Of a stretch of DNA of 64,000 nucleotides, positions 1 through 64,000 are shown in pieces. A program made the position numbers and the translations under genes. The stretch is from Ochromonas danica. Lineage: Eukaryota; Sar; Chrysophyceae; Chromulinales; Chromulinaceae. Each line of letters begins with the position of its first letter. Position 1 is the first letter of the stretch. A model generated the notes under the pieces. The model worked only from the letters and a program-made list of their open reading frames with translations, ran no database searches and was not told where the DNA came from. The stretch lies in the NCBI GenBank assembly GCA_015146655.1, contig VKHL01000004.1:62001-126000 (forward strand), in the 5' to 3' direction.

Positions 1-3000
1 GAGTCAAAGGAACATAGAGAGATTGCACCATCCCTGCCCCAGAACTGACATTCATCACTTCCACCACACTATCATACACTTCTTCATTATTATTCAAAGT
101 TGCTTTTCCAATAATTTGCAATAAAGGATGTCGAGTGTAGTTAAGCTTTGACAGTGGTCCCAATAATTGAATTCCAGTTGGGTGTCCTGATGCACTTCCC
201 ACGAGTAAGTAATTCCACAGCCCCCCCTTCGTTCGAACCTCTTTACTAGTTTTAACTAGATACTGACGCAGCATTAACAGCTTCTCCTCCTCTTCTTCTT
301 TGCTCATTTGAGCAAGATTGTTCTCTTGAATAAATGAACCTCCACTACTAACCAGCAGATCTTGTCGAATGAGTACACCTTCTGAAGTATGTAGAGATAT
401 AAACTCCTTCAGTAGTGCTCGGACATATACAGGATGCGAAAGCGGTCTCTTCCAACACTTTTCTCTTTGGTAAAGCGTTTCAATCTGTTTTGGAAATAGA
501 TCTTTCAGAGAAACCACCTTTTGGATGTGAGGAAGCAAATAAACTGCAGTATCAACAATTCCCATCGATTTTGCAGCACTTCCAATCAGACGTCTAACAA
601 TACTTCGAATTGAGTGACTTGGATGGACCACCAGCGGACAAACTCGCTCAATCAGTTCAACTATTAGTGGGCGAGCAACAAGTTCTTGTTCTATTAGTGC
701 ATTTGTAGCAACAAGATAAGCACGACAAACTCGCTCTTCCATATCTAGAAGAAGTTGCTCCATACAAGGCAGAATGTACTGAGACATAACCGTTGATCCC
801 ATAAACGCTGCCACAGAAGGAATATGCAGGCAAAAGAGAGCTCTCAACTCCCAATCCGGGTCAGATAGGAAAGTGAGCACCTGGGTAAGAATCTTGTCCA
901 TGCATCCTTCTTGCCCAAAGAATATACAGAGAGCAGGAAGAGATGTTAAAAGAGCCTTCTTCACAGCAGAGTCTGCACAAGTGACTGCTCGAGTACGACT
1001 GCTAAGACCATTCCCTAAAGAACTATTCATTCCACCACTTCCTGCCAAGGAAGGACTGGAAGAGGATCCTAAATATCCTGAAGCGGCTCCAACAACGGAG
1101 CTTGTGCTATCTAAAATTAGATCTCTCAAGCATCGTCCCATTAACTCCTTCAAAACATTATACTTGTGCTCGAAATTGAAACTTGAGCCATTGACAAAAC
1201 CGGAGTTCAATCCAGATGAAGGAGGGTTAGCAGCATCTGAATTAGCATTTCGAACAATATTAGCCCGATGAGCCGCCATTAAAAAATCTCTGGCTGCGAG
1301 AACAAGATCTCCAAGACACTGTGCAGTGCATGCACGGACGCTGACCTCGGGATCCTTCACTACCTTACCCAGGGATGGAAGTAAATAGGAAGGAAAGAAG
1401 GAAGTAAGCATTCCCTCTTCTTGAACAAACCAATCGTTTTTATTTCCATTTTTGTTTTGGTCACCGACAAGGCTCTTATTCAATGCATTTTGCAAGCTCT
1501 TTCGCACTGTGCAGAGAAGATGTGTTATAACTCGCAAGGCAAGGATTCGCACAGTCGCAGCAGAGTCGTCAAGAGCTGCAACCACAATGGGCAAGATTCG
1601 CTGAAGGATAATGGTTGAGCGACACCGCTTTCCCATACGCAACAATAATAAGAGAGCAACGCATCGGCTTGGTAAGAACTTCAGATGGCGATAATTGGCA
1701 CAAAGAAGATCAACTATAATCACCAGTCCGGCGTGCTGCTGTTCTTTCGTCAAATCATCTGAGCTTTCTAGATGAGTAGAAGAAAATAATCCGAGATTCT
1801 CTGAATGCATCGTAAAAATATCGCCATAATCTTTCAAAACACTCTCCATAGGATGATCCACTTTAACAGAAGATTCTTGAGATGGCGTGACATTTGCTGG
1901 AGTGGTAGTATTCGTAGAGGCAATTATTTGACGCACTGCTTCGATTTGTTCACGTGCACGCGAGATAAGATCTTGAACACTACCTTGAACGGTCTCTTGA
2001 AGAGGCTCTGGCTGCTTTCTTCTCTTTTCATCAAATGGATCTTTTGCAGCGCCCTTCAACCCAGTGGCACGAGCTGATTTTAGTAAATCTTCACGCAGCG
2101 GTAAAGTGGGAACACTCGGGATATCTCCTTGTATAACGGAAGGCAAGGCAGGCAATAGAAGTACTCCACTACGGACAGCCTCAACAGTCTGCGCAGTGCT
2201 TAGTAAACGACTAGCACTTCGAAGATGTAAATTGAAAAAAGAACTTCCCAGACTATCAGCAGAGCCACAAATATTTTGCATAATGTCATCAAACGCTTCA
2301 CAAAGGAGATGGACTCGGTCATCTGGAGTTACTCCTTGCCAGTGAAGTTTCAGATACAGAGGATAGAGACATGTATCGAAGAAAGGTGGAAAGACGCAAA
2401 GCGCCGATTTCCCTTCACCGTCGATCGACCCTTTACTGCTTCCTTCTTCACTACTAATTCCCGTTCCTGGCCGACCTTGTAACAAAGCTAAATATTGTGA
2501 GACAGATAGACGCTTTTCTGGATCTTTTTGGGTCATGTCAATTATCACTTGACGAACATGAGGATTGGAAATTCGGCTCAAATAGGTACGAGCAGAGAGA
2601 TCTTCAGAAGGATGAACAGTTCCTAAGGACTCAGCAGAACTTGACAAGTACTGAAGCATCGACGGTAAATCGAGAAGGATAGTTCCATCCAATAGCACCT
2701 AGAGTACCAACACAAAATAAGGTGGAGATGGAAGATATGAAGATGGAGAATGATCAACAGCTTACCTCCGCCATAACGCATCCCAACGCGAAGACATCCA
2801 TTGCCGGAGTTGCCACCCGTGAGGCAGCAGCAGCAGCTTGACCAGATGCTAAGGTAGTCCCATTCTGTGTGTTTCGATGTGTGCGAAAGCGCGCCATGAG
2901 GGGAGTAGAAGATCGATTAGCTGAAGAATTTCCTACAGAAACGTCAGGTGTGTTGGATGAAGAGCTGTTTGGAGAAGAATCATCCTGTCCAGAACCACCA

Positions 3001-3671
3001 TTTCCTGCAATCATCCTGTTCCGAATAAAGCGTTCTGGAGCAAGGTAACAACGATGACGAGACATGGAATCAAAATAATAATGAAAGTCTGTAGGATCAT
3101 CATCAGGTAAAGTCACTGGCTTATACGGACCAAAATCAGACAACACAATCCAATTACTCGTGGTGCACATAATATTTTCAGGTTTCAAATCTCCATGAAC
3201 AATATTCAACTCATGACAAATTTCTAATGCTTTGAACAACTGGAAAAGAATCCAATACTTCTCAATTTCATCCAGAAAAGGACGTGTAGAAAGACGATCA
3301 TATAGATTAGAATGGAAATATTGTCTTAAGAGATAGACAGGAGAAGCAGGTGTCTTAATTCTTGAAGAAGATTTGATCCACATTTGATAAGGCATTAGGT
3401 TAGGATATTTAGAAGGTGGGATAGCTTTCCATAATGAGATAAGTTGACTAATCGCACCTTGTAAATCTTCATCAGGTAATTTCATATAGACTTTGACAGT
3501 GACCTGTGTACTATCCACACTCATCAAATAGGATTTCATGAACTTTCCGTTTCCAATCATAGCTTGTTTAACAAACTTGGGGAGATCTAATTGCATGAAA
3601 TTTATCACATTGTCTTGTTGGTTAGTTTGATTATTTCCAAGGGTTGTCTGGCGGTAACTAGCATTTCCCAT
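1..3671 (-). CDS. VPS15: VPS15-type PI3-kinase regulatory subunit (3' end beyond window)
   Basis: Exon 1 is 2766-3671 and exon 2 runs from 2698 off the left edge. They are joined by a phase-0 GT-AG intron, 2699-2765. The protein starts MGN, the N-myristoylation context of VPS15. The kinase-like domain has the family strings FRQY-like LLRQYFHSNLYDRLSTRPF, HGDLKPENIM and SDFGPYKP, then YLAPERF. A low-complexity Ser/Asn/Ala insert comes before DVFALGCVMAEV. Exon 2 continues with VLLDL-type sequence and MTQKDPEKRLS, as in VPS15, and stays open to base 1, where HEAT repeats are expected. The WD40 end lies outside the window. VPS15 scaffolds VPS34 in the class III PI3-kinase complex for autophagy and endosomal traffic. 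Identity is confident; the end is not visible. Confidence 0.9.
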
Positions 3672-3912
3672 TCTTCTTCTTCTTCTTCCAGAGAGCTAAG
3701 AAATAGATAAGAAAGAGGAAAGACAAAAGAATAGGGATTTATTCAGAGCTGAAGATAATAGAATAAACAATTTTGTGTCGTGAATAATTCCAGGTGCCCT
3801 TATATTTCAGTGATAAGATCAAGACAAAAATGAGAGTGCTTGTCTGGATTGAGCATGGGCAATGGATACTATTTTCATTGTTTTTATTAGACCTTTAATC
3901 TACTGCTTTCAA

Positions 3913-3985
3913 GCCGTCCTAGCTCAGTCGGTAGAGCGCAAGGCTCTTAACCTTGTGGTCGGGGGTTCGAGCCCCCCGGTCGGTG
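3913..3985 (+). tRNA. tRNA-Lys (CTT)
   Basis: The cloverleaf can be drawn by hand. The anticodon stem CAAGG/CCTTG closes the loop CTCTTAA, which carries anticodon CTT. The T arm is GGGGG-TTCGAGC-CCCCC, and A box and B box sequences are intact. The acceptor stem has one G-T wobble and one T-T mismatch. There is no intron. Base 3985 is the discriminator. Confidence 0.95.
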
Positions 3986-3992
3986 AAAATCC

Positions 3993-3997
3993 TTTTT
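3993..3997 (+). terminator. Pol III terminator of tRNA-Lys
   Basis: A run of five T residues lies 7 bases after the tRNA-Lys discriminator, as expected for RNA polymerase III termination. Confidence 0.8.
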
Positions 3998-4128
3998 GCA
4001 ATCGGCAACTCTGCTAACTAACATCCACCGGCATTGGTGTTATAATTTAATAAATTTATATGCATGCTAAGTTCGAATTAAGTTTCATTGTCAAAATTGG
4101 TTTTAGTTTTACATCGGAAGTACTGATC

Positions 4129-5214
4129 TTATGCAGCAACATTGTCTGTACTAGCAATAGCCTTTTCGACCATTGTTTTTATGTCTGTTGTCTTGTACGT
4201 CCAGCTCACACCAGCCTCCTCTAAGACAGCTGTGATGCTATTTCGTTGCTTCTCAAGAAATGCTCGCTTGTCTATCAAGCAAACCAAACGTTCTGTAGGG
4301 TATGCTTTTCTTGTCGCTTCTACGGCCTCCAGAATAATGGCACGCCATCGATCACTCTCCCAATGATCTTGCAAGGTATATGTTGCCAATCCATGACCAG
4401 TGAATACATTTGGCCCAAGACGTGCCATATCTGCTTGTCTTGGAACATAATGACCACCTCCCACCACCATAACTACCACACGACTCTGCACAGACAAGCG
4501 GTGGTCGATCGTCTCTTGAATACGACCTTCGACTATCTCTGGTTCTGTAGCATCCACAGCTGGTAAACAAAAATGGGTTCCCAGACAAGCAGCCCAAATA
4601 TCACCGGCATCTGGATTATCCCATTCATTCTCGGAGCTGCCAATTTCAACATAGCAACATGGAATCTCAGCAAAGGGTCCATGATGGGTCGCTTCTAAAG
4701 AAGTCTGAAAAGTGGTATCAAGACCTCTAACTTTAGTCAATGCATTAACTGCACGATACAGTGGAGCAATGTGAGTCGAAGGAGGCGTACAGCGACCTGG
4801 AATACCTCCACAAAACGAGGCATCATCCAACCAGGGGATTCCCACAGGATGAACAGTCAACGAAACAGTTCCAGAAGCTGCAGCATGACGTGAAAGAAAG
4901 AGAATTTGAGCAATCTCAGGGGCAGCTTCTTCAATCCCCTGTGCTCGAAAGTCTTCCAAGAACTTCTGATCTGGATAGTTGAGATGAGTCGTTGGTTCAT
5001 GTACTAGCCACATGAAGAGTGGGGGTAAAGACTCTTCTGTGTCAGAGATAGGTTGACTTTTGAGTATACGCTGGCTAGTGGACGGAGCAGAAACTTCTTG
5101 CCAATGAAACTTCTTTAAAAGATGATCATAGATGTTGATCGATGCCCTATCGACTGTTGTGGCTATGAATAGAGTTGATTTGGCTACCATGTTTACTAAT
5201 GATGCCAATCGCAT
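4129..5214 (-). CDS. DTD2: D-aminoacyl-tRNA deacylase, DTD2/GEK1 family
   Basis: Single exon, 361 aa. It has the signature blocks of the archaeal/plant DTD2 (GEKO1) family: EATHHGP at residues 174-180, YVEIGS shortly after, GGGHYVPR at 252-259, and GHGLATY near 273-279. These enzymes hydrolyse D-amino acids, and aldehyde-modified D-adducts, from tRNA. The N-terminus of about 60 residues is less conserved, and Met9 is an alternative start. No clear targeting peptide is seen. The gene is divergent from the glycosyltransferase at 5448, with a shared spacer of about 230 bp. The family is best known from Archaea and land plants, so its presence here is notable. Confidence 0.87.
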   Translation of the reverse strand: MRLASLVNMVAKSTLFIATTVDRASINIYDHLLKKFHWQEVSAPSTSQRILKSQPISDTEESLPPLFMWLVHEPTTHLNYPDQKFLEDFRAQGIEEAAPEIAQILFLSRHAAASGTVSLTVHPVGIPWLDDASFCGGIPGRCTPPSTHIAPLYRAVNALTKVRGLDTTFQTSLEATHHGPFAEIPCCYVEIGSSENEWDNPDAGDIWAACLGTHFCLPAVDATEPEIVEGRIQETIDHRLSVQSRVVVMVVGGGHYVPRQADMARLGPNVFTGHGLATYTLQDHWESDRWRAIILEAVEATRKAYPTERLVCLIDKRAFLEKQRNSITAVLEEAGVSWTYKTTDIKTMVEKAIASTDNVAA

Positions 5215-5447
5215 ACCAATTGTGAGTGAGTGGCCTCCAGGACGTCTGTTAGGACTGTTCTATTCCTGCACTTCCCGCTGCTCACGAAGAAAATGAGATG
5301 TGCGGAGATGTGGTCGTCATTCCTCTTTCCACTTCCAAAGAAACACATTCATTTGCAAAAACACTTTGTACAGTCAGTGGAAGAAACGCCTTTTCCTGTC
5401 AAAGATCGTCATCACTCTCCATTGCTTACGAACAGTCGTAACTACTG
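5215..5447. promoter_or_regulatory. shared divergent promoter region
   Basis: This 233-bp spacer separates the start codons of DTD2 (-) and the glycosyltransferase (+). It must hold both promoters and 5' leaders. No recognised TATA or other motif can be named. Confidence 0.3.
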
Positions 5448-6581
5448 ATGGTAATTACAGTTTGGTGGTATTTTTTCTTTCTATCATTCACACAAGTTAT
5501 TGTGTGGGGAAAATGGAATGAAACAACAAGACGTTATTTAAAAACAGAAGAAGGGGAATCTTGTTCTCCTCGAATACGAAATCCTATTGCAGTGCAAGCA
5601 GCTGTCCGTCAAGCACATGGTTTACTTTCTCGCTGGGAAATGAGCACTAGTAGCTCTTCTAATATAACTAGTCATAATGTCAATGTGCCTATCAAAGATC
5701 GTCTTGCTATAATGATTCTTTTTTCAAGAGGTTTCTCACAATCTTCCAATGGACGATTGGAATGGTTACATTGTACTTTATTGAAATTACAGAAATATCT
5801 ACAAGCTAATACACCAGCTGACATCTATATCTGGACTCTAAATACGACATCCTCTATCCCAGTAATTCCCAATTGGCTCACACCTGAAGCTTTCCCACGA
5901 GTTAATATTATTACTATACCTACTGAAGTTTGGAGAATTCCTTGTGAACTAAAAGATGACTCTCAATGGGTTGTAAGAAAACATTTTGATATTGATTATT
6001 ATCTAATGGGTCGTTGGAGACTAGCTTTTAGTCTTGACTTTGCTCGTGAAATGGGGTATAGTTATCACTTACAATTTGATGATGATGCTATCCTAAATGC
6101 TCCTATCCCATACAATATCGTTCAACGTTTTCGAGAGAATAACTATGACATGGGTGTCTTCTCTGATCATATAGGAGAGGTTGCACATGTTGTTGCTGGA
6201 CTTTGTGAATTGACTTATTTCTGGTTGAGAGTTAGTCGATATCAACCAGCAGGAGCACTACTAAAACATGTGAGACCTCCCACACTGGCTGGGTTGGCTG
6301 AAGGTGGTTGGGATCGTATGTATCATCCAGGTTATTTTATTATTTTCTCTGTGGAGTTTTGGTTTCGAGATCTTGTTCAAGATTATCTAACCACCATTCT
6401 GCGATCTGGGAAAGACATTGAAGGACGTTGGCAAGAACAGTCTGTAATGAATATGATGCGATTACTTTTCATCCCTGAGGATAAGCTTTGGATAATGCAA
6501 GAGGTTGATATTGGACATGATAGACATAAAAGAGGGAACTTTCATGCATGGTGTGTCAAAACAGGATTCTTACCCAATTAA
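5448..6581 (+). CDS. GT15/KRE2-like glycosyltransferase
   Basis: Single exon, 377 aa. An N-terminal hydrophobic segment (about residues 3-20, aromatic-rich) fits a type II signal anchor for the Golgi or ER. The catalytic region includes MGRWRLAFSLDFAREMGY followed by HLQFDDDAIL, an acidic DxD-like metal site of GT-A enzymes. Further on, GRWQEQSVMNMMRLLFIP resembles the ERWGDAPVHSIA..LFLP block of yeast KRE2/MNT1 alpha-1,2-mannosyltransferases. A C-terminal HAWC closes the protein. Two N-glycosylation sequons lie near the anchor. Family assignment is by motif layout only, so another GT-A family remains possible. Confidence 0.6.
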   Translation: MVITVWWYFFFLSFTQVIVWGKWNETTRRYLKTEEGESCSPRIRNPIAVQAAVRQAHGLLSRWEMSTSSSSNITSHNVNVPIKDRLAIMILFSRGFSQSSNGRLEWLHCTLLKLQKYLQANTPADIYIWTLNTTSSIPVIPNWLTPEAFPRVNIITIPTEVWRIPCELKDDSQWVVRKHFDIDYYLMGRWRLAFSLDFAREMGYSYHLQFDDDAILNAPIPYNIVQRFRENNYDMGVFSDHIGEVAHVVAGLCELTYFWLRVSRYQPAGALLKHVRPPTLAGLAEGGWDRMYHPGYFIIFSVEFWFRDLVQDYLTTILRSGKDIEGRWQEQSVMNMMRLLFIPEDKLWIMQEVDIGHDRHKRGNFHAWCVKTGFLPN

Positions 6582-6660
6582 CTAGAAAGAAGAAGAAAAT
6601 ATTAAGGAAATTTAATTCAAATTACACCGTTAAGATCAAATCAGTGTTCACTTTCCTCTT

Positions 6661-8229
6661 CTAACATGTGGTCACACCCAATAATTTAAATTTCAACTTT
6701 GCTTGGTCGACTGTAAGAGCACTAAAATGTAGCACATGTTCTCCAGATGTCATTCCTGGGAGAATGAACTGATCGCCTTTGATGTACGGGGAGACATCAG
6801 GGAGAGTTGATTGAGACAGAGTTGCCACTCGACTTACTGAAAAGGGAATTTTATAACTTTCACTAAAGGCTAAAAATCCATCTGTGCGCATATTCCAATG
6901 TCCATCTAAAGTAATAGCTTTATCCTCTTGGTCATCCAGCCAGACCTTCACTGGTCCCATCTCATCTCCAAATGACTTTAAATAGAAGACTTGTACAACT
7001 GGATCAGCACCTAAGGTAACTTGTAATGATAGTGTACGATCAGAACGAGTGCTCGAACAGTCTGCTGCCGTGCATTGATTAGCTTGGAGGATATATCCAT
7101 GCTTCTGCTTACTATCAGCAAAGAAATTCCACAATTTCCCAGGTGTTCCCGATAAACGAAAAGATTCACTTGATTTAGGGTCTTCTGTTCCTGCCATAGA
7201 AGTCAATGGTTTTGGACAAAGTGGTCGAATATTGTCATGTTTTTGATCTTGCTGTACATAATGATTCATCTCAGGAAGACTACAATTCAAAGTAGGTCTT
7301 CGTAAACTATGTCGAATAGAGGAAAGAAACCCAAATGCAATTAATTTTGCCATTAAAGCATGTGCTCTAGCATCAGGATGAGATAATCCATTCCAATAAT
7401 GATTTAAGTTATTAGGTGGATTATAATAGTTTGGCCAAGTCAATTCTTTGTAAGAGACATAAGGAATATGATATTCTTTTAACACTGTAATTACATATTC
7501 TGACATATCCCACCAACGCTTACAAAACATACTTTCTCCATTACAACAAGTAATTGATTGATTAAATCCAGGACAATGACCTTTTATTTCACGTGGATCT
7601 TTCTTAGCTGAACGATAAGCTAAATGAAACATTAAAGCAGGTTGAAAAGATAACCCATCTAATAATTGTATAAAGGTACGATAAAAATGTGGTAAGACCT
7701 GTACATCAAATCCTTGATCATTGACTGAGAGATCAACAATAATAAGATCTGCTTTAGGAATTCCACCAACTTTAGCAATCCAAGTATCCACATTGCATGC
7801 ACTCATACAGATATTATTAACATTAATACTACCATTATACCAACCTGATTGTAAATATCTTTGGAATGGTGTTGACCAACGTTGTTCATTTCGATTAGGT
7901 AATTCTGCACCACATGTGACAGATCCACCAACAATGACAATATTAACAGATTCTCCACGTAAGAGTTTATCTACTATTTTCGTCTTAAAAGGACACATAT
8001 TACCAAGATGATAAGCATCATGGAAGTGATCCAGTGGGAAGTCAACAATAGAATCGATAGTTTGATTAAGTTTTGTATGAAGTGCTCCTAGTCGCATTGT
8101 TGGGAAAACAGGAAAAGAATGATGATGATTTTGTTGTTGTTGTTGTTGATGACTGTCAGAAAAAGATTGACTGATTACAGTCACTAATTTCGTAAGTAAA
8201 AGAAGTAGAGATAATAGAAGGAACTTCAT
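6661..8229 (-). CDS. secreted SGNH-hydrolase-like protein
   Basis: Single exon, 522 aa. A strong signal peptide (residues 1-20) is followed by a Gln/His-rich linker. The SGNH signature is visible: block I IVGGSVT (about 99-105, catalytic Ser in place of GDS), block III DLSVND (166-171, catalytic Asn), and GLSHPDARAHA (281-291) supplying the block V His. The last 150 or so residues form an extra domain. Several Cys pairs and N-glycosylation sites fit an extracellular or vacuolar protein. The substrate is unknown; related proteins act on esters in glycans. The start codon faces the duplicated decarboxylase fragment at 8303. Confidence 0.6.
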   Translation of the reverse strand: MKFLLLSLLLLLTKLVTVISQSFSDSHQQQQQQNHHHSFPVFPTMRLGALHTKLNQTIDSIVDFPLDHFHDAYHLGNMCPFKTKIVDKLLRGESVNIVIVGGSVTCGAELPNRNEQRWSTPFQRYLQSGWYNGSINVNNICMSACNVDTWIAKVGGIPKADLIIVDLSVNDQGFDVQVLPHFYRTFIQLLDGLSFQPALMFHLAYRSAKKDPREIKGHCPGFNQSITCCNGESMFCKRWWDMSEYVITVLKEYHIPYVSYKELTWPNYYNPPNNLNHYWNGLSHPDARAHALMAKLIAFGFLSSIRHSLRRPTLNCSLPEMNHYVQQDQKHDNIRPLCPKPLTSMAGTEDPKSSESFRLSGTPGKLWNFFADSKQKHGYILQANQCTAADCSSTRSDRTLSLQVTLGADPVVQVFYLKSFGDEMGPVKVWLDDQEDKAITLDGHWNMRTDGFLAFSESYKIPFSVSRVATLSQSTLPDVSPYIKGDQFILPGMTSGEHVLHFSALTVDQAKLKFKLLGVTTC

Positions 8230-8302
8230 TCTCTACGAGTAGTTCTGTTTTGATGTTATCCCTTCTCAAGCTCACATTAAAAATGAGGAAACGCTGTGGG
8301 AA

Positions 8303-8555
8303 CAGCCGCTAGATGTCCAGGCTGCCAGATTCTGGTTCACGCAGTTCATGGGAAGGATCAGTCTGGATAGGATGGTGACTACACTTCTTCTCTTGAATAT
8401 CCTCCTATTTCAGTGATGCCGTGCCTTCAGAATAGGAAAATTTTCTTATGGAGGCAGTCTTGTCATGAAAGTTGATGGAGAGGCTCAGCACTTATTATTG
8501 CAACAATAAGGACTATTGGCCATCTACTTCTTCCCAGGACATCCGGCGGACTGCT
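8303..8555 (+). pseudogene. truncated copy of the decarboxylase 5' end
   Basis: This segment aligns with 10869-11138, the leader and first codons of the downstream decarboxylase, in the same orientation. In the best 137 or so aligned bases I count about 10 mismatches. Small deletions follow. The signal-peptide region and the FRIGKFSYG stretch are still recognisable, but the reading frame carries an in-frame stop and shifts, and similarity ends soon after the sequence for the PGHHGG block. It is a dead duplicate, not a separate gene. Confidence 0.85.
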
Positions 8556-9085
8556 ATGAGGCTTTCTTCACCAGCATGGTGAAGCTTGGATGTCCAATTT
8601 TTGGCGTGCGTGGTCTTGACAACAGAATAAATTCATGAAATTGATTGTTAGCTTCCCGCGCAGTTAACCATTCCTTAACTTAAGAAGTCATCATATCCAG
8701 ACTGTTGGTAAACCTGTCATTAGACGATACAGCAGTCAGTAACAGTAACAACCAAATTACCAAATGAGATCACTCTTATCTCTTATCCTTAATAATAAAG
8801 AATGCGGTGCTCATACAGGAGACACACACATAATACATAACTAGCTAAGCTTTTTACTGATTCACTGCTGAGCCATTGCACAGAGAAGACAAAATCAAAC
8901 ACAGTCGAAAAGAATGCCAAGGAACACTAAATTTTATCATTTGAAAGGCAAACATAAGTAACTCATTTTTCAACTATGTTGATATAAATAATAAGTTGAT
9001 ATTTTCATCCCTGTCCGCATCAAGGGAAATAACAAACTTGCATACATACCGATAATACGACCGTGCCCAAAGCAACGAATTTAAG
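8556..9085. other. non-coding spacer
   Basis: The stretch between the decarboxylase fragment and the 3' end of the arsenic gene is AT-rich, with no supported reading frame, tRNA or notable repeat. It probably holds the 3' UTR of the arsenic gene. Confidence 0.5.
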
Positions 9086-10690
9086 TTATGCGATCTCGAT
9101 GGCTTCATAAACAGCCGTTGGTGATGATGGTTGTTTCACACATTGTCCACAAGATCCAAAATCACGCAAAGCTTTACATTTCGTATCACATGACAAGCCA
9201 CGTGCAACTGCAAAAGGTTCTAAATGCTTGCAAACTTCAACCAGTACTAACATTGTGGGAACCTCAACTAAAACACCAACAACTGTAGCTAATGATGCCC
9301 CACTATCAGCACCATAGACAGAAATTGCAATTGCAACCGCAAGTTCAAAGAAATTTGATGTACTAATCAATGCAGCAGGTGCCAAAACATTTGAATCCAT
9401 ACACATCATATACCCAAGTGAATATGTAAGAGCAAAGATTGCCCCTGTTTGAATGGTCAATGGAATTGCGATCAAAAGGATATGAAGAGGTTTATTTCCA
9501 ATAGTTCGGCCCTGATAGATGAATATTAGCACTAAAGTAGCTAATAATCCTATAGTGGTCACTGGTTTGAACCATTCAATAACGGCATTCAATCTGGCTA
9601 CACCACCATACTTCAATGATAGCTGACGCACGAGAATAGCCATAATAAGTGGAGCTACAATAAATAAGCCCACAGACACGGCAATTGTGTCATAAGGAAT
9701 GGGAATCGACGAAGCATTCAAAAGCAAAAGCATAGTGGGCAAATACAAGACCAACACCAACACGTCATTGACTGCAACCTGCATCAGTGTATATCCAGCA
9801 TTGCCACCAACTAGCAGAGACCAAACAAAAACCATGGCGGTACAAGGCGCACCACCCAAGAGAATGCAACCAGCCAGATACTCGTTTGCGAGATCCACGG
9901 GTATAATTGTGGCGTAAATGTAACGGAATAACACCAAGGCGATGACATACATCAAGAACGGTTGAATCCCAAAGTTGACTGCCGTGGTGAGAAAAATCGG
10001 ACCTGGATTCTTGGCGGCTGAAATGAAGGCGGCAAAATCGATCTGCAGAAGCATCGGGAAGATCATTACCCAGAGCAACACAGCAATAGGAATCGATGTA
10101 TGGAATACTTCAGCTTTTTTGAGCTGGGCTCCAGCATCAGGCACGAAGTAGCCAATCAGAGAACCAGTAGCCATGCATAAAAGCATCCAAACACTGAGAT
10201 ATTTTTCGAAGAATGGTATTTTGGCTTCATTAGGTTGCTCAGCGGATTGAAGGAGGTTCGGGTACAGAGTTCGCACAAATACTTCAATTTCATCTCTAAC
10301 ACGGCGAAATTCACTCATATTGTCGTTTTCTCCAACAAGAGGGTGTGATGGATCATCAAATTCATGATGAACATATTTCTTGACGGTTTTGTTGATGTAA
10401 CTCGGACAAGCCTCACCGTTGTTTGAACACAAAGTGATCACCAAGTCGATAGAATCGACATCAATATCATTCATTCGCTTGGGAACATGATGAGAAATAT
10501 CAATACCACGCTCTTTCATGGCAAGAACAGCCAAAGGGTTGACTGTGGCCGAAGGTTCGCTTCCTCCAGAAAAAACTGTAACAGAATTACCGTAGATTTC
10601 ACGAGCCAAACCTTCCGCCATTTGACTGCGACATGAATTATGTGTGCACAAAAAAACAACTACTGGACACTTTTCAACTGATAGACTCAT
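9086..10690 (-). CDS. arsenate reductase-ACR3 arsenite efflux fusion
   Basis: Single exon, 534 aa. Residues 1-145 are a low-molecular-weight-phosphatase-type arsenate reductase. It has the CX5R loop C15-THNSC-R21, then C88 and C95 in TLCSNNGEAC; the three-Cys layout and the 7-residue spacing match thioredoxin-coupled ArsC. Residues about 162-495 are an ACR3 permease with roughly ten membrane spans and the conserved Cys in GGAPCTAMVF (C283). A Cys-rich tail (CDTKC, then CGQC) follows. The protein should reduce arsenate and export the arsenite. No introns and a bacterial domain set suggest transfer from bacteria. The gene lies between two direct copies of the decarboxylase leader. Confidence 0.92.
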   Translation of the reverse strand: MSLSVEKCPVVVFLCTHNSCRSQMAEGLAREIYGNSVTVFSGGSEPSATVNPLAVLAMKERGIDISHHVPKRMNDIDVDSIDLVITLCSNNGEACPSYINKTVKKYVHHEFDDPSHPLVGENDNMSEFRRVRDEIEVFVRTLYPNLLQSAEQPNEAKIPFFEKYLSVWMLLCMATGSLIGYFVPDAGAQLKKAEVFHTSIPIAVLLWVMIFPMLLQIDFAAFISAAKNPGPIFLTTAVNFGIQPFLMYVIALVLFRYIYATIIPVDLANEYLAGCILLGGAPCTAMVFVWSLLVGGNAGYTLMQVAVNDVLVLVLYLPTMLLLLNASSIPIPYDTIAVSVGLFIVAPLIMAILVRQLSLKYGGVARLNAVIEWFKPVTTIGLLATLVLIFIYQGRTIGNKPLHILLIAIPLTIQTGAIFALTYSLGYMMCMDSNVLAPAALISTSNFFELAVAIAISVYGADSGASLATVVGVLVEVPTMLVLVEVCKHLEPFAVARGLSCDTKCKALRDFGSCGQCVKQPSSPTAVYEAIEIA

Positions 10691-10941
10691 TTTGCTGACA
10701 GACCAATGATAAAATTATGATTCCAGAAGGCAGCAAATCGAAAGAAAAACATATTTTCGAAAGTTCTAGAGCTATACAAGGGGGAGGTGGAAAACAAGAT
10801 GGATGATAGAATCTGTGATTGCTCTTTGAAAACCTGAAAAAGAATGTAAAAACTCGTTATTCTTTGGCCAGCATCTGCATATCCAGGAAGCCAGATTCTG
10901 ACCCCATTTTCTGTCGATGTGAAGGGATCAGTCTGGATGGG

Positions 10942-13032
10942 ATGATGACTTTACTTCTTCTCTTGAATATCCTCCTATTTCAGGGATGCTGTGCCTTCAG
11001 AATAGGAAAATTTTCTTATGGAAGCAGTCTTGTTATGAAGGTTGATGGAGAGGCTCCGTTTATTCAAGCACTTATTGCAGCAACAAAGACTATTGGCCAT
11101 CGCTACTTCTTCCCAGGACATCATGGTGGCCTGCTCGCTCCTCCTGATCTAATAAAGGCATTGAAAGAGCCTGACTCTGTGCTCAAAATAGATCTTCCAG
11201 AGCTTGATGAGACAGACAATGTTCATGCGCCTGAAGTTAGTTGACCATGTCCATCTTTGCTACCTTACATACGCACCAGCGACCTGAGTCTGATTATTGT
11301 ATTCACTACTACTTACCACTAGGGTCCTCTGCTTGAGTCCTTAGAGGCATCTTCGCGCCTGTTTGGAGCCAAGCGAAGCTGGTATTTGGTCAACGGCAGC
11401 ACGTCTGGTATTCATGTCGCTATGATGGCTATTGCAAAAGCTTTTCGATCGAGACATCGGGGATCAGGTCTTATTCCTTCCTTTCTCATTCCGCGAGATT
11501 GTCATAAAAGCGTTATTGATGGTCTTCGTTTGAGTCGCTCTGAAGCACTACTCTTCCCTTGTGAGGTGATGAAAGGCTGGGATGTGTCAATAGGTCCTTC
11601 ACTGGATAGAATCGAATCCTTCCTAAAAGAAAATGCACAAAGTTCACATCCTCATCCTATCGCAGGTATTGTGCTGACTAGACCAAGCTATGCAGGTGTC
11701 ATGACTGTAGGCTCCAGACTGAAACGATTTATTCAAATCTGTCACGACCACGGCGTTGCTGTGCTTGTGGATGAGGCACATGGTGCACACCTTGCTTTTC
11801 TCGCTCCTGTGTCAACTTTCACTTCCGCTCTTTCGTGTGGTGCGGATATCGTGGTGCAGAGTGCTCATAAGAGTCTTCTGGGTGTCACTCAGACTGCTTT
11901 GCTTCATCTCTCATCCAGTAAGTTAGGCTTTCATTTGCGTCCTTTTCAATTTGTCTATCTGTTCATAAACCAATTCAAATTGTTTTATCGATAGATAGTA
12001 CTTTAGTTTCTCAAAATGTTCTCCGTGAGATTTATTCCATGCTGACCACCACCAGTCCCAATGCTTGGTTAGAGCTTTGCAATGTTCTCTGTGAGATTTT
12101 GGAGTGAATTGATCTGTTTTATCTTGCTTGCAGGCTGCTTGCTTCATTGGACGCTTCTCAAGCTTATCTCTCTCGAAAAGATGGGCAGGATACACTGAAG
12201 GAATCAGTTACTGCTGCTTTAGAGCTGAAAAGATACATCCAAACCCAGTTGTCACCTTATGTTGAAGTGCTGGAGTCGACTTCCACAGACAGGGTTGTGG
12301 ACCCTCTAAAGTTGAGTCTACGCTTCCTGGCTCCGGAAAAGGGTGTCTTTGACTCTCTTCAGATAGATGATATTATGTGCTCAGGTAGGGATTTACTTCA
12401 TTTGTTTATCCATTCTTTGTACTTACATATTGCGTATTGTTATGATTTCACAGAGGATGGTATATATTGCGAGTTGAATCTTCCAGGATGCTTGACTTAT
12501 ATACTGGGAATAGGCTGTAATGAATCTACCCTCCTTCCTTTGAAGAATGCCATCACCAAGGCTGTAGCACGCATCGCTGCCTTGCCTGACCTATCTACGA
12601 CATCTTCGCTATATGAACAACAAGCTGTTCGACAAGAGCCAGCTTCTCTTGGCGGTCTTGCTTTCCTTGCAGAAGTGAGTACCTATGAAGATTTGGAAGT
12701 TAAAGCCCTATCAACAGGGCCAGAGTTAATTGGCAAAATAGCTGCTGAGACGGTACGCTCTTCTTCCGTTTTCACTATTCTTGTTGTGACTGAATGAAGT
12801 CTATTCCCATCAGATTTGTCCTTACCCCCCTGGTGTTCCATTGGTCATTGCTGGCGAAGTGATTGATATCCTCCATTTTGAGAAGTTGAAAGAGTTACGA
12901 GATGCTTTGGCTGCGCGATTAGAACGAGACAGAACAGGCTTGAGTTCCCATTCGTTAGGTTCGGGATGTACAGTGACTGGTTGTAGTGACCTTACTTTAG
13001 AGACAATTCAAGTTTATTTTCCCTCTTCATAA
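10942..13032 (+). CDS. plastid-type Orn/Lys/Arg decarboxylase, PLP-dependent
   Basis: Six exons: 10942-11235, 11323-11917, 11995-12067, 12134-12384, 12464-12752, 12814-13032. All introns are GT-AG and phases agree. The N-terminus MMTLLLLLNILLFQGCCA is a signal peptide; cleavage before FRIGKFSYG and the later SSLVMK fit a secondary-plastid leader. The fold-I PLP core has FFPGHHGG, LVNGSTSG, CHKS, LVDEAHGAH and the Schiff-base region QSAHKSLLG. LLASLDAS follows, and then a short C-terminal domain. The family decarboxylates ornithine, lysine or arginine for polyamine synthesis; the substrate cannot be chosen by eye. An upstream in-frame ATG at 10819 would hide the signal peptide and is less likely. 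Confidence 0.87.
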
Positions 13033-13208
13033 TTTGATAATACATACTTAGACTAATGCAGGTTAATTTAGTTGTAGACCCGTGTGAGTTATTTGGGAGT
13101 CATCCCAGAGTTTGGCTATTTGGTTCTCTAGCTTCGCCGTCACAAACACCTTCCATCTGTTGCCACCGCTCTCATCATCATCATCAACAACAACAGAAAA
13201 CAAACAAG

Positions 13209-13583
13209 ATGTCTTGGTTTGGATTTGGTGGTTCAAGTCAACCCGAAGACAATTCTTCCTCTTCTAATGTCTCATCTTCGATGAATATTGATGAGTTTGA
13301 TAGTAGCTCTTTTGATTCATCTTCTCTTGGAGGAGATTTCTCTTCTCAATCTCTGGGAGGAGGTAGCTTCCAAGAACAATTAATGATTGAGCAACAGAAA
13401 ATGATCATGCAAGCTGTCATGATCAAGCTTACTGACCTCTCTTTTGAAAGATGTGTTACCAAACCCTCCACATCTCTTTCCTACAATGAAAACACTTGCA
13501 TTAATGCTTCTGTGGGTAAGTTTGTCGATACTTCTCAGCTCGTCATGAAACGCTTCCAGATGGCTCAAGATGGACAAAGATAA
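13209..13583 (+). CDS. TIM8: Tim8-like small Tim chaperone with half-lost twin CX3C
   Basis: The start is placed at MSWFGFGG (124 aa) because the 50 or so residues encoded upstream look like untranslated leader. A Ser/Gly-rich N-terminal half precedes a Tim8/Tim13-type helix hairpin: KLTDLSFERCVTKPSTSLS, then TCINASVGKFVDTSQL, close to the Tim8 pattern LCWEKC...CFVNCVERFIDTSQF. Small Tims carry hydrophobic precursors across the mitochondrial intermembrane space. The first and last Cys of the usual twin CX3C are Ser here, so only the inner pair remains. The gene follows the decarboxylase by about 180 bp in the same direction. Confidence 0.75.
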   Translation: MSWFGFGGSSQPEDNSSSSNVSSSMNIDEFDSSSFDSSSLGGDFSSQSLGGGSFQEQLMIEQQKMIMQAVMIKLTDLSFERCVTKPSTSLSYNENTCINASVGKFVDTSQLVMKRFQMAQDGQR

Positions 13584-13861
13584 ATAAGAGCAATACTTTG
13601 AATGGTCATTTAGTATGATGTACTGCTCTGTGAGAGTTAAAGGTCACTGCTATGTGGCTCTCTTTCGCCATGTCATCGTGTAACCTTACTAACTCTACCA
13701 TTTAAATCTTGACATCTACTCATTGCTCCTAGTCTTTTAAAAGCATATTATATGAAAACATGGTCACATAAAAACTTCATAAGAAAACCATCTCATTTAA
13801 TTTACTAGCTTATTCTCTTCTCGTTATTGACAAATGCTACTTGCCTTGATGCTCTTCGATG

Positions 13862-14682
13862 CTACTTGCCTTGATCATCCGAGCCTTTGATCTTCTTGAT
13901 GGCTTTCTGGGAAAGAACGACAATTATCCTTTGACAACTATCCCACAGACGGACAGAACTATTATAGAATTTAGTGGTCGCATTAACCGGATCGAAGTTT
14001 TCGGCCATTTTCACTAAGGATGCTGCTCCCTTCTGACACTGTTTCCCAAATTTCACAGCAAATAAATTGGAGATGTCATCCGAATTGACCTCATTCTTCT
14101 TTTTCTGAAGTGTGTCCTCTCGAGGCCTGGACACGCTGTCTGTAGCGGTTGATGCAGTAACCTTTTGGGTCATTGCACTCTTATCGTTATTTCCATTGTC
14201 AGTGAAAGTAAGAATCTCAAATCTGATACCAGATTTAATTATAGGTGGCTGCCCCAATCGATTCATGCGTGTTGTTGATTGTGATATTCCTGAGTAGAAC
14301 GAACAATCATTGGATAAAGATCGACCAAAAAATATACAGAAGTGAACATTATACCTACCAAAACAATAATACGAAACGTGTGGCTCGATGGAAGGGAGTG
14401 TTTCCAAGAACGCCATTTGTTGCGCAGAAACCGGCTTGGCAGATTTATACTCAATGCTACATTCACAACCAAAGAAAATAAAATTCTAATACGACAGGAA
14501 GTGAGAAGATCAGAAGTCTCTCACCCATAGCATTCTGGTCTCCTGCCCTGAGCTCTTAACTTCTCCGTGAAAATCGAAATACCAACACAATTCTTGCAAT
14601 CTGCATCATCTGCTCTAGGAGGTACAGGCTTACTTTTTGATAGTGATGAGGAAGAGGAAGGAGGCGGAGATAGAGGATTCAT
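13862..14682 (-). CDS. uncharacterised three-exon protein
   Basis: Exons 14525-14682, 14359-14456 and 13862-14289, joined by two GT-AG introns (68 and 69 nt), give 227 aa. I do not recognise the family. The N-terminus is Pro/Ser-rich and acidic, followed by DCKNCVGISIFTEKLRAQGR, with a CxxC pair that may be a metal or redox site. The middle is YKSAKPVSAQQMAFLETLPS. The C-terminal third has a charged linker and amphipathic helices ending in lysines. No signal peptide or membrane span is clear in the joined frame. Other joins are conceivable, but this one keeps phase throughout. Confidence 0.5.
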
Positions 14683-14939
14683 TGTATTTTTTTCACGTAT
14701 ACTGATTGTAACTATTTGGTTTTGCAGAACACTCGCAACCAACAAAGAGGCTGAAAGAGCAACAGGACAACGGAGTTGTGGAGAGCGGGGAGGAGCAGAC
14801 CCCGTTAACTTCCCACCTACAGAACTTCGCTGTCCTTGAACCGGTGAACAGAGAATGGTGTGCTTGTTCAATGGCCATTGTCTAGCAAATTTTATTATTA
14901 TTATCAATTAAAAAATACTATATTTTTGTCTAACGTTGT

Positions 14940-15744
14940 TTATTGTCCCTTGCTAAATTGCTCCTTGAGGTAGGCAGAAACTTGAGGATAGATAACATCA
15001 GACATGGTACCACTGAAAGACTTCACTTGGCAGTTGGGGAGATGTCCGTAGTACTCGAGCAAAGGGTTGATCATCTCATCATAATGCTCTAAGCGCTTCT
15101 TGACAACAGCTGGCTTGTCATCCTCTCTCTGTTCAAGAGGTTCCCCAGTAACATCATCAAGTCCTGAAAGGAAAGGAACAGAATTAAAGTGAGTTTGACT
15201 GCAGCAAAAGATTATCTCTCTTACCAGGCTTCTTAGGAGGGTTGTAGTCCAAGGAGTAAGTTCTTCCACTGGCCATGTGGATCCATCTGTTGGCCATGCG
15301 TTGCACGATGACTTCGTGAGGAACCTTGATTTCAATTACCAAATCCAAATGCATGCTCTTGTTCAGCTCCTGAGCCTGACCAAGAGTTCTAGGGAATCCA
15401 TCCAAAATAATCGACTGAGACTTATGGTGGTTAACTTCATCCAAGAGCACCTTGATGATCAGTTCATCAGGGACAAGAAGACCTTGATGCATGAATTTTG
15501 AGGCAGCAAGACCCAACTCAGTCTTTTCATGTACATGCTTTCTCAACAAATTACCAGTGGAGACCTAGATTGCGTTGAAAAACTGTTAGCACGATTGAAA
15601 ACACTCTAGTTCAAGTTGTCAAGTTGTTCTCACATGCATGAATGGGAATTCTTTCAACATTTTGTTTGAAATAGTTCCCTTTCCTCCTCCAGGAGCTCCA
15701 AAGAGAGCAACCTTCCATAGACGCTTTCCAAAAACTGAAGTCAT
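14940..15744 (-). CDS. adenylate kinase
   Basis: Three exons, 15634-15744, 15225-15564 and 14940-15163, encode 224 aa. The P-loop GAPGGGKGT is at residues 16-24. [12 protein letters not shown] spans the first junction, and the NMP-binding region ends in ILDGFPRT. The LID begins at [15 protein letters not shown] and is of the long type, with no zinc Cys set. It interconverts ATP + AMP and 2 ADP (or the GTP:AMP variant of AK3). The N-terminus is short, with only about 10 residues before the first strand, so it is probably cytosolic or in the intermembrane space. Codon use is C/G-ending, as in highly expressed genes here. Confidence 0.92.
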
Positions 15745-16223
15745 TTGATAAAAGAAAGAGTAGATTCAGAGGTTAATCTGAGACCGATGAACAAACACCA
15801 TGACCATCCTTTCATCCACAACAACGAGATCGAGAGGTGCGAGAAGCAACAACAAAAGGCGTTTCTCAACCTCTTGAATGTGTTTCTCAACTGGGGAGGG
15901 GGAAGTTAAAGTGGTAGGTTAACTTCCCTCTTGTCTGAGTGAGTGAGAAAATCGTGGTGATGATGTCTTTCATCATCTTCTCATTCAAAGACCCTCAGGT
16001 CTATCATCTTGGATTGCACAATTTGCTTCTCCATGATCATATCTTGCACTTTAAGACTATTTCGTCCAATTTACACGATATTTAACTTAGTCGTCTGTTG
16101 AAGTCCTTCCTTTTTGGATGAGAGAATATTCAATGCACAAAACCAGCCCTCTGCATAAACACCAAACAAGTTATTGAATAATCCTTTAATCCATCCCCTA
16201 CCACTATTCCTCCACCATAGAAG
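15745..16223. other. divergent spacer, adenylate kinase / SMG7-like
   Basis: This 479-bp spacer between two divergent start codons must contain both promoters. Short frames inside it are not supported. No repeat or RNA gene is seen. Confidence 0.5.
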
Positions 16224-19200
16224 ATGCCTATTCCTATTGATATTATTCAAGAAATTCATGTTAATGAGAAGCGAATTAAAGAGCTTCGAAACAATCCCCG
16301 TGAACATCATGAAGAGATCAAGGAGTTGGCCACCAGGTAGCGTTCATCTCCCTTCTTCTAACTTCAACCCTTTTAGGGTTTTTCTCATTATAAGATATAT
16401 CTCTATTATAGTGTCCGTAAAAGTTATCGAGAGCTAATCGTTTATTTCCCAACCTTCACTTCAGACAAGGTCAAAGACCCGGTCAGCATGCTGTGGAAAA
16501 GTTGCTTCTACAAAACTATCGAGGAATTTAGAGTGAATATTAAACAACGTAAAAAGGCTTTTGAATTGCAGAAGTCTGCCCCAGGAATGCTTGCTACCAG
16601 AGTTAAAGACCAATTGGCGCTATTAACACAAGAGTTTCAACGATTCCTTCACGATTCATCGCGTTTCTTCTTAAAATTAATGCAAGAGGTGAGACCATCT
16701 TGTCAAGTTTAATACAATCACTCTGGTTTTAATATATCGTTTGGTAGTTGGAAGGTGTAGCTGGCCGCGCACGAGCTGACTCGAAGGTTGACGTCTATAA
16801 TGCTGTCTTGGGTCACATGTACGGTTGTTTGCTTTATCTGGGCGATCTAGCTCGCTATCAAATTCTTTATGCCGAAAACAAAAGTGACTATAGCGATAGT
16901 GTTCATTTCTATGAGCGTGCAGCATTGATCATGCCCGCTTCTGGAAATGCACAGAATCAGGTACCATTCATTCAATTCCTTCATCTCTCTGATAATCAAA
17001 TTACTAAAGCGAACGGTTTCTCCTTAGCTGGCTATGTTAGCCACGTATAACGAAGCTGAGAGTACCGCTGTCTTTCATTACTGCCGAAGTGTTCTGGCTA
17101 AGATGCCTTTCAGTGGTGGTCTGCAAAATCTTGCAAAACTCTACTCCATCAACGTAGAGTCGTTTCGTTCCTTGCAAAGACAGTATCGCGGTGATCACAA
17201 TTCAAGATTTAAGTACTTTTTGACTTCTTTTGTCCGTCTCAATGGTTTGCTTTTCGGATGGACTATAAATATGCATCGCGATTATATCGTTTTAACCGGC
17301 GGAGATGAGCCTTCCACACAGAGTTCTGTTGCACTCGGAAATGATAGTATCGCCGTAAATCAATTGCATGATATGCTTTCTTCCTCCGTTTTCAAGACAT
17401 CCTCTAAGTATGTCAACGAAGTTGAGTTTTCGGAGCTACTTGAAGAAGTTATGAGAGATCTTGACCTTCTTATCAATACTCCCAAGCTGACGGATCTTCA
17501 TCTTTTGCGACTTGTTGCCATTTGCATTTTCTCTGTCCATTTCGCCGAAAGTCCAGAACGTTGTGGTATCGAAGGAAATGATAGTGGAAATTCCTTTCTT
17601 TCTTCTTTCTCATCTGTTGAGGATAGCCAGCCCCAGGCGGATTACAGCGAAGCAGAGGAAGTGGAATATCGCACCAAAGTTCAGTCTTTAGCTCTTAGCA
17701 TGCTATTTAAGCTCATCTCACGTGTCGCTGCGAAGTGGACTGAAAATATTTCCAGTGCAGAGAAGAATCGTCGAACATTCAATAACAAGATGTTGCTAAT
17801 GCTCTCAACATTCACTGATTGGGCTGGACATCATACGGTCTATTTAACCTCTCAAGATGCTGAGACTATGCCTGCCGTATCCTTAAGCGTTCCTTCAACA
17901 TTCGTCGAAGATGTTGTTAAGCCGTCCGTTTTTGGTGATGACGTTAGACCTGTTTCATCTGTTCCTGAAACTTCAACTCAGTCTAAAGCCTTCCCAATGT
18001 CTGAGGAGAAATGGCGAGCATTATATCGTGTTGATCGTGATTTTACCAGATCAGAAGCCCGCAGTCGCTCAACAATGAAATCTTCGTTGAGTATGATGAA
18101 GGAGCATTTGATGAAAAGTCTGTCTGCCCATGGCAAGGGAGGTGAGGATATTTTGAGCACAGTTCAACCGGGTATGATTTTGCGTGAGCATGCTGAATTG
18201 CGTGGTTATTTACCTATTTTGCACTGTTGCGAGAGACTGTTCGAATCCTTTGATCCTCTTCAGAAAAATTTGATATGGGTTCCTGAGTCTATGGCTCGTA
18301 TCCATCGCGAATATAACATTCTTCGCTTTATCAAAGATAATCTTGAACGCAGAGAAGTCAATACCTCTTCTCGGTTAGATAGGGACGAGGCTGTGACCGT
18401 TCCTCGTCGGGGGTTACTTGATGTTTCTTTGACTCCGCAGGGCAAAGATAAAGTACAGAGAGATTTCACCAAAATAGGAAAAGGGGAGAAAAAGGCAAAA
18501 GGCAAACATACTAAGGAAAAGGCAAAGGAGAGGGAAAGAGAAATCAAAACCTCCATTTCAGAGAATGATGTTCTCAATTCTGACTTCCCTGCGTTACCTG
18601 GCAGCAAAGTTGAACAAAAGGACTCTGGAAGTGAAAGTCGAGCAAAGTACAGCCAAGTGGTTGAAAGCGGCCCATCAGTGTCTACCACATCACCTGTTGG
18701 CGAAGAATTAGAACATGAAAGCAAGCCATTTTCTTTGTGGTACACCTATACAAATCTGCCAGCAGATGATGTGGTTGAGAATGCACCTCGGAGCGACTCT
18801 GTGGAAAGTGGCTTTGATCCTTCGCAATGGCCTGTTACTCCGGCTAGCGTGTTTGAGGGATTTTTCAGTGAAGGGTTACCAGCTGATAAGACAAGCACCG
18901 GTCACGAGGAAGACTACTTCGATGAGTTGCTAGATGATGAAGTCGTTTTCAAACCTGCTTTTGCCCGATTGCCCGAGACGCCTCATTCGCCCCTCGTTCC
19001 AACATCGGACCTTCGCTCTTCTACGAGCAATCATGACATATTAGGGATGCGGACCTCTTATAGTCTTTCTCCTCATCCATCCAAGGCTTCTACCTCTTCG
19101 CCTTCTGCAGTTCGTCCTGCATCAGAAACGTCCAACTCTTTTTTCCCAGAACAACAGCGTAGCAATGCTGATATTTTGGCATCTCTGGGTCTTCATTCTG

Positions 19201-19672
19201 GTAATGGGACTCCAATGGAACAAGGTGGTGTGCTGGGCAAATTGGGCCTTCCTTCGAATGAGGTAAAATACCAACTGTCTGTTTGTTTCGAAGAGTTTTT
19301 CCTAATGAGTGTTTGTTGCTTTAGATACCTTCGGCGCCTCTTTTTGGATCAAGTTGGTCTGAAGGAGTCCTTGGTGGAACGAGTTCACTTGGACTCATCA
19401 ACCCTTTACCTGGTACATCGGTGACTTCTTCGTTGTTCACTTCCAACCTGGATTGGGATCCGTTGAGGTTGAGCTCCAAGACAGCTGGTCTTCCAAGTGC
19501 GCCACCTGCTACTCCGCCTGGCTTCTCGGCACCTCCTGGAATGGGCCCTCCCCAACCACCGTCTATCTCGCAAGGTCAAGAAACAACTTCTCCTTTGATG
19601 GCAGCAGCTCCTCCTGGATTGAGAGGGCCACCGAAGCAGGCGTATTTAGGAAACGGTGCGTGGCATAGATGA
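16224..19672 (+). CDS. SMG7: SMG7/EST1-like nonsense-mediated decay factor
   Basis: Five exons (16224-16336, 16412-16688, 16748-16960, 17028-19262, 19325-19672) encode 1061 aa. The N-terminal half matches the EST1/SMG5-7 family: LWKSCFYKTIEEFR, then YGCLLYLGDLARY, and GNAQNQLAMLATYN followed by YCRSVLAKMPFSGGLQNL. These form the 14-3-3-like domain that binds phosphorylated UPF1, and the helical hairpin region. A LREHAELRGYLP block follows. No PIN nuclease domain is present, which favours SMG7 over SMG5 or SMG6. The C-terminal 400 residues are disordered: charged, Ser-rich, then Pro/Gly-rich. The final exon is mostly Pro/Gly/Ser. Confidence 0.82.
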
Positions 19673-20364
19673 AGTTTTGGTGCAAGAGACCTATGATTCT
19701 ATCGTGCGCAATTGTGCGTGCTGTTGAAGCGTTTGAAGGAACTTGTTTGGAGAGCTCCGTCATGCTGTTCTTTCGATCACACATGATTGGAAAATTCCTT
19801 CTGCACGGTGCATATTATGTGTTCAAGTCACAGGATGTCGCCGGTCTTTTAAAGTTCTCGGATTCTAGTAAAATGAAAGAGAACAAGAGTCCCATTTCTT
19901 GTTATTGATGCTGCATGTGCTAAAGTTAATAGTCTTCACAGATTCATTCTTTTTCGTTTCTCCTGCTCTGATTGTTTGGACTTTCCGTCTATAGACGCAA
20001 TATTAGCTCTTCCTATTGGGTACAGGTCCTGCACTGACTTCAAAGCTAATTTTACCCGCATGCTACAGTACCAGGTTCTCAGAGTTGAGCACCGGACAAA
20101 TAAACAGTCCAACAGCAGTTCACCCGCCATCCCGGATCCGTCCTCTCAATTTTTCGGCCAACAGTGGTGGTGCGCTGTCTGTTCACAGCACACACGCACA
20201 CAGAGGAGTTTCCGGTTTGGATTGTGTCACGCCCACCCAGCAGAGCAGACAGACGCGGCAGCAGGGCAGGAGGATGCCAACACACGAACAGACACAACCA
20301 AACCGATCTTGGCGATCTCATTACTTCTTCTGCCATCTCTATTGACATCTCCTTATCATTGATC
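19673..20364. other. spacer with no supported gene
   Basis: About 690 bp between SMG7-like and the dehydratase. Several overlapping short frames occur, but none has recognisable sequence. Around 20180-20300 there are short CA-rich and CAG/GCA-rich stretches, probably part of the 5' leader or promoter of the next gene. Confidence 0.45.
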
Positions 20365-21705
20365 ATGGCCGACTTTGCTTTTGGTAAATGTAAGCTTGTC
20401 TCTTTTAGTGCTCACCTTTTTTTGGCCTGAAATGATCTTGTATGACATCGTATATTGGTGAACAGCTTCCTTTCAGCCCGCACCTGGCGATTTCCAACCT
20501 CAGAACATTTTGATCACTGGTGGTGCTGGATTCATGTAAGATTTAATCGCATTTCTCCTTGAAATAGTTAATTTCTGACTTTTTATGATTGGATTTTTGT
20601 CAGTGCCTCGCATGTGGTTTTGCTCTTGGCCAAGAAGTATCCTAATATCAAGATTGTGAACTTTGATCGTCTCGATTGTGAGTATCCTTCTGATTATATA
20701 TAGAATTTATTTAATGGTTCCCATGCTATTTCTAGACTGCTCTTGCTTGGAGAACTTGGATGATATCAAGGACTTCCCTAATTACAAATTTGTCAAGGGA
20801 AACATCTGCAGCTCAGACTTAGTTAACTTTGTTTTGGAAACGGAGCAAATCGATACTATCATGCATTTTGCCGCTCAAACGCATGTCGATAACTCTTTTG
20901 GCAACTCTTTTCAGTTTACTCAAAACAACATCATGGGAACTCATGTGCTCTTGGAAAGTGCCAAAGTCCATAAGGTTAAGCGCTTTATTCATGTGAGCAC
21001 CGATGAAGTTTATGGAGAGCAAAGGTTAGATCAGGAAGCTATGGATGAAGAGCAAGTTCTTGAGCCCACCAACCCCTATGCGGCCACCAAGGCTGGTGCT
21101 GAGTTTTTGGCTAAATCCTACCATAGATCTTTTGGCATGCCTGTGATTATTACTCGCGGAAACAATGTTTATGGTCCTCATCAATATCCAGAGAAACTCA
21201 TTCCCAAGTTCATCAATCAACTTTTGCGAGGTCACTCCGTTACCTTGCATGGTACAGGTGCGAACAAGCGAAATTTCCTTTATGTGGAAGACGTTGCTCG
21301 TGCTTTTGAGATCATTTTGTTCAAAGCACAGGTGAGTTTCTATTAAGCGATGACACAGTAGACCGTATCTCAATTTTTGTGTTTTAGGTCGGCTTTATCT
21401 ACAACATTGGCGGGTCCAATGAGCAAGCAAATATTGACGTTGCGAAATCTCTGATCAAGCTCTCTGGTTTCGAAGATCCGGACAAGAAAATGATTTTTGT
21501 TGAGGACCGCGTATTCAACGATCTCCGCTATCATATCAACTCTAGCCGTTTACATGCTTTGGGTTGGAAAGAAGAAATGACATGGGAGGAAGGTCTGCGC
21601 ATCACTTTCGAGTGGTACAAGCGATTCTCCGGCCGTTACGGCAACATCGATAATGCCCTACAGGCTCATCCCCGTGCCGGCCTTGATAAAGGTGTCAATA
21701 TCTGA
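20365..21705 (+). CDS. NDP-glucose 4,6-dehydratase (rhamnose pathway)
   Basis: Five exons (20365-20383, 20466-20535, 20604-20677, 20736-21331, 21388-21705) encode 358 aa; the first exon is only 19 nt. This is an extended SDR with the Rossmann motif TGGAGFIASH, HFAAQTHVDNSF, the catalytic THR-equivalent in STDEVYGE, and YAATKAGAE with the YxxxK pair. RGNNVYGPHQYPEKLIP and WKEEMTWEEGL complete the pattern shared by RmlB and the first domain of plant RHM. It makes a 4-keto-6-deoxy sugar nucleotide, the first step to rhamnose. A stand-alone enzyme is seen; no epimerase/reductase partner is in the window. Confidence 0.9.
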
Positions 21706-22193
21706 TTCATAGGATAGTTAGAGAAGTATTTTGGAGCAACTCTACCAGTCGGTTGAGGCGTTATCTATTCCACCTCAGTCTGGTTTTGAATAGTACATAA
21801 CATAAGCACATTTTTTATTCCACTGTGTTGCTTTTTCGGAAGTCTTTGTACTGATGAGGTAAAACAACACACAGAGTAAGCTAATTCACAGCTTCTCCAC
21901 CACAACATCGAGAAGATAAGAAGCAATGAGGACATGTTTTATGGTTTTGCACTATTGCAGTTTGCGCGGGGTGTGAAACGGACAGTTGCGGTTGCCGCGC
22001 ATGGCGCGCTGGCGTTCTTTTTTGATCTCCACCTCTCTGCAACTATCACTTGCTATAATATAACTCTTGCTCCTGACCAGTCTTGTCCATCATCCTTATC
22101 TTAAGAGCTTTGACTATTACTGGTTTGAGTCAAGAGAAGAAAACTTTATTACAAGGTCAATTCTTTTGATAGAGTGAGAATATATAACAAGAA
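21706..22193. other. spacer
   Basis: A 488-bp spacer between two genes on the same strand. It includes a G/C-rich patch near 21965-22010, unlike the AT-rich surroundings, which may belong to the promoter of the phosphatase gene. No gene is seen. Confidence 0.4.
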
Positions 22194-23196
22194 ATGGAGT
22201 CAGAAATAGACACAGCGTTAAAAATGTTATTGTCCGTGAAAACTGCTCCACCAGGAACAGAAGTTAATTTACCAGAAGATTTAATTGTTAAGCTAGTACG
22301 AGCAGCAAGAGAAATTTTCTTACAACAACCCATGTTAATAGAAGTCAATGCTCCTGTCAATATTTGCGGAGATACACATGGACAATATTCCGATTTATTA
22401 CGCCTTTTCGAAATTGGTGGCTTCCCTCCTGCAGCCAATTATCTATTTTTAGGTGATTATGTTGATCGTGCAAAGCAAAGTATTGAAGTAATCACCTTGG
22501 TTTTATGCTATAAGATCAGATACCCTGAGTCCTTCTTCCTCTTACGTGGTAATCATGAATGCGCTTCATTAAATCGTATTTATGGTTTCTATGATGAATG
22601 CAAACGACGTTATTCAGTAAAACTATGGCGTATCTTTGCTGATTGCTTCAATTGTATGCCCGTGGCTGCTGTAGTAGAAGACAAGATTCTATGCATGCAT
22701 GGAGGTCTCTCACCTGATCTTGATCACCTCAGTCAAGTTTTTGATATTCCACGCCCAACGGATGTACCAGATGAAGGTTTATTATGTGATTTATTATGGG
22801 CTGATCCCGATTCAAATGTCATGGGATGGGGCTACAATGCTAGGTGAGTGAATGAAACAATGATTGCATGCCTTTCTAATGCAATTCTGATTCTGATATT
22901 AACGTTTTTTATATAGAGGAGTTTCGTATACGTTTGGTCATGATATTATTCAAGATTTTTTAAGTCGGCATGGATTAGAGTTGATTTGCCGAGCTCATCA
23001 AGTGGTAGAGGATGGTTATGAATTCCAAGCCAATCGACAACTTGTTACAATCTTCTCAGCACCAAACTATTGTGGAGAGTTTGATAATGCAGGTGCTATT
23101 ATGGTAGTGACAGGTGATTTGGTCTGCTCATTTAAGATCATTCGACCTTTTTCTCATAAAGCACGAATCGAGGCGGATGAGAAAGGTCATACCTAA
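22194..23196 (+). CDS. PP1-type Ser/Thr protein phosphatase, atypical motif
   Basis: Two exons (22194-22843, 22917-23196) encode 309 aa. PP1 catalytic-subunit sequence runs end to end: [75 protein letters not shown] and [14 protein letters not shown]. The metal ligands of the PPP family (Asp, His, Asp, Asn, His, His) all appear present. Two signature positions differ: the GDxVDRG motif reads GDYVDRA, and the usual NDRGVS reads NARGVS. The C-terminus lacks an extended regulatory tail. Probably active, but possibly a divergent paralogue. Confidence 0.9.
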
Positions 23197-23620
23197 CAAC
23201 TTTCACTGAACAGTCGTCTCTTTTCCTTGCTAATAGTTCTGTTGTATTATTAATAATATATGTACCACTCCTCATCCCCCTGATTAATAAAACAAGGCTA
23301 AGTATCCCTGGATTGATGTTCTGCCATTTAATTCTTCTCACTTCTATGACTACCTCTCCTGTCAGTGTCTTACTTACTTTTCAAGACCTATCTCTCGGTG
23401 TCGATCAATAGTTAACATGATTTATGTGTGAGTGCGAACGAAGAAAAGAAAACAATAAATGATTGGCTCATAGAGTGATATTGTTTGGTTGTTGGCACTT
23501 ACATAGCCTACAAGTTAGTCAGGCAATAGTAACTACTTACAAATCTTGATTCTCCCTCTCCGAGAGGAATCTGTCATCAAACCCTATTCATTTCCTACAC
23601 ACTCACAACCCTTTCATATT
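23197..23620. other. convergent 3' spacer
   Basis: This stretch lies between two convergent genes and should hold both 3' UTRs. It is AT-rich, with no supported frame or repeat. Confidence 0.45.
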
Positions 23621-24745
23621 TCATTTCTCATGGAAAAGAGGACTTCCACGAAAAGCATAAATGGCCCAAGCGACAGTTGCTATGAGAAGAACTATATCTC
23701 GATACTGGATGACTTTGGTATAAACTAAATTGAACTTTTTGTAGATTGACTGGCAGAGATTGAAGATACTCGTGACTCTTTTCACTGTCTGGGCATCCCA
23801 GCCTAATAAATTCTGAAGTGCAAATTCTATCATACCACTTCCACCATCATTACCACCTAGACCACGTAGCATCTGAGACAAATCAGGTGGTGATCCACCC
23901 AGCATACTACCAAAATCTCCAAATCCTTCCAATCCTTTACTAAAATCCCCAAAAGGAGAAAGAGATTGTGATGAAGGAGACAAGGAGAATGAAGATGAAG
24001 GAGAAGAAGATGTTGATGAAGAACGCATAGAAGAAAACATCTTCTCCAATTGTTTCCGTGTGTATCGTTGTCGAGGATATTGAACTTGACAGTCTTCTAC
24101 AAAGTCTTGTAACTTACTTTCTTCTTCCTCAACATGTGCAGAAGTCATCGTTCCTACTTTAGCCTTCAAAAATGCAAGTTCTTTCAACGTTTGTTTATCG
24201 TCAGGATGATATTCAGCAGCTTTCTTCATGTCAATCAAGGCTATTCGTAACTCATTGAGCTTCTTGAGAGAGAGACCACGTCGATAGTGAGCTCGATTAA
24301 GAGTTTTGTCCAAGTCTATAGAGTCCATGGTAACTTTCTTTGCTTTCTTTCTTTTCGTCTTCTTTGGCAGAGAGTCAGCAAAGTTAACACATTCCTCGAT
24401 GACCTCCGAACATCGTGCTACTGCTTGGTGGTAGTTCCCTGCACGAATCTCACACTCAGCTAACGTTAGACCACACCTACGCCTTAACTCAAAAGAGTCT
24501 TCACCAGGTAGACCTTCAACAATTTGTAAGATTGCTGAATAGAATTGTATTGCTTCAGTGTATTGACGTAAGGCAAGACATTGCTTGCCTTGATCACGTA
24601 ATCGATCAATTTTAACTTTTTGATTACTTGATAAAGGTAAAGATGGCATTGAAGAGGCTAATATAACCCCTATCACACAACCATATGTTAACCAAAGGAA
24701 GATATTCCATGTCATTTGATTCGATCTAATTGCAGCCACTTGCAT
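23621..24745 (-). CDS. membrane-anchored TPR protein
   Basis: Single exon, 374 aa. An N-terminal hydrophobic segment (about 14-31) may be a signal peptide or anchor. TPR-like helices follow: LRDQGKQCLALRQYTEAIQF, then RAGNYHQAVARCSEVIEE, then AHYRRGLSLKKLNELRIALI. This resembles chaperone co-factor TPR domains. A Ser/Pro/Gly-rich linker with GF-type repeats (GLEGFGDFGSMLGG) leads to a C-terminal hydrophobic helix (about 350-366) ending in a short polar tail. A role in protein folding or import at a membrane is a guess. Met11 is an alternative start. Confidence 0.65.
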   Translation of the reverse strand: MQVAAIRSNQMTWNIFLWLTYGCVIGVILASSMPSLPLSSNQKVKIDRLRDQGKQCLALRQYTEAIQFYSAILQIVEGLPGEDSFELRRRCGLTLAECEIRAGNYHQAVARCSEVIEECVNFADSLPKKTKRKKAKKVTMDSIDLDKTLNRAHYRRGLSLKKLNELRIALIDMKKAAEYHPDDKQTLKELAFLKAKVGTMTSAHVEEEESKLQDFVEDCQVQYPRQRYTRKQLEKMFSSMRSSSTSSSPSSSFSLSPSSQSLSPFGDFSKGLEGFGDFGSMLGGSPPDLSQMLRGLGGNDGGSGMIEFALQNLLGWDAQTVKRVTSIFNLCQSIYKKFNLVYTKVIQYRDIVLLIATVAWAIYAFRGSPLFHEK

Positions 24746-24995
24746 TAATTGCAGGTCTGAATCAAAAGTCTTCTTTTACTATTCTCCACTTTTCCACAAC
24801 CCCATCCTTCAAAGGATGAAATGGAAGTTATAAGATGGAATATTGCAGTCTTTTGAAGACAGAACATACACACCTCCGTGGTCCCGTTTCCGGGTACCTG
24901 GCAGAGTGCAGTGGAGCTGTGGCTCTCTGACCGCAAACAAGCAAATCACCGCCTCAAAATAGATCCTCGCGAGATATATCATTCAGCGGAGAAAT

Positions 24996-26827
24996 ATGGC
25001 CACTTTCACTAGAGCTGTTCTTAAGAAGCAAATTGTGGGGGCTGCTGCCCGTCAAGCCACTAAGATGGTAGGTTTGAAATTTTTTTTAAAGCAGAAAATT
25101 CCATTCCATTTTGGAACATGACGAACTTTCTGTTGAACGTGAGGAATTTCACCCTAATTAATTTATTTGACCGTGCTTTAGGCCGCTCCTGTCGTTCAAA
25201 TGAGAGGAATGGCTGGTCTTTCTGGCTCTGTGATCGAGTTGTCTAACTACTTGGAGCAGAAAATCTCTCAGAAGTCTGCTGAGTATGCTGCTGTGAGTTG
25301 CCCCTCTTCTATTAACATTTTTGCCCGTAGGAGCTCACGTTAAAAATTTTTATTGCTTAGTCTGCTGCATCTTTTGATGAGGTTGGCAAGGTTGTGTCCG
25401 TTGGTGACGGTATTGCCCGTGTCTACGGCCTCAACAAGGTGCAGGCCGGTGAGATGGTTGTCTTCTCTTCTGGTCTCCGCGGTATGGCTCTCAACTTGGA
25501 AGACTCCAACGTCGGTGTCGTCATCTTCGGTGATGATCGTTCCATTCTTGAGGGTGACACCGTGAAGCGCACTGGCTCTATCGTCGATGTGCCTGTCGGT
25601 CCTGAGCTTTTGGGCCGTGTCGTGGATGGTCTCGGCGAGCCTATTGATGGCAAAGGTCCTATCAACTCCAAGCTGCGCTCTCGTGCTGAGGTTAAGGCTC
25701 CAGGAATCATTCCTCGCAAGTCTGTGCACGAGCCCATGCCTACTGGCTTGAAGGCCGTCGATGCCCTCATCCCTATTGGCCGTGGTCAGCGTGAGTTGAT
25801 CATTGGTGATCGTCAGACTGGCAAGACCGCCATCGCCATCGACACCATCATCAACCAGAAGACCAAGTCTGAGGACCAGCGCTTGATGTGCATCTACGTC
25901 GGTGTCGGCCAAAAGCGTTCCACTATCGCTCAGTTGGTCGGTGCTCTTGAGGAGACCAAGGCTCTTGGCCACACCATCATTGTGGCTGCCACTGCCTCCG
26001 ACTCTGCCCCTCTTCAGTTTTTGGCTCCTTACACTGGTTGCGCCATGGGTGAGTACTTCCGTGACCACGGCAAGCACGCCGTGATCTTCTATGACGATCT
26101 TTCCAAGCAGGCCGTCGCCTACCGTCAGATGTCCCTTCTCCTCCGTCGTCCTCCTGGACGTGAGGCCTACCCTGGTGATGTCTTCTACTTGCACTCTCGT
26201 CTTCTCGAGAGAGCTGCCAAGATGTGCGACGCTTTGGGAGCTGGTTCCTTGACTGCCTTGCCCGTCATTGAGACTCAGGCTGGTGATGTGTCCGCCTATA
26301 TCCCTACCAATGTGATCTCCATCACTGATGGCCAGATCTTCTTGGAGTCTGAGCTCTTCTACCAGGGTCAGCGCCCTGCCATCTCCGTCGGTCTGTCCGT
26401 GTCTCGTGTCGGATCCGCTGCTCAGGTCAAGGCCATGAAGCAGGTTGCTGGTACCATGAAGCTTGAGCTTGCCCAGTACCGTGAGGTTGCTGCCTTCGCC
26501 AAGTTCGGTTCCGATCTTGACCCTTCTACCCAGAAGCAGCTCAACCGTGGTGTGCGTCTGTATGAGCTCTTGAAGCAGGGCCAGTACCAGCCTATGGAGA
26601 TGGAGGACATCGTCGTCACCCTCTTCGTTGGTGTCAAGGGATTCGCTGACCGCGTTGATGTCGCCAAGGTCTCTGACTTCGCCAAGTCCTGGTTGTCTTT
26701 CATCAAGACCTCTCACAAGGCTGCCGTCATTGATGCTATTGTTAGAGAGAAGTACACCATCACCAAGGAGATTGAGGCTACCATGCTTAAGTTGGCTGAG
26801 GAGTTCACTGCCTCTTACTCTGCTTAA
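24996..26827 (+). CDS. ATP1: mitochondrial F1 ATP synthase subunit alpha
   Basis: Three exons (24996-25067, 25182-25292, 25361-26827) encode 549 aa. The basic, Arg/Lys/Ala-rich start [15 protein letters not shown] is a mitochondrial presequence and ends near the first two introns. The mature protein has the Walker A loop [11 protein letters not shown], then [16 protein letters not shown], and the long invariant block [20 protein letters not shown]. The C-terminal helical domain is complete, ending in YSA. It is the non-catalytic nucleotide-binding subunit of ATP synthase. Codon use is strongly biased to C- and G-ending codons, as in highly expressed genes. In some protists this gene is still in mtDNA; here it is nuclear. 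Confidence 0.98.
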
Positions 26828-27078
26828 AAAGGAAGCTGAAATGACCGAGTATATAATTCCACCCTAGTCGCTTCCTTGTAAAATGAGTGATTTGCTTCTT
26901 ACTGCCCTAAACCATAACTCCACACCAAACAAGAACATTCAACTTTAAAAGCTGTTTTTCAAACGGGAAAAGTCGTTTCTAGAGTAGTTTTCGGTTATGC
27001 CGGGCGAATTGAATTGAAAGAAACAGATAGTCCAAGGTCGAATAGTCTGGTAGACTGAATGACTTAATCAGAAGGAGA

Positions 27079-29931
27079 ATGGAGAACGAGGATAATCCCG
27101 CACCTGACCAACCTCCTCCTTCAGCACAACATGGAGAAGGAGGTCATGTTGATCCTTCTATTTCTTCTATTCCAAAGTTTATTGGTGATTATGAAGTTTT
27201 AAAGTTTATTGGAAAAGGAAAATTTGCTGTCGTCTATCGTGCAAGAAAAAAAGGTGAAGAACAAGTTGTAGCATTAAAACGTATTTCAGTAGATATGATG
27301 AATGAGAAAGCACGTGAGAAATGTCTAAAAGAAGTTCGTCTATTACAAAGTTTAGATCATCCCAATATTATCCGTTATATGGATTCTTTTATAACAGAGA
27401 ATGATTTGATTATTGTTTATGAATGGGCTGCTGCTGGTGATTTGAAAAGACAATTACGTAAAGCGATTGAAAAAGGTATTTTCTTTGAAGAACGATTAAT
27501 TTGGAAATATTTCTCACAGATTGCTAATGCTATGCAACATATGCATGAAAAACGTATTATGCATCGTGATCTTAAACCTGCTAATATCTTCTTAACATTA
27601 GAAGGCATGATTAAAGTTGGTGATCTTGGATTAAGTCGTGAACTTAGTGAACATACTATACAAGCACATTCAAAAGTTGGTACACCCTTGTATATGTCAC
27701 CAGAGGTATTGAAAGGAGAAGGATATGATTTTAAATCAGATATATGGAGTTTAGGTTGTCTATTATATGAATTAGCAATGTTGAAATCTCCTTTTAAAGC
27801 TGAAGGATTAAATATTTATATTTTATTTGAAAAGATTTCAACGGGTAATTATCAACCATTACCTGATAATTTCTCATTAGAATTACGTAATTTATGTTAT
27901 CAAATGATCTCTACAAAACCAGAAGATCGACCAGAAATAGCAGAAGTAGTTCAAATAGCTCATCGAATGAGATTACAGACCTCTGAAGAGAGACGTTTGA
28001 AACGGATTATGTCCAATTCATCCTTAGCTGCTACAAATTCTACTGCAGAAGGGAAAACAGATGGTACAGGGACAGGACATGGTGATGGTCCTAATGGTGG
28101 TGAAGATGGATTTGGTGCCAAGGAAGAAGGTGGTGGTAAGGAGGATGAAATCCCTTTTCCAATTAATCGAACAAGATCTCGTACTAATAGTAACATCTCC
28201 CAACCTGGCGAAGAACGTGGCTTTATTCATGGTGGATTAGCAGTTGCTACTTCAACTGTTACAGCACGTCCAAGATCAAGTGACAATCCTTTTGCTGTTC
28301 ATTCCACTCACCCTGTGACTCCAGGGACTCCTGTTCTCCATCCAGTGGGTGCCGCCACCTTGGGACTGCCACCTCTCTACAAGGAAACTGAGGAGTATAA
28401 CCCCTCTCTTCAACCTTCCAATAACAGTTATTCATCCAACAATAGAGCAGTTTATCGGCGAAACAAACCTCTTGTAGAAGGAACTTCTAGTCGTAATAAC
28501 AGTGCAGGCAGGAGTAGACCCAACTCAGGGACAAACACTCCCACAGTGGGTGATATACCAGTGTTTGTTGATAGAGGTAGTGGTGGTTTAGTTAGTGCTT
28601 TAGAGAGTAGTGCCCCAGCCTTTGCCTTGATGGATACTGTTTATTCATTGCTTGTTATCCTGGGCTATCCTACACAGGGCAAGAATGATCGTGTCTCACT
28701 TATTCTACCCATTCATTTTGCTGTTAATTTATCTCTTTATCACTGGCCATGTAGACAATTTCTTCAAATGGTTGAAGTGATACAATGGTGTGTTAGACAT
28801 AAATTATCTCGAAGATCAGAACTAGTTGACATTATTAAAGTCATACAAGCTGAGGAAGATGCTCCTTTGACAACAGCTCGAACTATTCTACGAGCATTGA
28901 ATACACTATCTGATACACAAGATGGAGTAGCTTATGATGATGAACTCCGAGGTGTGACTCCTACTAACCTTCTACCAGGCTATGGTTACAGTGTTTGTCT
29001 GGTGTTACTGGCTTTCTTACAAGCTGCTCTGCGAGATAGTCCTCCTGATACTTGTCTACATTATCCAAAAGATATATTGATAGAAGCAGAAGGTGTTGGT
29101 GGGGATGAGGAAGAGGATCCAGAGGAAGTGGTTAGTGATGGCGAGATTGTGGAAGGTATCGATGAGAGGGAAGATGGAAAAGAAGAAATTGGTTTACGTT
29201 CTGCAATAGACCAAGGAGAATTGATTATTGCTTCTGGTGAAGCCTTTAATCATTCCTTTGGTCATATCCATGGTTCAACTAATGTAGTGAATGCAGAAGA
29301 TTGGAAAATGGAGACTGAACGAGTTGCTCCATTACTTTCTCGTAAACTACAAGAAATGACACCCAATAGCTGGCGTATTCATGTTGACCAAGTCTCTACA
29401 TTACATTCGAAGGAAAGAGTGGTTTCTTCTACTCTAACACAATCGGTTGATCAATTACAACGTCTTGTACGTGATGAAGTGAGCAAATTGTCTTCAGGGG
29501 AAAGAGCGTTCAATCAACGACCAGCTATAGAAAGTATTAGTTCGTCTTATGCTTCTCATGCTGATTCCTTGCGCATTCTTCGTGAACGTTTAGAAGTGGG
29601 TCATGATCAATCAGATGCCTATCAACAAACACTTCGAGCCTTGGATGAAACTCTTGAGGAACGTTTGGAGGCATTACATAGTCGACAAGGTGGTAGTGAA
29701 GGTGGGGAGAATGGAGTTCCGATCGTCTTACGTCTTCGTCAAGCTACACAGACATTGCGTGAAGAAGTTGTAGCGCTGGATCAAGCTTTACAAATGCGTA
29801 ATAATCACCTTTTACAAGTACGCCATGATGCTTTACGAGAGCGACGGCGGCATTTGATTCAAAAGCAACGAAAGAAGATAAAGAATCGTCGCTATTCTAA
29901 AGAAGTGGAAGATGATGATAATAGTGTCTAG
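27079..29931 (+). CDS. NEK kinase-IFT57 fusion protein
   Basis: One uninterrupted 950-aa frame. Residues about 38-300 form a NEK6/7-like kinase: GKGKFAVVYRA, ALKRI with Lys67, MHRDLKPANIF (Asp164), GDLGLSR in place of DFG, and GTPLYMSPEVL. A Ser/Asn/Gly-rich linker follows to about 500. From about 510 the sequence is IFT57/HIPPI: MDTVYSLLVILGYP, PIHFAVNLSLYHWPCRQF, LLPGYGYSVCLVL, an acidic segment, then WKMETERVAPLLSRKLQ (about 742) and WRIHVDQ (about 764). The C-terminal coiled coils end in a basic tail. IFT57 is an IFT-B subunit in cilia; NEKs control cilium length and the cell cycle. No stop or splice signal separates the two halves. Confidence 0.9.
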   Translation: MENEDNPAPDQPPPSAQHGEGGHVDPSISSIPKFIGDYEVLKFIGKGKFAVVYRARKKGEEQVVALKRISVDMMNEKAREKCLKEVRLLQSLDHPNIIRYMDSFITENDLIIVYEWAAAGDLKRQLRKAIEKGIFFEERLIWKYFSQIANAMQHMHEKRIMHRDLKPANIFLTLEGMIKVGDLGLSRELSEHTIQAHSKVGTPLYMSPEVLKGEGYDFKSDIWSLGCLLYELAMLKSPFKAEGLNIYILFEKISTGNYQPLPDNFSLELRNLCYQMISTKPEDRPEIAEVVQIAHRMRLQTSEERRLKRIMSNSSLAATNSTAEGKTDGTGTGHGDGPNGGEDGFGAKEEGGGKEDEIPFPINRTRSRTNSNISQPGEERGFIHGGLAVATSTVTARPRSSDNPFAVHSTHPVTPGTPVLHPVGAATLGLPPLYKETEEYNPSLQPSNNSYSSNNRAVYRRNKPLVEGTSSRNNSAGRSRPNSGTNTPTVGDIPVFVDRGSGGLVSALESSAPAFALMDTVYSLLVILGYPTQGKNDRVSLILPIHFAVNLSLYHWPCRQFLQMVEVIQWCVRHKLSRRSELVDIIKVIQAEEDAPLTTARTILRALNTLSDTQDGVAYDDELRGVTPTNLLPGYGYSVCLVLLAFLQAALRDSPPDTCLHYPKDILIEAEGVGGDEEEDPEEVVSDGEIVEGIDEREDGKEEIGLRSAIDQGELIIASGEAFNHSFGHIHGSTNVVNAEDWKMETERVAPLLSRKLQEMTPNSWRIHVDQVSTLHSKERVVSSTLTQSVDQLQRLVRDEVSKLSSGERAFNQRPAIESISSSYASHADSLRILRERLEVGHDQSDAYQQTLRALDETLEERLEALHSRQGGSEGGENGVPIVLRLRQATQTLREEVVALDQALQMRNNHLLQVRHDALRERRRHLIQKQRKKIKNRRYSKEVEDDDNSV

Positions 29932-30221
29932 ATAGTGTTTAACAACGAACGAACTTCACTTTGTCCACTGGTGTATAATAACTGTGTACATAATAACTAT
30001 TAAAACATTTTGTTTCTCTTTGGAATTACTCTTTAATCATTTCCTTAATAAGTGAAGCGAGAGTGGGGTTCATCTGCGAAAAGCGGAATAACTAAGCAAG
30101 ACTCCTTTTAGCCGTAGTCTACAATATATAGCAGCAGCACATTAAACTCCATGTTTCTACTTTGATTACAGTACCGCAAGAAGCCAACTCCGAAATTGCG
30201 AAAGTTCGAAATTCCGGAATT

Positions 30222-31188
30222 CCGATGATGCATTGTTGTCCGTTTAAAATGATCTCTTCAAATCAATCCGCTTCCGAGGAGCCCGTGTGTGACCAGGCGC
30301 AAATTACCTCTTCATCTTCATTCGAGGATGTAGACCCATCGCTGATTCTGGACAATACCAGCAAAGCTATAACAACGAAGCATGATGAGGCGAGAATTCT
30401 TCATCTTCGTGTTGATCCTGGTGCCAAAGATGATTGGACAGCTGCATTGCGTGGCCAGACCAAGGCTCGGCTACATAATGATCCTGCCGAAGCTGACCCA
30501 TGGAACCGTCTTGCTCGAAAGTTTAATGATTACACTAATTATCACTATACTAACGCATGCATTATACCTGGTCGTCTCGATGCTAATGAATGTTATATCC
30601 CGGTACCAGAGAGGGAATCCATCGCTGTTCTTTGTCATGATATCAATCCCTCTGCGACGGGTGGACCTATTCGCGACGGTGTATGGCTTCACACTCATTA
30701 CCGCGATCTTACGTGTAAGATCAGTCTGTGCTTCAATCGCTGTTTTCGTTCCGGAAATCGAGATGCAGAGAACCCTTATGATGAGTGGGTGAAATTTAGC
30801 ACATCGTTCTCCAATGATGTTGTCACTTATGCTCGCTGCATTTTCGATGAATATGAGCTAGATCAATTAGGTCCAGCATTACCTGTAAGCGTGCAGCGTG
30901 ACACGGGTATTACTGATGATGGTGCAGATCAAGATCCTGGTTATGCCAAGAGAAGGCGTGCAGAACAAAATGCAGTAAGAAAGCGTCAGAGACGCGAAGC
31001 AATTCGTGGGCCAAATACAACTTCCTCTTCCAGGTTCTACTTCTACTGGGAAGTCTCTTGCTGAAGTATTTGAAGATGGTTTCCGAAGACAATGGGAGCT
31101 CGAAGTTCTGCGACACATGATTGAATGTGGCTCAAATGAAGATAAACAAGAAGCGCTAAAACAACTTAAAGCGCTTTGTGGTCTCTAA
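30222..31188 (+). CDS. uncharacterised protein; 3' junction unresolved
   Basis: I do not recognise this protein. From ATG 30222 a frame of about 280 residues contains a conserved-looking middle: DPWNRLARKFNDYTNYHYTN, GGPIRDGVWLHTHYRDL, and a Lys/Arg cluster (AKRRRAEQ, then VRKRQRRE) that looks nuclear. That frame would stop at 31064. A different frame from about 31035 to the stop at 31188 reads STSTGKSLAEVFEDGF and ends LKALCGL, and looks like the true C-terminus. An acceptor CCAG sits at 31030-31033. Phase-matching donors are weak: one would give a 28-nt intron and another (GTTATG) about 94 nt. Exact structure is uncertain. Confidence 0.5.
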
Positions 31189-31633
31189 TGTACTAAGAGT
31201 ACATTTATTCAGTAAAATTGAATAAATGCAAAATATTGTTTATTTAAGAGGATCTACTACATATGTATATATGTAACAATTTTAGCTCTCGAGTTCATTG
31301 CTGCATACAAAGGTCTTCTGATTCCTTACATCTCTAACTCTCGAATGAAGTCTAATTTCGATTCCGTGTGATAGACTCGACGGTCACTAGCATGGATTCC
31401 ATTGTATTCCATTGAATTCCAACAATAAACTTTGAGTTTCTAGAAAGTCTAGATTCTGCAGTCTCTGTCTGTTGAAACTGTCATCACCACCAGCAATGAG
31501 AAGAAATCCAATCAAACAACAACTATCACATCCAAACTATTACTACTACTATACCACTACTACTACTAGTGCTACTACTACTCTTACCACTTGCTATTGA
31601 TCACTTGTTATTAAATCAAGTCAACCAATCAAG
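31189..31633. other. spacer with TAC-rich leader
   Basis: A 445-bp spacer between same-strand genes. Around 31540-31591 there is an imperfect TAC/ACT repeat, probably in the 5' leader of the coiled-coil gene. Nothing else is recognisable. Confidence 0.45.
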
Positions 31634-32186
31634 ATGAATGTAGATGAAGGAGATCTCTTTCTCACGAAAGTCGATTTGACTGACAATCATCGAAATTCAA
31701 ATACTTTAAATAGTCTAACAGCATCATCTTCTCATTATCGTCAATTACTAAGTCAAGCAAGAAAAGAACATAAGAAGATTGAAGAAGTTGTTGAAGCATT
31801 TCAAGGAAAAGTTGAGAAAATGATTGACAAACAACGACAAGAATATGTTACTGCCTATGAACATCATGTACAAGATGTACAAAAAGAATTATATCAGTTA
31901 AGACAAAAAGTAAATCAAATTGCTAATGATCGTACAAAAAATGAACGAACAGAAAAGTTAACACAAGATTTAGGAAGATACAAGAATGAAGCATTAGAAT
32001 TAGAAGCTGATTCAAATAGATTACGTGTAGAATTATCACAATTATTACGTAAGATTTATACAGTTGAGAAAGATCGTGATTGGATGTTAAAGAAGTTAAG
32101 ACAAGCTAAACATCAATATACTTATCTTGTTAAAGGTTAGTTTAGGAGTTGATTGATTACTACTGTTGCTGCTGTTACTAACTTAT

Positions 32187-32274
<88 letters not shown>

Positions 32275-33088
32275 CGTGTGTGTGTGTATGTGTGTATGTC
32301 TGTGTGCGTTCATGTACCTAGAGAGAGCACGTTTACAAGGCATAGATGAAGAAATGAGTGAATCAAATGGTAGCTCCTATACTTTTGAAGGAGCAGATAA
32401 TGGAAGAGAACAACAAGAAAGAGCTATTATGCGATCATTGCAACGCTCACCAAACCAATCAGCCAGACTACCTGCTATTGTCCCTCCTGGTCCTCCTTCA
32501 TCATCTATTCGACAAACAAGTCAAGTACAGAATCCATCAAGTAAAGCTCTGACAGACTTACTCACTGCTCGTGCTCGAAGAGATGAGGTAACAGAGTTTC
32601 TTTCTAGTTGTGTAAGTAATCTTCATCGAAGACCATTTTGCAAAATTGAACGTCGACCATTAGAAGAATTGGTTTTAATATTTCAACAAAAGTTACAAGA
32701 ACATGCAAATCAAGGTATGCAACGAGTGGAAGCTGATGAAGAATTAGTTGGTTTAGTGTGTGAACTAGCAGCTGAACCTGATATTTATTCTCTCTTGACA
32801 CAGTTAATTACTTCACATCGTTTAGATGTAGCACGAAGGAATAGTCCAAAGAGTAGAAAGAATTCACATAATGTATTAGGTATTTCCTTTGCTGCGGATG
32901 ATGATGAGGTGTTTAATGATCATCATCAAGATGAATCATTTTTTGATAATGAGCAACAAGAGGATCGTCTAGAGGATTTATTTGCTTCAGCAAGGGATGA
33001 CTGGGTTGCACAACCACAAGAACAACCATCACTTGCTCGAACTTCTTTGTCGCTGGACAATCTAGACATCTTCATGCCTAAGCTGTAG
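31634..33088 (+). CDS. coiled-coil protein of unknown function
   Basis: Two exons (31634-32135, 32322-33088) encode 422 aa. Residues about 30-165 are one long coiled coil rich in Gln, Lys and Glu (for example QKELYQLRQKVNQIANDRTK). The intron holds a long (TG)n tract. The second exon encodes a polar linker with a Pro-rich patch (LPAIVPPGPPSS), a helical segment VTEFLSSCVSNLHRRPFC, another with VEADEELVGLVCELAAEPD, and an acidic C-terminus ending in MPKL. I do not recognise a family. The neighbouring NEK-IFT57 gene makes a cytoskeletal or ciliary role tempting, but adjacency is weak evidence. Confidence 0.7.
32191..32308. repeat. (TG)n microsatellite inside an intron
   Basis: Pure TG dinucleotide repeats run for about 38 units (32191-32267), then continue imperfectly with TATG and TGCG interruptions to about 32308. 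The tract fills most of the 186-nt intron of the coiled-coil gene and ends about 13 bases before the splice acceptor. Confidence 0.97.
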
Positions 33089-33295
33089 ACCTTGATGAGT
33101 CTACAACAAGTTAAGTGCTCACATGTATGTATGGTGTTAAATCACATGTATATATGTATGTATGGTTTTCTTTGAACTACAACACCACAAACCAGCAATG
33201 GAACAGTTAGATGTTAAATTTTGGTATCCCACTATGTGTACTCCTACTTCATCATCATCAGTGTACAACCCTCATATAGTGAAGATGTGAATGTC

Positions 33296-34303
33296 TCATT
33301 TCTCCTCAAAGAGATTGGTGAAGAAGGGCACGAGGAAGGCCATCAGAGCTCCACCACCTCCCAAATGGAAGGCCTTGAAAGTAAAGCCAGCATAGAGTCC
33401 ACCAAAGCCACGTGCTTTGACAATATCTTTGCCCACAGTTAACAAGGAGATCTGGTTATTGAGACCGTTAACACTAGTCTGCAAGACCTTCTTTTGAAGT
33501 GTACTGCGAAGAGTATCACCTGGAGTGTTGATAGCAGCACCAAACACTCCAGCAAAGAAACCAGAAAGTAGTTGACTGAAGGTCTTAGCAAGAGGATTTC
33601 CTTGAGTATTAATATTCATCTTCTCAAAGGCATTATTAACTTGCTTCTCAAAGAACTTGATCGATGCGAAATATCCCGCACTCCAGGCAGCTTGACGATA
33701 TTGTACACCAAGGTAACCAACATTGAAGATATTGAAACCATACTGTTGATGAAGAGTAGACATTGCCTTGAACATATTATTGTTGTAGATATTAGCAGTA
33801 TCAAGTTGTAAAGCAATCTTGCTGAGTTCTAATGGCATGATAGAAAGTGCTTCAGGAACAGAAGCAACGATAGCAGCCAAGGCCTTGGTTGCTTCATTAC
33901 CCTTTCCATCAGGAATCTTGAACATGGCCATATGAACCATAGGGAAGAGAGCAAACTTAATGAAGCGCATCCAAGTAGAACGAGCTAATTCAGGAGCCAG
34001 ACCTTGGGTGAAGAAACCTTTCAAACCATGGGCTTTGTGGAAGTTAACCAACAATTCCTTTGTTGTGAGACCCATACCAGCATTGGCCATTTGTAAAGCA
34101 CGAACAAGATCTACAGGATACATGATAGCTGCTGCACAGAAAGCTGAGCACAAAATGGGTAGAATGGATCGCCATGTGCTCTTCTTCTTTGGAGGAAGTG
34201 TAGTGGCAGGTGTAGTTGCAACAGCCTTTTGAGAAGGATCAATAACAGCAGCTGAGGCAAGAATATCAGCACATTGGCGATTACTGCGATTGCTATTGCT
34301 CAT
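33296..34303 (-). CDS. mitochondrial carrier family protein
   Basis: 335 aa from the Met at 34303; an upstream in-frame ATG at 34360 would add 19 residues, but the lead-in looks like a spliced 5' UTR. Three repeats carry degenerate Px[DE]xx[KR] signatures: YPVDLVRALQ, MPLELSKIALQ and TPGDTLRSTLQ. Each is followed by the second helix of the repeat with aromatic and Gly residues. This is the SLC25 fold of the mitochondrial inner membrane (some members are in plastids or peroxisomes). The Ser/Asn/Arg-rich N-terminal extension is not a classic presequence. Substrate contact residues cannot be assigned reliably by eye. Confidence 0.85.
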   Translation of the reverse strand: MSNSNRSNRQCADILASAAVIDPSQKAVATTPATTLPPKKKSTWRSILPILCSAFCAAAIMYPVDLVRALQMANAGMGLTTKELLVNFHKAHGLKGFFTQGLAPELARSTWMRFIKFALFPMVHMAMFKIPDGKGNEATKALAAIVASVPEALSIMPLELSKIALQLDTANIYNNNMFKAMSTLHQQYGFNIFNVGYLGVQYRQAAWSAGYFASIKFFEKQVNNAFEKMNINTQGNPLAKTFSQLLSGFFAGVFGAAINTPGDTLRSTLQKKVLQTSVNGLNNQISLLTVGKDIVKARGFGGLYAGFTFKAFHLGGGGALMAFLVPFFTNLFEEK

Positions 34304-34360
34304 GGTCAAAGCAGCCGACCGGAAAGAGGGCAGAAATAACGCACCCTTTATAACAAACAT

Positions 34361-35073
34361 AAAAAACCAAATTCACAACAAAGTCACAAACAACAATCCA
34401 AAACAAAGGTTAATAAGATCTTACCTCAGCCACCCATGGTGATAAAAGTAAGAAGAAAGCACAAAGGCAAAGGTAAAAAGATGAGGATATCATTTATGAT
34501 GATCGGGCTTTTCAAAAAAGAAACAAAAATAGGATATGATATTAACAACTATCTACTACTTTCTGTTTACTTTTCCTCCTCCAAAAGAAGAAGAAGGTGA
34601 GTGTGGGTTGGGTTGGTGTTGGTGTTGGGGGCTACAAGAAAAGAGGGAGGACCCAGTAGTAGTCGTACTAGTAGTAGTCGTAGTAGTAGCTACTGTAGAT
34701 GATGATGATGATGATCGAAGATGATCCATGTGGAGGTGTTGGCAGCTGGGCCGTGGGAGTTGCACTTGCAGTTCACACACACACACCGACAGAGTCATCC
34801 ACACCGTTGTGATGAAAAGGGCAACAAGACAGGTTCAAAGTCATCTAATACAGTGAAGGAAAGTCGGTAAAATTGAGGTTGTGGGAGGTGGTTGGGTGTG
34901 GTTGAGTGATGCCTCACTACCCCACCTCATCATCTCCGCTGATCTTGTCAGGCAGAAGGAATTGTTCTATCAAGTCACAGCATTGAAGTTTGAGACACCA
35001 AAACTCTCTCACATCCTTGTATAGACCATTCATTTCCGTTTGTTATAATTAATCAACTCTATTTAGGATCAGA
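34361..35073. other. divergent spacer, carrier / malic enzyme
   Basis: A 713-bp spacer between divergent genes. It includes a donor-like GTAAGA on the minus strand at about 34425, perhaps a 5' UTR intron of the carrier. A GTA/GAT trinucleotide-rich patch lies at about 34655-34725 and a short CA repeat near 34775-34785. No coding gene is supported. Confidence 0.45.
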
Positions 35074-37062
35074 ATGTTCATTCAAGTTGTTTTACTTCTT
35101 GGTATTATGGCATCTTTGGTGCAAGCCTTCTTGCCCATGACACGTGCTCAACAGTAAGTCATCATCATATCTTTCTTGTTTTTCTTCTATTTCTTCTGTT
35201 GTCATATTGCTGACTAATGAATGGTCTTTTAATGTCATTCTATATAGTGCATTTTTAGGATCTTCTTTGCAAATGAAGCATGATCCTTATACCAATGTTT
35301 TGAGAAATCCAATTGTTAACAAGGGAACTTCTTTCAGCAAGAAAGAGAGAGATTCTTTGGATTTACATGGTCTTATTCCTGGTGGTGAACCTCTTACTCT
35401 TGAAACCAAGGTAAACACACTTCTTCTTCATCATCTTCTGTCAGAATCATCGGCTGACATTTTCGACATTGACATGACATGGATTGGGATCTTCTATTCT
35501 AGGTTGAGATCGCTATTGAGCAACTTCGCAAGAAGCCTTCTCCTATTGACAAGTACATCTTCTTGCATACCATTCAAGATTCTGATGAGACTTTGTTCTA
35601 TGCTGTGTTAACCTCTCACTTAAGAGAGACCATGCCTCTTGTCTACACTCCCACCGTGGGTCAGGCTTGCCAGGAGTGGAGTCATATCTACCGCCACACT
35701 CCTCGTGGTGTCTATGTTACCTTGAATGACATTGGAAGAGTCAAGAACATCCTTCATAAGCATCCTAACAAGAATGTCAAGGTCATCGTCGTCACTGACG
35801 GAGAGCGTATCTTGGGTCTTGGTGATCTTGGAGCTAACGGTATGGGTATTCCTGTTGGCAAGATGGCTCTTTACACTGCTTGCGCTGGTATCCGACCTGA
35901 GCAGTGCTTACCTGTGGTGCTTGATGTTGGAACCAACACTGAGAGCATTCGCAAGGACAAGGCCTACATGGGTCTGCGCTGTGCTAGAGATCGCTCTGAG
36001 CGCTATGATCAGCTTGTGGAGGAGTTCTTCAATGCTGCCCAAGAAGTGTATGGAAAAGATGTTTTGATCCAATTCGAGGATTTCGGTAACTCAAATGCTT
36101 TCCGCTTGTTGGACAAGTACAAGAGCCGTGCCACTTGCTTCAATGATGATATTCAAGGAACTGCCTCTGTCGTTCTTGCTGGTCTCATCTCTTCTTTGCC
36201 TTTGGCTGAGAAGAAGAAGTTGAGTGACCATGTCTACTTGTTCCAAGGTGCTGGTGAGGCTGGTATTGGCATCGCCGACTTGATTGCTGCTGCTATTGTC
36301 AAGGAGTCTGGTATTTCCTTGGATGAAGCCAGAAAGCACTGCTGGTTCGTCGACTCCAAGGGTCTGATCACTAGCGATCGCCTCAAGGATCCTAAGTTGG
36401 AGCACCACAAGGTCCCTTACGCTCATGACAAGAGCTTGTTGAAGGGCAAGGCTGATCTGTTGGGCACTGGTCTGTGGGGTGCTGTCAATGCTGTCCAGCC
36501 TTCGGCTATTATTGGTGTATCTGCTCAAGGTGGAGCTTTCACTGAAGAAATTGTCAAGTATGTTGCTAGCATCAACAAGAAACCTGTGATCTTCGCTTTG
36601 AGTAATCCTACTCACAAGGCTGAGTGCACTGCTCAACAAGCTTACAGCTGGACTAACGGCAAGGCTGTCTTCGCCAGTGGTAGCCCATTTGATGCTGTCA
36701 CTCTCCCTGATGGTCAACATTTCGTTCCTGGCCAAGGCAACAATGCTTACATCTTCCCTGGTGTTGGATTGGCTGCTGTCCTCGCCGAGGCGGTTGAGAT
36801 CACCGATGAGGACTTCCTCGTTGCTGCTCAAACTCTTGCTTCTATTGTTGGCAAGGATCGCCTGGACGTTGGATGTGCTTACCCTCCTGTGGACGATATC
36901 CGTCAAGTTTCTAAGCACATTGCTGTGGCTGTGGCCAAGAACATTTATGAGACCGGCCGCTCTAAGCTTTCTGGAGAGTTGAAAGAGGTGAATGATACTT
37001 ACTGGCTCCGAAAGGCTTCTGAGATCATGTACAAGCCTGAATATGTGGATTATGAGTACTAA
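35074..37062 (+). CDS. malic enzyme with plastid-type bipartite leader
   Basis: Three exons (35074-35153, 35248-35410, 35503-37062) encode 600 aa. The N-terminus MFIQVVLLLGIMASLVQA is a signal peptide; FLPMTRAQHAFLGSSLQMK after it has the Phe(+1) and the stromal-type processing site of red secondary plastids. The enzyme body is standard malic enzyme: YTPTVGQACQEW, VTDGERILGLGDLG with the catalytic Tyr/Lys surroundings, FNDDIQGTASVVLAGL with metal-binding Asp residues, and a Rossmann FQGAGEAGIGIADLI. It decarboxylates malate to pyruvate with reduction of NAD(P). Cofactor choice is not settled. C/G-ending codon bias points to high expression. Confidence 0.93.
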
Positions 37063-37239
37063 ATACACACTTGCTGCCTGTGTGTGTCTTGAAGATCGTT
37101 TGCCACATCTAGATTAGCCTGGCTGGTTGATACTAGCCAACATTTTTGCGTAGCTTGTGCATGATGTGGGTGCAGTTGCTAACTCTAACTCTCTTCTTTA
37201 TTGGTGGATTTTCTTGTGACAAATACTATCAGATTAGTT

Positions 37240-38965
37240 TTAAGGTGTAGGTTTTCGGTAGTTTTGATGATGGTAGTTGTTGTGGTGTGGAGTGGACCGC
37301 CGATCAGAGCGATCCAATCGTCCATAACGCTTTTGCTCTGCCCCAATGCCATGATGACTAAAGCTTGATCTATTTCCTCCATGTTTGCCTCTTTCCCGAC
37401 TGCGACTTCGGCTGCGATCACGTGCACGAGAACGACCTTGATGATGATATTGATCATCTCGTTCCCGCTCCCATTGACGATCATCTCTAGCAAGGATTTG
37501 CTCCAACACTCTATCGACAACTTTCTCCTTTTCCGTCCAATGGTCACGGTACACTAACTCTCCCCAACTATCTATCACAGTCCTTGACACAAGCTCAAAG
37601 CGAATCTTTCGAAAGAATAGACAACCTTCTTCTATTGCAGGTTGTAATGAAGAAGTTGTGATCGAATTGAAAGTGCGTGGATTACGAGCACCAGCAGACC
37701 AATCACAGTAAGTCACTCGTCTTCGTTGCATCCCAACTAGTAACCTATCACCATCATTCTCTCCACTTCTAGCACTATCTTCACTCTTTATACCTTGTTT
37801 ATCATCATGATCATCAACACTATCTTCTTCACGTGGCAAGAGGGATGCCAATACAGTAGGAAAGAACATTTCATCCGAAGCACGAACACGTTTGAATAAT
37901 GTGAATATAGGATGATGACGTAATGTTGTCACAATACCATCTTGTCGTTCTTGTTCACTCTTTTGATCATCTTGTAGTAGTAGATAATCCAAAAACTTGA
38001 AGATTAGTTGACAATGAAATCTAGAAAGTAATATCCATTGATCAGCTTTAAAGACCCAAGGTAATGGAAGACCAGCTTCTAAGTGAAGAATATCAAATTG
38101 TTGTTGTTTGGAATAACCATTGTTTGGACTATTTCGATAGTTGATCCAACTGCTTGTTACACCGTCTATTATATACAGACACATTGTAAACCAATGAGTT
38201 TGATAGAGGAGTGAGTGAGTAGGTTGTTAGTGGACTAAGACAGTACAGTAGTGTCTTATCTTACCAGCATAGACAGTGTCTATCACTTCAGACAATGAAC
38301 GAATAGGTAGACAAGATTCTGAGGCGAAGATAAACTTGTCAATACCTGGTTCATCATTCATAGCCTCTTGTAGCATTAATACCATCGTCTTAGTCAAGTC
38401 AAGACTGCCCCAATCAGGCGAAAGTTGAAAAGTTCGTACAAGACGAGAACGAACAAATTCACTTTGTAGGCGATGAGGATGTTTAGCGTGGAACCACAGC
38501 CTCACCTTGTACTTCTTCTCTTCTACTTCATCCAGCCAGATCTTCCAGAATGGTTCATTAGGGAAGTCATCGATAATCATAATAAGAATACCTAAAGTGG
38601 AAGAAGATTTTTCATTTTCATTTTCATTTTCATTTTCATTTTGATTTCGATGATGACATGTTAATAACTCTTCTTGGAAGACTTCCTTTGCTCTAATCAC
38701 TCAGAAAACCACAATGAGAGAGAAAGAGAGAGAAAGTGAGAGAGTGAGTGAAAAAGTGAGAGCAAAGTGTAATGCTAGTGTACTGTGTTGCTGCTGACCT
38801 TCCTGAGGAGTGGAAGCTTTCTATACGAGACACTAACAGAGAAGATTGAGAATGAACAGATGCAGATGAAACATGATGCTTCTCTTCTTTATCGCCTTCT
38901 CCTCCTCCTCCTTCTTCCTTCCGTCCAACGGAGGCATATGCTTGAAGAAGTTGTTGTAAAGACAT
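37240..38965 (-). CDS. GT14-like (core-2/I-branching type) enzyme with RS tail
   Basis: Three exons (38799-38965, 38265-38692, 37240-38165), 506 aa. The catalytic part begins IMIIDDFPNEPFWKIWL, then VRLWFHAKHP, FASESCLPIRSLSEV, LPWVFKADQWILLSR, ASDEMFFPTVLASL and VTYCDWS followed by GARNPRTF. This order matches GT14/DUF266 beta-N-acetylglucosaminyl- or xylosyltransferases. An NENENE stretch comes from a hexanucleotide repeat. The last 70 or so residues form an unusual Arg/Ser and His/Tyr-rich tail (RSRARDRSRSRSRER). No signal anchor is visible; a further upstream exon could exist, and the first donor (GTCAGC) is weak. Confidence 0.72.
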
Positions 38966-39395
38966 AACTGGTACTGTACCTCGAATATGAAGCAAAGATA
39001 GCAATGATAAAAGGTGAGCGAAGAGAGGAAGAAGTTACAGTTATTATTGTGTTGCGCAGGAAAAGAGCATTATTGTTATTTGCGAGGGCATCTCCTTTTA
39101 TGGGACTGTCTGTGCATGTAGTGTTTACTGGTCTGGTCTGGTCTATTCTCGCCTGCTCTAGCTCAGCTCTTTAAGGGAAGCACAAACGGTGTAGTCTTCC
39201 ATCAGCGTATTGTGTTGTCACTGCTCGACCACGACCACCAGTGAGATGACTTCTCCAGTAGTGCAAGCTGAGAGCATATTGTGAAATGATTTTGAATAGG
39301 ATAAAATGCAAAAAGACAAAGAAAAGAAAATGAGTGACACTTACAACGCGTGAAGCATAGCATGTGAGTGATGTCACTCGTGCCTTTAAAATGGA
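38966..39395. other. spacer upstream of the GT14-like gene
   Basis: About 430 bp between the GT14-like start and the SelD stop, both on the minus strand. A donor-like GTAAGTG and an acceptor-like CTCAG on the minus strand, after the SelD stop, could mark a 3' UTR intron or an unseen first exon of the GT14-like gene. No protein is supported. Confidence 0.35.
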
Positions 39396-40538
39396 TTAAA
39401 GCACCTCCACACAATGCTCACGCTTAGCCACCAATTGTCCAAAAGAAGTCAAAGCCAATCCACATTTTGCTGCTTCAGACAAAAACTCTTCCTCATGATC
39501 AGCTTCAACTGCCACAAGCAATCCACCACTTGTTTGAGGATCACAGAAGACTTGTCGATAGTAGTCAGGCATAGTGGACACCTTGCTTCCATAGCTATCA
39601 AAGTTACGACTCACACCTCCTGAAGCACATCCATGAGAAAGATAATAATCCAAACGAGGAAATGTAGGCACTTGATTAGCATGAATAACCGCAGTTAGAT
39701 TGCTGCCTTCAGCTACTTCAATCAGATGGCCCAAGAGGCCAAAACCAGTGACATCAGTCATCGCCGTAACATAGGCCAATTGACCAAAGACAGCTCCACA
39801 AGAGTTTAGAACACACATGGAGTCTCTTGCTACTCCAACATCTTCAGGTTGAAGGAGTTGCTTCTTTTCTGCCGTAGTGAGAATACCCACACCCAACGGT
39901 TTTGTCAGAAAGAGTTTACATCCTTCTTTCGCTGTATTGTTCTGTTTCAAATGCTTCTTTTCTACAATTCCAGTCACAGCTAGACCAAAGATTGGTTCTG
40001 GTGCATCAATGGAATGGCCACCAGCCAAGGCAATCCCTGCACGAGTGCAAACATCGCGACCACCTCTCACCACCTCAGAAGCTACTTCAGGAGGAAGCTT
40101 ACTCAATGGCCAACCAAGAATAGCAATAGCTACAATAGGCTTGCCACCCATGGCATAGATGTCACTAATCGCATTTGTTGCAGCAATCTTGCCAAAGTCA
40201 AAAGGATCATCCACGATAGGCATGAAGAAGTCTGTTGTGGAGAGAATTCCAGTTTCTTCATTAATACCAACAACAGCGCAATCATCTTTCGATGCATGGC
40301 CAACCCAGAGATTAGCAAACTCAGTTTGAGCACCACTTCCTGAGAGAATCTTATCCAAAACCTTTGGTGACAGTTTGCAACCACATCCAGCACCATGACT
40401 GTATTGAGTTAATCGAACTTTCTCATTATTTTTAGCTTCAACAATACTTGACATCTTACGGAAAAATTGTCGGGTATAAGTAAGCTTAGCCTGTTGGATG
40501 ATTAGATTGTTTCTTCTTTTCAATAAAGAGAACATCAA
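39396..40538 (-). CDS. SELD: selenophosphate synthetase, Cys form
   Basis: Single exon, 380 aa. The catalytic loop [12 protein letters not shown] (about 47-58) has Cys where some homologues have selenocysteine. ATP and metal sites are present: [44 protein letters not shown] and DPQTSGGLL. It makes selenophosphate from selenide and ATP, the Se donor for selenocysteine tRNA or tRNA 2-selenouridine. The first 28 residues are basic with few acids, which fits a mitochondrial presequence; Met29 is a possible cytosolic start. It implies a working selenium pathway in the cell. Confidence 0.95.
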
Positions 40539-40560
40539 TTGAGATGAATGGTGCTGGAAT

Positions 40561-40643
40561 TACGTGGAACCACCATGGAGACTGCGTGGAACAGCATGGA
40601 GACTGCGTGGAACTGTGTGGAATTGTGTGGAATTGTGTGGAAT
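40561..40643. repeat. short tandem repeats upstream of SelD
   Basis: A 19-nt unit, CATGGAGACTGCGTGGAAC, occurs twice. It is followed by three copies of TGTGTGGAAT. All copies share the core GTGGAA. The array sits in the spacer between the divergent SelD and Rab GGTase alpha start codons, directly next to the SelD start. Confidence 0.85.
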
Positions 40644-40733
40644 GATCCTCTCTGATGAGGAAGGAATTGATTAGATCTGGTTAAGGACTCTTTGATCTGC
40701 TCCCTATTGATAAGAAAAGTCAACTACCTTAAG

Positions 40734-41866
40734 ATGCATAATAGAAAGAAGCCAGATCGTGATGCCACTGAAATAGAGAAGCAAGCATTAAAGGATAAGT
40801 CTCAACTCTATCAATCATTAGTGTCGATTATTTGGGAAAAGCGTCGACAACATGAACATAGTCCAGAAACACTTGCTCTCTTAAGCAAGTTATCAGTCTC
40901 TAATCCTGACTTCTATAGCTTATGGAATTTCCGTCGAGAGATTCTATTAACGCTAATACCTGGTTTATCAGACGTTGATTCTAGCAATAATGTTAATAAT
41001 AATAACAATGCAGAAGGAAAAAGAGAGAAAATTGATCAACCAGAAGCACGAGAACGAGAGTTAGATGTTACTGTTGCTGCTATTCGCAAGAATCCTAAGT
41101 CATGTAGGTCCTCTCTGTCATATGTCTTTCCTATACATTCATCTCATCTCATCATATCATATACTGTGTTTATGTTATTGTTTCATCATCCTTGTGTTTA
41201 GATGGAGCATGGCATCATCGCCTATGGATTGTAGATCGTTTCCAGACAGATTATCAAGCTGAATTAGCATTATGTAAAGAATTCCTTAGAGCTGATCAAC
41301 GTAACTTCCATTGTTGGAACTATCGAAGAGCAATTTTCCAACGATCTGGATTGACTGTCCAGCATGAGTTAGACTTCTGCCTTGCCAAGATTGAAGAGAA
41401 CTTTTCCAATTATTCTGCTTTCCATCATCGTTCTTATTACATCAAACAAGTAGGACTCTCTGTTGAAGAGATTTTCCAACAGGAATGGCCATTAGTTGAA
41501 AATGCAATTTTCACTGAACCTGATGATCAAAGTGCATGGTGGTATTACCAATTCCTTGTCACTCTTGCTGTTTCTTCCATTCCTCAAGATAAATCACAAG
41601 GTTATATTGAATGGATGATTAATACCTTAAAGCAGCAATTGGAAGCAATGGAAGGTTTGTTGGAGATTGAACCAGACAGTCGTTGGCCCCTCATGATAAA
41701 GGTCTTTTTGGCGGATACTCTGTTGGGAGCTAACATCAAAGATCAGTTACCTTCTGATCTTCGCCATGGACTGTTAGAGCAACGATTAACTTCTCTAGAG
41801 CGTCTATGTGAAATTGATCCCATCCATGTGCGACGTTATCGTTATCAACTCGATCAAGTCTTCTGA
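40734..41866 (+). CDS. RGGTA: Rab geranylgeranyltransferase alpha subunit
   Basis: Two exons (40734-41103, 41202-41866) encode 344 aa. The start MHNRKKP followed by LYQSLVSIIWEKRRQ and NPDFYSLWNFRREIL matches RabGGTase alpha. Prenyltransferase alpha repeats follow: YGAWHHRLWIVD across the intron, NFHCWNYRRAIF, and YSAFHHRSYYIKQ. An Asn-rich stretch in exon 1 comes from AAT repeats. The enzyme attaches geranylgeranyl to Rab GTPases with a beta subunit and REP. The C-terminal region is short, with no Ig-like or LRR insert. Farnesyltransferase alpha is the alternative, but the N-terminus favours RabGGTase. Confidence 0.85.
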
Positions 41867-42170
41867 GCCCCTTGCTGTTCCAGTAGCTTGCAGTGTCAAA
41901 GTAGTAAACTGAGGGAAATACAATACTGTATAAGGACAAGAGAAATGGGTGGGTTTACAACCACAAGGTCATTGTTAAATTAAAGTAAAATTAAAAGAAA
42001 TAGCTAACCCTAGACCACATAGACTACATAGTCTCTAACTTCGGCGTTGCAGGGAAAGTTCAAAAGGCATTATCTAATCAAAAACGGGTCCAAAACGGTA
42101 TGCAACAAGAAGAACATACAAGCTATTGATTTGATGCCTTTCCTTCTTCCTTCCTTTCTTCAGCTGATCA
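41867..42170. other. convergent spacer
   Basis: A 304-bp spacer between convergent genes; it should hold both 3' UTRs. Nothing else is recognisable. Confidence 0.4.
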
Positions 42171-42905
42171 TCACGTCATATTGTTGGATATGCCAGGCTG
42201 ATAGAAGGAGAAGAGAAAGTAAGGTCCATTTTCATCATATTGATTAGTGAATCGAACTTCTAAACGAAAGTGTGTTGTATGAAAAAGATGAAGATCTTCA
42301 TTTGAATCACTATATCTTGAATGTTTAATTTGTTGAGTAAACTCTTTCTTCTTCAACGTAGGAATAGGAGCAGGACTAAGATAATACTCTTTATTCGTCT
42401 CATTATTCTGTCCTGCAAGGATATCACTTAATATTTCAACACCAATAGAAGTTTTAGATTGATAACTACTAAGAGATGGTGATGGTGCATGGATTCCAAG
42501 TAGGATAGTATACGCCATATAGAGAGTATTAATACGAATTGCTATATAGCCACTAACATCTCTTTCTATAGAAGGAAAGTCTTTATTACATAATAACATT
42601 CCACCAGAATGTCCTGTAGGAATACAATAATTTGTCATACGACCATTAGGTGTATCAGATTGAAAATTAAAAGCTTTCATAATGTTAGTATAGAAATATC
42701 CATGAATCTCTTGGAAACTAAGATATTCTAGAGGTAGGGGAAGGTTATTACAAATGATCACATGTGGCATTGTCATAGCACGTCTTTGTAATGCCCAATA
42801 CTGTAAAGATGCTTTGACAAGGTTAATATCTTCACAACATAAATTATTTCTTGCAGTTGAAGCTTCTAATCCTTTAATCTCATCTGCATAGAAGGCATTC
42901 CCCAT
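42171..42905 (-). CDS. uncharacterised 244-aa protein
   Basis: Single exon with no family I recognise. The N-terminus MGNAFY could be N-myristoylated. A Cys pair (NNLCCEDI) and conserved-looking segments follow: MPHVIICNNLPLPLEYLSFQ, YCIPTGHSGGMLLC, SGYIAIRINTLYMAYTILLG. The C-terminal half has a polar linker and then FRLEVRFTNQYDENGPYFLF. It resembles a beta-rich globular domain. There are no clear membrane spans. The codons are AT-rich like most neighbours, which supports a real gene. Confidence 0.6.
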   Translation of the reverse strand: MGNAFYADEIKGLEASTARNNLCCEDINLVKASLQYWALQRRAMTMPHVIICNNLPLPLEYLSFQEIHGYFYTNIMKAFNFQSDTPNGRMTNYCIPTGHSGGMLLCNKDFPSIERDVSGYIAIRINTLYMAYTILLGIHAPSPSLSSYQSKTSIGVEILSDILAGQNNETNKEYYLSPAPIPTLKKKEFTQQIKHSRYSDSNEDLHLFHTTHFRLEVRFTNQYDENGPYFLFSFYQPGISNNMT

Positions 42906-43199
42906 CTTTGTTGTTCTAAATAGAGTGACTAATAGTACTAAACTAAAGTATTGGTCTTAAAATTAAAGGTAAAGGTGTTTGGTATTTGATTGTTCTTGGT
43001 TGTTGTTATTGTTGCATTGCCAACATCAACTCGATGCTGAAGACGAACAAATCCAGCAGGTAAAAGTGGCAAAAGTGAGGAGGTAAAAACGGTCAAAATA
43101 TAAGAAACGGTTGGGTGTGTTGATCATCACCATCATTATCTCATTAGCCACCATCGTAACCTCTTCCACTGTGGTATACATGTTGGACTACTTTCTTCC

Positions 43200-43556
43200 A
43201 TGAAAATTATAGTGAAAAACTCAGCTCCTAACTGGCCTGCTATGGTTGAAAAACAACCTTCAAAAGATCAACTACGACGTATCGAACCTGAAAAACAATG
43301 TCGAATTACTTCTGCTGCAGCTTCTCTTTGGATGCAATCTAGACAAATGAAGAACTCAATTGATCGAGACTATTCACGAAGTGCTTCTACCTCGTCTTTC
43401 ACTTCCTCTTATTCTTCCTCTACTCTATCGCGGTCATCATCTTCTTGTTCTACTAAATCCATGACCAAGTTTGCTTCCAAAACACAACTTGTCCGCCAAT
43501 GCCAACATTGTCAAGTCCTTTATACAAATTTCCATTCCTGTCAAGCAAATGATTAA
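43200..43556 (+). CDS. small Ser-rich protein with CxxC...HxxC motif
   Basis: A 118-aa frame with no family I recognise. It has a basic N-terminal third, a Ser-rich middle of about 40 residues, and a C-terminal CQHCQVLYTNFHSC, which could bind one zinc ion through three Cys and one His. It lies divergent to the 42171 gene, about 290 bp away. Its short length and low complexity lower the confidence, but the Cys/His cluster speaks for a real product. Confidence 0.45.
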   Translation: MKIIVKNSAPNWPAMVEKQPSKDQLRRIEPEKQCRITSAAASLWMQSRQMKNSIDRDYSRSASTSSFTSSYSSSTLSRSSSSCSTKSMTKFASKTQLVRQCQHCQVLYTNFHSCQAND

Positions 43557-43892
43557 AGACGATTCACCTACGACCCCCTGTTTTCTTATTTCCTTGCTCA
43601 CGATTGACACCATTCCCTTTGTTTTTGCGAATATTTGTTGGTTTGGTTTGTTGTGGTGTTCTTCTGCGATGTTAGGCTAGGTAGGCTATGCTACGCTGTT
43701 CATGTCTACCGCGTGTTCTGAGTAATTGTGATGCCCTAGTGTTTCGCATATGAATAAAGAACATCGAAAAGTAGGTGTTAATTTTAAAAAGCAAAGTCCA
43801 TCTTTTCATCATCACCTAGGTCTCGCTTCTTACTATGCATCTTCTACATCACAACTTTAGGATCACTATTTTCTGCTTTCTCTGCTTATGTT
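43557..43892. other. convergent spacer
   Basis: A 336-bp spacer between the small Ser-rich gene and the 3' end of RlmN. No gene or repeat is seen. Confidence 0.4.
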
Positions 43893-45627
43893 TTAAGAGT
43901 GTTTCTTAGTGAAGAAATCTCTTGCAAGGAGGCCAACAGGAATGAGAAGTGTCGATAACATAAGCAAGCGACATCTTTGTGCCTTGTATTTCCACTCATT
44001 ATTGTCCTCATCCTCGTCCACAGGATGAAAGCTATAGACAGCATAACTCCGCAGGACGTCTTCCAACGATCCCATCGCAGTCTGGCCAACACTACTTTGA
44101 TTCGCAACCTTGTCCTTTGCTGAAGATGAAGAGGAGGAAGAAGGCGAAGAAGCTCCTTTCTTGCGGCTGGAAGAGGTCGATTTGTTAGATCGAGTTTTGC
44201 CAGTATCTTCTAAATCTGGATGCTCTCCTTGTGTGTTTTGTCCTCTCACCAAAGCTAACTGTCCACAAGCACCAGCAATATCTTGACCTTTCTCTTGGCG
44301 AACTCTTGTATAGATACCATAAGGTGCACCACTGCAGATCTTGTAGAAGCTGTCCACTTGCTCAGGGAAAGGTGGCTTGTAATCCTCTGCGACTTCAGTA
44401 GGATTGTAAGGAATTAAATTCAAAAGGATATTTTCTCGACGAGGCTTGAGCAAAGCTGCAAGTTCATGGGCATGTTCATCCTTGTCATTCACGTCACGAA
44501 TCAAAATATACTCTATCATTACTCCACTAATTCGGCCTCTACGCCCTGGCTTGTCTACGGCTTCTACGGCTTCTGCTTCCTCACCATCTTGATTGATGGC
44601 TGAAAACATTAATGCACCTTGAGATAAAGCTCCTTTCTTCTCTGCCATTTCTAATCCTTCTCTAGTCATAGGTTGCATAGCATTCTTCACAATATGATAA
44701 TCAATGGCCTCGATCAACTTGTCAATATGATAGGCACGAGCTGCAGGAACGATAAGAGAGCGCACTTCTTGATTAGGAGCATGTAATGAAAGTGCAAGGT
44801 TGACATGAGAAAGTTCATCACTTAGTCGGTACATATTTCTCAACACACCCACGGTGGACACAGTGACATGACGAGGAGCTATCAACAAGAACAAGTGCGG
44901 TCATTGTAAGTCAAGGAGGCCAAACAAGACACATCTCTTTATACAGGTGCTACTTACATAGACCGAAACGTTCTACATCAGCCATAAACTCTACTGCCTT
45001 CTTAACGTTTTCAAAGTTATTTCTATTTCAAACCAACCATAAGTTAGTCCACGAATGGTGTCTGTAAATTAGTGGATAAGCTTACAATGGTTCTCCCATG
45101 CCCATGAAGACGACATTACGAATACGTGTCACAGCATTAGCATGAACAAGTTGTTCAACAATCTCTCCTGCTGTAAGATCACCAATAATACCCATTGTAC
45201 CCGTTGCACAAAATCGACAACCCATTTGACAACCAATTTGAGATGAAACACAAACTGTAGCATGACCTTTATGTCTTATTACCACTGTTTCAACTTCATG
45301 TCCATCTTGTAAACGAACAATTAACTTTGTTGTATCACCACGTATTGATTCTTTTTTCTCAACTACAGTTGTTGTAAATAACGAAAACTCTTGTGTTATA
45401 ATACGTGATGCTTCGACTGGTAACATCCATTCACGAAATGGAATATCATCCATAGTAAGGACTCTCTTTTTATCTTTTGAATTATCACAATGATCAGGTT
45501 TACAATGTGCGATAAGATAATGCCATAATTTATTACGATGTTTGACTAATGGATAAAGTGGACCAATGAGATGTTCATCCCAAATACTCTTTTGTTTTAA
45601 TTCTGCATTCTTTCTTCTTGTTGTCAT
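43893..45627 (-). CDS. RLMN: RlmN-type radical SAM RNA methyltransferase with hydrophobic tail
   Basis: Three exons (45086-45627, 44958-45022, 43893-44878) encode 530 aa. The radical SAM cluster motif is CQMGCRFC within SSQIGCQMGCRFCATGTMG. VVFMGMGEPLNNFENV and PRHVTVSTVG span the junctions, then NLALSLHAPN. LNLIPYNP and IAGACGQLA supply the C-terminal catalytic Cys region. Bacterial RlmN methylates 23S rRNA A2503 and some tRNAs at C2. After this core come a Ser/Lys-rich linker and a hydrophobic segment, RCRLLMLSTLLIPVGLLA, near the very end, which suggests a tail anchor. No N-terminal targeting peptide is visible. An acidic insert interrupts the core near SAINQDGEEAEAVE. Confidence 0.9.
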
Positions 45628-46110
45628 GGTGGTTGTTAATAAGTATGTTTATTATTGTGAATAGAATACAACCTGAAATGACAGGGATTAGTTAATATTA
45701 TCTCTCTACCACTAGTTACCACTCGTTATATTAGTCAAGCAGACAATCCATTCATTCCTGCTGTTCTTCCACTCCGCCAGGAAAACAGACAGTTTCGTAG
45801 TTTGGGATGTTCGAAGTTTCGGAATTATTGTAAGCAGAGCGACAACTTCCCACGCTCTGTGATAATTCAAGACAACGTTATCATCGATTTCTTCATAATC
45901 ATGAAAGTCACCACGTCCAGCGATTAAAGCTCTTTCAGTCCATCGTAGACATCTGAGCTTGACTGCTTTGCAAAGAACTGAGATTGAACATCTCCAAAAA
46001 TACTTAACAAGCATTACGAACGCGATCTCTAGGTGTCAATCTGAACGTATCCCAGTCGATGAAGAGAAGCTGGTGAAGCTAAAGGTCATTTTGGTGAGGC
46101 TCTGCTTGAA
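45628..46110. other. gene-poor spacer
   Basis: This stretch lies upstream of RlmN and merges into the transposase remnant. Reading frames here are short and unconvincing. Parts may belong to the same decayed element. Confidence 0.35.
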
Positions 46111-46370
46111 GAATCGCTGCTGCAAGCGATACTCGTTGGGCCGCTGCCTCGATACCTGAGAATGCGAAGTCCTTTGCAAGCGAGGAGATTCCGTGTTACT
46201 TTCGATTTAGAAACAGACAGCAACTGAAGAGACTCTATGATTGCTTCAAATTTCCAAAACTCTTTCGAAGAGAAAGACGCAAATATGATGGAGAGGAAAC
46301 CATGTTGGTTGGTCTTTACTGACTTCATTCTCCCAACACATTGTGTGACAGCTCGTGGAAAGTCCATGTC
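46111..46370 (+). mobile_element. decayed Harbinger-like DNA transposon fragment
   Basis: One frame reads ASEEIPCYFRFRNRQQLKRL, then FPKLFRRERRKYDGEETML and VGLY, where a TGA at 46320-46322 stops it; similarity seems to continue with LHSPNTLCD. The pattern (FRF..., then R.+F.GEEA.L..L.RL..PNR..D) is that of the N-terminal region of PIF/Harbinger-type DDE transposases common in protists and animals. Only a piece of about 85 residues is seen, so it is a relic of a plain DNA transposon. Assignment is by pattern memory only. Confidence 0.45.
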
Positions 46371-46475
46371 ATCGTGCAGAGAGGTTATTGAATGGGATTG
46401 AACCATGAGTCTTCTCTCTTGCGATCCTTCTCGTTCTTCAGGTCCTTCTCCTGTTGGATCTGCATGGTCATGACG

Positions 46476-46545
46476 GATCATTTTTTCTGTCTCATCGATA
46501 TTCACCGGGTTGCCCGAGAATATCGATGAGACAGAAAAATTGATC
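46476..46545. repeat. 28-bp inverted repeat forming a hairpin
   Basis: Bases 46476-46503 pair with 46518-46545 with a single mismatch over 28 bp. The 14-base loop can itself fold as CGGG/CCCG. The arms are GATC-bounded. It lies about 110 bp after the transposase remnant and may be a foldback end or a small non-autonomous element. Confidence 0.93.
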
Positions 46546-47025
46546 TATGATATGCTCTCGAACGCTTCTAACTAACTTTCAATATCCAAACTCCCTGTCA
46601 TGTCTGTTTTTGAGAAGTTGGTTGTGATGTTCCTTGTTCAGCTGAGCTCATTGTTGAAAGAATTGGAACCGAGTATCTCTTCACTCTATTTTTGATTTTT
46701 TTTAAATGGCAAGTAGGACAAAACCGAGAACATAAACAAGAGGACCGCACAACCAGTTTAACTTCAGAATTTTGTCCGTCGGACATACAAGTCGGGAACA
46801 CTCTATTCCGACATTTACAATTTTGCAGCGCATCACGAGGTTCTGATTGGTTTGGGTTTGGGTTGGTCCGTGACTTATATAGAAATTGTAAGCAAAGAAA
46901 ACTAGATAATGGTGTCTACATGAGATAATGATGTCATATCTCTTCAATTCAAGAGTTAATTAATAGCTAGCCCATGAGTTGATACAGATGATTTTTGGTG
47001 TTATGCGCACAGATTAACTTACAAA
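46546..47025. other. spacer after the hairpin
   Basis: 480 bp with no supported gene. It probably includes the 3' UTR of the MFS transporter on the minus strand. Confidence 0.4.
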
Positions 47026-48483
47026 TTATGGTGTCGAAGAAGAATCATCATCCACAGAGAGTTGCTTGTACATGACTTTGTTAAAAACCATTTGCTCAGG
47101 AATTACTCCAAAGCTTAACAACATCATCAAGCCCAAAAACAACCCATCACATAACAGGGCGAGGCGTAATGATCCAAATGAATCGGAAAGAAGTCCCACC
47201 AAAGGGGAGCTACAAATACTGCCCATATAAGTGAAAGCTGCTACTACAGCAACGGAAGTACCACCGTGAACTCCTGGTAAATGGCCCGCACTGCTAAATA
47301 CAGTGGGAATAATTGTTGACAAACCTAATCCAGAACATGCAAAACCCATGCAAGCGAAGACTGGTGGACAGGGAGTTGATACACTAACCACAGCTATGAT
47401 TAACCCTAGCATAGCTAGAAATCCTCCAATTCGTACCATAAGTCGTCTTCCAATTACTCTGCGGAGATAGTCACAAGCAAACCTTCCACATCCCATACAA
47501 ATCATAAAACAGGTTAGACCCAACGATTTAACGACAGAATTAGCATGAATCTCACGATCAAAATAGACTGTTGACCATGTTACCACACTGCTTTCACCAA
47601 AAGCAGCGAAAAAACCGCAAGCTGCAAAAACTGATAAAATGCGTAAAGAATCATTCGTTTTCGATTCGGATTCATCAGATGATTCGGTACGATTTGTGGC
47701 ATCGGTATCATAGTCTAATTGATCAGATGCAAGCAACGGAGATGATCCGTCAGATAGACCTTTCGCCAAAGGATTATCAACACCGCCATCATAATCAAAC
47801 TCTCCTTTTCTTTCTCTTTCCTCAGAATCATCATGATTGCGATGGAATGAAGTCAAGAAAACCTCTTGGTCATAATCATACATATTATAAAATGTAGACA
47901 AAGAGAGAACAATACCAACACCAGAACACAAAGCAAACCCATGAAAAGTGCTAAGTCCACCTTGTATAAGAAGACCACCAAGTAGCGATCCCAGCGCCGC
48001 AGAGATGGAATACGACCCATGGAAACTACCCAATAAAGGGATATTAGCAACAATTTCGGTCAAAATAGCTGAATTATTCATCGAAATATCCATAATACCA
48101 CAACCCAATCCAAACGCAAGGGTGGCAACAGATAGCACGCCAAAGTTATCAGCAAGTGCAACGAGAGGCATGCATCCGATGAATATCCAAGCACCGAGAG
48201 AGGTAATCACTCGACTTCCATATTTTTTAACGAGATAAGCATCTAAAAAGGCAGAGAGGACATTACCAAGGTAGAAGAAGGTGACACTGGTGCCAAGGAG
48301 GGAGTCGGAAAGGCCAATGTGGTCTTGTATCTCTGGCATATAACGTCCCCATACACCTGCAAGCTGTCCTTCCAGCATAAAGCAATAATAAACCGCAACT
48401 CGAGCCAGTAAGTTACGAGTGAAAAGCGTTTGCACATTGAAGGGATTGTTTCTCTTCAACACCACATCATAGAATTCATCCAT
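47026..48483 (-). CDS. major facilitator superfamily transporter
   Basis: Single exon, 485 aa, about twelve membrane spans in two six-helix halves. A hydrophilic, acidic central loop of about 75 residues (FHRNHDDSEERERKG onward) separates the halves. The first half has GVWGRYMPEIQDHIGLSDS and LVKKYGSRVIT, the MFS loop 2-3 pattern. It resembles the bacterial YbjJ/FucP-like branch (W.RxPxIxxxLGLSxxxLG) more than sugar porters. The C-terminal tail is acidic and Ser-rich. The substrate is unknown. The lack of introns and the bacterial resemblance could reflect transfer, but single-exon genes are common here. Confidence 0.85.
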   Translation of the reverse strand: MDEFYDVVLKRNNPFNVQTLFTRNLLARVAVYYCFMLEGQLAGVWGRYMPEIQDHIGLSDSLLGTSVTFFYLGNVLSAFLDAYLVKKYGSRVITSLGAWIFIGCMPLVALADNFGVLSVATLAFGLGCGIMDISMNNSAILTEIVANIPLLGSFHGSYSISAALGSLLGGLLIQGGLSTFHGFALCSGVGIVLSLSTFYNMYDYDQEVFLTSFHRNHDDSEERERKGEFDYDGGVDNPLAKGLSDGSSPLLASDQLDYDTDATNRTESSDESESKTNDSLRILSVFAACGFFAAFGESSVVTWSTVYFDREIHANSVVKSLGLTCFMICMGCGRFACDYLRRVIGRRLMVRIGGFLAMLGLIIAVVSVSTPCPPVFACMGFACSGLGLSTIIPTVFSSAGHLPGVHGGTSVAVVAAFTYMGSICSSPLVGLLSDSFGSLRLALLCDGLFLGLMMLLSFGVIPEQMVFNKVMYKQLSVDDDSSSTP

Positions 48484-49294
48484 CTCTCACGCTTCTCACT
48501 TCACAACTCTTCAAATATTATCTTCTTGGTAATCGTATCTTATATTATCTTTAATTGTATGGTGGGTGTCACCAACATCAATCTCTGCTGTGTTCTTATT
48601 GGTCAATCTCCATCAGGCAGGATTATTATTGGCATGCGTGATTCGAGCTTTATGTTGGGAACAACAACTGTGCAGTATTGGGAAATATACAGAGTTTATA
48701 GTTTTTACATGTTTTAATAAATTTTAAGGGTTACTGCATTATCTCATTATCTTATAGACTAACGTGAAAAGAAATAAATATCCATCTATTTTAGATAGTA
48801 TTATTTGGATGGTAATGTGCCTGTGGTGGTTGGTCATAAAAAGGTGAGAGGGACACTCCCTCCCATCAATTCCACACCACCCATTAGAAAGTCTTAAATA
48901 TGGAGTAAAATCTCATAAAAGTCTTCACTGAGAAGGAGTGTGTCTGTCTCTCCTCCACCTGTGGCAGTGAAATCCAATCAATCACAACTAAACTACTGAC
49001 TAGTACTATCATCATCTTTTATCTTCCTCTCTTGACCTTACTATATTTAATTAATTCAATTCTTTCTTATTAGGATTGAGGAAGTGACTTTATTGTGAAA
49101 ATTTTTTCATTATCAGTATATATCTAGAAAATATATTGATTTTCCTTTTATTCGAAGTAAACTATTTTTATTTGGTGATTTCATACATTTGGTAAGTTTC
49201 TCCATTTTTTCCCTATCTTTTATGTTTTCTTTTCTCTTACCTTTATTCTACTTCCTAACCTATAGTAAAGAGCTGTATTTGTGTATTAACTTCT
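48484..49294. other. spacer with 5' UTR intron of the next gene
   Basis: The 811-bp spacer separates divergent genes. A GTAAGT donor at 49192 and a TATAG acceptor ending at 49265 define a likely 74-nt intron in the 5' leader of the Asn-rich gene that starts at 49295. The rest is AT-rich, with no gene seen. Confidence 0.45.
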
Positions 49295-49996
49295 TTGAAG
49301 ATGATGGATATTGAAAAAGAGAACAATTTTAACTTGGAGATAGACTCTCATCATATCAGAGGTTCTGAAAGTGCAAGTATTTCAGACAGTAGCTCTGAAC
49401 CTGCGACAAGGTCTAAACCACAATCCAAGATAAGGAAACCTGGGATGAATCGTGGTACACGTAAACCGTACGGCAATAATGGTAATAACAACAACACTGC
49501 TGCCACTACTGCTACTACCACTGCTAACAACAACAACAGCAATAATAGTAATAAAAACAGTCATCGTCGTGACAGCAATCGATTGATGAACAGCTATTTG
49601 GCAGCTAACCAGTCCATCTTTGGTAGTCATAATAACATGAGATATTACTATTTACATGTCAATGATCATCCACAGACTATGATCTTCTATGATGAGACCA
49701 CTCCCTGTGATCAAGAAGAAAACAATGAGGATAATCCTTTTTCTTTTGAGATCAGTGAGCAAGATACTTATCTAAGTGAACGCACTGCACAGTCATTGCA
49801 ACAACTTTATGAAAGTGTTAAGTTGGAAGCGAATATCTATTCCTACTTACAACATCTCGCCGCTTCGTGTGAACAGTACATGTATCTGCAACAGAAGAAT
49901 GTCGACGAGTTCTATGAGGTAAAAAAGCAAACAGAGCTAGCTGCTGTGAATAACAAGACCGCCACCACTTCTGTCGAGATGGAAATGCAGTCCTGA
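49295..49996 (+). CDS. Asn/Ser-rich protein of unknown function
   Basis: Single coding exon, 233 aa. No family is recognised. An acidic, Ser-rich N-terminus leads to a basic patch (KIRKPGMNRGTRKPYG), then a long Asn/Thr run made by AAC/ACT trinucleotide repeats. The C-terminal 110 residues look folded: YYYLHVNDHPQTMIFYDE, an acidic stretch, and a helical SLQQLYESVKLEANIYSYLQ followed by CEQYMYLQQKNVDEFYEV. A likely spliced 5' UTR (intron 49192-49265) supports transcription. The helical tail may mediate protein binding. Confidence 0.6.
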   Translation: MKMMDIEKENNFNLEIDSHHIRGSESASISDSSSEPATRSKPQSKIRKPGMNRGTRKPYGNNGNNNNTAATTATTTANNNNSNNSNKNSHRRDSNRLMNSYLAANQSIFGSHNNMRYYYLHVNDHPQTMIFYDETTPCDQEENNEDNPFSFEISEQDTYLSERTAQSLQQLYESVKLEANIYSYLQHLAASCEQYMYLQQKNVDEFYEVKKQTELAAVNNKTATTSVEMEMQS

Positions 49997-51674
49997 CCCT
50001 AAGTTGCTTGAACATGCCTGCGTTCTTCGTATATAAAGTATATTGAATGTAATGTAATTGAAACCGAGCTCAAACTTGTTTTGTGGCGTTGATTCACAGT
50101 TTTTGACTATCAAGGACGATATTTGCGCGTCACGTGGTATTTAAACAAAAACAAATCAACATTGAAAGATGTTTCAAATTATTTATTAGGAGCTATCATA
50201 TCAACAAACTATTCAAAAGTTCAATGCCTGAGTAGCTGAACCTATATCAAAGAACAAATATGGTAAGTATTTTAACAAACAACTAATTGTTAACAAATAG
50301 TTTGCATTAAACAGTGACAGTTGGTCAGAGTAACTATGACTATAAAGTGTTAAGGTCACAGGACCAGGGTTGTGAAAACCACAATTCCTGATAATGTCCT
50401 TCCAACAACGGATAGTTATCATCACACCAATGGTCAAATGTAAATGCTTTTACTAACTTTCAGACTACACATACAGTTGTTGGTCGCAGGTCTAAGACGT
50501 TGCAACATTGGCCTCACCTCTTTGAGATTGTGATCACCCGTTGCTTTTAGGATCTCTGTTCGACTGTGAAGGAACATCATTCACTGAAAACAAACAAACA
50601 AATAACATCAGAATGCTGTTTTGAACAAGTTTCAAAGCATGGAATTTCTCGTAACATGCTGTCAGGCGGATTAATCATTCACTTATATTGGATGTTGCAT
50701 CTATTATTATAGTTGCAACAATGATATCATGAAGGGGAATCCATCATCTCATCATACAGAATGTTTCACGAAACAGATGCAATAGCTAAACGTGGTAGCC
50801 ATGAATAGCATCAGGAATACGATAACGACATGCGCTCGTCATTCTCGAAAGTAGGACTGGGGCGGCATGCAAGTACTCATCATTTGCGCTTCACAGTACC
50901 ACATTTAAACACTATCACCTCATATCAAAACCACTCTCTCACCTTCCATTCGTCTTGTTTCTCAGCATAAGGCGAAGACAGTCATTGGTTGATCAAGTTT
51001 CAACCTCTGTTTAGAAGGTTTAACTTTCTTCATAAAATCTAAAGAGAACAATTGGATGTCAGGTCAGTAAGCAAGCATGACACAATGTAGACAGTGAACA
51101 ATGAGAGAAGAGGTGGTGGTGGTTGGGTGATGAGATTCAGAATATAGAGCACGTTTTCAAACACGGGTTTTCAGTAACTCTAGTCCGATAATGCTGTTAT
51201 ATCATCATAATCAACACCCAATCCCAATAGAAAAACAAAGACATCAACAGCCTCATCAATCACATTCTCATCAAGAAAGATTATGACGGGTAAACGGCAT
51301 AATATGTGATAGAAACAATATAATCATTGGCTATCATACCCTGGGGTGGATATAACAATCTAGTAGTATACTCACCTATGAAAGTCTTCACCAAGCTGTC
51401 ATCTCATTGCTTGTGTCATGTCTGTCATTTGATTGTGATGGCCATGGACCATGTGCTTGTGGTGGTGGTGTGACCATTCCACCAATTCCATCCAATCATA
51501 ATCCCTCTTCCGGGACCAGATTCCATGGAATTTGGGATTGTTTGTTGTTTGTTGTGTGTTGTGTCTCGTTCAAAAACTGTTTTTCCTTTTGTTGCCAACT
51601 AACGGTCATGAGAAAATGAGCAAAAGGTGAAAGATTTGTTGATTTGTTGATTGGTGCGATAAAAAGAAGACAGT
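49997..51674. other. large spacer, no gene recognised
   Basis: About 1.7 kb between the Asn-rich gene and separase. All frames are short and frequently stopped on both strands. No tRNA-like B box, transposase similarity or long repeat was seen. It may hold an unrecognised non-coding RNA or only UTRs and the separase promoter. Confidence 0.4.
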
Positions 51675-54600
51675 ATGACTGGGTCGTTATTACAGGTATG
51701 AAACAACAGCACCTCTTCCTCTTTCTCATGACAGTGTTGTTTTATGTTCTTTTTGTGGTTAAATTAGGTATGCAGTCAATTACAGACTACCTATCAACAA
51801 CAACAACAATATGATGTCAAGCAAAGTCATCAACTTCTCAACCAACTAGCTTCCACACTAACCTCTATGAATCAAGAACAAGATCGAATAGAGATGAAAG
51901 ACTTTCTACGAGTGATCTTTCTTCTACGTGATGTTTCCATCCATCTCTTGCAAGAACAAAACAACAACAAGACCAACACTCCTCCTGCCTGTACTACTCT
52001 ACTAGCCGTCTTAGTAGAGAGTTGGAAGAGTGTACAGACTAGCTTAACTCTCACTACTATCCATCTTATTGACCCCATTGAACAAGAACTCATACGAAAC
52101 TTGATTCAAATATCTCTATTATCTACCAGACCATCATCATCTTCTCACAAGAACAGTCTACAGGAGATATCTGCTATCTTGAAGAAGATGCTATCTAATT
52201 GTGTCACATGGCCATGGAAGGCCTTGCAAGTAGAATTGACGTCATCTATCTTGTCTGTCACACTTCTTCGTGTTAGTCAACAAGAACAACAAGAAGAAGA
52301 TGAAGAAGAAGAAACAGAAGAGAGTATCATATTCCCTTTATTAGTTCAAATCATCAATCAGCTTGGTCGACATCTTGATAAACAATTTCTGCTATTACAA
52401 CAGGATAAAGAGGCAAACAACACTCAAAACAATAACAATAACAACAACAATAACAGTCAACTGCAACAACAACAACGTGAAGTGGAACAGAAAAGGAGTT
52501 TTGATATTATCTATAAGATGCTTTATAACCTTCTTTCTTTCGGGAAGAATGACAACTGTATGAATCATCTTCGAGTACGTCTGTTAAGTGAGTTTGTGTT
52601 AAACACATTGTCAACTGTCTCCTGTCTGAGTCAATCACCACGTCATGTTACAGCCATCTTTCGACGATTAGGAACAATATGGAAAGATCAATCTTCTCTT
52701 AATATGATCTCAAGTAAACCTTTACTATTGTTATCACAGATATGTAAGATATTATCAAAAGATGTATTAATGATTGTTGGAAGTGGCAAAGATACGGACT
52801 TTACAGAGTTATTAGAGACGTTAACTTCATTAGTTGTCTTACTATATGGTAAAACCTCACTACGTGGTAGTAATAATGATGATGATGATGAGATTGTTAC
52901 TATTGTTTGTGATAATCTGATCTCTATGCTATTGTTACTTTCAAATTCTCCTCTATTAGCTTCTCATCAGAAAGCAATTGATAAAATAATAGTACCTTTA
53001 GTAAATCTTCTAGCTAAAGCTAATTCATCTATTGATTATTCAACTAATCTATCTAAGATGTTTGATAAAGAATGGTCCTTGTCAGAGTCCATTCTATCAG
53101 ATGTTATGATATCATTCATTCAAGCTTTCCTTTATCGATTACAAAAGTTATCAACACAAGCAGAACAGATAGTCTATATACAACATAAGGTGACTACAGT
53201 CTTTATTAAACTATTAGTGGAAAGTCAAGGAATAGTATCATCATCATCATCATCAACATCAGCAGCAGCAGCTAAAACTGTCAATACTATATCTCATATC
53301 ATCTGTACATTCTACACGATGCTCTATACTAACTCTTATAACAGTAATGATGATGATAACAGTAATGCTAATGTTAATGTTGTATCTATGGAGAAAATGA
53401 AGAAAATAGTGAAAGAGAATAGTTTAGTTTTAAAGAAAGCTATCTCTTCTTCTTCTTCTTCTTCTTCTTCTTCTTCTGTTAAAGCAATGGACAAACTAAT
53501 TATTCTTATTCTTGGTAGTTGTGCTATTATTAGTTCTTATTTTCCTCATGGAAATCATCATGACAATAGAAGAGAAGACAATGATAATAATAATAGTAAC
53601 AATAACAATAGCAATGGTAATAAGCAGAAGATGATGAAAGAGTATAATTACTTTGTTGATATTCTATTTCAAAGTTTAGAGGTTTGGATTGAATTAAGTA
53701 GACGAGGAGTAGACGAGCAAGAAGATGATAACAACAATTACAATAACAACAATAACAATAGCAATAACAATAATAGGAATATGTCATACTGGATGATAAC
53801 ATCTATTCTCTTGAATTCATGGCCACAGTTGTCAATGATCTTCCATTATCATGGACTGCATTCTTCACAGGTAGGTCTCACTAGTCTCACTATCTATTGT
53901 CTATCTATGATATGATATGATATGATATGATATGATATGATATGATATGATATGATATGATATGATGTATTCTCACTGTGAATTGTGTTATTGTTATTGT
54001 ATGATGTCATTAGGTTTGTCAAGATTTAGTTCAGATATTAAATACTACTAGTAGTAGGTATTATGAAGAGAAGAAGAAGAAGAAGACAGTGAAGACATTA
54101 CTATTTGATTGGTGTCAATTATTATCTCTAGCACATGATGCCTATAACAACAACAACACTATGATAAGAGATAATGATAATGATGATAATGATGATAATG
54201 ATCAACAGACAGTCTATACTATAGAGAATATTGTATTAGAAGAAGAATTACTACAACCTTGTAAGAAATTGATTTTATTATGTTATCAAGCTATTCATCA
54301 TCATCATCATCATAGTAATAGTAATAGTAATAACAGTAATAGTAGTGAAGACTGCCTCTCATTTGAAGAATTACAACATTGTTATGATGAAAGTAGTCAA
54401 ACGCTCAATTCTATTTATAGTCATTTTAATTCTTCTTCTGCTGCTTCATTACTATTCAATAGATATGAAGGAGAAGTCTATCTACTTAAAGCCTTTCTCT
54501 GTCTATTATATGCTAAAGCAATCTTTCTTTATTATCCAGAAAAATTATCAATAGCTATTAAGTTTGCCAAACAAGCATATAGTTATCTCTATGATCATAT

Positions 54601-57482
54601 TGGATTACAGAATGGTTATGTAATAATTGAAAGTTTATTATTAATAAGTGAAATATATGATTATGAAGGAAGATTTTCACGTGCTTTAGATTATATGGCA
54701 GAATTGAATAGTTACTATCAACCATCACAACCATCACAACCGTCACAACAATTGCAATTGCTTCCTATGAATATTCAATATCATTTAGTTAATCTTCATC
54801 TTGTACGTATCTTATATCGAGGAGGATCTTATAAAGTGAAGACGATATTACAATCCTTATTAGATGATAAAGAAATGTTAATGGTGATGATGAAATATTG
54901 TCTTGGTGGAGTACAATTTGTGAATTATCTTCTAACAGAAGTCTTTCAATTCAATACTAACACTAATGATAATGATAACGATAATAAACAACAACTACTA
55001 CAATCTACTACTACTACCACTACTACTATTACTAGTACTAGTAGTAGTGTAAGTAATATTCAAAAGTCAATTGAGTTAATGAGAATTACAAGAGAAACTA
55101 CTAACAGTAACAGTAACAGTAACAGTAATAGTAGTAGTGATGGTAGTAATAAAGCTAAAGCATTAGTTTGGGCAAGTAATACTCGTGCTCTTAGTCGATT
55201 ATGGAACTTATCACAGTCAACAACAACAATAACAACAACATCTTCTACTAAACTATTCTCTTATCATGTTACTGTTCCGCCCTCTATCTTACAAGAACAA
55301 GAAAGAGGAGAAGGAGAATATGTTAAACTACTATTATCTATGCAAGATCGATTAAGTTTTGATCATTTGCGTGTATTAAGAAGAAGTTGTTGTAGACAGA
55401 CAATTGTTGATTTTCTTCAAAAGGGAGAGAATCATCCGACTACTATTACTACTACTACTAGTAGCAGTCTACCTTGGAACAACAACAATAGCAATAGCAA
55501 TAGTAGTAATAGTAATAGTAGTGATAGTGATGGTGATGCTCAATTCTATTCTTTTCTACTCGGAGCTTCTTCTATTAGTACTGCTTCTCAATTACAAGCT
55601 ATTCATGATTTTCATTCTATCGACAGTGAGACTGTGTCTTCAACTACTACTACCACTACTAGTACTAGTGCTAGTGCTAGTGCTAGTACTGCTGCTAGCG
55701 TTAGTGTGTCTATTAGTCAAGAGATTCTAAAGGCTACTAGTGGAAATCAAAACAGTTTGAAAAACCTTCAAAATCAATTAAAACAAATTATTAAAGATAA
55801 ATTACCAATAGGATCTATCATATGTTTTCTATGTCTTGATCATAATAAATGTGAATTATTACTTGGTCGTTTGAATGAAGAAGGATCATGTCAAGTCATG
55901 AAAAGAGATGCTAAGAATATTATCAATATTTTAAAAGAATTTGATAATAATATGATATTAAATTATAAATCATTACAACAGACATCATCTCTTAGTCAAG
56001 CACAAAATATGACATCAAGTCAAAAGAAAGCATGGTGGATATTAAGAGAAGAAATTGATAAACAATTGAAATTAATAGCAGATCGATTAGAAGAAGAACT
56101 AGGAGATCATATTCGTTTACTTCTTCCTTCTAAACAACACAACAGTTCTAATAGAGAGAAATCGGGATGTCTTATTAATCTAGATGAACTCATTCTCTCA
56201 ACAGAAGAACTGCAAATCAACAATGAGGATGATGATGATGAAGGAGAAGAGGAGGAGAAAGGGTCTGATGTTGATTATGAATCAATGAAGTTAGTTGATC
56301 TTCGTCTATTAGCTAAAGAAAGAGGATTATCAACAACTGGAAGAAAACTTGATATCATAGAGCGGTTAATTGAATTCAATAAGAAAGACAAGACTTTGAA
56401 CAATAATAACCATAACAATAACAATAACAATAACAATAACAACAATAGCAATAAATCTGGTATGATTTCAAGTCAACCAGAGAAACAGAAGAAACCTATT
56501 AATAACACTAATAGTAATAGTAATAGTAATAGCAATAACAACAGAACAAAGAGTGATCAGCAGCATCATAATCATCATAATGGAGGAGGTCATGTTATTC
56601 TAATTCTTGATGAGATATTACAAACATTTCCAATTGAAATTCTTCCTAGTCTACGTCAACAATCATGTAGTCGAATTCCATCTCTTTCTTTATTATTACA
56701 GTCTTCTACTTTGTCAACAACTACAACTACTACTAACCAACAGTTTAGTAGTCAAAGTATGAACACTAACACTATCACAATAACGTCAAACAAACATGAT
56801 AATAATAACAATAATAATAATAGTCGTTGTCATTCTATAGTGGAATTAGATCGTCGTCGTTGTTGGTATGCTGTTGATATTGATCAAAATCTACCTGAAA
56901 CAAGGAAAAACATGGAATCTTTCTTACAACAATATGTTAATTGTTTTGGATGGAAAGGAATTATTGGGAAAATGCCATCACAGGAAGAAATTAGGTAAGT
57001 CCTTCCTATTCCTATTCCTTTCTCTATTTGTTAGTATAGATATTGACTTCTCTCAACTGATTGTTGTCTATAGTGAGATGAATGCTTGGGCTGATTGGTA
57101 TATTTACAGTGGACATGGAGCAGGTGATAAGATATTTAAAATACTATCTGATCCTATACAACATCGTGGAGCATTATTATGGGGTTGTAGTAGTGGAAAA
57201 CTTACAACACAAGGATTATTTGATCCTGAAGGTTCAGCTCTTCAACATTTACAAAATGGATGTTCTATGGTTGCAGGGAATTTATGGGATGTTACAGATA
57301 GAGATCTTGACAAATTAAGTGTAGCTTGTATGGAAAAAGCTCTGACAATACAACAAAAGATATCTGATGAAAGAATATCATTTGCTAAAGCATTAGGAGA
57401 AGCAAGAGATGTTTGCAAGTTGAAATATGCTGTAGCAGGGGCAGCAATAATGTATGGATTACCAATGCTTGCTAGTAGTTGA
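51675..57482 (+). CDS. ESP1: separase (cohesin-cleaving protease)
   Basis: Four exons (51675-51695, 51768-53870, 54014-56994, 57074-57482) encode 1837 aa. The last exon carries the C50 protease site: WYIYSGHGAGD with His near 1716, then LLWGCSSGKL with Cys near 1740, followed by GLFDPEGSALQHLQNGCSM and GNLWDVTDRDLDKL. Separase cuts the cohesin kleisin at anaphase. The long N-terminal part is alpha-helical, with many Asn, Ser, Gln and Thr runs from trinucleotide repeats. A SAP-like motif, LVDLRLLAKERGLSTTGRKL followed by DIIERL, lies near residues 1462-1490, after an acidic patch. The first exon is only 21 nt; the start is placed by splice phase and is less sure. Confidence 0.93.
53906..53965. 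repeat. (TATGA)12 microsatellite in a separase intron
   Basis: Twelve perfect copies of the pentanucleotide TATGA lie in the intron between separase exons 2 and 3 (53871-54013). Confidence 0.97.
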
Positions 57483-57707
57483 GGTGATGAAAAACAACGT
57501 CTATGTCACTCACCATAGTAATAATATTAACACTATCAATGACATAATGACAGTGTGTCGTTAAGTTAGACTAGTCTAGTTTCCATGACAATCAATATTG
57601 CTACATACTGTACCTACCCTAACTCTCTTACCCACCCCCCTAACCCTTCTCTCTATAGTGCTAGATGTTAGTGTAGTGTAATCTGTACTAGTAGAAGGTT
57701 AGTTAGG

Positions 57708-58346
57708 TTAGAAGCTGTCAGGGCGATCAGACAAGATCTCATAGACTTCCTTCATAAAACCACCTCGTGAAGGAGAGTTAACATCAATCCCAAACCCCAT
57801 CTTCCGATAGAAAGACATCGCCTCTGGGTTGTTCTTTAAGCAGGTTAGCATGACTTTCCTCATGTTAAAGTGTGCAGCTAGTTGCACCGTATAGTCCAAG
57901 AGATAGGCACCCACACCTTGTCTTCGAAAGCGAGAATCTACTTGAAGCTCATAGACATAGAGAACAGGATACTCTGGTTCATCTTCATCATCCCAAGTGA
58001 AGCGGAAGATAAGGTAGCCCACTACCACCCTGTCATTGTCACTCTCACTGTCATTGTCATTGTTCTTCTGGGTGAGGAGCAGGAAGCGAGAAGCAGGATG
58101 GAAGAGCTCCTTCTGCTTCTCTATGAGATCAAACTTCCATCCTGCATCGCGATACTTTTCTTCCATGTTGGCCATGAAGAGGTCAGAGATCTTCATTTGA
58201 AGGGGAAGGGACAGACTCCGACTGGACAGAAACTCTTGGAATTGGAAAGAAGAAGAGGGAGCTGCAGGAGGAGGTAGAACTAGAAAGAAGCTCTTACATT
58301 GCAATGCAACTGACAACTCCTCAGTCTCCTCACAATCTTGATACAT
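57708..58346 (-). CDS. NAA40: N-alpha-acetyltransferase NAA40 (NatD)
   Basis: Single exon, 212 aa. GNAT fold with the NatD pattern: YRDAGWKFDLIEKQKEL, then VVGYLIFRF, then PVLYVYELQVDSRFRRQGVG with the acetyl-CoA loop R-x-x-G-x-G/A, VMLTCLKNNPEAMSFYRKMG, and FGIDVNSPS near the end. NatD acetylates the N-terminal Ser of histones H4 and H2A. The N-terminal 35 residues are a Ser/Pro-rich extension. It converges with separase, 225 bp away. Confidence 0.85.
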   Translation of the reverse strand: MYQDCEETEELSVALQCKSFFLVLPPPAAPSSSFQFQEFLSSRSLSLPLQMKISDLFMANMEEKYRDAGWKFDLIEKQKELFHPASRFLLLTQKNNDNDSESDNDRVVVGYLIFRFTWDDEDEPEYPVLYVYELQVDSRFRRQGVGAYLLDYTVQLAAHFNMRKVMLTCLKNNPEAMSFYRKMGFGIDVNSPSRGGFMKEVYEILSDRPDSF

Positions 58347-58459
58347 TGGATCGTTTGTCGTTCTTCTTCTTCTTCACTGATTTTCAATTTCAAAGTACTT
58401 GTGGCAGCCAGTTAGATGAATTGTCCATTATATCTTATTATTTCATCATGATTTTCACT

Positions 58460-58557
58460 TCTCCGATAGTATAGTGGTCAGTATACCCGCCTGTCAAACG
58501 GCGCGCCTCGCTCCTCACTGAGCGCGGGAGATCTGGGTTCGATTCCCAGTCGGAGAG
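58460..58557 (+). tRNA. tRNA-Asp (GTC) with a 26-nt intron
   Basis: The acceptor stem TCTCCGA/TCGGAGA is perfect. The anticodon stem is CCCGC/GCGGG with loop C-T-G-T-C-A-C, anticodon GTC at 58493-58495. The loop is interrupted after A37 by a 26-nt intron (58497-58522), the standard eukaryotic tRNA intron position. The T arm is CTGGG-TTCGATT-CCCAG. Mature length is 72 nt with the discriminator G at 58557. Confidence 0.94.
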
Positions 58558-58564
58558 AAGTCTC

Positions 58565-58568
58565 TTTT
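58565..58568 (+). terminator. Pol III terminator of tRNA-Asp
   Basis: Four T residues, 8 bases after the tRNA-Asp discriminator. Confidence 0.7.
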
Positions 58569-58796
58569 GCTTCTTTTCTATCTGCTCATTACAGCTTTGG
58601 TATCATTATTCAACTCATGTGGTTAACTATGCATTAACTGACGTAGATGCTTATATTATACCAGATCCCTTTTGCTTCTTTTCCATCTGCTGTCTAGCCT
58701 ATTTATGCATTGATTTTCTTGACTACTTGGAGTCAAATAGCATGATAGCTTCTAGGGGTTAGAAAATATTATGGAAATGTTAATTACCGTATGTGG

Positions 58797-60310
58797 TCAG
58801 GCAAGCTCCCATGATGATAAACAACTCTCATCCTGTTCTGCCGACATCATCATTCTTTTGTTTTCCATGCGAAGTGTCAGTCTTCTTTGCTCTTCCATCT
58901 TGTTTAATGGCTTGTATTCCTCATACAAGCTGTAGCCAAAGCGACGAAGCCTCTTATCCAGCTTCTCTAACTCATCTTGTAGAGAGCGAGGCAGCAGCTT
59001 GATCATCTCCCAGAACTCTTTCATTCGATGTCTACCACTTTCCACCACTAGATCAGTCTTGAAGCGAGGCAAACGCCCTGATTCTGGAGCTGGGACATGT
59101 AGACGAAGCTTTCGACGACCTTCCATCATCTCTTGAGAGTTAGATGAAAACCATTTCTCACACACTCTCTGCAAGTCATTCGAATATTGTGATGCCATCC
59201 CTTCTTTGTCTTTCAAACTTGTTCTATTGCTTAGGGAGTCATGAAATGCAAATCGAAAGATTGTCTCACAAGTGATACGAGGTCGAGCAAATTGCTCATA
59301 ACGAACTAATCATAATCAAACAATAGGATTAATTATTAAGCCTAGCAGCACATAACACTTTGAAAACATGTAGAGTAAGTGTTATTACCAATCCCAACCG
59401 ATTGTCTGCTCCAAATGTTGGTTTGTAGTAGTTCCTCTAATTTCTCCATAGCTGTCAGCCAACCCAGAGACCTGATAGATCAACAATGATTTCAGCATTG
59501 CGAAACGAAGTAGTTAACCAATAGAATAGACAGACACCTGGAGGATGAAGAAAGTAGAAAATCCAAGAAGTGTTTGATATTTCTGATTCGTTGTTCGTGA
59601 TCTATCTCAGAGGTTGATATAGACAGCTTATCTCGATAATACCTCCAAGTAGCATTGCGAGGAGTAGCAATGTTTAAAGTCACTGGATGCTACAGTAAGA
59701 CAGCAACACACAGTAGTAAAGTAACACACAGTACTTACTACACAGTAATAGACAGATATTGGTGATGATGACCTCACCTTCAAGATGATAATAAACCTCA
59801 CACTTCCTGCCTCTGAGAATGCTTGGTGGAGAGCAGGTAGTTTGAGCAGAGAATGCGGTGACTTCTCCACTAAGACAGGCTTGCTAACATCCCAGAAGGT
59901 CAACCACTACAGTACATAGATAACCAACAACAATCAACATTAGATTACACCTTGTTGTGATATATGATTTCTAGTGATTTTCTCACCTCATTTCGAATAG
60001 TAGCAGCTATTTGATCACTCCATTGCTCTACTGGAAGCACTCTGCCAGAGAGGAACACTCTCCTGGCAGTCTGTAGATTCCACTGACCCTCATGGTTCCA
60101 GGAAGAACATCGAGGACCAAATCGTTCTTCGCATTTATACATCATAGTGGATGAGAAGACACTTTCATTGAAGAGCTGATGGACAAGACTTGTTCCACTT
60201 TGTGGCCATCCTGATATGAAGAGAAAAGAATGATTTTGAATCCATGCCAGACTTGGAACAGGAAGAAGAAGAACAAGAGAAAGCAAGACACTGACAAGTA
60301 CTACTAGCAT
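58797..60310 (-). CDS. secreted/Golgi sulfotransferase-like protein
   Basis: Five exons (59987-60310, 59778-59906, 59538-59689, 59389-59471, 58797-59305) encode 398 aa, and every junction keeps phase. The start is a signal peptide or anchor (LVVLVSVLLSLVLLLP). FLFISGWPQSGTSLVHQLF is the 5'-phosphosulfate (PAPS) loop. KPVLVEKSPHSLLKLP follows, then FIIILKHPVTLNIATPRNAT, the 3'-phosphate region with the R/S pair degenerate. SVGIVRYEQFARP marks the end of the core. The C-terminal 100 residues are charged and helical. It likely sulfates a glycan or protein in the Golgi. The acceptor is unknown. Confidence 0.75.
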
Positions 60311-60484
60311 GAGGATTACTGACTCAGGAGAGGCAGAGATAGACGGTGTAGGGTGTCTAAATCAAGTGTGTTAGACTAGACTAGACTAGAGTAGACTGGC
60401 AGAGAAAGTGTTTTGGGTGGACTGTCCGATCTTCTTGGGAGAGAGTGAGAAGATCCATTGGAAGTGTTCTTAGCTCTTGTTCTC

Positions 60485-60787
60485 TCATAGGTGACAGTAT
60501 AGTGTGCCTAGGAGTTCATTACTAGACATAGTCATGGTACCCCGTGCATCAGAGAGATAATTTGGCAGCATGTCTAATGTCTTATCATCTTGCTTATCAC
60601 TTCGCCGTGGAACTGTGTGGGTTTGTCCCAGTCTGCGGCAGGTGAGTGTCACAAACTGTTTGGGCCAGATGAGACCCAGTTGGGTTGGGTCTAGCCCAAC
60701 AGTTCCAATACTGCCCTCCGTCTCCATCGCATCAAGACTGGAATTAACAAAGCCAACTACTTTATTGTTATCTTCTATTGCCATCAA
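60485..60787 (-). CDS. doubtful 100-aa reading frame
   Basis: A 100-aa frame whose ATG lies only 26 bp from the divergent GET1 ATG. It starts MMAIEDNNKVVGFVNSSLD and has no recognisable domain. Such close divergence is unusual and the frame could be chance. It is kept as a weak candidate because the codons look ordinary for this genome and the surrounding 500 bp are otherwise empty. Confidence 0.22.
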   Translation of the reverse strand: MMAIEDNNKVVGFVNSSLDAMETEGSIGTVGLDPTQLGLIWPKQFVTLTCRRLGQTHTVPRRSDKQDDKTLDMLPNYLSDARGTMTMSSNELLGTLYCHL

Positions 60788-60813
60788 AATAAATAAATCA
60801 ATCCTAGTAAACC

Positions 60814-61608
60814 ATGTTACTGATTCCTCAAGATCTTGCTCTTATTGGATATTGTATCTATATTCCTGCTCTCTTTGAGTTTATTAGGATAATATTAGGT
60901 TAGTCATCAAATGAATGAAATACGATGAAATGAGATGAGGTTGTTATCACTTATCTTGCTTGTCTTGATTATTTACTATCTCTATAGGATATCTTTTGGG
61001 TGGACCTTCGAAGAAAGTGGCTCAACTAGAAGCGGAAAAGCTTCTCCTTTTAATAGAACAACGCAAGATTAAATCTGTTCAATTAGAATTGGTCAAACAT
61101 TCCAAATTGGAACGTAAAATCATTAAGATTGATAAAGAAATTGAGAAAATTAACAGTGAAAATGGACCAAAAGTAACCAAGACCAGGAAGATTCTTCGCT
61201 ATCTTCGGGTTAGTAATACCCCCTTGAGACACATTTTGACATTTTGACACACTCATTGACTAACTGACTGACTGACTGTGCTGCTTGCTGACCTGTTTGT
61301 GTTGTTAATAACAGGCTGTCTTCTATCTCATAGCATGCATCTACTTCAGCACTGTATCAGTTTTACTTATTAGTCCTGAGGTAAATAAATAACAGTGAGA
61401 TGTGATTGGATAGATGATGGTGTTAATGTCTGATTGCTGCTTGTCTTCTCATTGATGGTGACAGGTCTTCTGGCCTTTTTCTTGGATAAGCTCAGAGAAG
61501 GTGGTCTCTGTTCATGCATGGTTTCTTGTCCTTGTAGCTGGTGCTGCGTGTAGGCACTTGTTTCGAACCTTGCTCCCTCTTGTTGCTTATCCTTCTTCCT
61601 TTCCTTAG
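60814..61608 (+). CDS. GET1: GET1/WRB-type tail-anchored protein receptor
   Basis: Four exons (60814-60898, 60988-61208, 61315-61380, 61465-61608) encode 171 aa. The layout is that of Get1/WRB: a hydrophobic first segment (LIGYCIYIPALFEFIRIIL), a cytosolic Lys/Glu-rich coiled coil of about 70 residues (SKLERKIIKIDKEIEKINSE) that docks GET3, then two more membrane spans, AVFYLIACIYFSTVSVLLI and VSVHAWFLVLVAGAAC, in the last two exons. It would receive tail-anchored proteins at the ER membrane with GET2/CAML. The sequence is short and divergent, so identity rests on topology and charge pattern. Confidence 0.7.
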
Positions 61609-61792
61609 TTTGTACTACTGTGTCAGTCACGGTAGTTTGACAACATGCTATGCGCTAATTAAGGGAAGAGTAATTTAGACATTTCTCATGATATCCATCG
61701 AAATTGAAATTGAAAGCTTTCAATCCTTATAGTCAAACCAACACGCTGCAGGCTGCTGTAATTGGCTATGAAGAGAGCATTGGCTTGGCTTT

Positions 61793-64000
61793 CTACCTCT
61801 TCGCTTGTCTGTTTCTCGTGACTCGTCCCGTCTCCTCGGGTTCAGAAGTGACCTTTGCCTTGGTCGTCTGCTTCACATTTCCTTTGCCCTTCGTAGCTTT
61901 CCCTCGAAGATCTCCATCTTCAACAGATGGCTTTCCTCGACCACCTTTCTTTCCGTTTTCTCTTTCGGGAAGATCCTCCTCGCTCTGCTGATCTTCTACT
62001 GCCAGGTCTGTAGACGAAGTCCCTAGGGAAGATTTTCTCTTGCGAGCATGATCTTCTTCGCTTTTCTTCTGTGTTTTGGTTGCAGATGATTGTCCTCCCT
62101 AAATAAGATAACATTGGATTTAGTCGAGACTGTCTAGCATTGAAGAGGAAGATAGCTCAGCTGTGCTGTACCTTATTTGATGCTTTCCCCGCCGAAGAAG
62201 ATTTTCTTTTATCCTCTTCACTTCCCTCAATTATACTCTCAAAGGCTGCACGAGCTTCAGCATCAAAGTCATCTGGCTTATTAGCTGAGCTTTTCCGTCG
62301 TTTGGAGGTACTGAATATATTACTATCATCTAATAGCAGATTGTCTTCAATTGGTTCGAAGAGATCGAGCATCTCTTCCTTCTCTTGTTGATCCTCTTTC
62401 TCTACAGGAATTGGTGAAACCATCATAGGAGAAGAAGAGCGACGACGAGTGGTACCGGAGATCGATTTCCTCTGTTGTTTACCAGCTTCTTCATTCCACT
62501 GTTCCACTTCACGATCGCTCTCATCTGGTTCTTGATAACTATTCACTACAGCCTTTGCTATGCGTCTTGGTAACATACGTGTGGGTGCTTCAGATTGGAC
62601 CAGCAAGTACTTTTCTATACTATTTCTGTTTCCAGGTTTTCCTTTCTCAACCTTTGCAGCACGACCAGATTTCGCAGATACTCGACGACGCTTCTTCTCT
62701 AAACCATAATCTTCATCTTCACTATCTTGATCTGACTCACCACCTTCCATCAATGGTGATAGTGATTTCTTGGCTCTTTTCTTCCCGGAAGAGTTGGGAG
62801 AAGCATGACCCACATTCTCTCCAGCAGCTGAACTTGAAACACCAGCATTTGCAAAGGCACGGCCTTTTGATTTACCAAGCTGAACAGCTTGTTTAATTGC
62901 TTGCTCAATATCATCTGGCATCTCCGTAGATTCCATTTCACCATCAGCAGCTTTGTTCTGGCGCTGTCCATCTTTTTTATCCTTTTTCTTCTCAAACAAT
63001 TCGCCTGGTAAATGAACTGTTCCAGGATAAGTTTGTACATTATCAGATGTTTTAATCTGATCTTGAAGCAATTTTATAGCCAAGCGAGTAACAAAATAAA
63101 GACGATTATTGCTTCTATCATGCCGATCAGCGTGATATTGCACAATTTGATTGAGTAGCTTGAACAAGAATGGTAGATGATTTGATTCTTTTCGTAAAGT
63201 AGCTTGTAAAGCTTGTATCAATGATTGAATACATCGAACTAATGCTTTCATCCCTTTCCTATCTTCCTCTTTATCCAATTTTGTATTGGCAGGACAATTA
63301 GGATGATAGGATAAAAGGTAAAGAAGGTAAGGAAGCACTTTCTCAGGCATTGTGAAAGCTGCCATAGCCTCTAGTCGCTTATGTAAATCAACATTTTGGG
63401 TACTAACCAGCTTTGCTTCAATATTTTCATGTGTAACTCGCAGTCGACGAATAGCACTTAATAAAGAACTTTGTGAAAGTTCAACCAAATCATTGTCTTC
63501 ATCATTTGCGAAGAGACAAGGATAGCACAGAAAACGAGGATGAACTTGATGAATCTGCATCACTGTAGTTAACGCCTCCAGTAATGTACGACGAGTTTCT
63601 TGATTATTAACTAGGAATGCCCAAGCTAATTCTTGCCATTGACCAACTTCCACATGATCACCAAATCGTTTTGTCTTCATTAAACTGATGATACAAACAC
63701 CAACTTTTTCATATAGTTCAATCTTCTCATTCTTCGAGATATCAACTAACTTCATACCATTCAATATCGATCCACCACTTTCAAGACATTCGAAAAGTAG
63801 ATTCAATAGATTGACAAACTCTGCTGATCCTAAATCAGGATTAAGAGAGAGTCGGGGTTGAACTGGTGCATCATTTGAAAAGCGTGTTTGCTGGTCACGA
63901 ATCTCCAACAGTTGCTTACATTCTTCTTCAGTACATAAAATAGCCGTAAATAATCCAATAGCCCCTAATTTCAATTCCACAGAAACGCTTTCTTTTGCAA
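61793..64000 (-). CDS. PDS5: PDS5 cohesin-associated protein (5' part beyond window)
   Basis: Exon 62172-64000 continues past the right edge; the final exon is 61793-62098, after a 73-nt intron. The visible HEAT-repeat part has the PDS5 C-terminal pattern: WAFLVNNQETRRTLLEALT, VHPRFLCYPCLFANDEDNDL, FTMPEKVLPYLLYLLSYHPN and NRLYFVTRLAIKLL, followed by a TVHLPGELF segment. A long, disordered, highly basic and Ser-rich tail follows (KKRAKKSLSP, then KKRRRVSAKSGRAAK) and ends RNRQAKR; it probably holds nuclear signals and DNA contacts. PDS5 regulates cohesin release and acetylation. The N-terminus is missing from the window. Confidence 0.82.

Follow-up and report, generated by a model that had tools for sequence, protein, structure and literature searches.

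The window, a stretch of 64,000 nucleotides from Ochromonas danica, carries on its forward strand a gene that codes in a single frame for a NEK-type protein kinase followed by the IFT-B2 subunit IFT57. The open frame spans 961 codons, of which the product from the ATG takes up 950, and this places an in-frame stop about 11 codons upstream of the start. The gene and its features are:

27079..29931 (+): whole fusion gene, 950 amino acids; open frame of 961 codons, ATG start, 0 internal stops
27190..27954 (+): NEK6/7-type protein kinase domain, residues 38-292 (PF00069, E 1.1e-66; human NEK7, 285 bits)
27376..27378 (+): codon of Tyr100, by alignment the counterpart of the autoinhibitory Tyr97 of NEK7
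27670..27672 (+): codon of Ser198, by alignment the counterpart of the activation-loop Ser195 of NEK7
27991..28590 (+): low-complexity linker, residues about 305-504 (13% median pairwise identity among fusions)
28453..28467 (+): YRRNK, an occurrence of the linker motif [YFH]RRxK (from motif counts across the fused clade)
28582..29037 (+): calponin-homology (CH)-like helical domain of IFT57, residues 502-653 (AlphaFold2 model and structural matches)
29077..29283 (+): acidic linker, predicted disordered, residues 667-735 (AlphaFold2 pLDDT)
29293..29910 (+): segmented coiled coil of the IFT57 half, residues 739-944 (helices of the AlphaFold2 model)
29302..29337 (+): WKMETERVAPLL block, residues 742-753 (alignment of fused and canonical IFT57)

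Kinase and IFT57 halves of the fused protein

The first-pass annotation of this gene had described a single frame with a full NEK6/7-like kinase and a sequence recognisable as IFT57, and profile searches returned a significant Pfam match for each half. The Pkinase model covers residues 38-292, and the IFT57 model (PF10498) matches residues 538-901 over profile positions 22-350 of 360 (E 1.7e-25; 90.2 bits against a Pfam cut-off of 40). In a search of the PDB the IFT57 half also recovered the solved IFT57 chain 8ruy_M (E 2.6e-6), which we take to be the Chlamydomonas protein, and both sequence blocks quoted in the annotation were located, WKMETERVAPLL at the position given above and WRIHVDQ at residues 765-771.

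Among PDB structures the kinase half scores best with NEK7, at 288 bits for a PKR-NEK7 chimera and 285 bits for human NEK7 against 198 bits for NEK1 and 177 bits for NEK2, in a comparison made up of NEK7, NEK1 and NEK2, with NEK6 and the other NEKs absent from the matches listed. The catalytic residues are present (K67, E85, H162-R163-D164 and D182-L183-G184, that is, DLG), and the catalytic Lys, alpha-C Glu, HRD and DLG are kept in 43-44 of the 44 aligned fusions, with gaps and a single D182N as the exceptions. The counterpart of Tyr97 is Tyr in 43 of these 44 and a gap in the remaining one, and that of Ser195, the activation-loop serine of NEK7, is Ser in all 44. The protein thus resembles NEK6/NEK7 in its best match among the PDB NEKs listed and in its DLG, Tyr97 and Ser195 counterparts, but it differs from them in adding a tail of about 650 residues that contains IFT57, whereas human NEK6/7 have little beyond the kinase domain and no large C-terminal tail, and the NEK7 construct in the PDB has 310 residues. 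The next-best kinases of the same genome are a NEK2-type (contig C158, 316 bits to NEK2) and a NEK1-type (contig C2, 245 bits to NEK1) enzyme, these two and the window kinase being the own kinases compared with the PDB, and the remaining own-genome matches listed reach at most 183 bits when compared with the fused kinase. Among the matches listed, this leaves the fused kinase as the one enzyme of NEK6/7 type seen in the genome; as the own-genome searches score the best candidates alone, gene counts from them are lower bounds.

The tail is predicted to retain the IFT57 architecture of a CH domain, a disordered linker and a segmented coiled coil. In the AlphaFold2 model the CH-like domain has pLDDT values mostly of 77-97 per ten residues, the first ten excepted, and its structural matches are IFT57 8ruy_M and CH domains. 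The acidic linker falls below a pLDDT of 50 at model residues 170-172 and 174-238, and the coiled coil consists of helices at model residues 242-262, 267-315, 318-375 and 383-447.

Spread of the fusion and ancestry of its IFT57 half

Searches with the IFT57 half recovered a database gene call for the window gene itself and one full-length relative, P0003, which is 46% identical over the aligned length with the linker counted. The gene call (P0002, 675 amino acids, 2 member sequences) is a shortened model that starts at residue 276, within the kinase domain. When P0001 and P0003 were aligned and the alignment was used as the query, 658 of 8000 candidates scored reached E 1e-60 or better, of which the best 120, minus P0002, were analysed as 119 homologues. 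Forty-three of these 119 have both the Pfam kinase and the Pfam IFT57 domain, 48 have a partial tail (a match at E <1e-3 to an HMM built from 34 fused halves) and 28 are tail-less. Because both Pfam domains co-occur in 43 of the 119 homologous kinases from the best 120 of 658, a chance Pfam match can be ruled out, and the NEK kinase-IFT57 fusion is real. Named carriers of the tail include Ochromonadaceae sp. CCMP2298, GSChrysophyteH1, Chrysoparadoxa australica, Triparma strigata and T. laevis, and Aureococcus anophagefferens has a protein (P0100) with a partial tail matching HMM positions 92-199; none of the matches listed could be assigned by name to an oomycete, brown alga or diatom, and most of them are without an organism name. 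Both Pfam domains are also present in P0020 and P0053, two transcript ORFs from MMETSP that are marked complete, which provide RNA-level support for the fusion in relatives. The fusion, which the annotation had suggested looking for in related algae, is accordingly spread over several ochrophyte groups and is not an oddity of one genome.

In a tree of 122 kinase domains with rows from the best 120 of 658, the window kinase falls in a clade of 94 rows (SH-aLRT 99), 92 of which have at least a partial IFT57 tail, and 26 tail-less homologues, named dinoflagellates included, lie outside it; the own NEK1 and NEK2 outgroup rows of this tree drew long-branch warnings. The first of the two clade members without a tail, P0056, is probably a chimeric transcript, because a kinase domain identical to that of P0007 and an early linker that matches it run into other sequence bearing PF05577, which we take to be peptidase S28. 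The second, P0095, was counted as tail-less on the lack of a significant tail HMM match (E 1.4), and its ORF ends shortly after residues that seem to resemble the start of the CH domain. Forty-two of the 48 partial tails stop within positions 110-121 of the tail model, and this shared end suggests a conserved intron in the relatives that the window gene lacks. The linker motif [YFH]RRxK occurs in 22 of the 94 fused-clade proteins against none of 26 unfused kinases (rows from the best 120 of 658), and shuffled tails gave a mean of 0.7 and a maximum of 4 of 94, figures to be read with the motif having been chosen post hoc from two related proteins and with related rows not being independent.

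A separate, canonical IFT57 is encoded on another contig of the same genome, with exon borders set by hand from GT/AG signals and homology:

C52:52312-52377, 52485-52901, 53005-53415, 53495-53869: canonical IFT57, four exons, 422 amino acids (homology)

This protein has relatives at 60% identity, and its presence refutes the fusion as the organism's sole IFT57; the fused protein is an additional one. Both forms also occur in Triparma laevis f. inornata, as fused TL16_g09234 (P0119) and canonical TL16_g06558 (P0189), and the window's genome has at least one gene each for IFT38/CLUAP1, IFT20 and IFT81.

Two IFT57 trees unite the fused halves in one clade that lies outside the canonical IFT57 clade. 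The first (34/34 fused halves, SH-aLRT 99) has on its canonical side the own copy and 51 of 85 P-proteins that are 370 amino acids or longer, taken as the named ones and every second other; the second (14/14, support 100/99) has 36 hand-picked rows, the 13 presumed ochrophyte canonical ones among them having been chosen after the first tree. By this placement the fused half is a paralogue of canonical IFT57. The fused rows and these 13 rows are separated from nine others, among them Chara, Tetraselmis and a mammal, with support of 100/98. A constraint that grouped the 13 to the exclusion of the fused rows was rejected (p-AU 0.026), which may reflect long-branch attraction, and long branches may likewise have pulled the fused clade to its place beside chrysophyte-like canonical rows. 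The trees are most simply read as a single duplication of IFT57 and a single fusion event, on the ochrophyte stem or close to it. With each of its halves grouping into one clade, the architecture is also a candidate marker for descent from ochrophytes.

The two halves differ in their rates of change. Among 34 full fusions, chosen from the 44 for a tail of 370 residues or more, pairwise identity has a median of 75% in the kinase, 13% in the linker, computed over the columns of residues 305-500, and 23% in the tail (24% in a second alignment), and that of 75 canonical IFT57s is 42%; the canonical rows used here and in the residue comparison are 75 of 86, with 11 (green, animal and one further group) left out. 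On these alignments the fused IFT57 is a duplicate that changes faster than canonical IFT57. Its tail has in common with IFT57 the CH-like domain, the disordered linker, the segmented coiled coil and a WxxExERVxPxL block, but it stands behind a kinase, forms its own fast-evolving clade, has lost many canonical residues and coexists with a canonical IFT57.

Candidate roles of the IFT57-derived tail

Both parts belong to known families, in which NEK kinases and IFT57 occur as distinct proteins. The annotation had listed no described NEK-IFT57 fusion, and our aimed searches of open-licence papers likewise turned up neither the joined architecture nor its spread or its coexistence with canonical IFT57. 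Public databases already hold NEK-IFT57 proteins, some of them under kinase names.

We consider it probable that the protein is a NEK6/7-type kinase with a duplicated, neofunctionalising IFT57 tail that acts as a targeting and clustering module on a subset of IFT-B or basal-body complexes. Judging from homology and fold, the tail would recruit the kinase to IFT-B2 or basal-body complexes, either by pairing of its coiled coil with the single IFT38 found, or via its CH domain, or both. According to PMC10191852, IFT57 and IFT38 pair through their coiled coil in solved anterograde trains, and the IFT57 CH domain, borne on a long unstructured linker, binds IFT172-WD1. Pairing of the fused coiled coil with IFT38 would mean competition with canonical IFT57, and the kinase would then be present on a subset of IFT trains only. 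Less certain, and drawn from analogy, is a second step in which clustering by the tail would relieve the Tyr97-type autoinhibition. PMC4632185 describes Tyr97 as locking NEK7 and proposes that the lock is released when self-associating NEK9 gathers NEK7 molecules. The window protein shares the Tyr97-type lock with the NEK7-NEK9 pair; however, its potential oligomerisation module is covalently attached and IFT-derived, and activation by it is putative. Such clustering-relieved autoinhibition would leave the kinase active mainly where IFT complexes concentrate. In this way the fusion may equip these cells with a kinase able to be directed to the machinery of flagellar transport, and as one gene it offers a direct genetic handle: it could be deleted, truncated or tagged, and changes in IFT, flagellar length or asymmetry looked for.

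The main rival to IFT targeting is that the IFT57-derived tail has left IFT and that the protein has a cytoplasmic, spindle or centrosomal NEK6/7 role, its CH domain and coiled coil serving other partners, which we regard as possible but distinctly less likely. The mitotic function of animal NEK6/7 kinases, the rapid evolution of the fused IFT57 and the prior presence of a canonical copy are in its favour, and the lost residues allow it: in canonical profile numbering, D95, N101, F116, K120 and K281 are lost in nearly all fused rows and P350 remains in 5 of 30, including the window protein, with the core of the fold kept. G373 is present in 27 of 29, the window protein being without it. However, W217, E220, R223, L228, Q66, P96 and G126 are invariant in the fused rows with a residue there, as is E282, and the W, first E, R and last L of the WKMETERVAPLL block are found in 33/33 fused rows with a residue there and in 75/75 canonical IFT57s. 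These invariant positions suggest that some shared contacts, or at least a shared fold, persist; the fold of the tail seems to be constrained, whereas other conserved positions, which may be contacts, have altered.

A bolder idea, which we hold to be doubtful, is that ochrophytes have two kinds of IFT-B particle: besides the standard kind there would be another that carries the kinase, NEK-IFT57 having taken the place of canonical IFT57 on the one IFT38 found. Were it true, this second kind might serve to mark either of the two unequal (heterokont) flagella, or else a particular assembly phase, and ochrophytes would have in the fusion a molecular signature of their lineage.

It is improbable that the tail is a decaying passenger of a kinase that alone is selected. 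The difference between 75% identity in the kinase and 23% in the tail fits such decay, as does the restriction of the Aureococcus match to part of the tail HMM, but a decaying tail would be expected to be lost more often than in a clade where 92 of 94 rows (from the best 120 of 658) have it at least partly detectable, and the invariant core residues and the confidently predicted fold also argue against it.

The annotation had gone further and suggested that the fusion would place kinase activity on every IFT train, which would make it the organism's IFT57, with a kinase on every IFT-B repeat. Although IFT57 is recognisable in the tail by Pfam and by fold, this claim does not follow from an additional IFT57: the genome has a complete canonical gene, the fused copy is a divergent, fast-evolving paralogue, and the one IFT38 gene found would have to be shared by both IFT57s, leaving the idea very unlikely.

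Lastly, an artefact, whether from misassembly or from running together two neighbouring genes, could be argued from the start of P0002 inside the kinase and from the rise in G+C from 0.31-0.35 over the kinase to 0.36-0.48 past 28000, but it is hardly credible, since the kinase-IFT57 order recurs in other sources including the complete MMETSP ORFs P0020 and P0053, and on these grounds merged gene models are ruled out, as the annotation had held. A scan for repeats at the junction gave one direct pair of 16 nucleotides and two inverted pairs of 14-15 nucleotides, widely spaced, and was, like the base composition, uninformative.

Other features of the window

On the minus strand, an ORF of 534 amino acids (9086-10690) combines a low-molecular-weight phosphatase domain (PF01451, residues 11-142) with a sodium/bile-acid-symporter-type domain (PF01758, residues 204-398), an arrangement similar to an arsenate reductase joined with an arsenite exporter of the ACR3 type. 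A plus-strand ORF at 54089-56998 codes for a separase-type peptidase (PF03568), with a SAP match (residues 729-763) lying within the stretch covered by the peptidase model. Two tRNAs were recognised in the window by Rfam and one of them also by ARAGORN; the one found by Rfam but not by ARAGORN, at 58460-58557 (+), is 98 bases long and perhaps for that reason intron-bearing.
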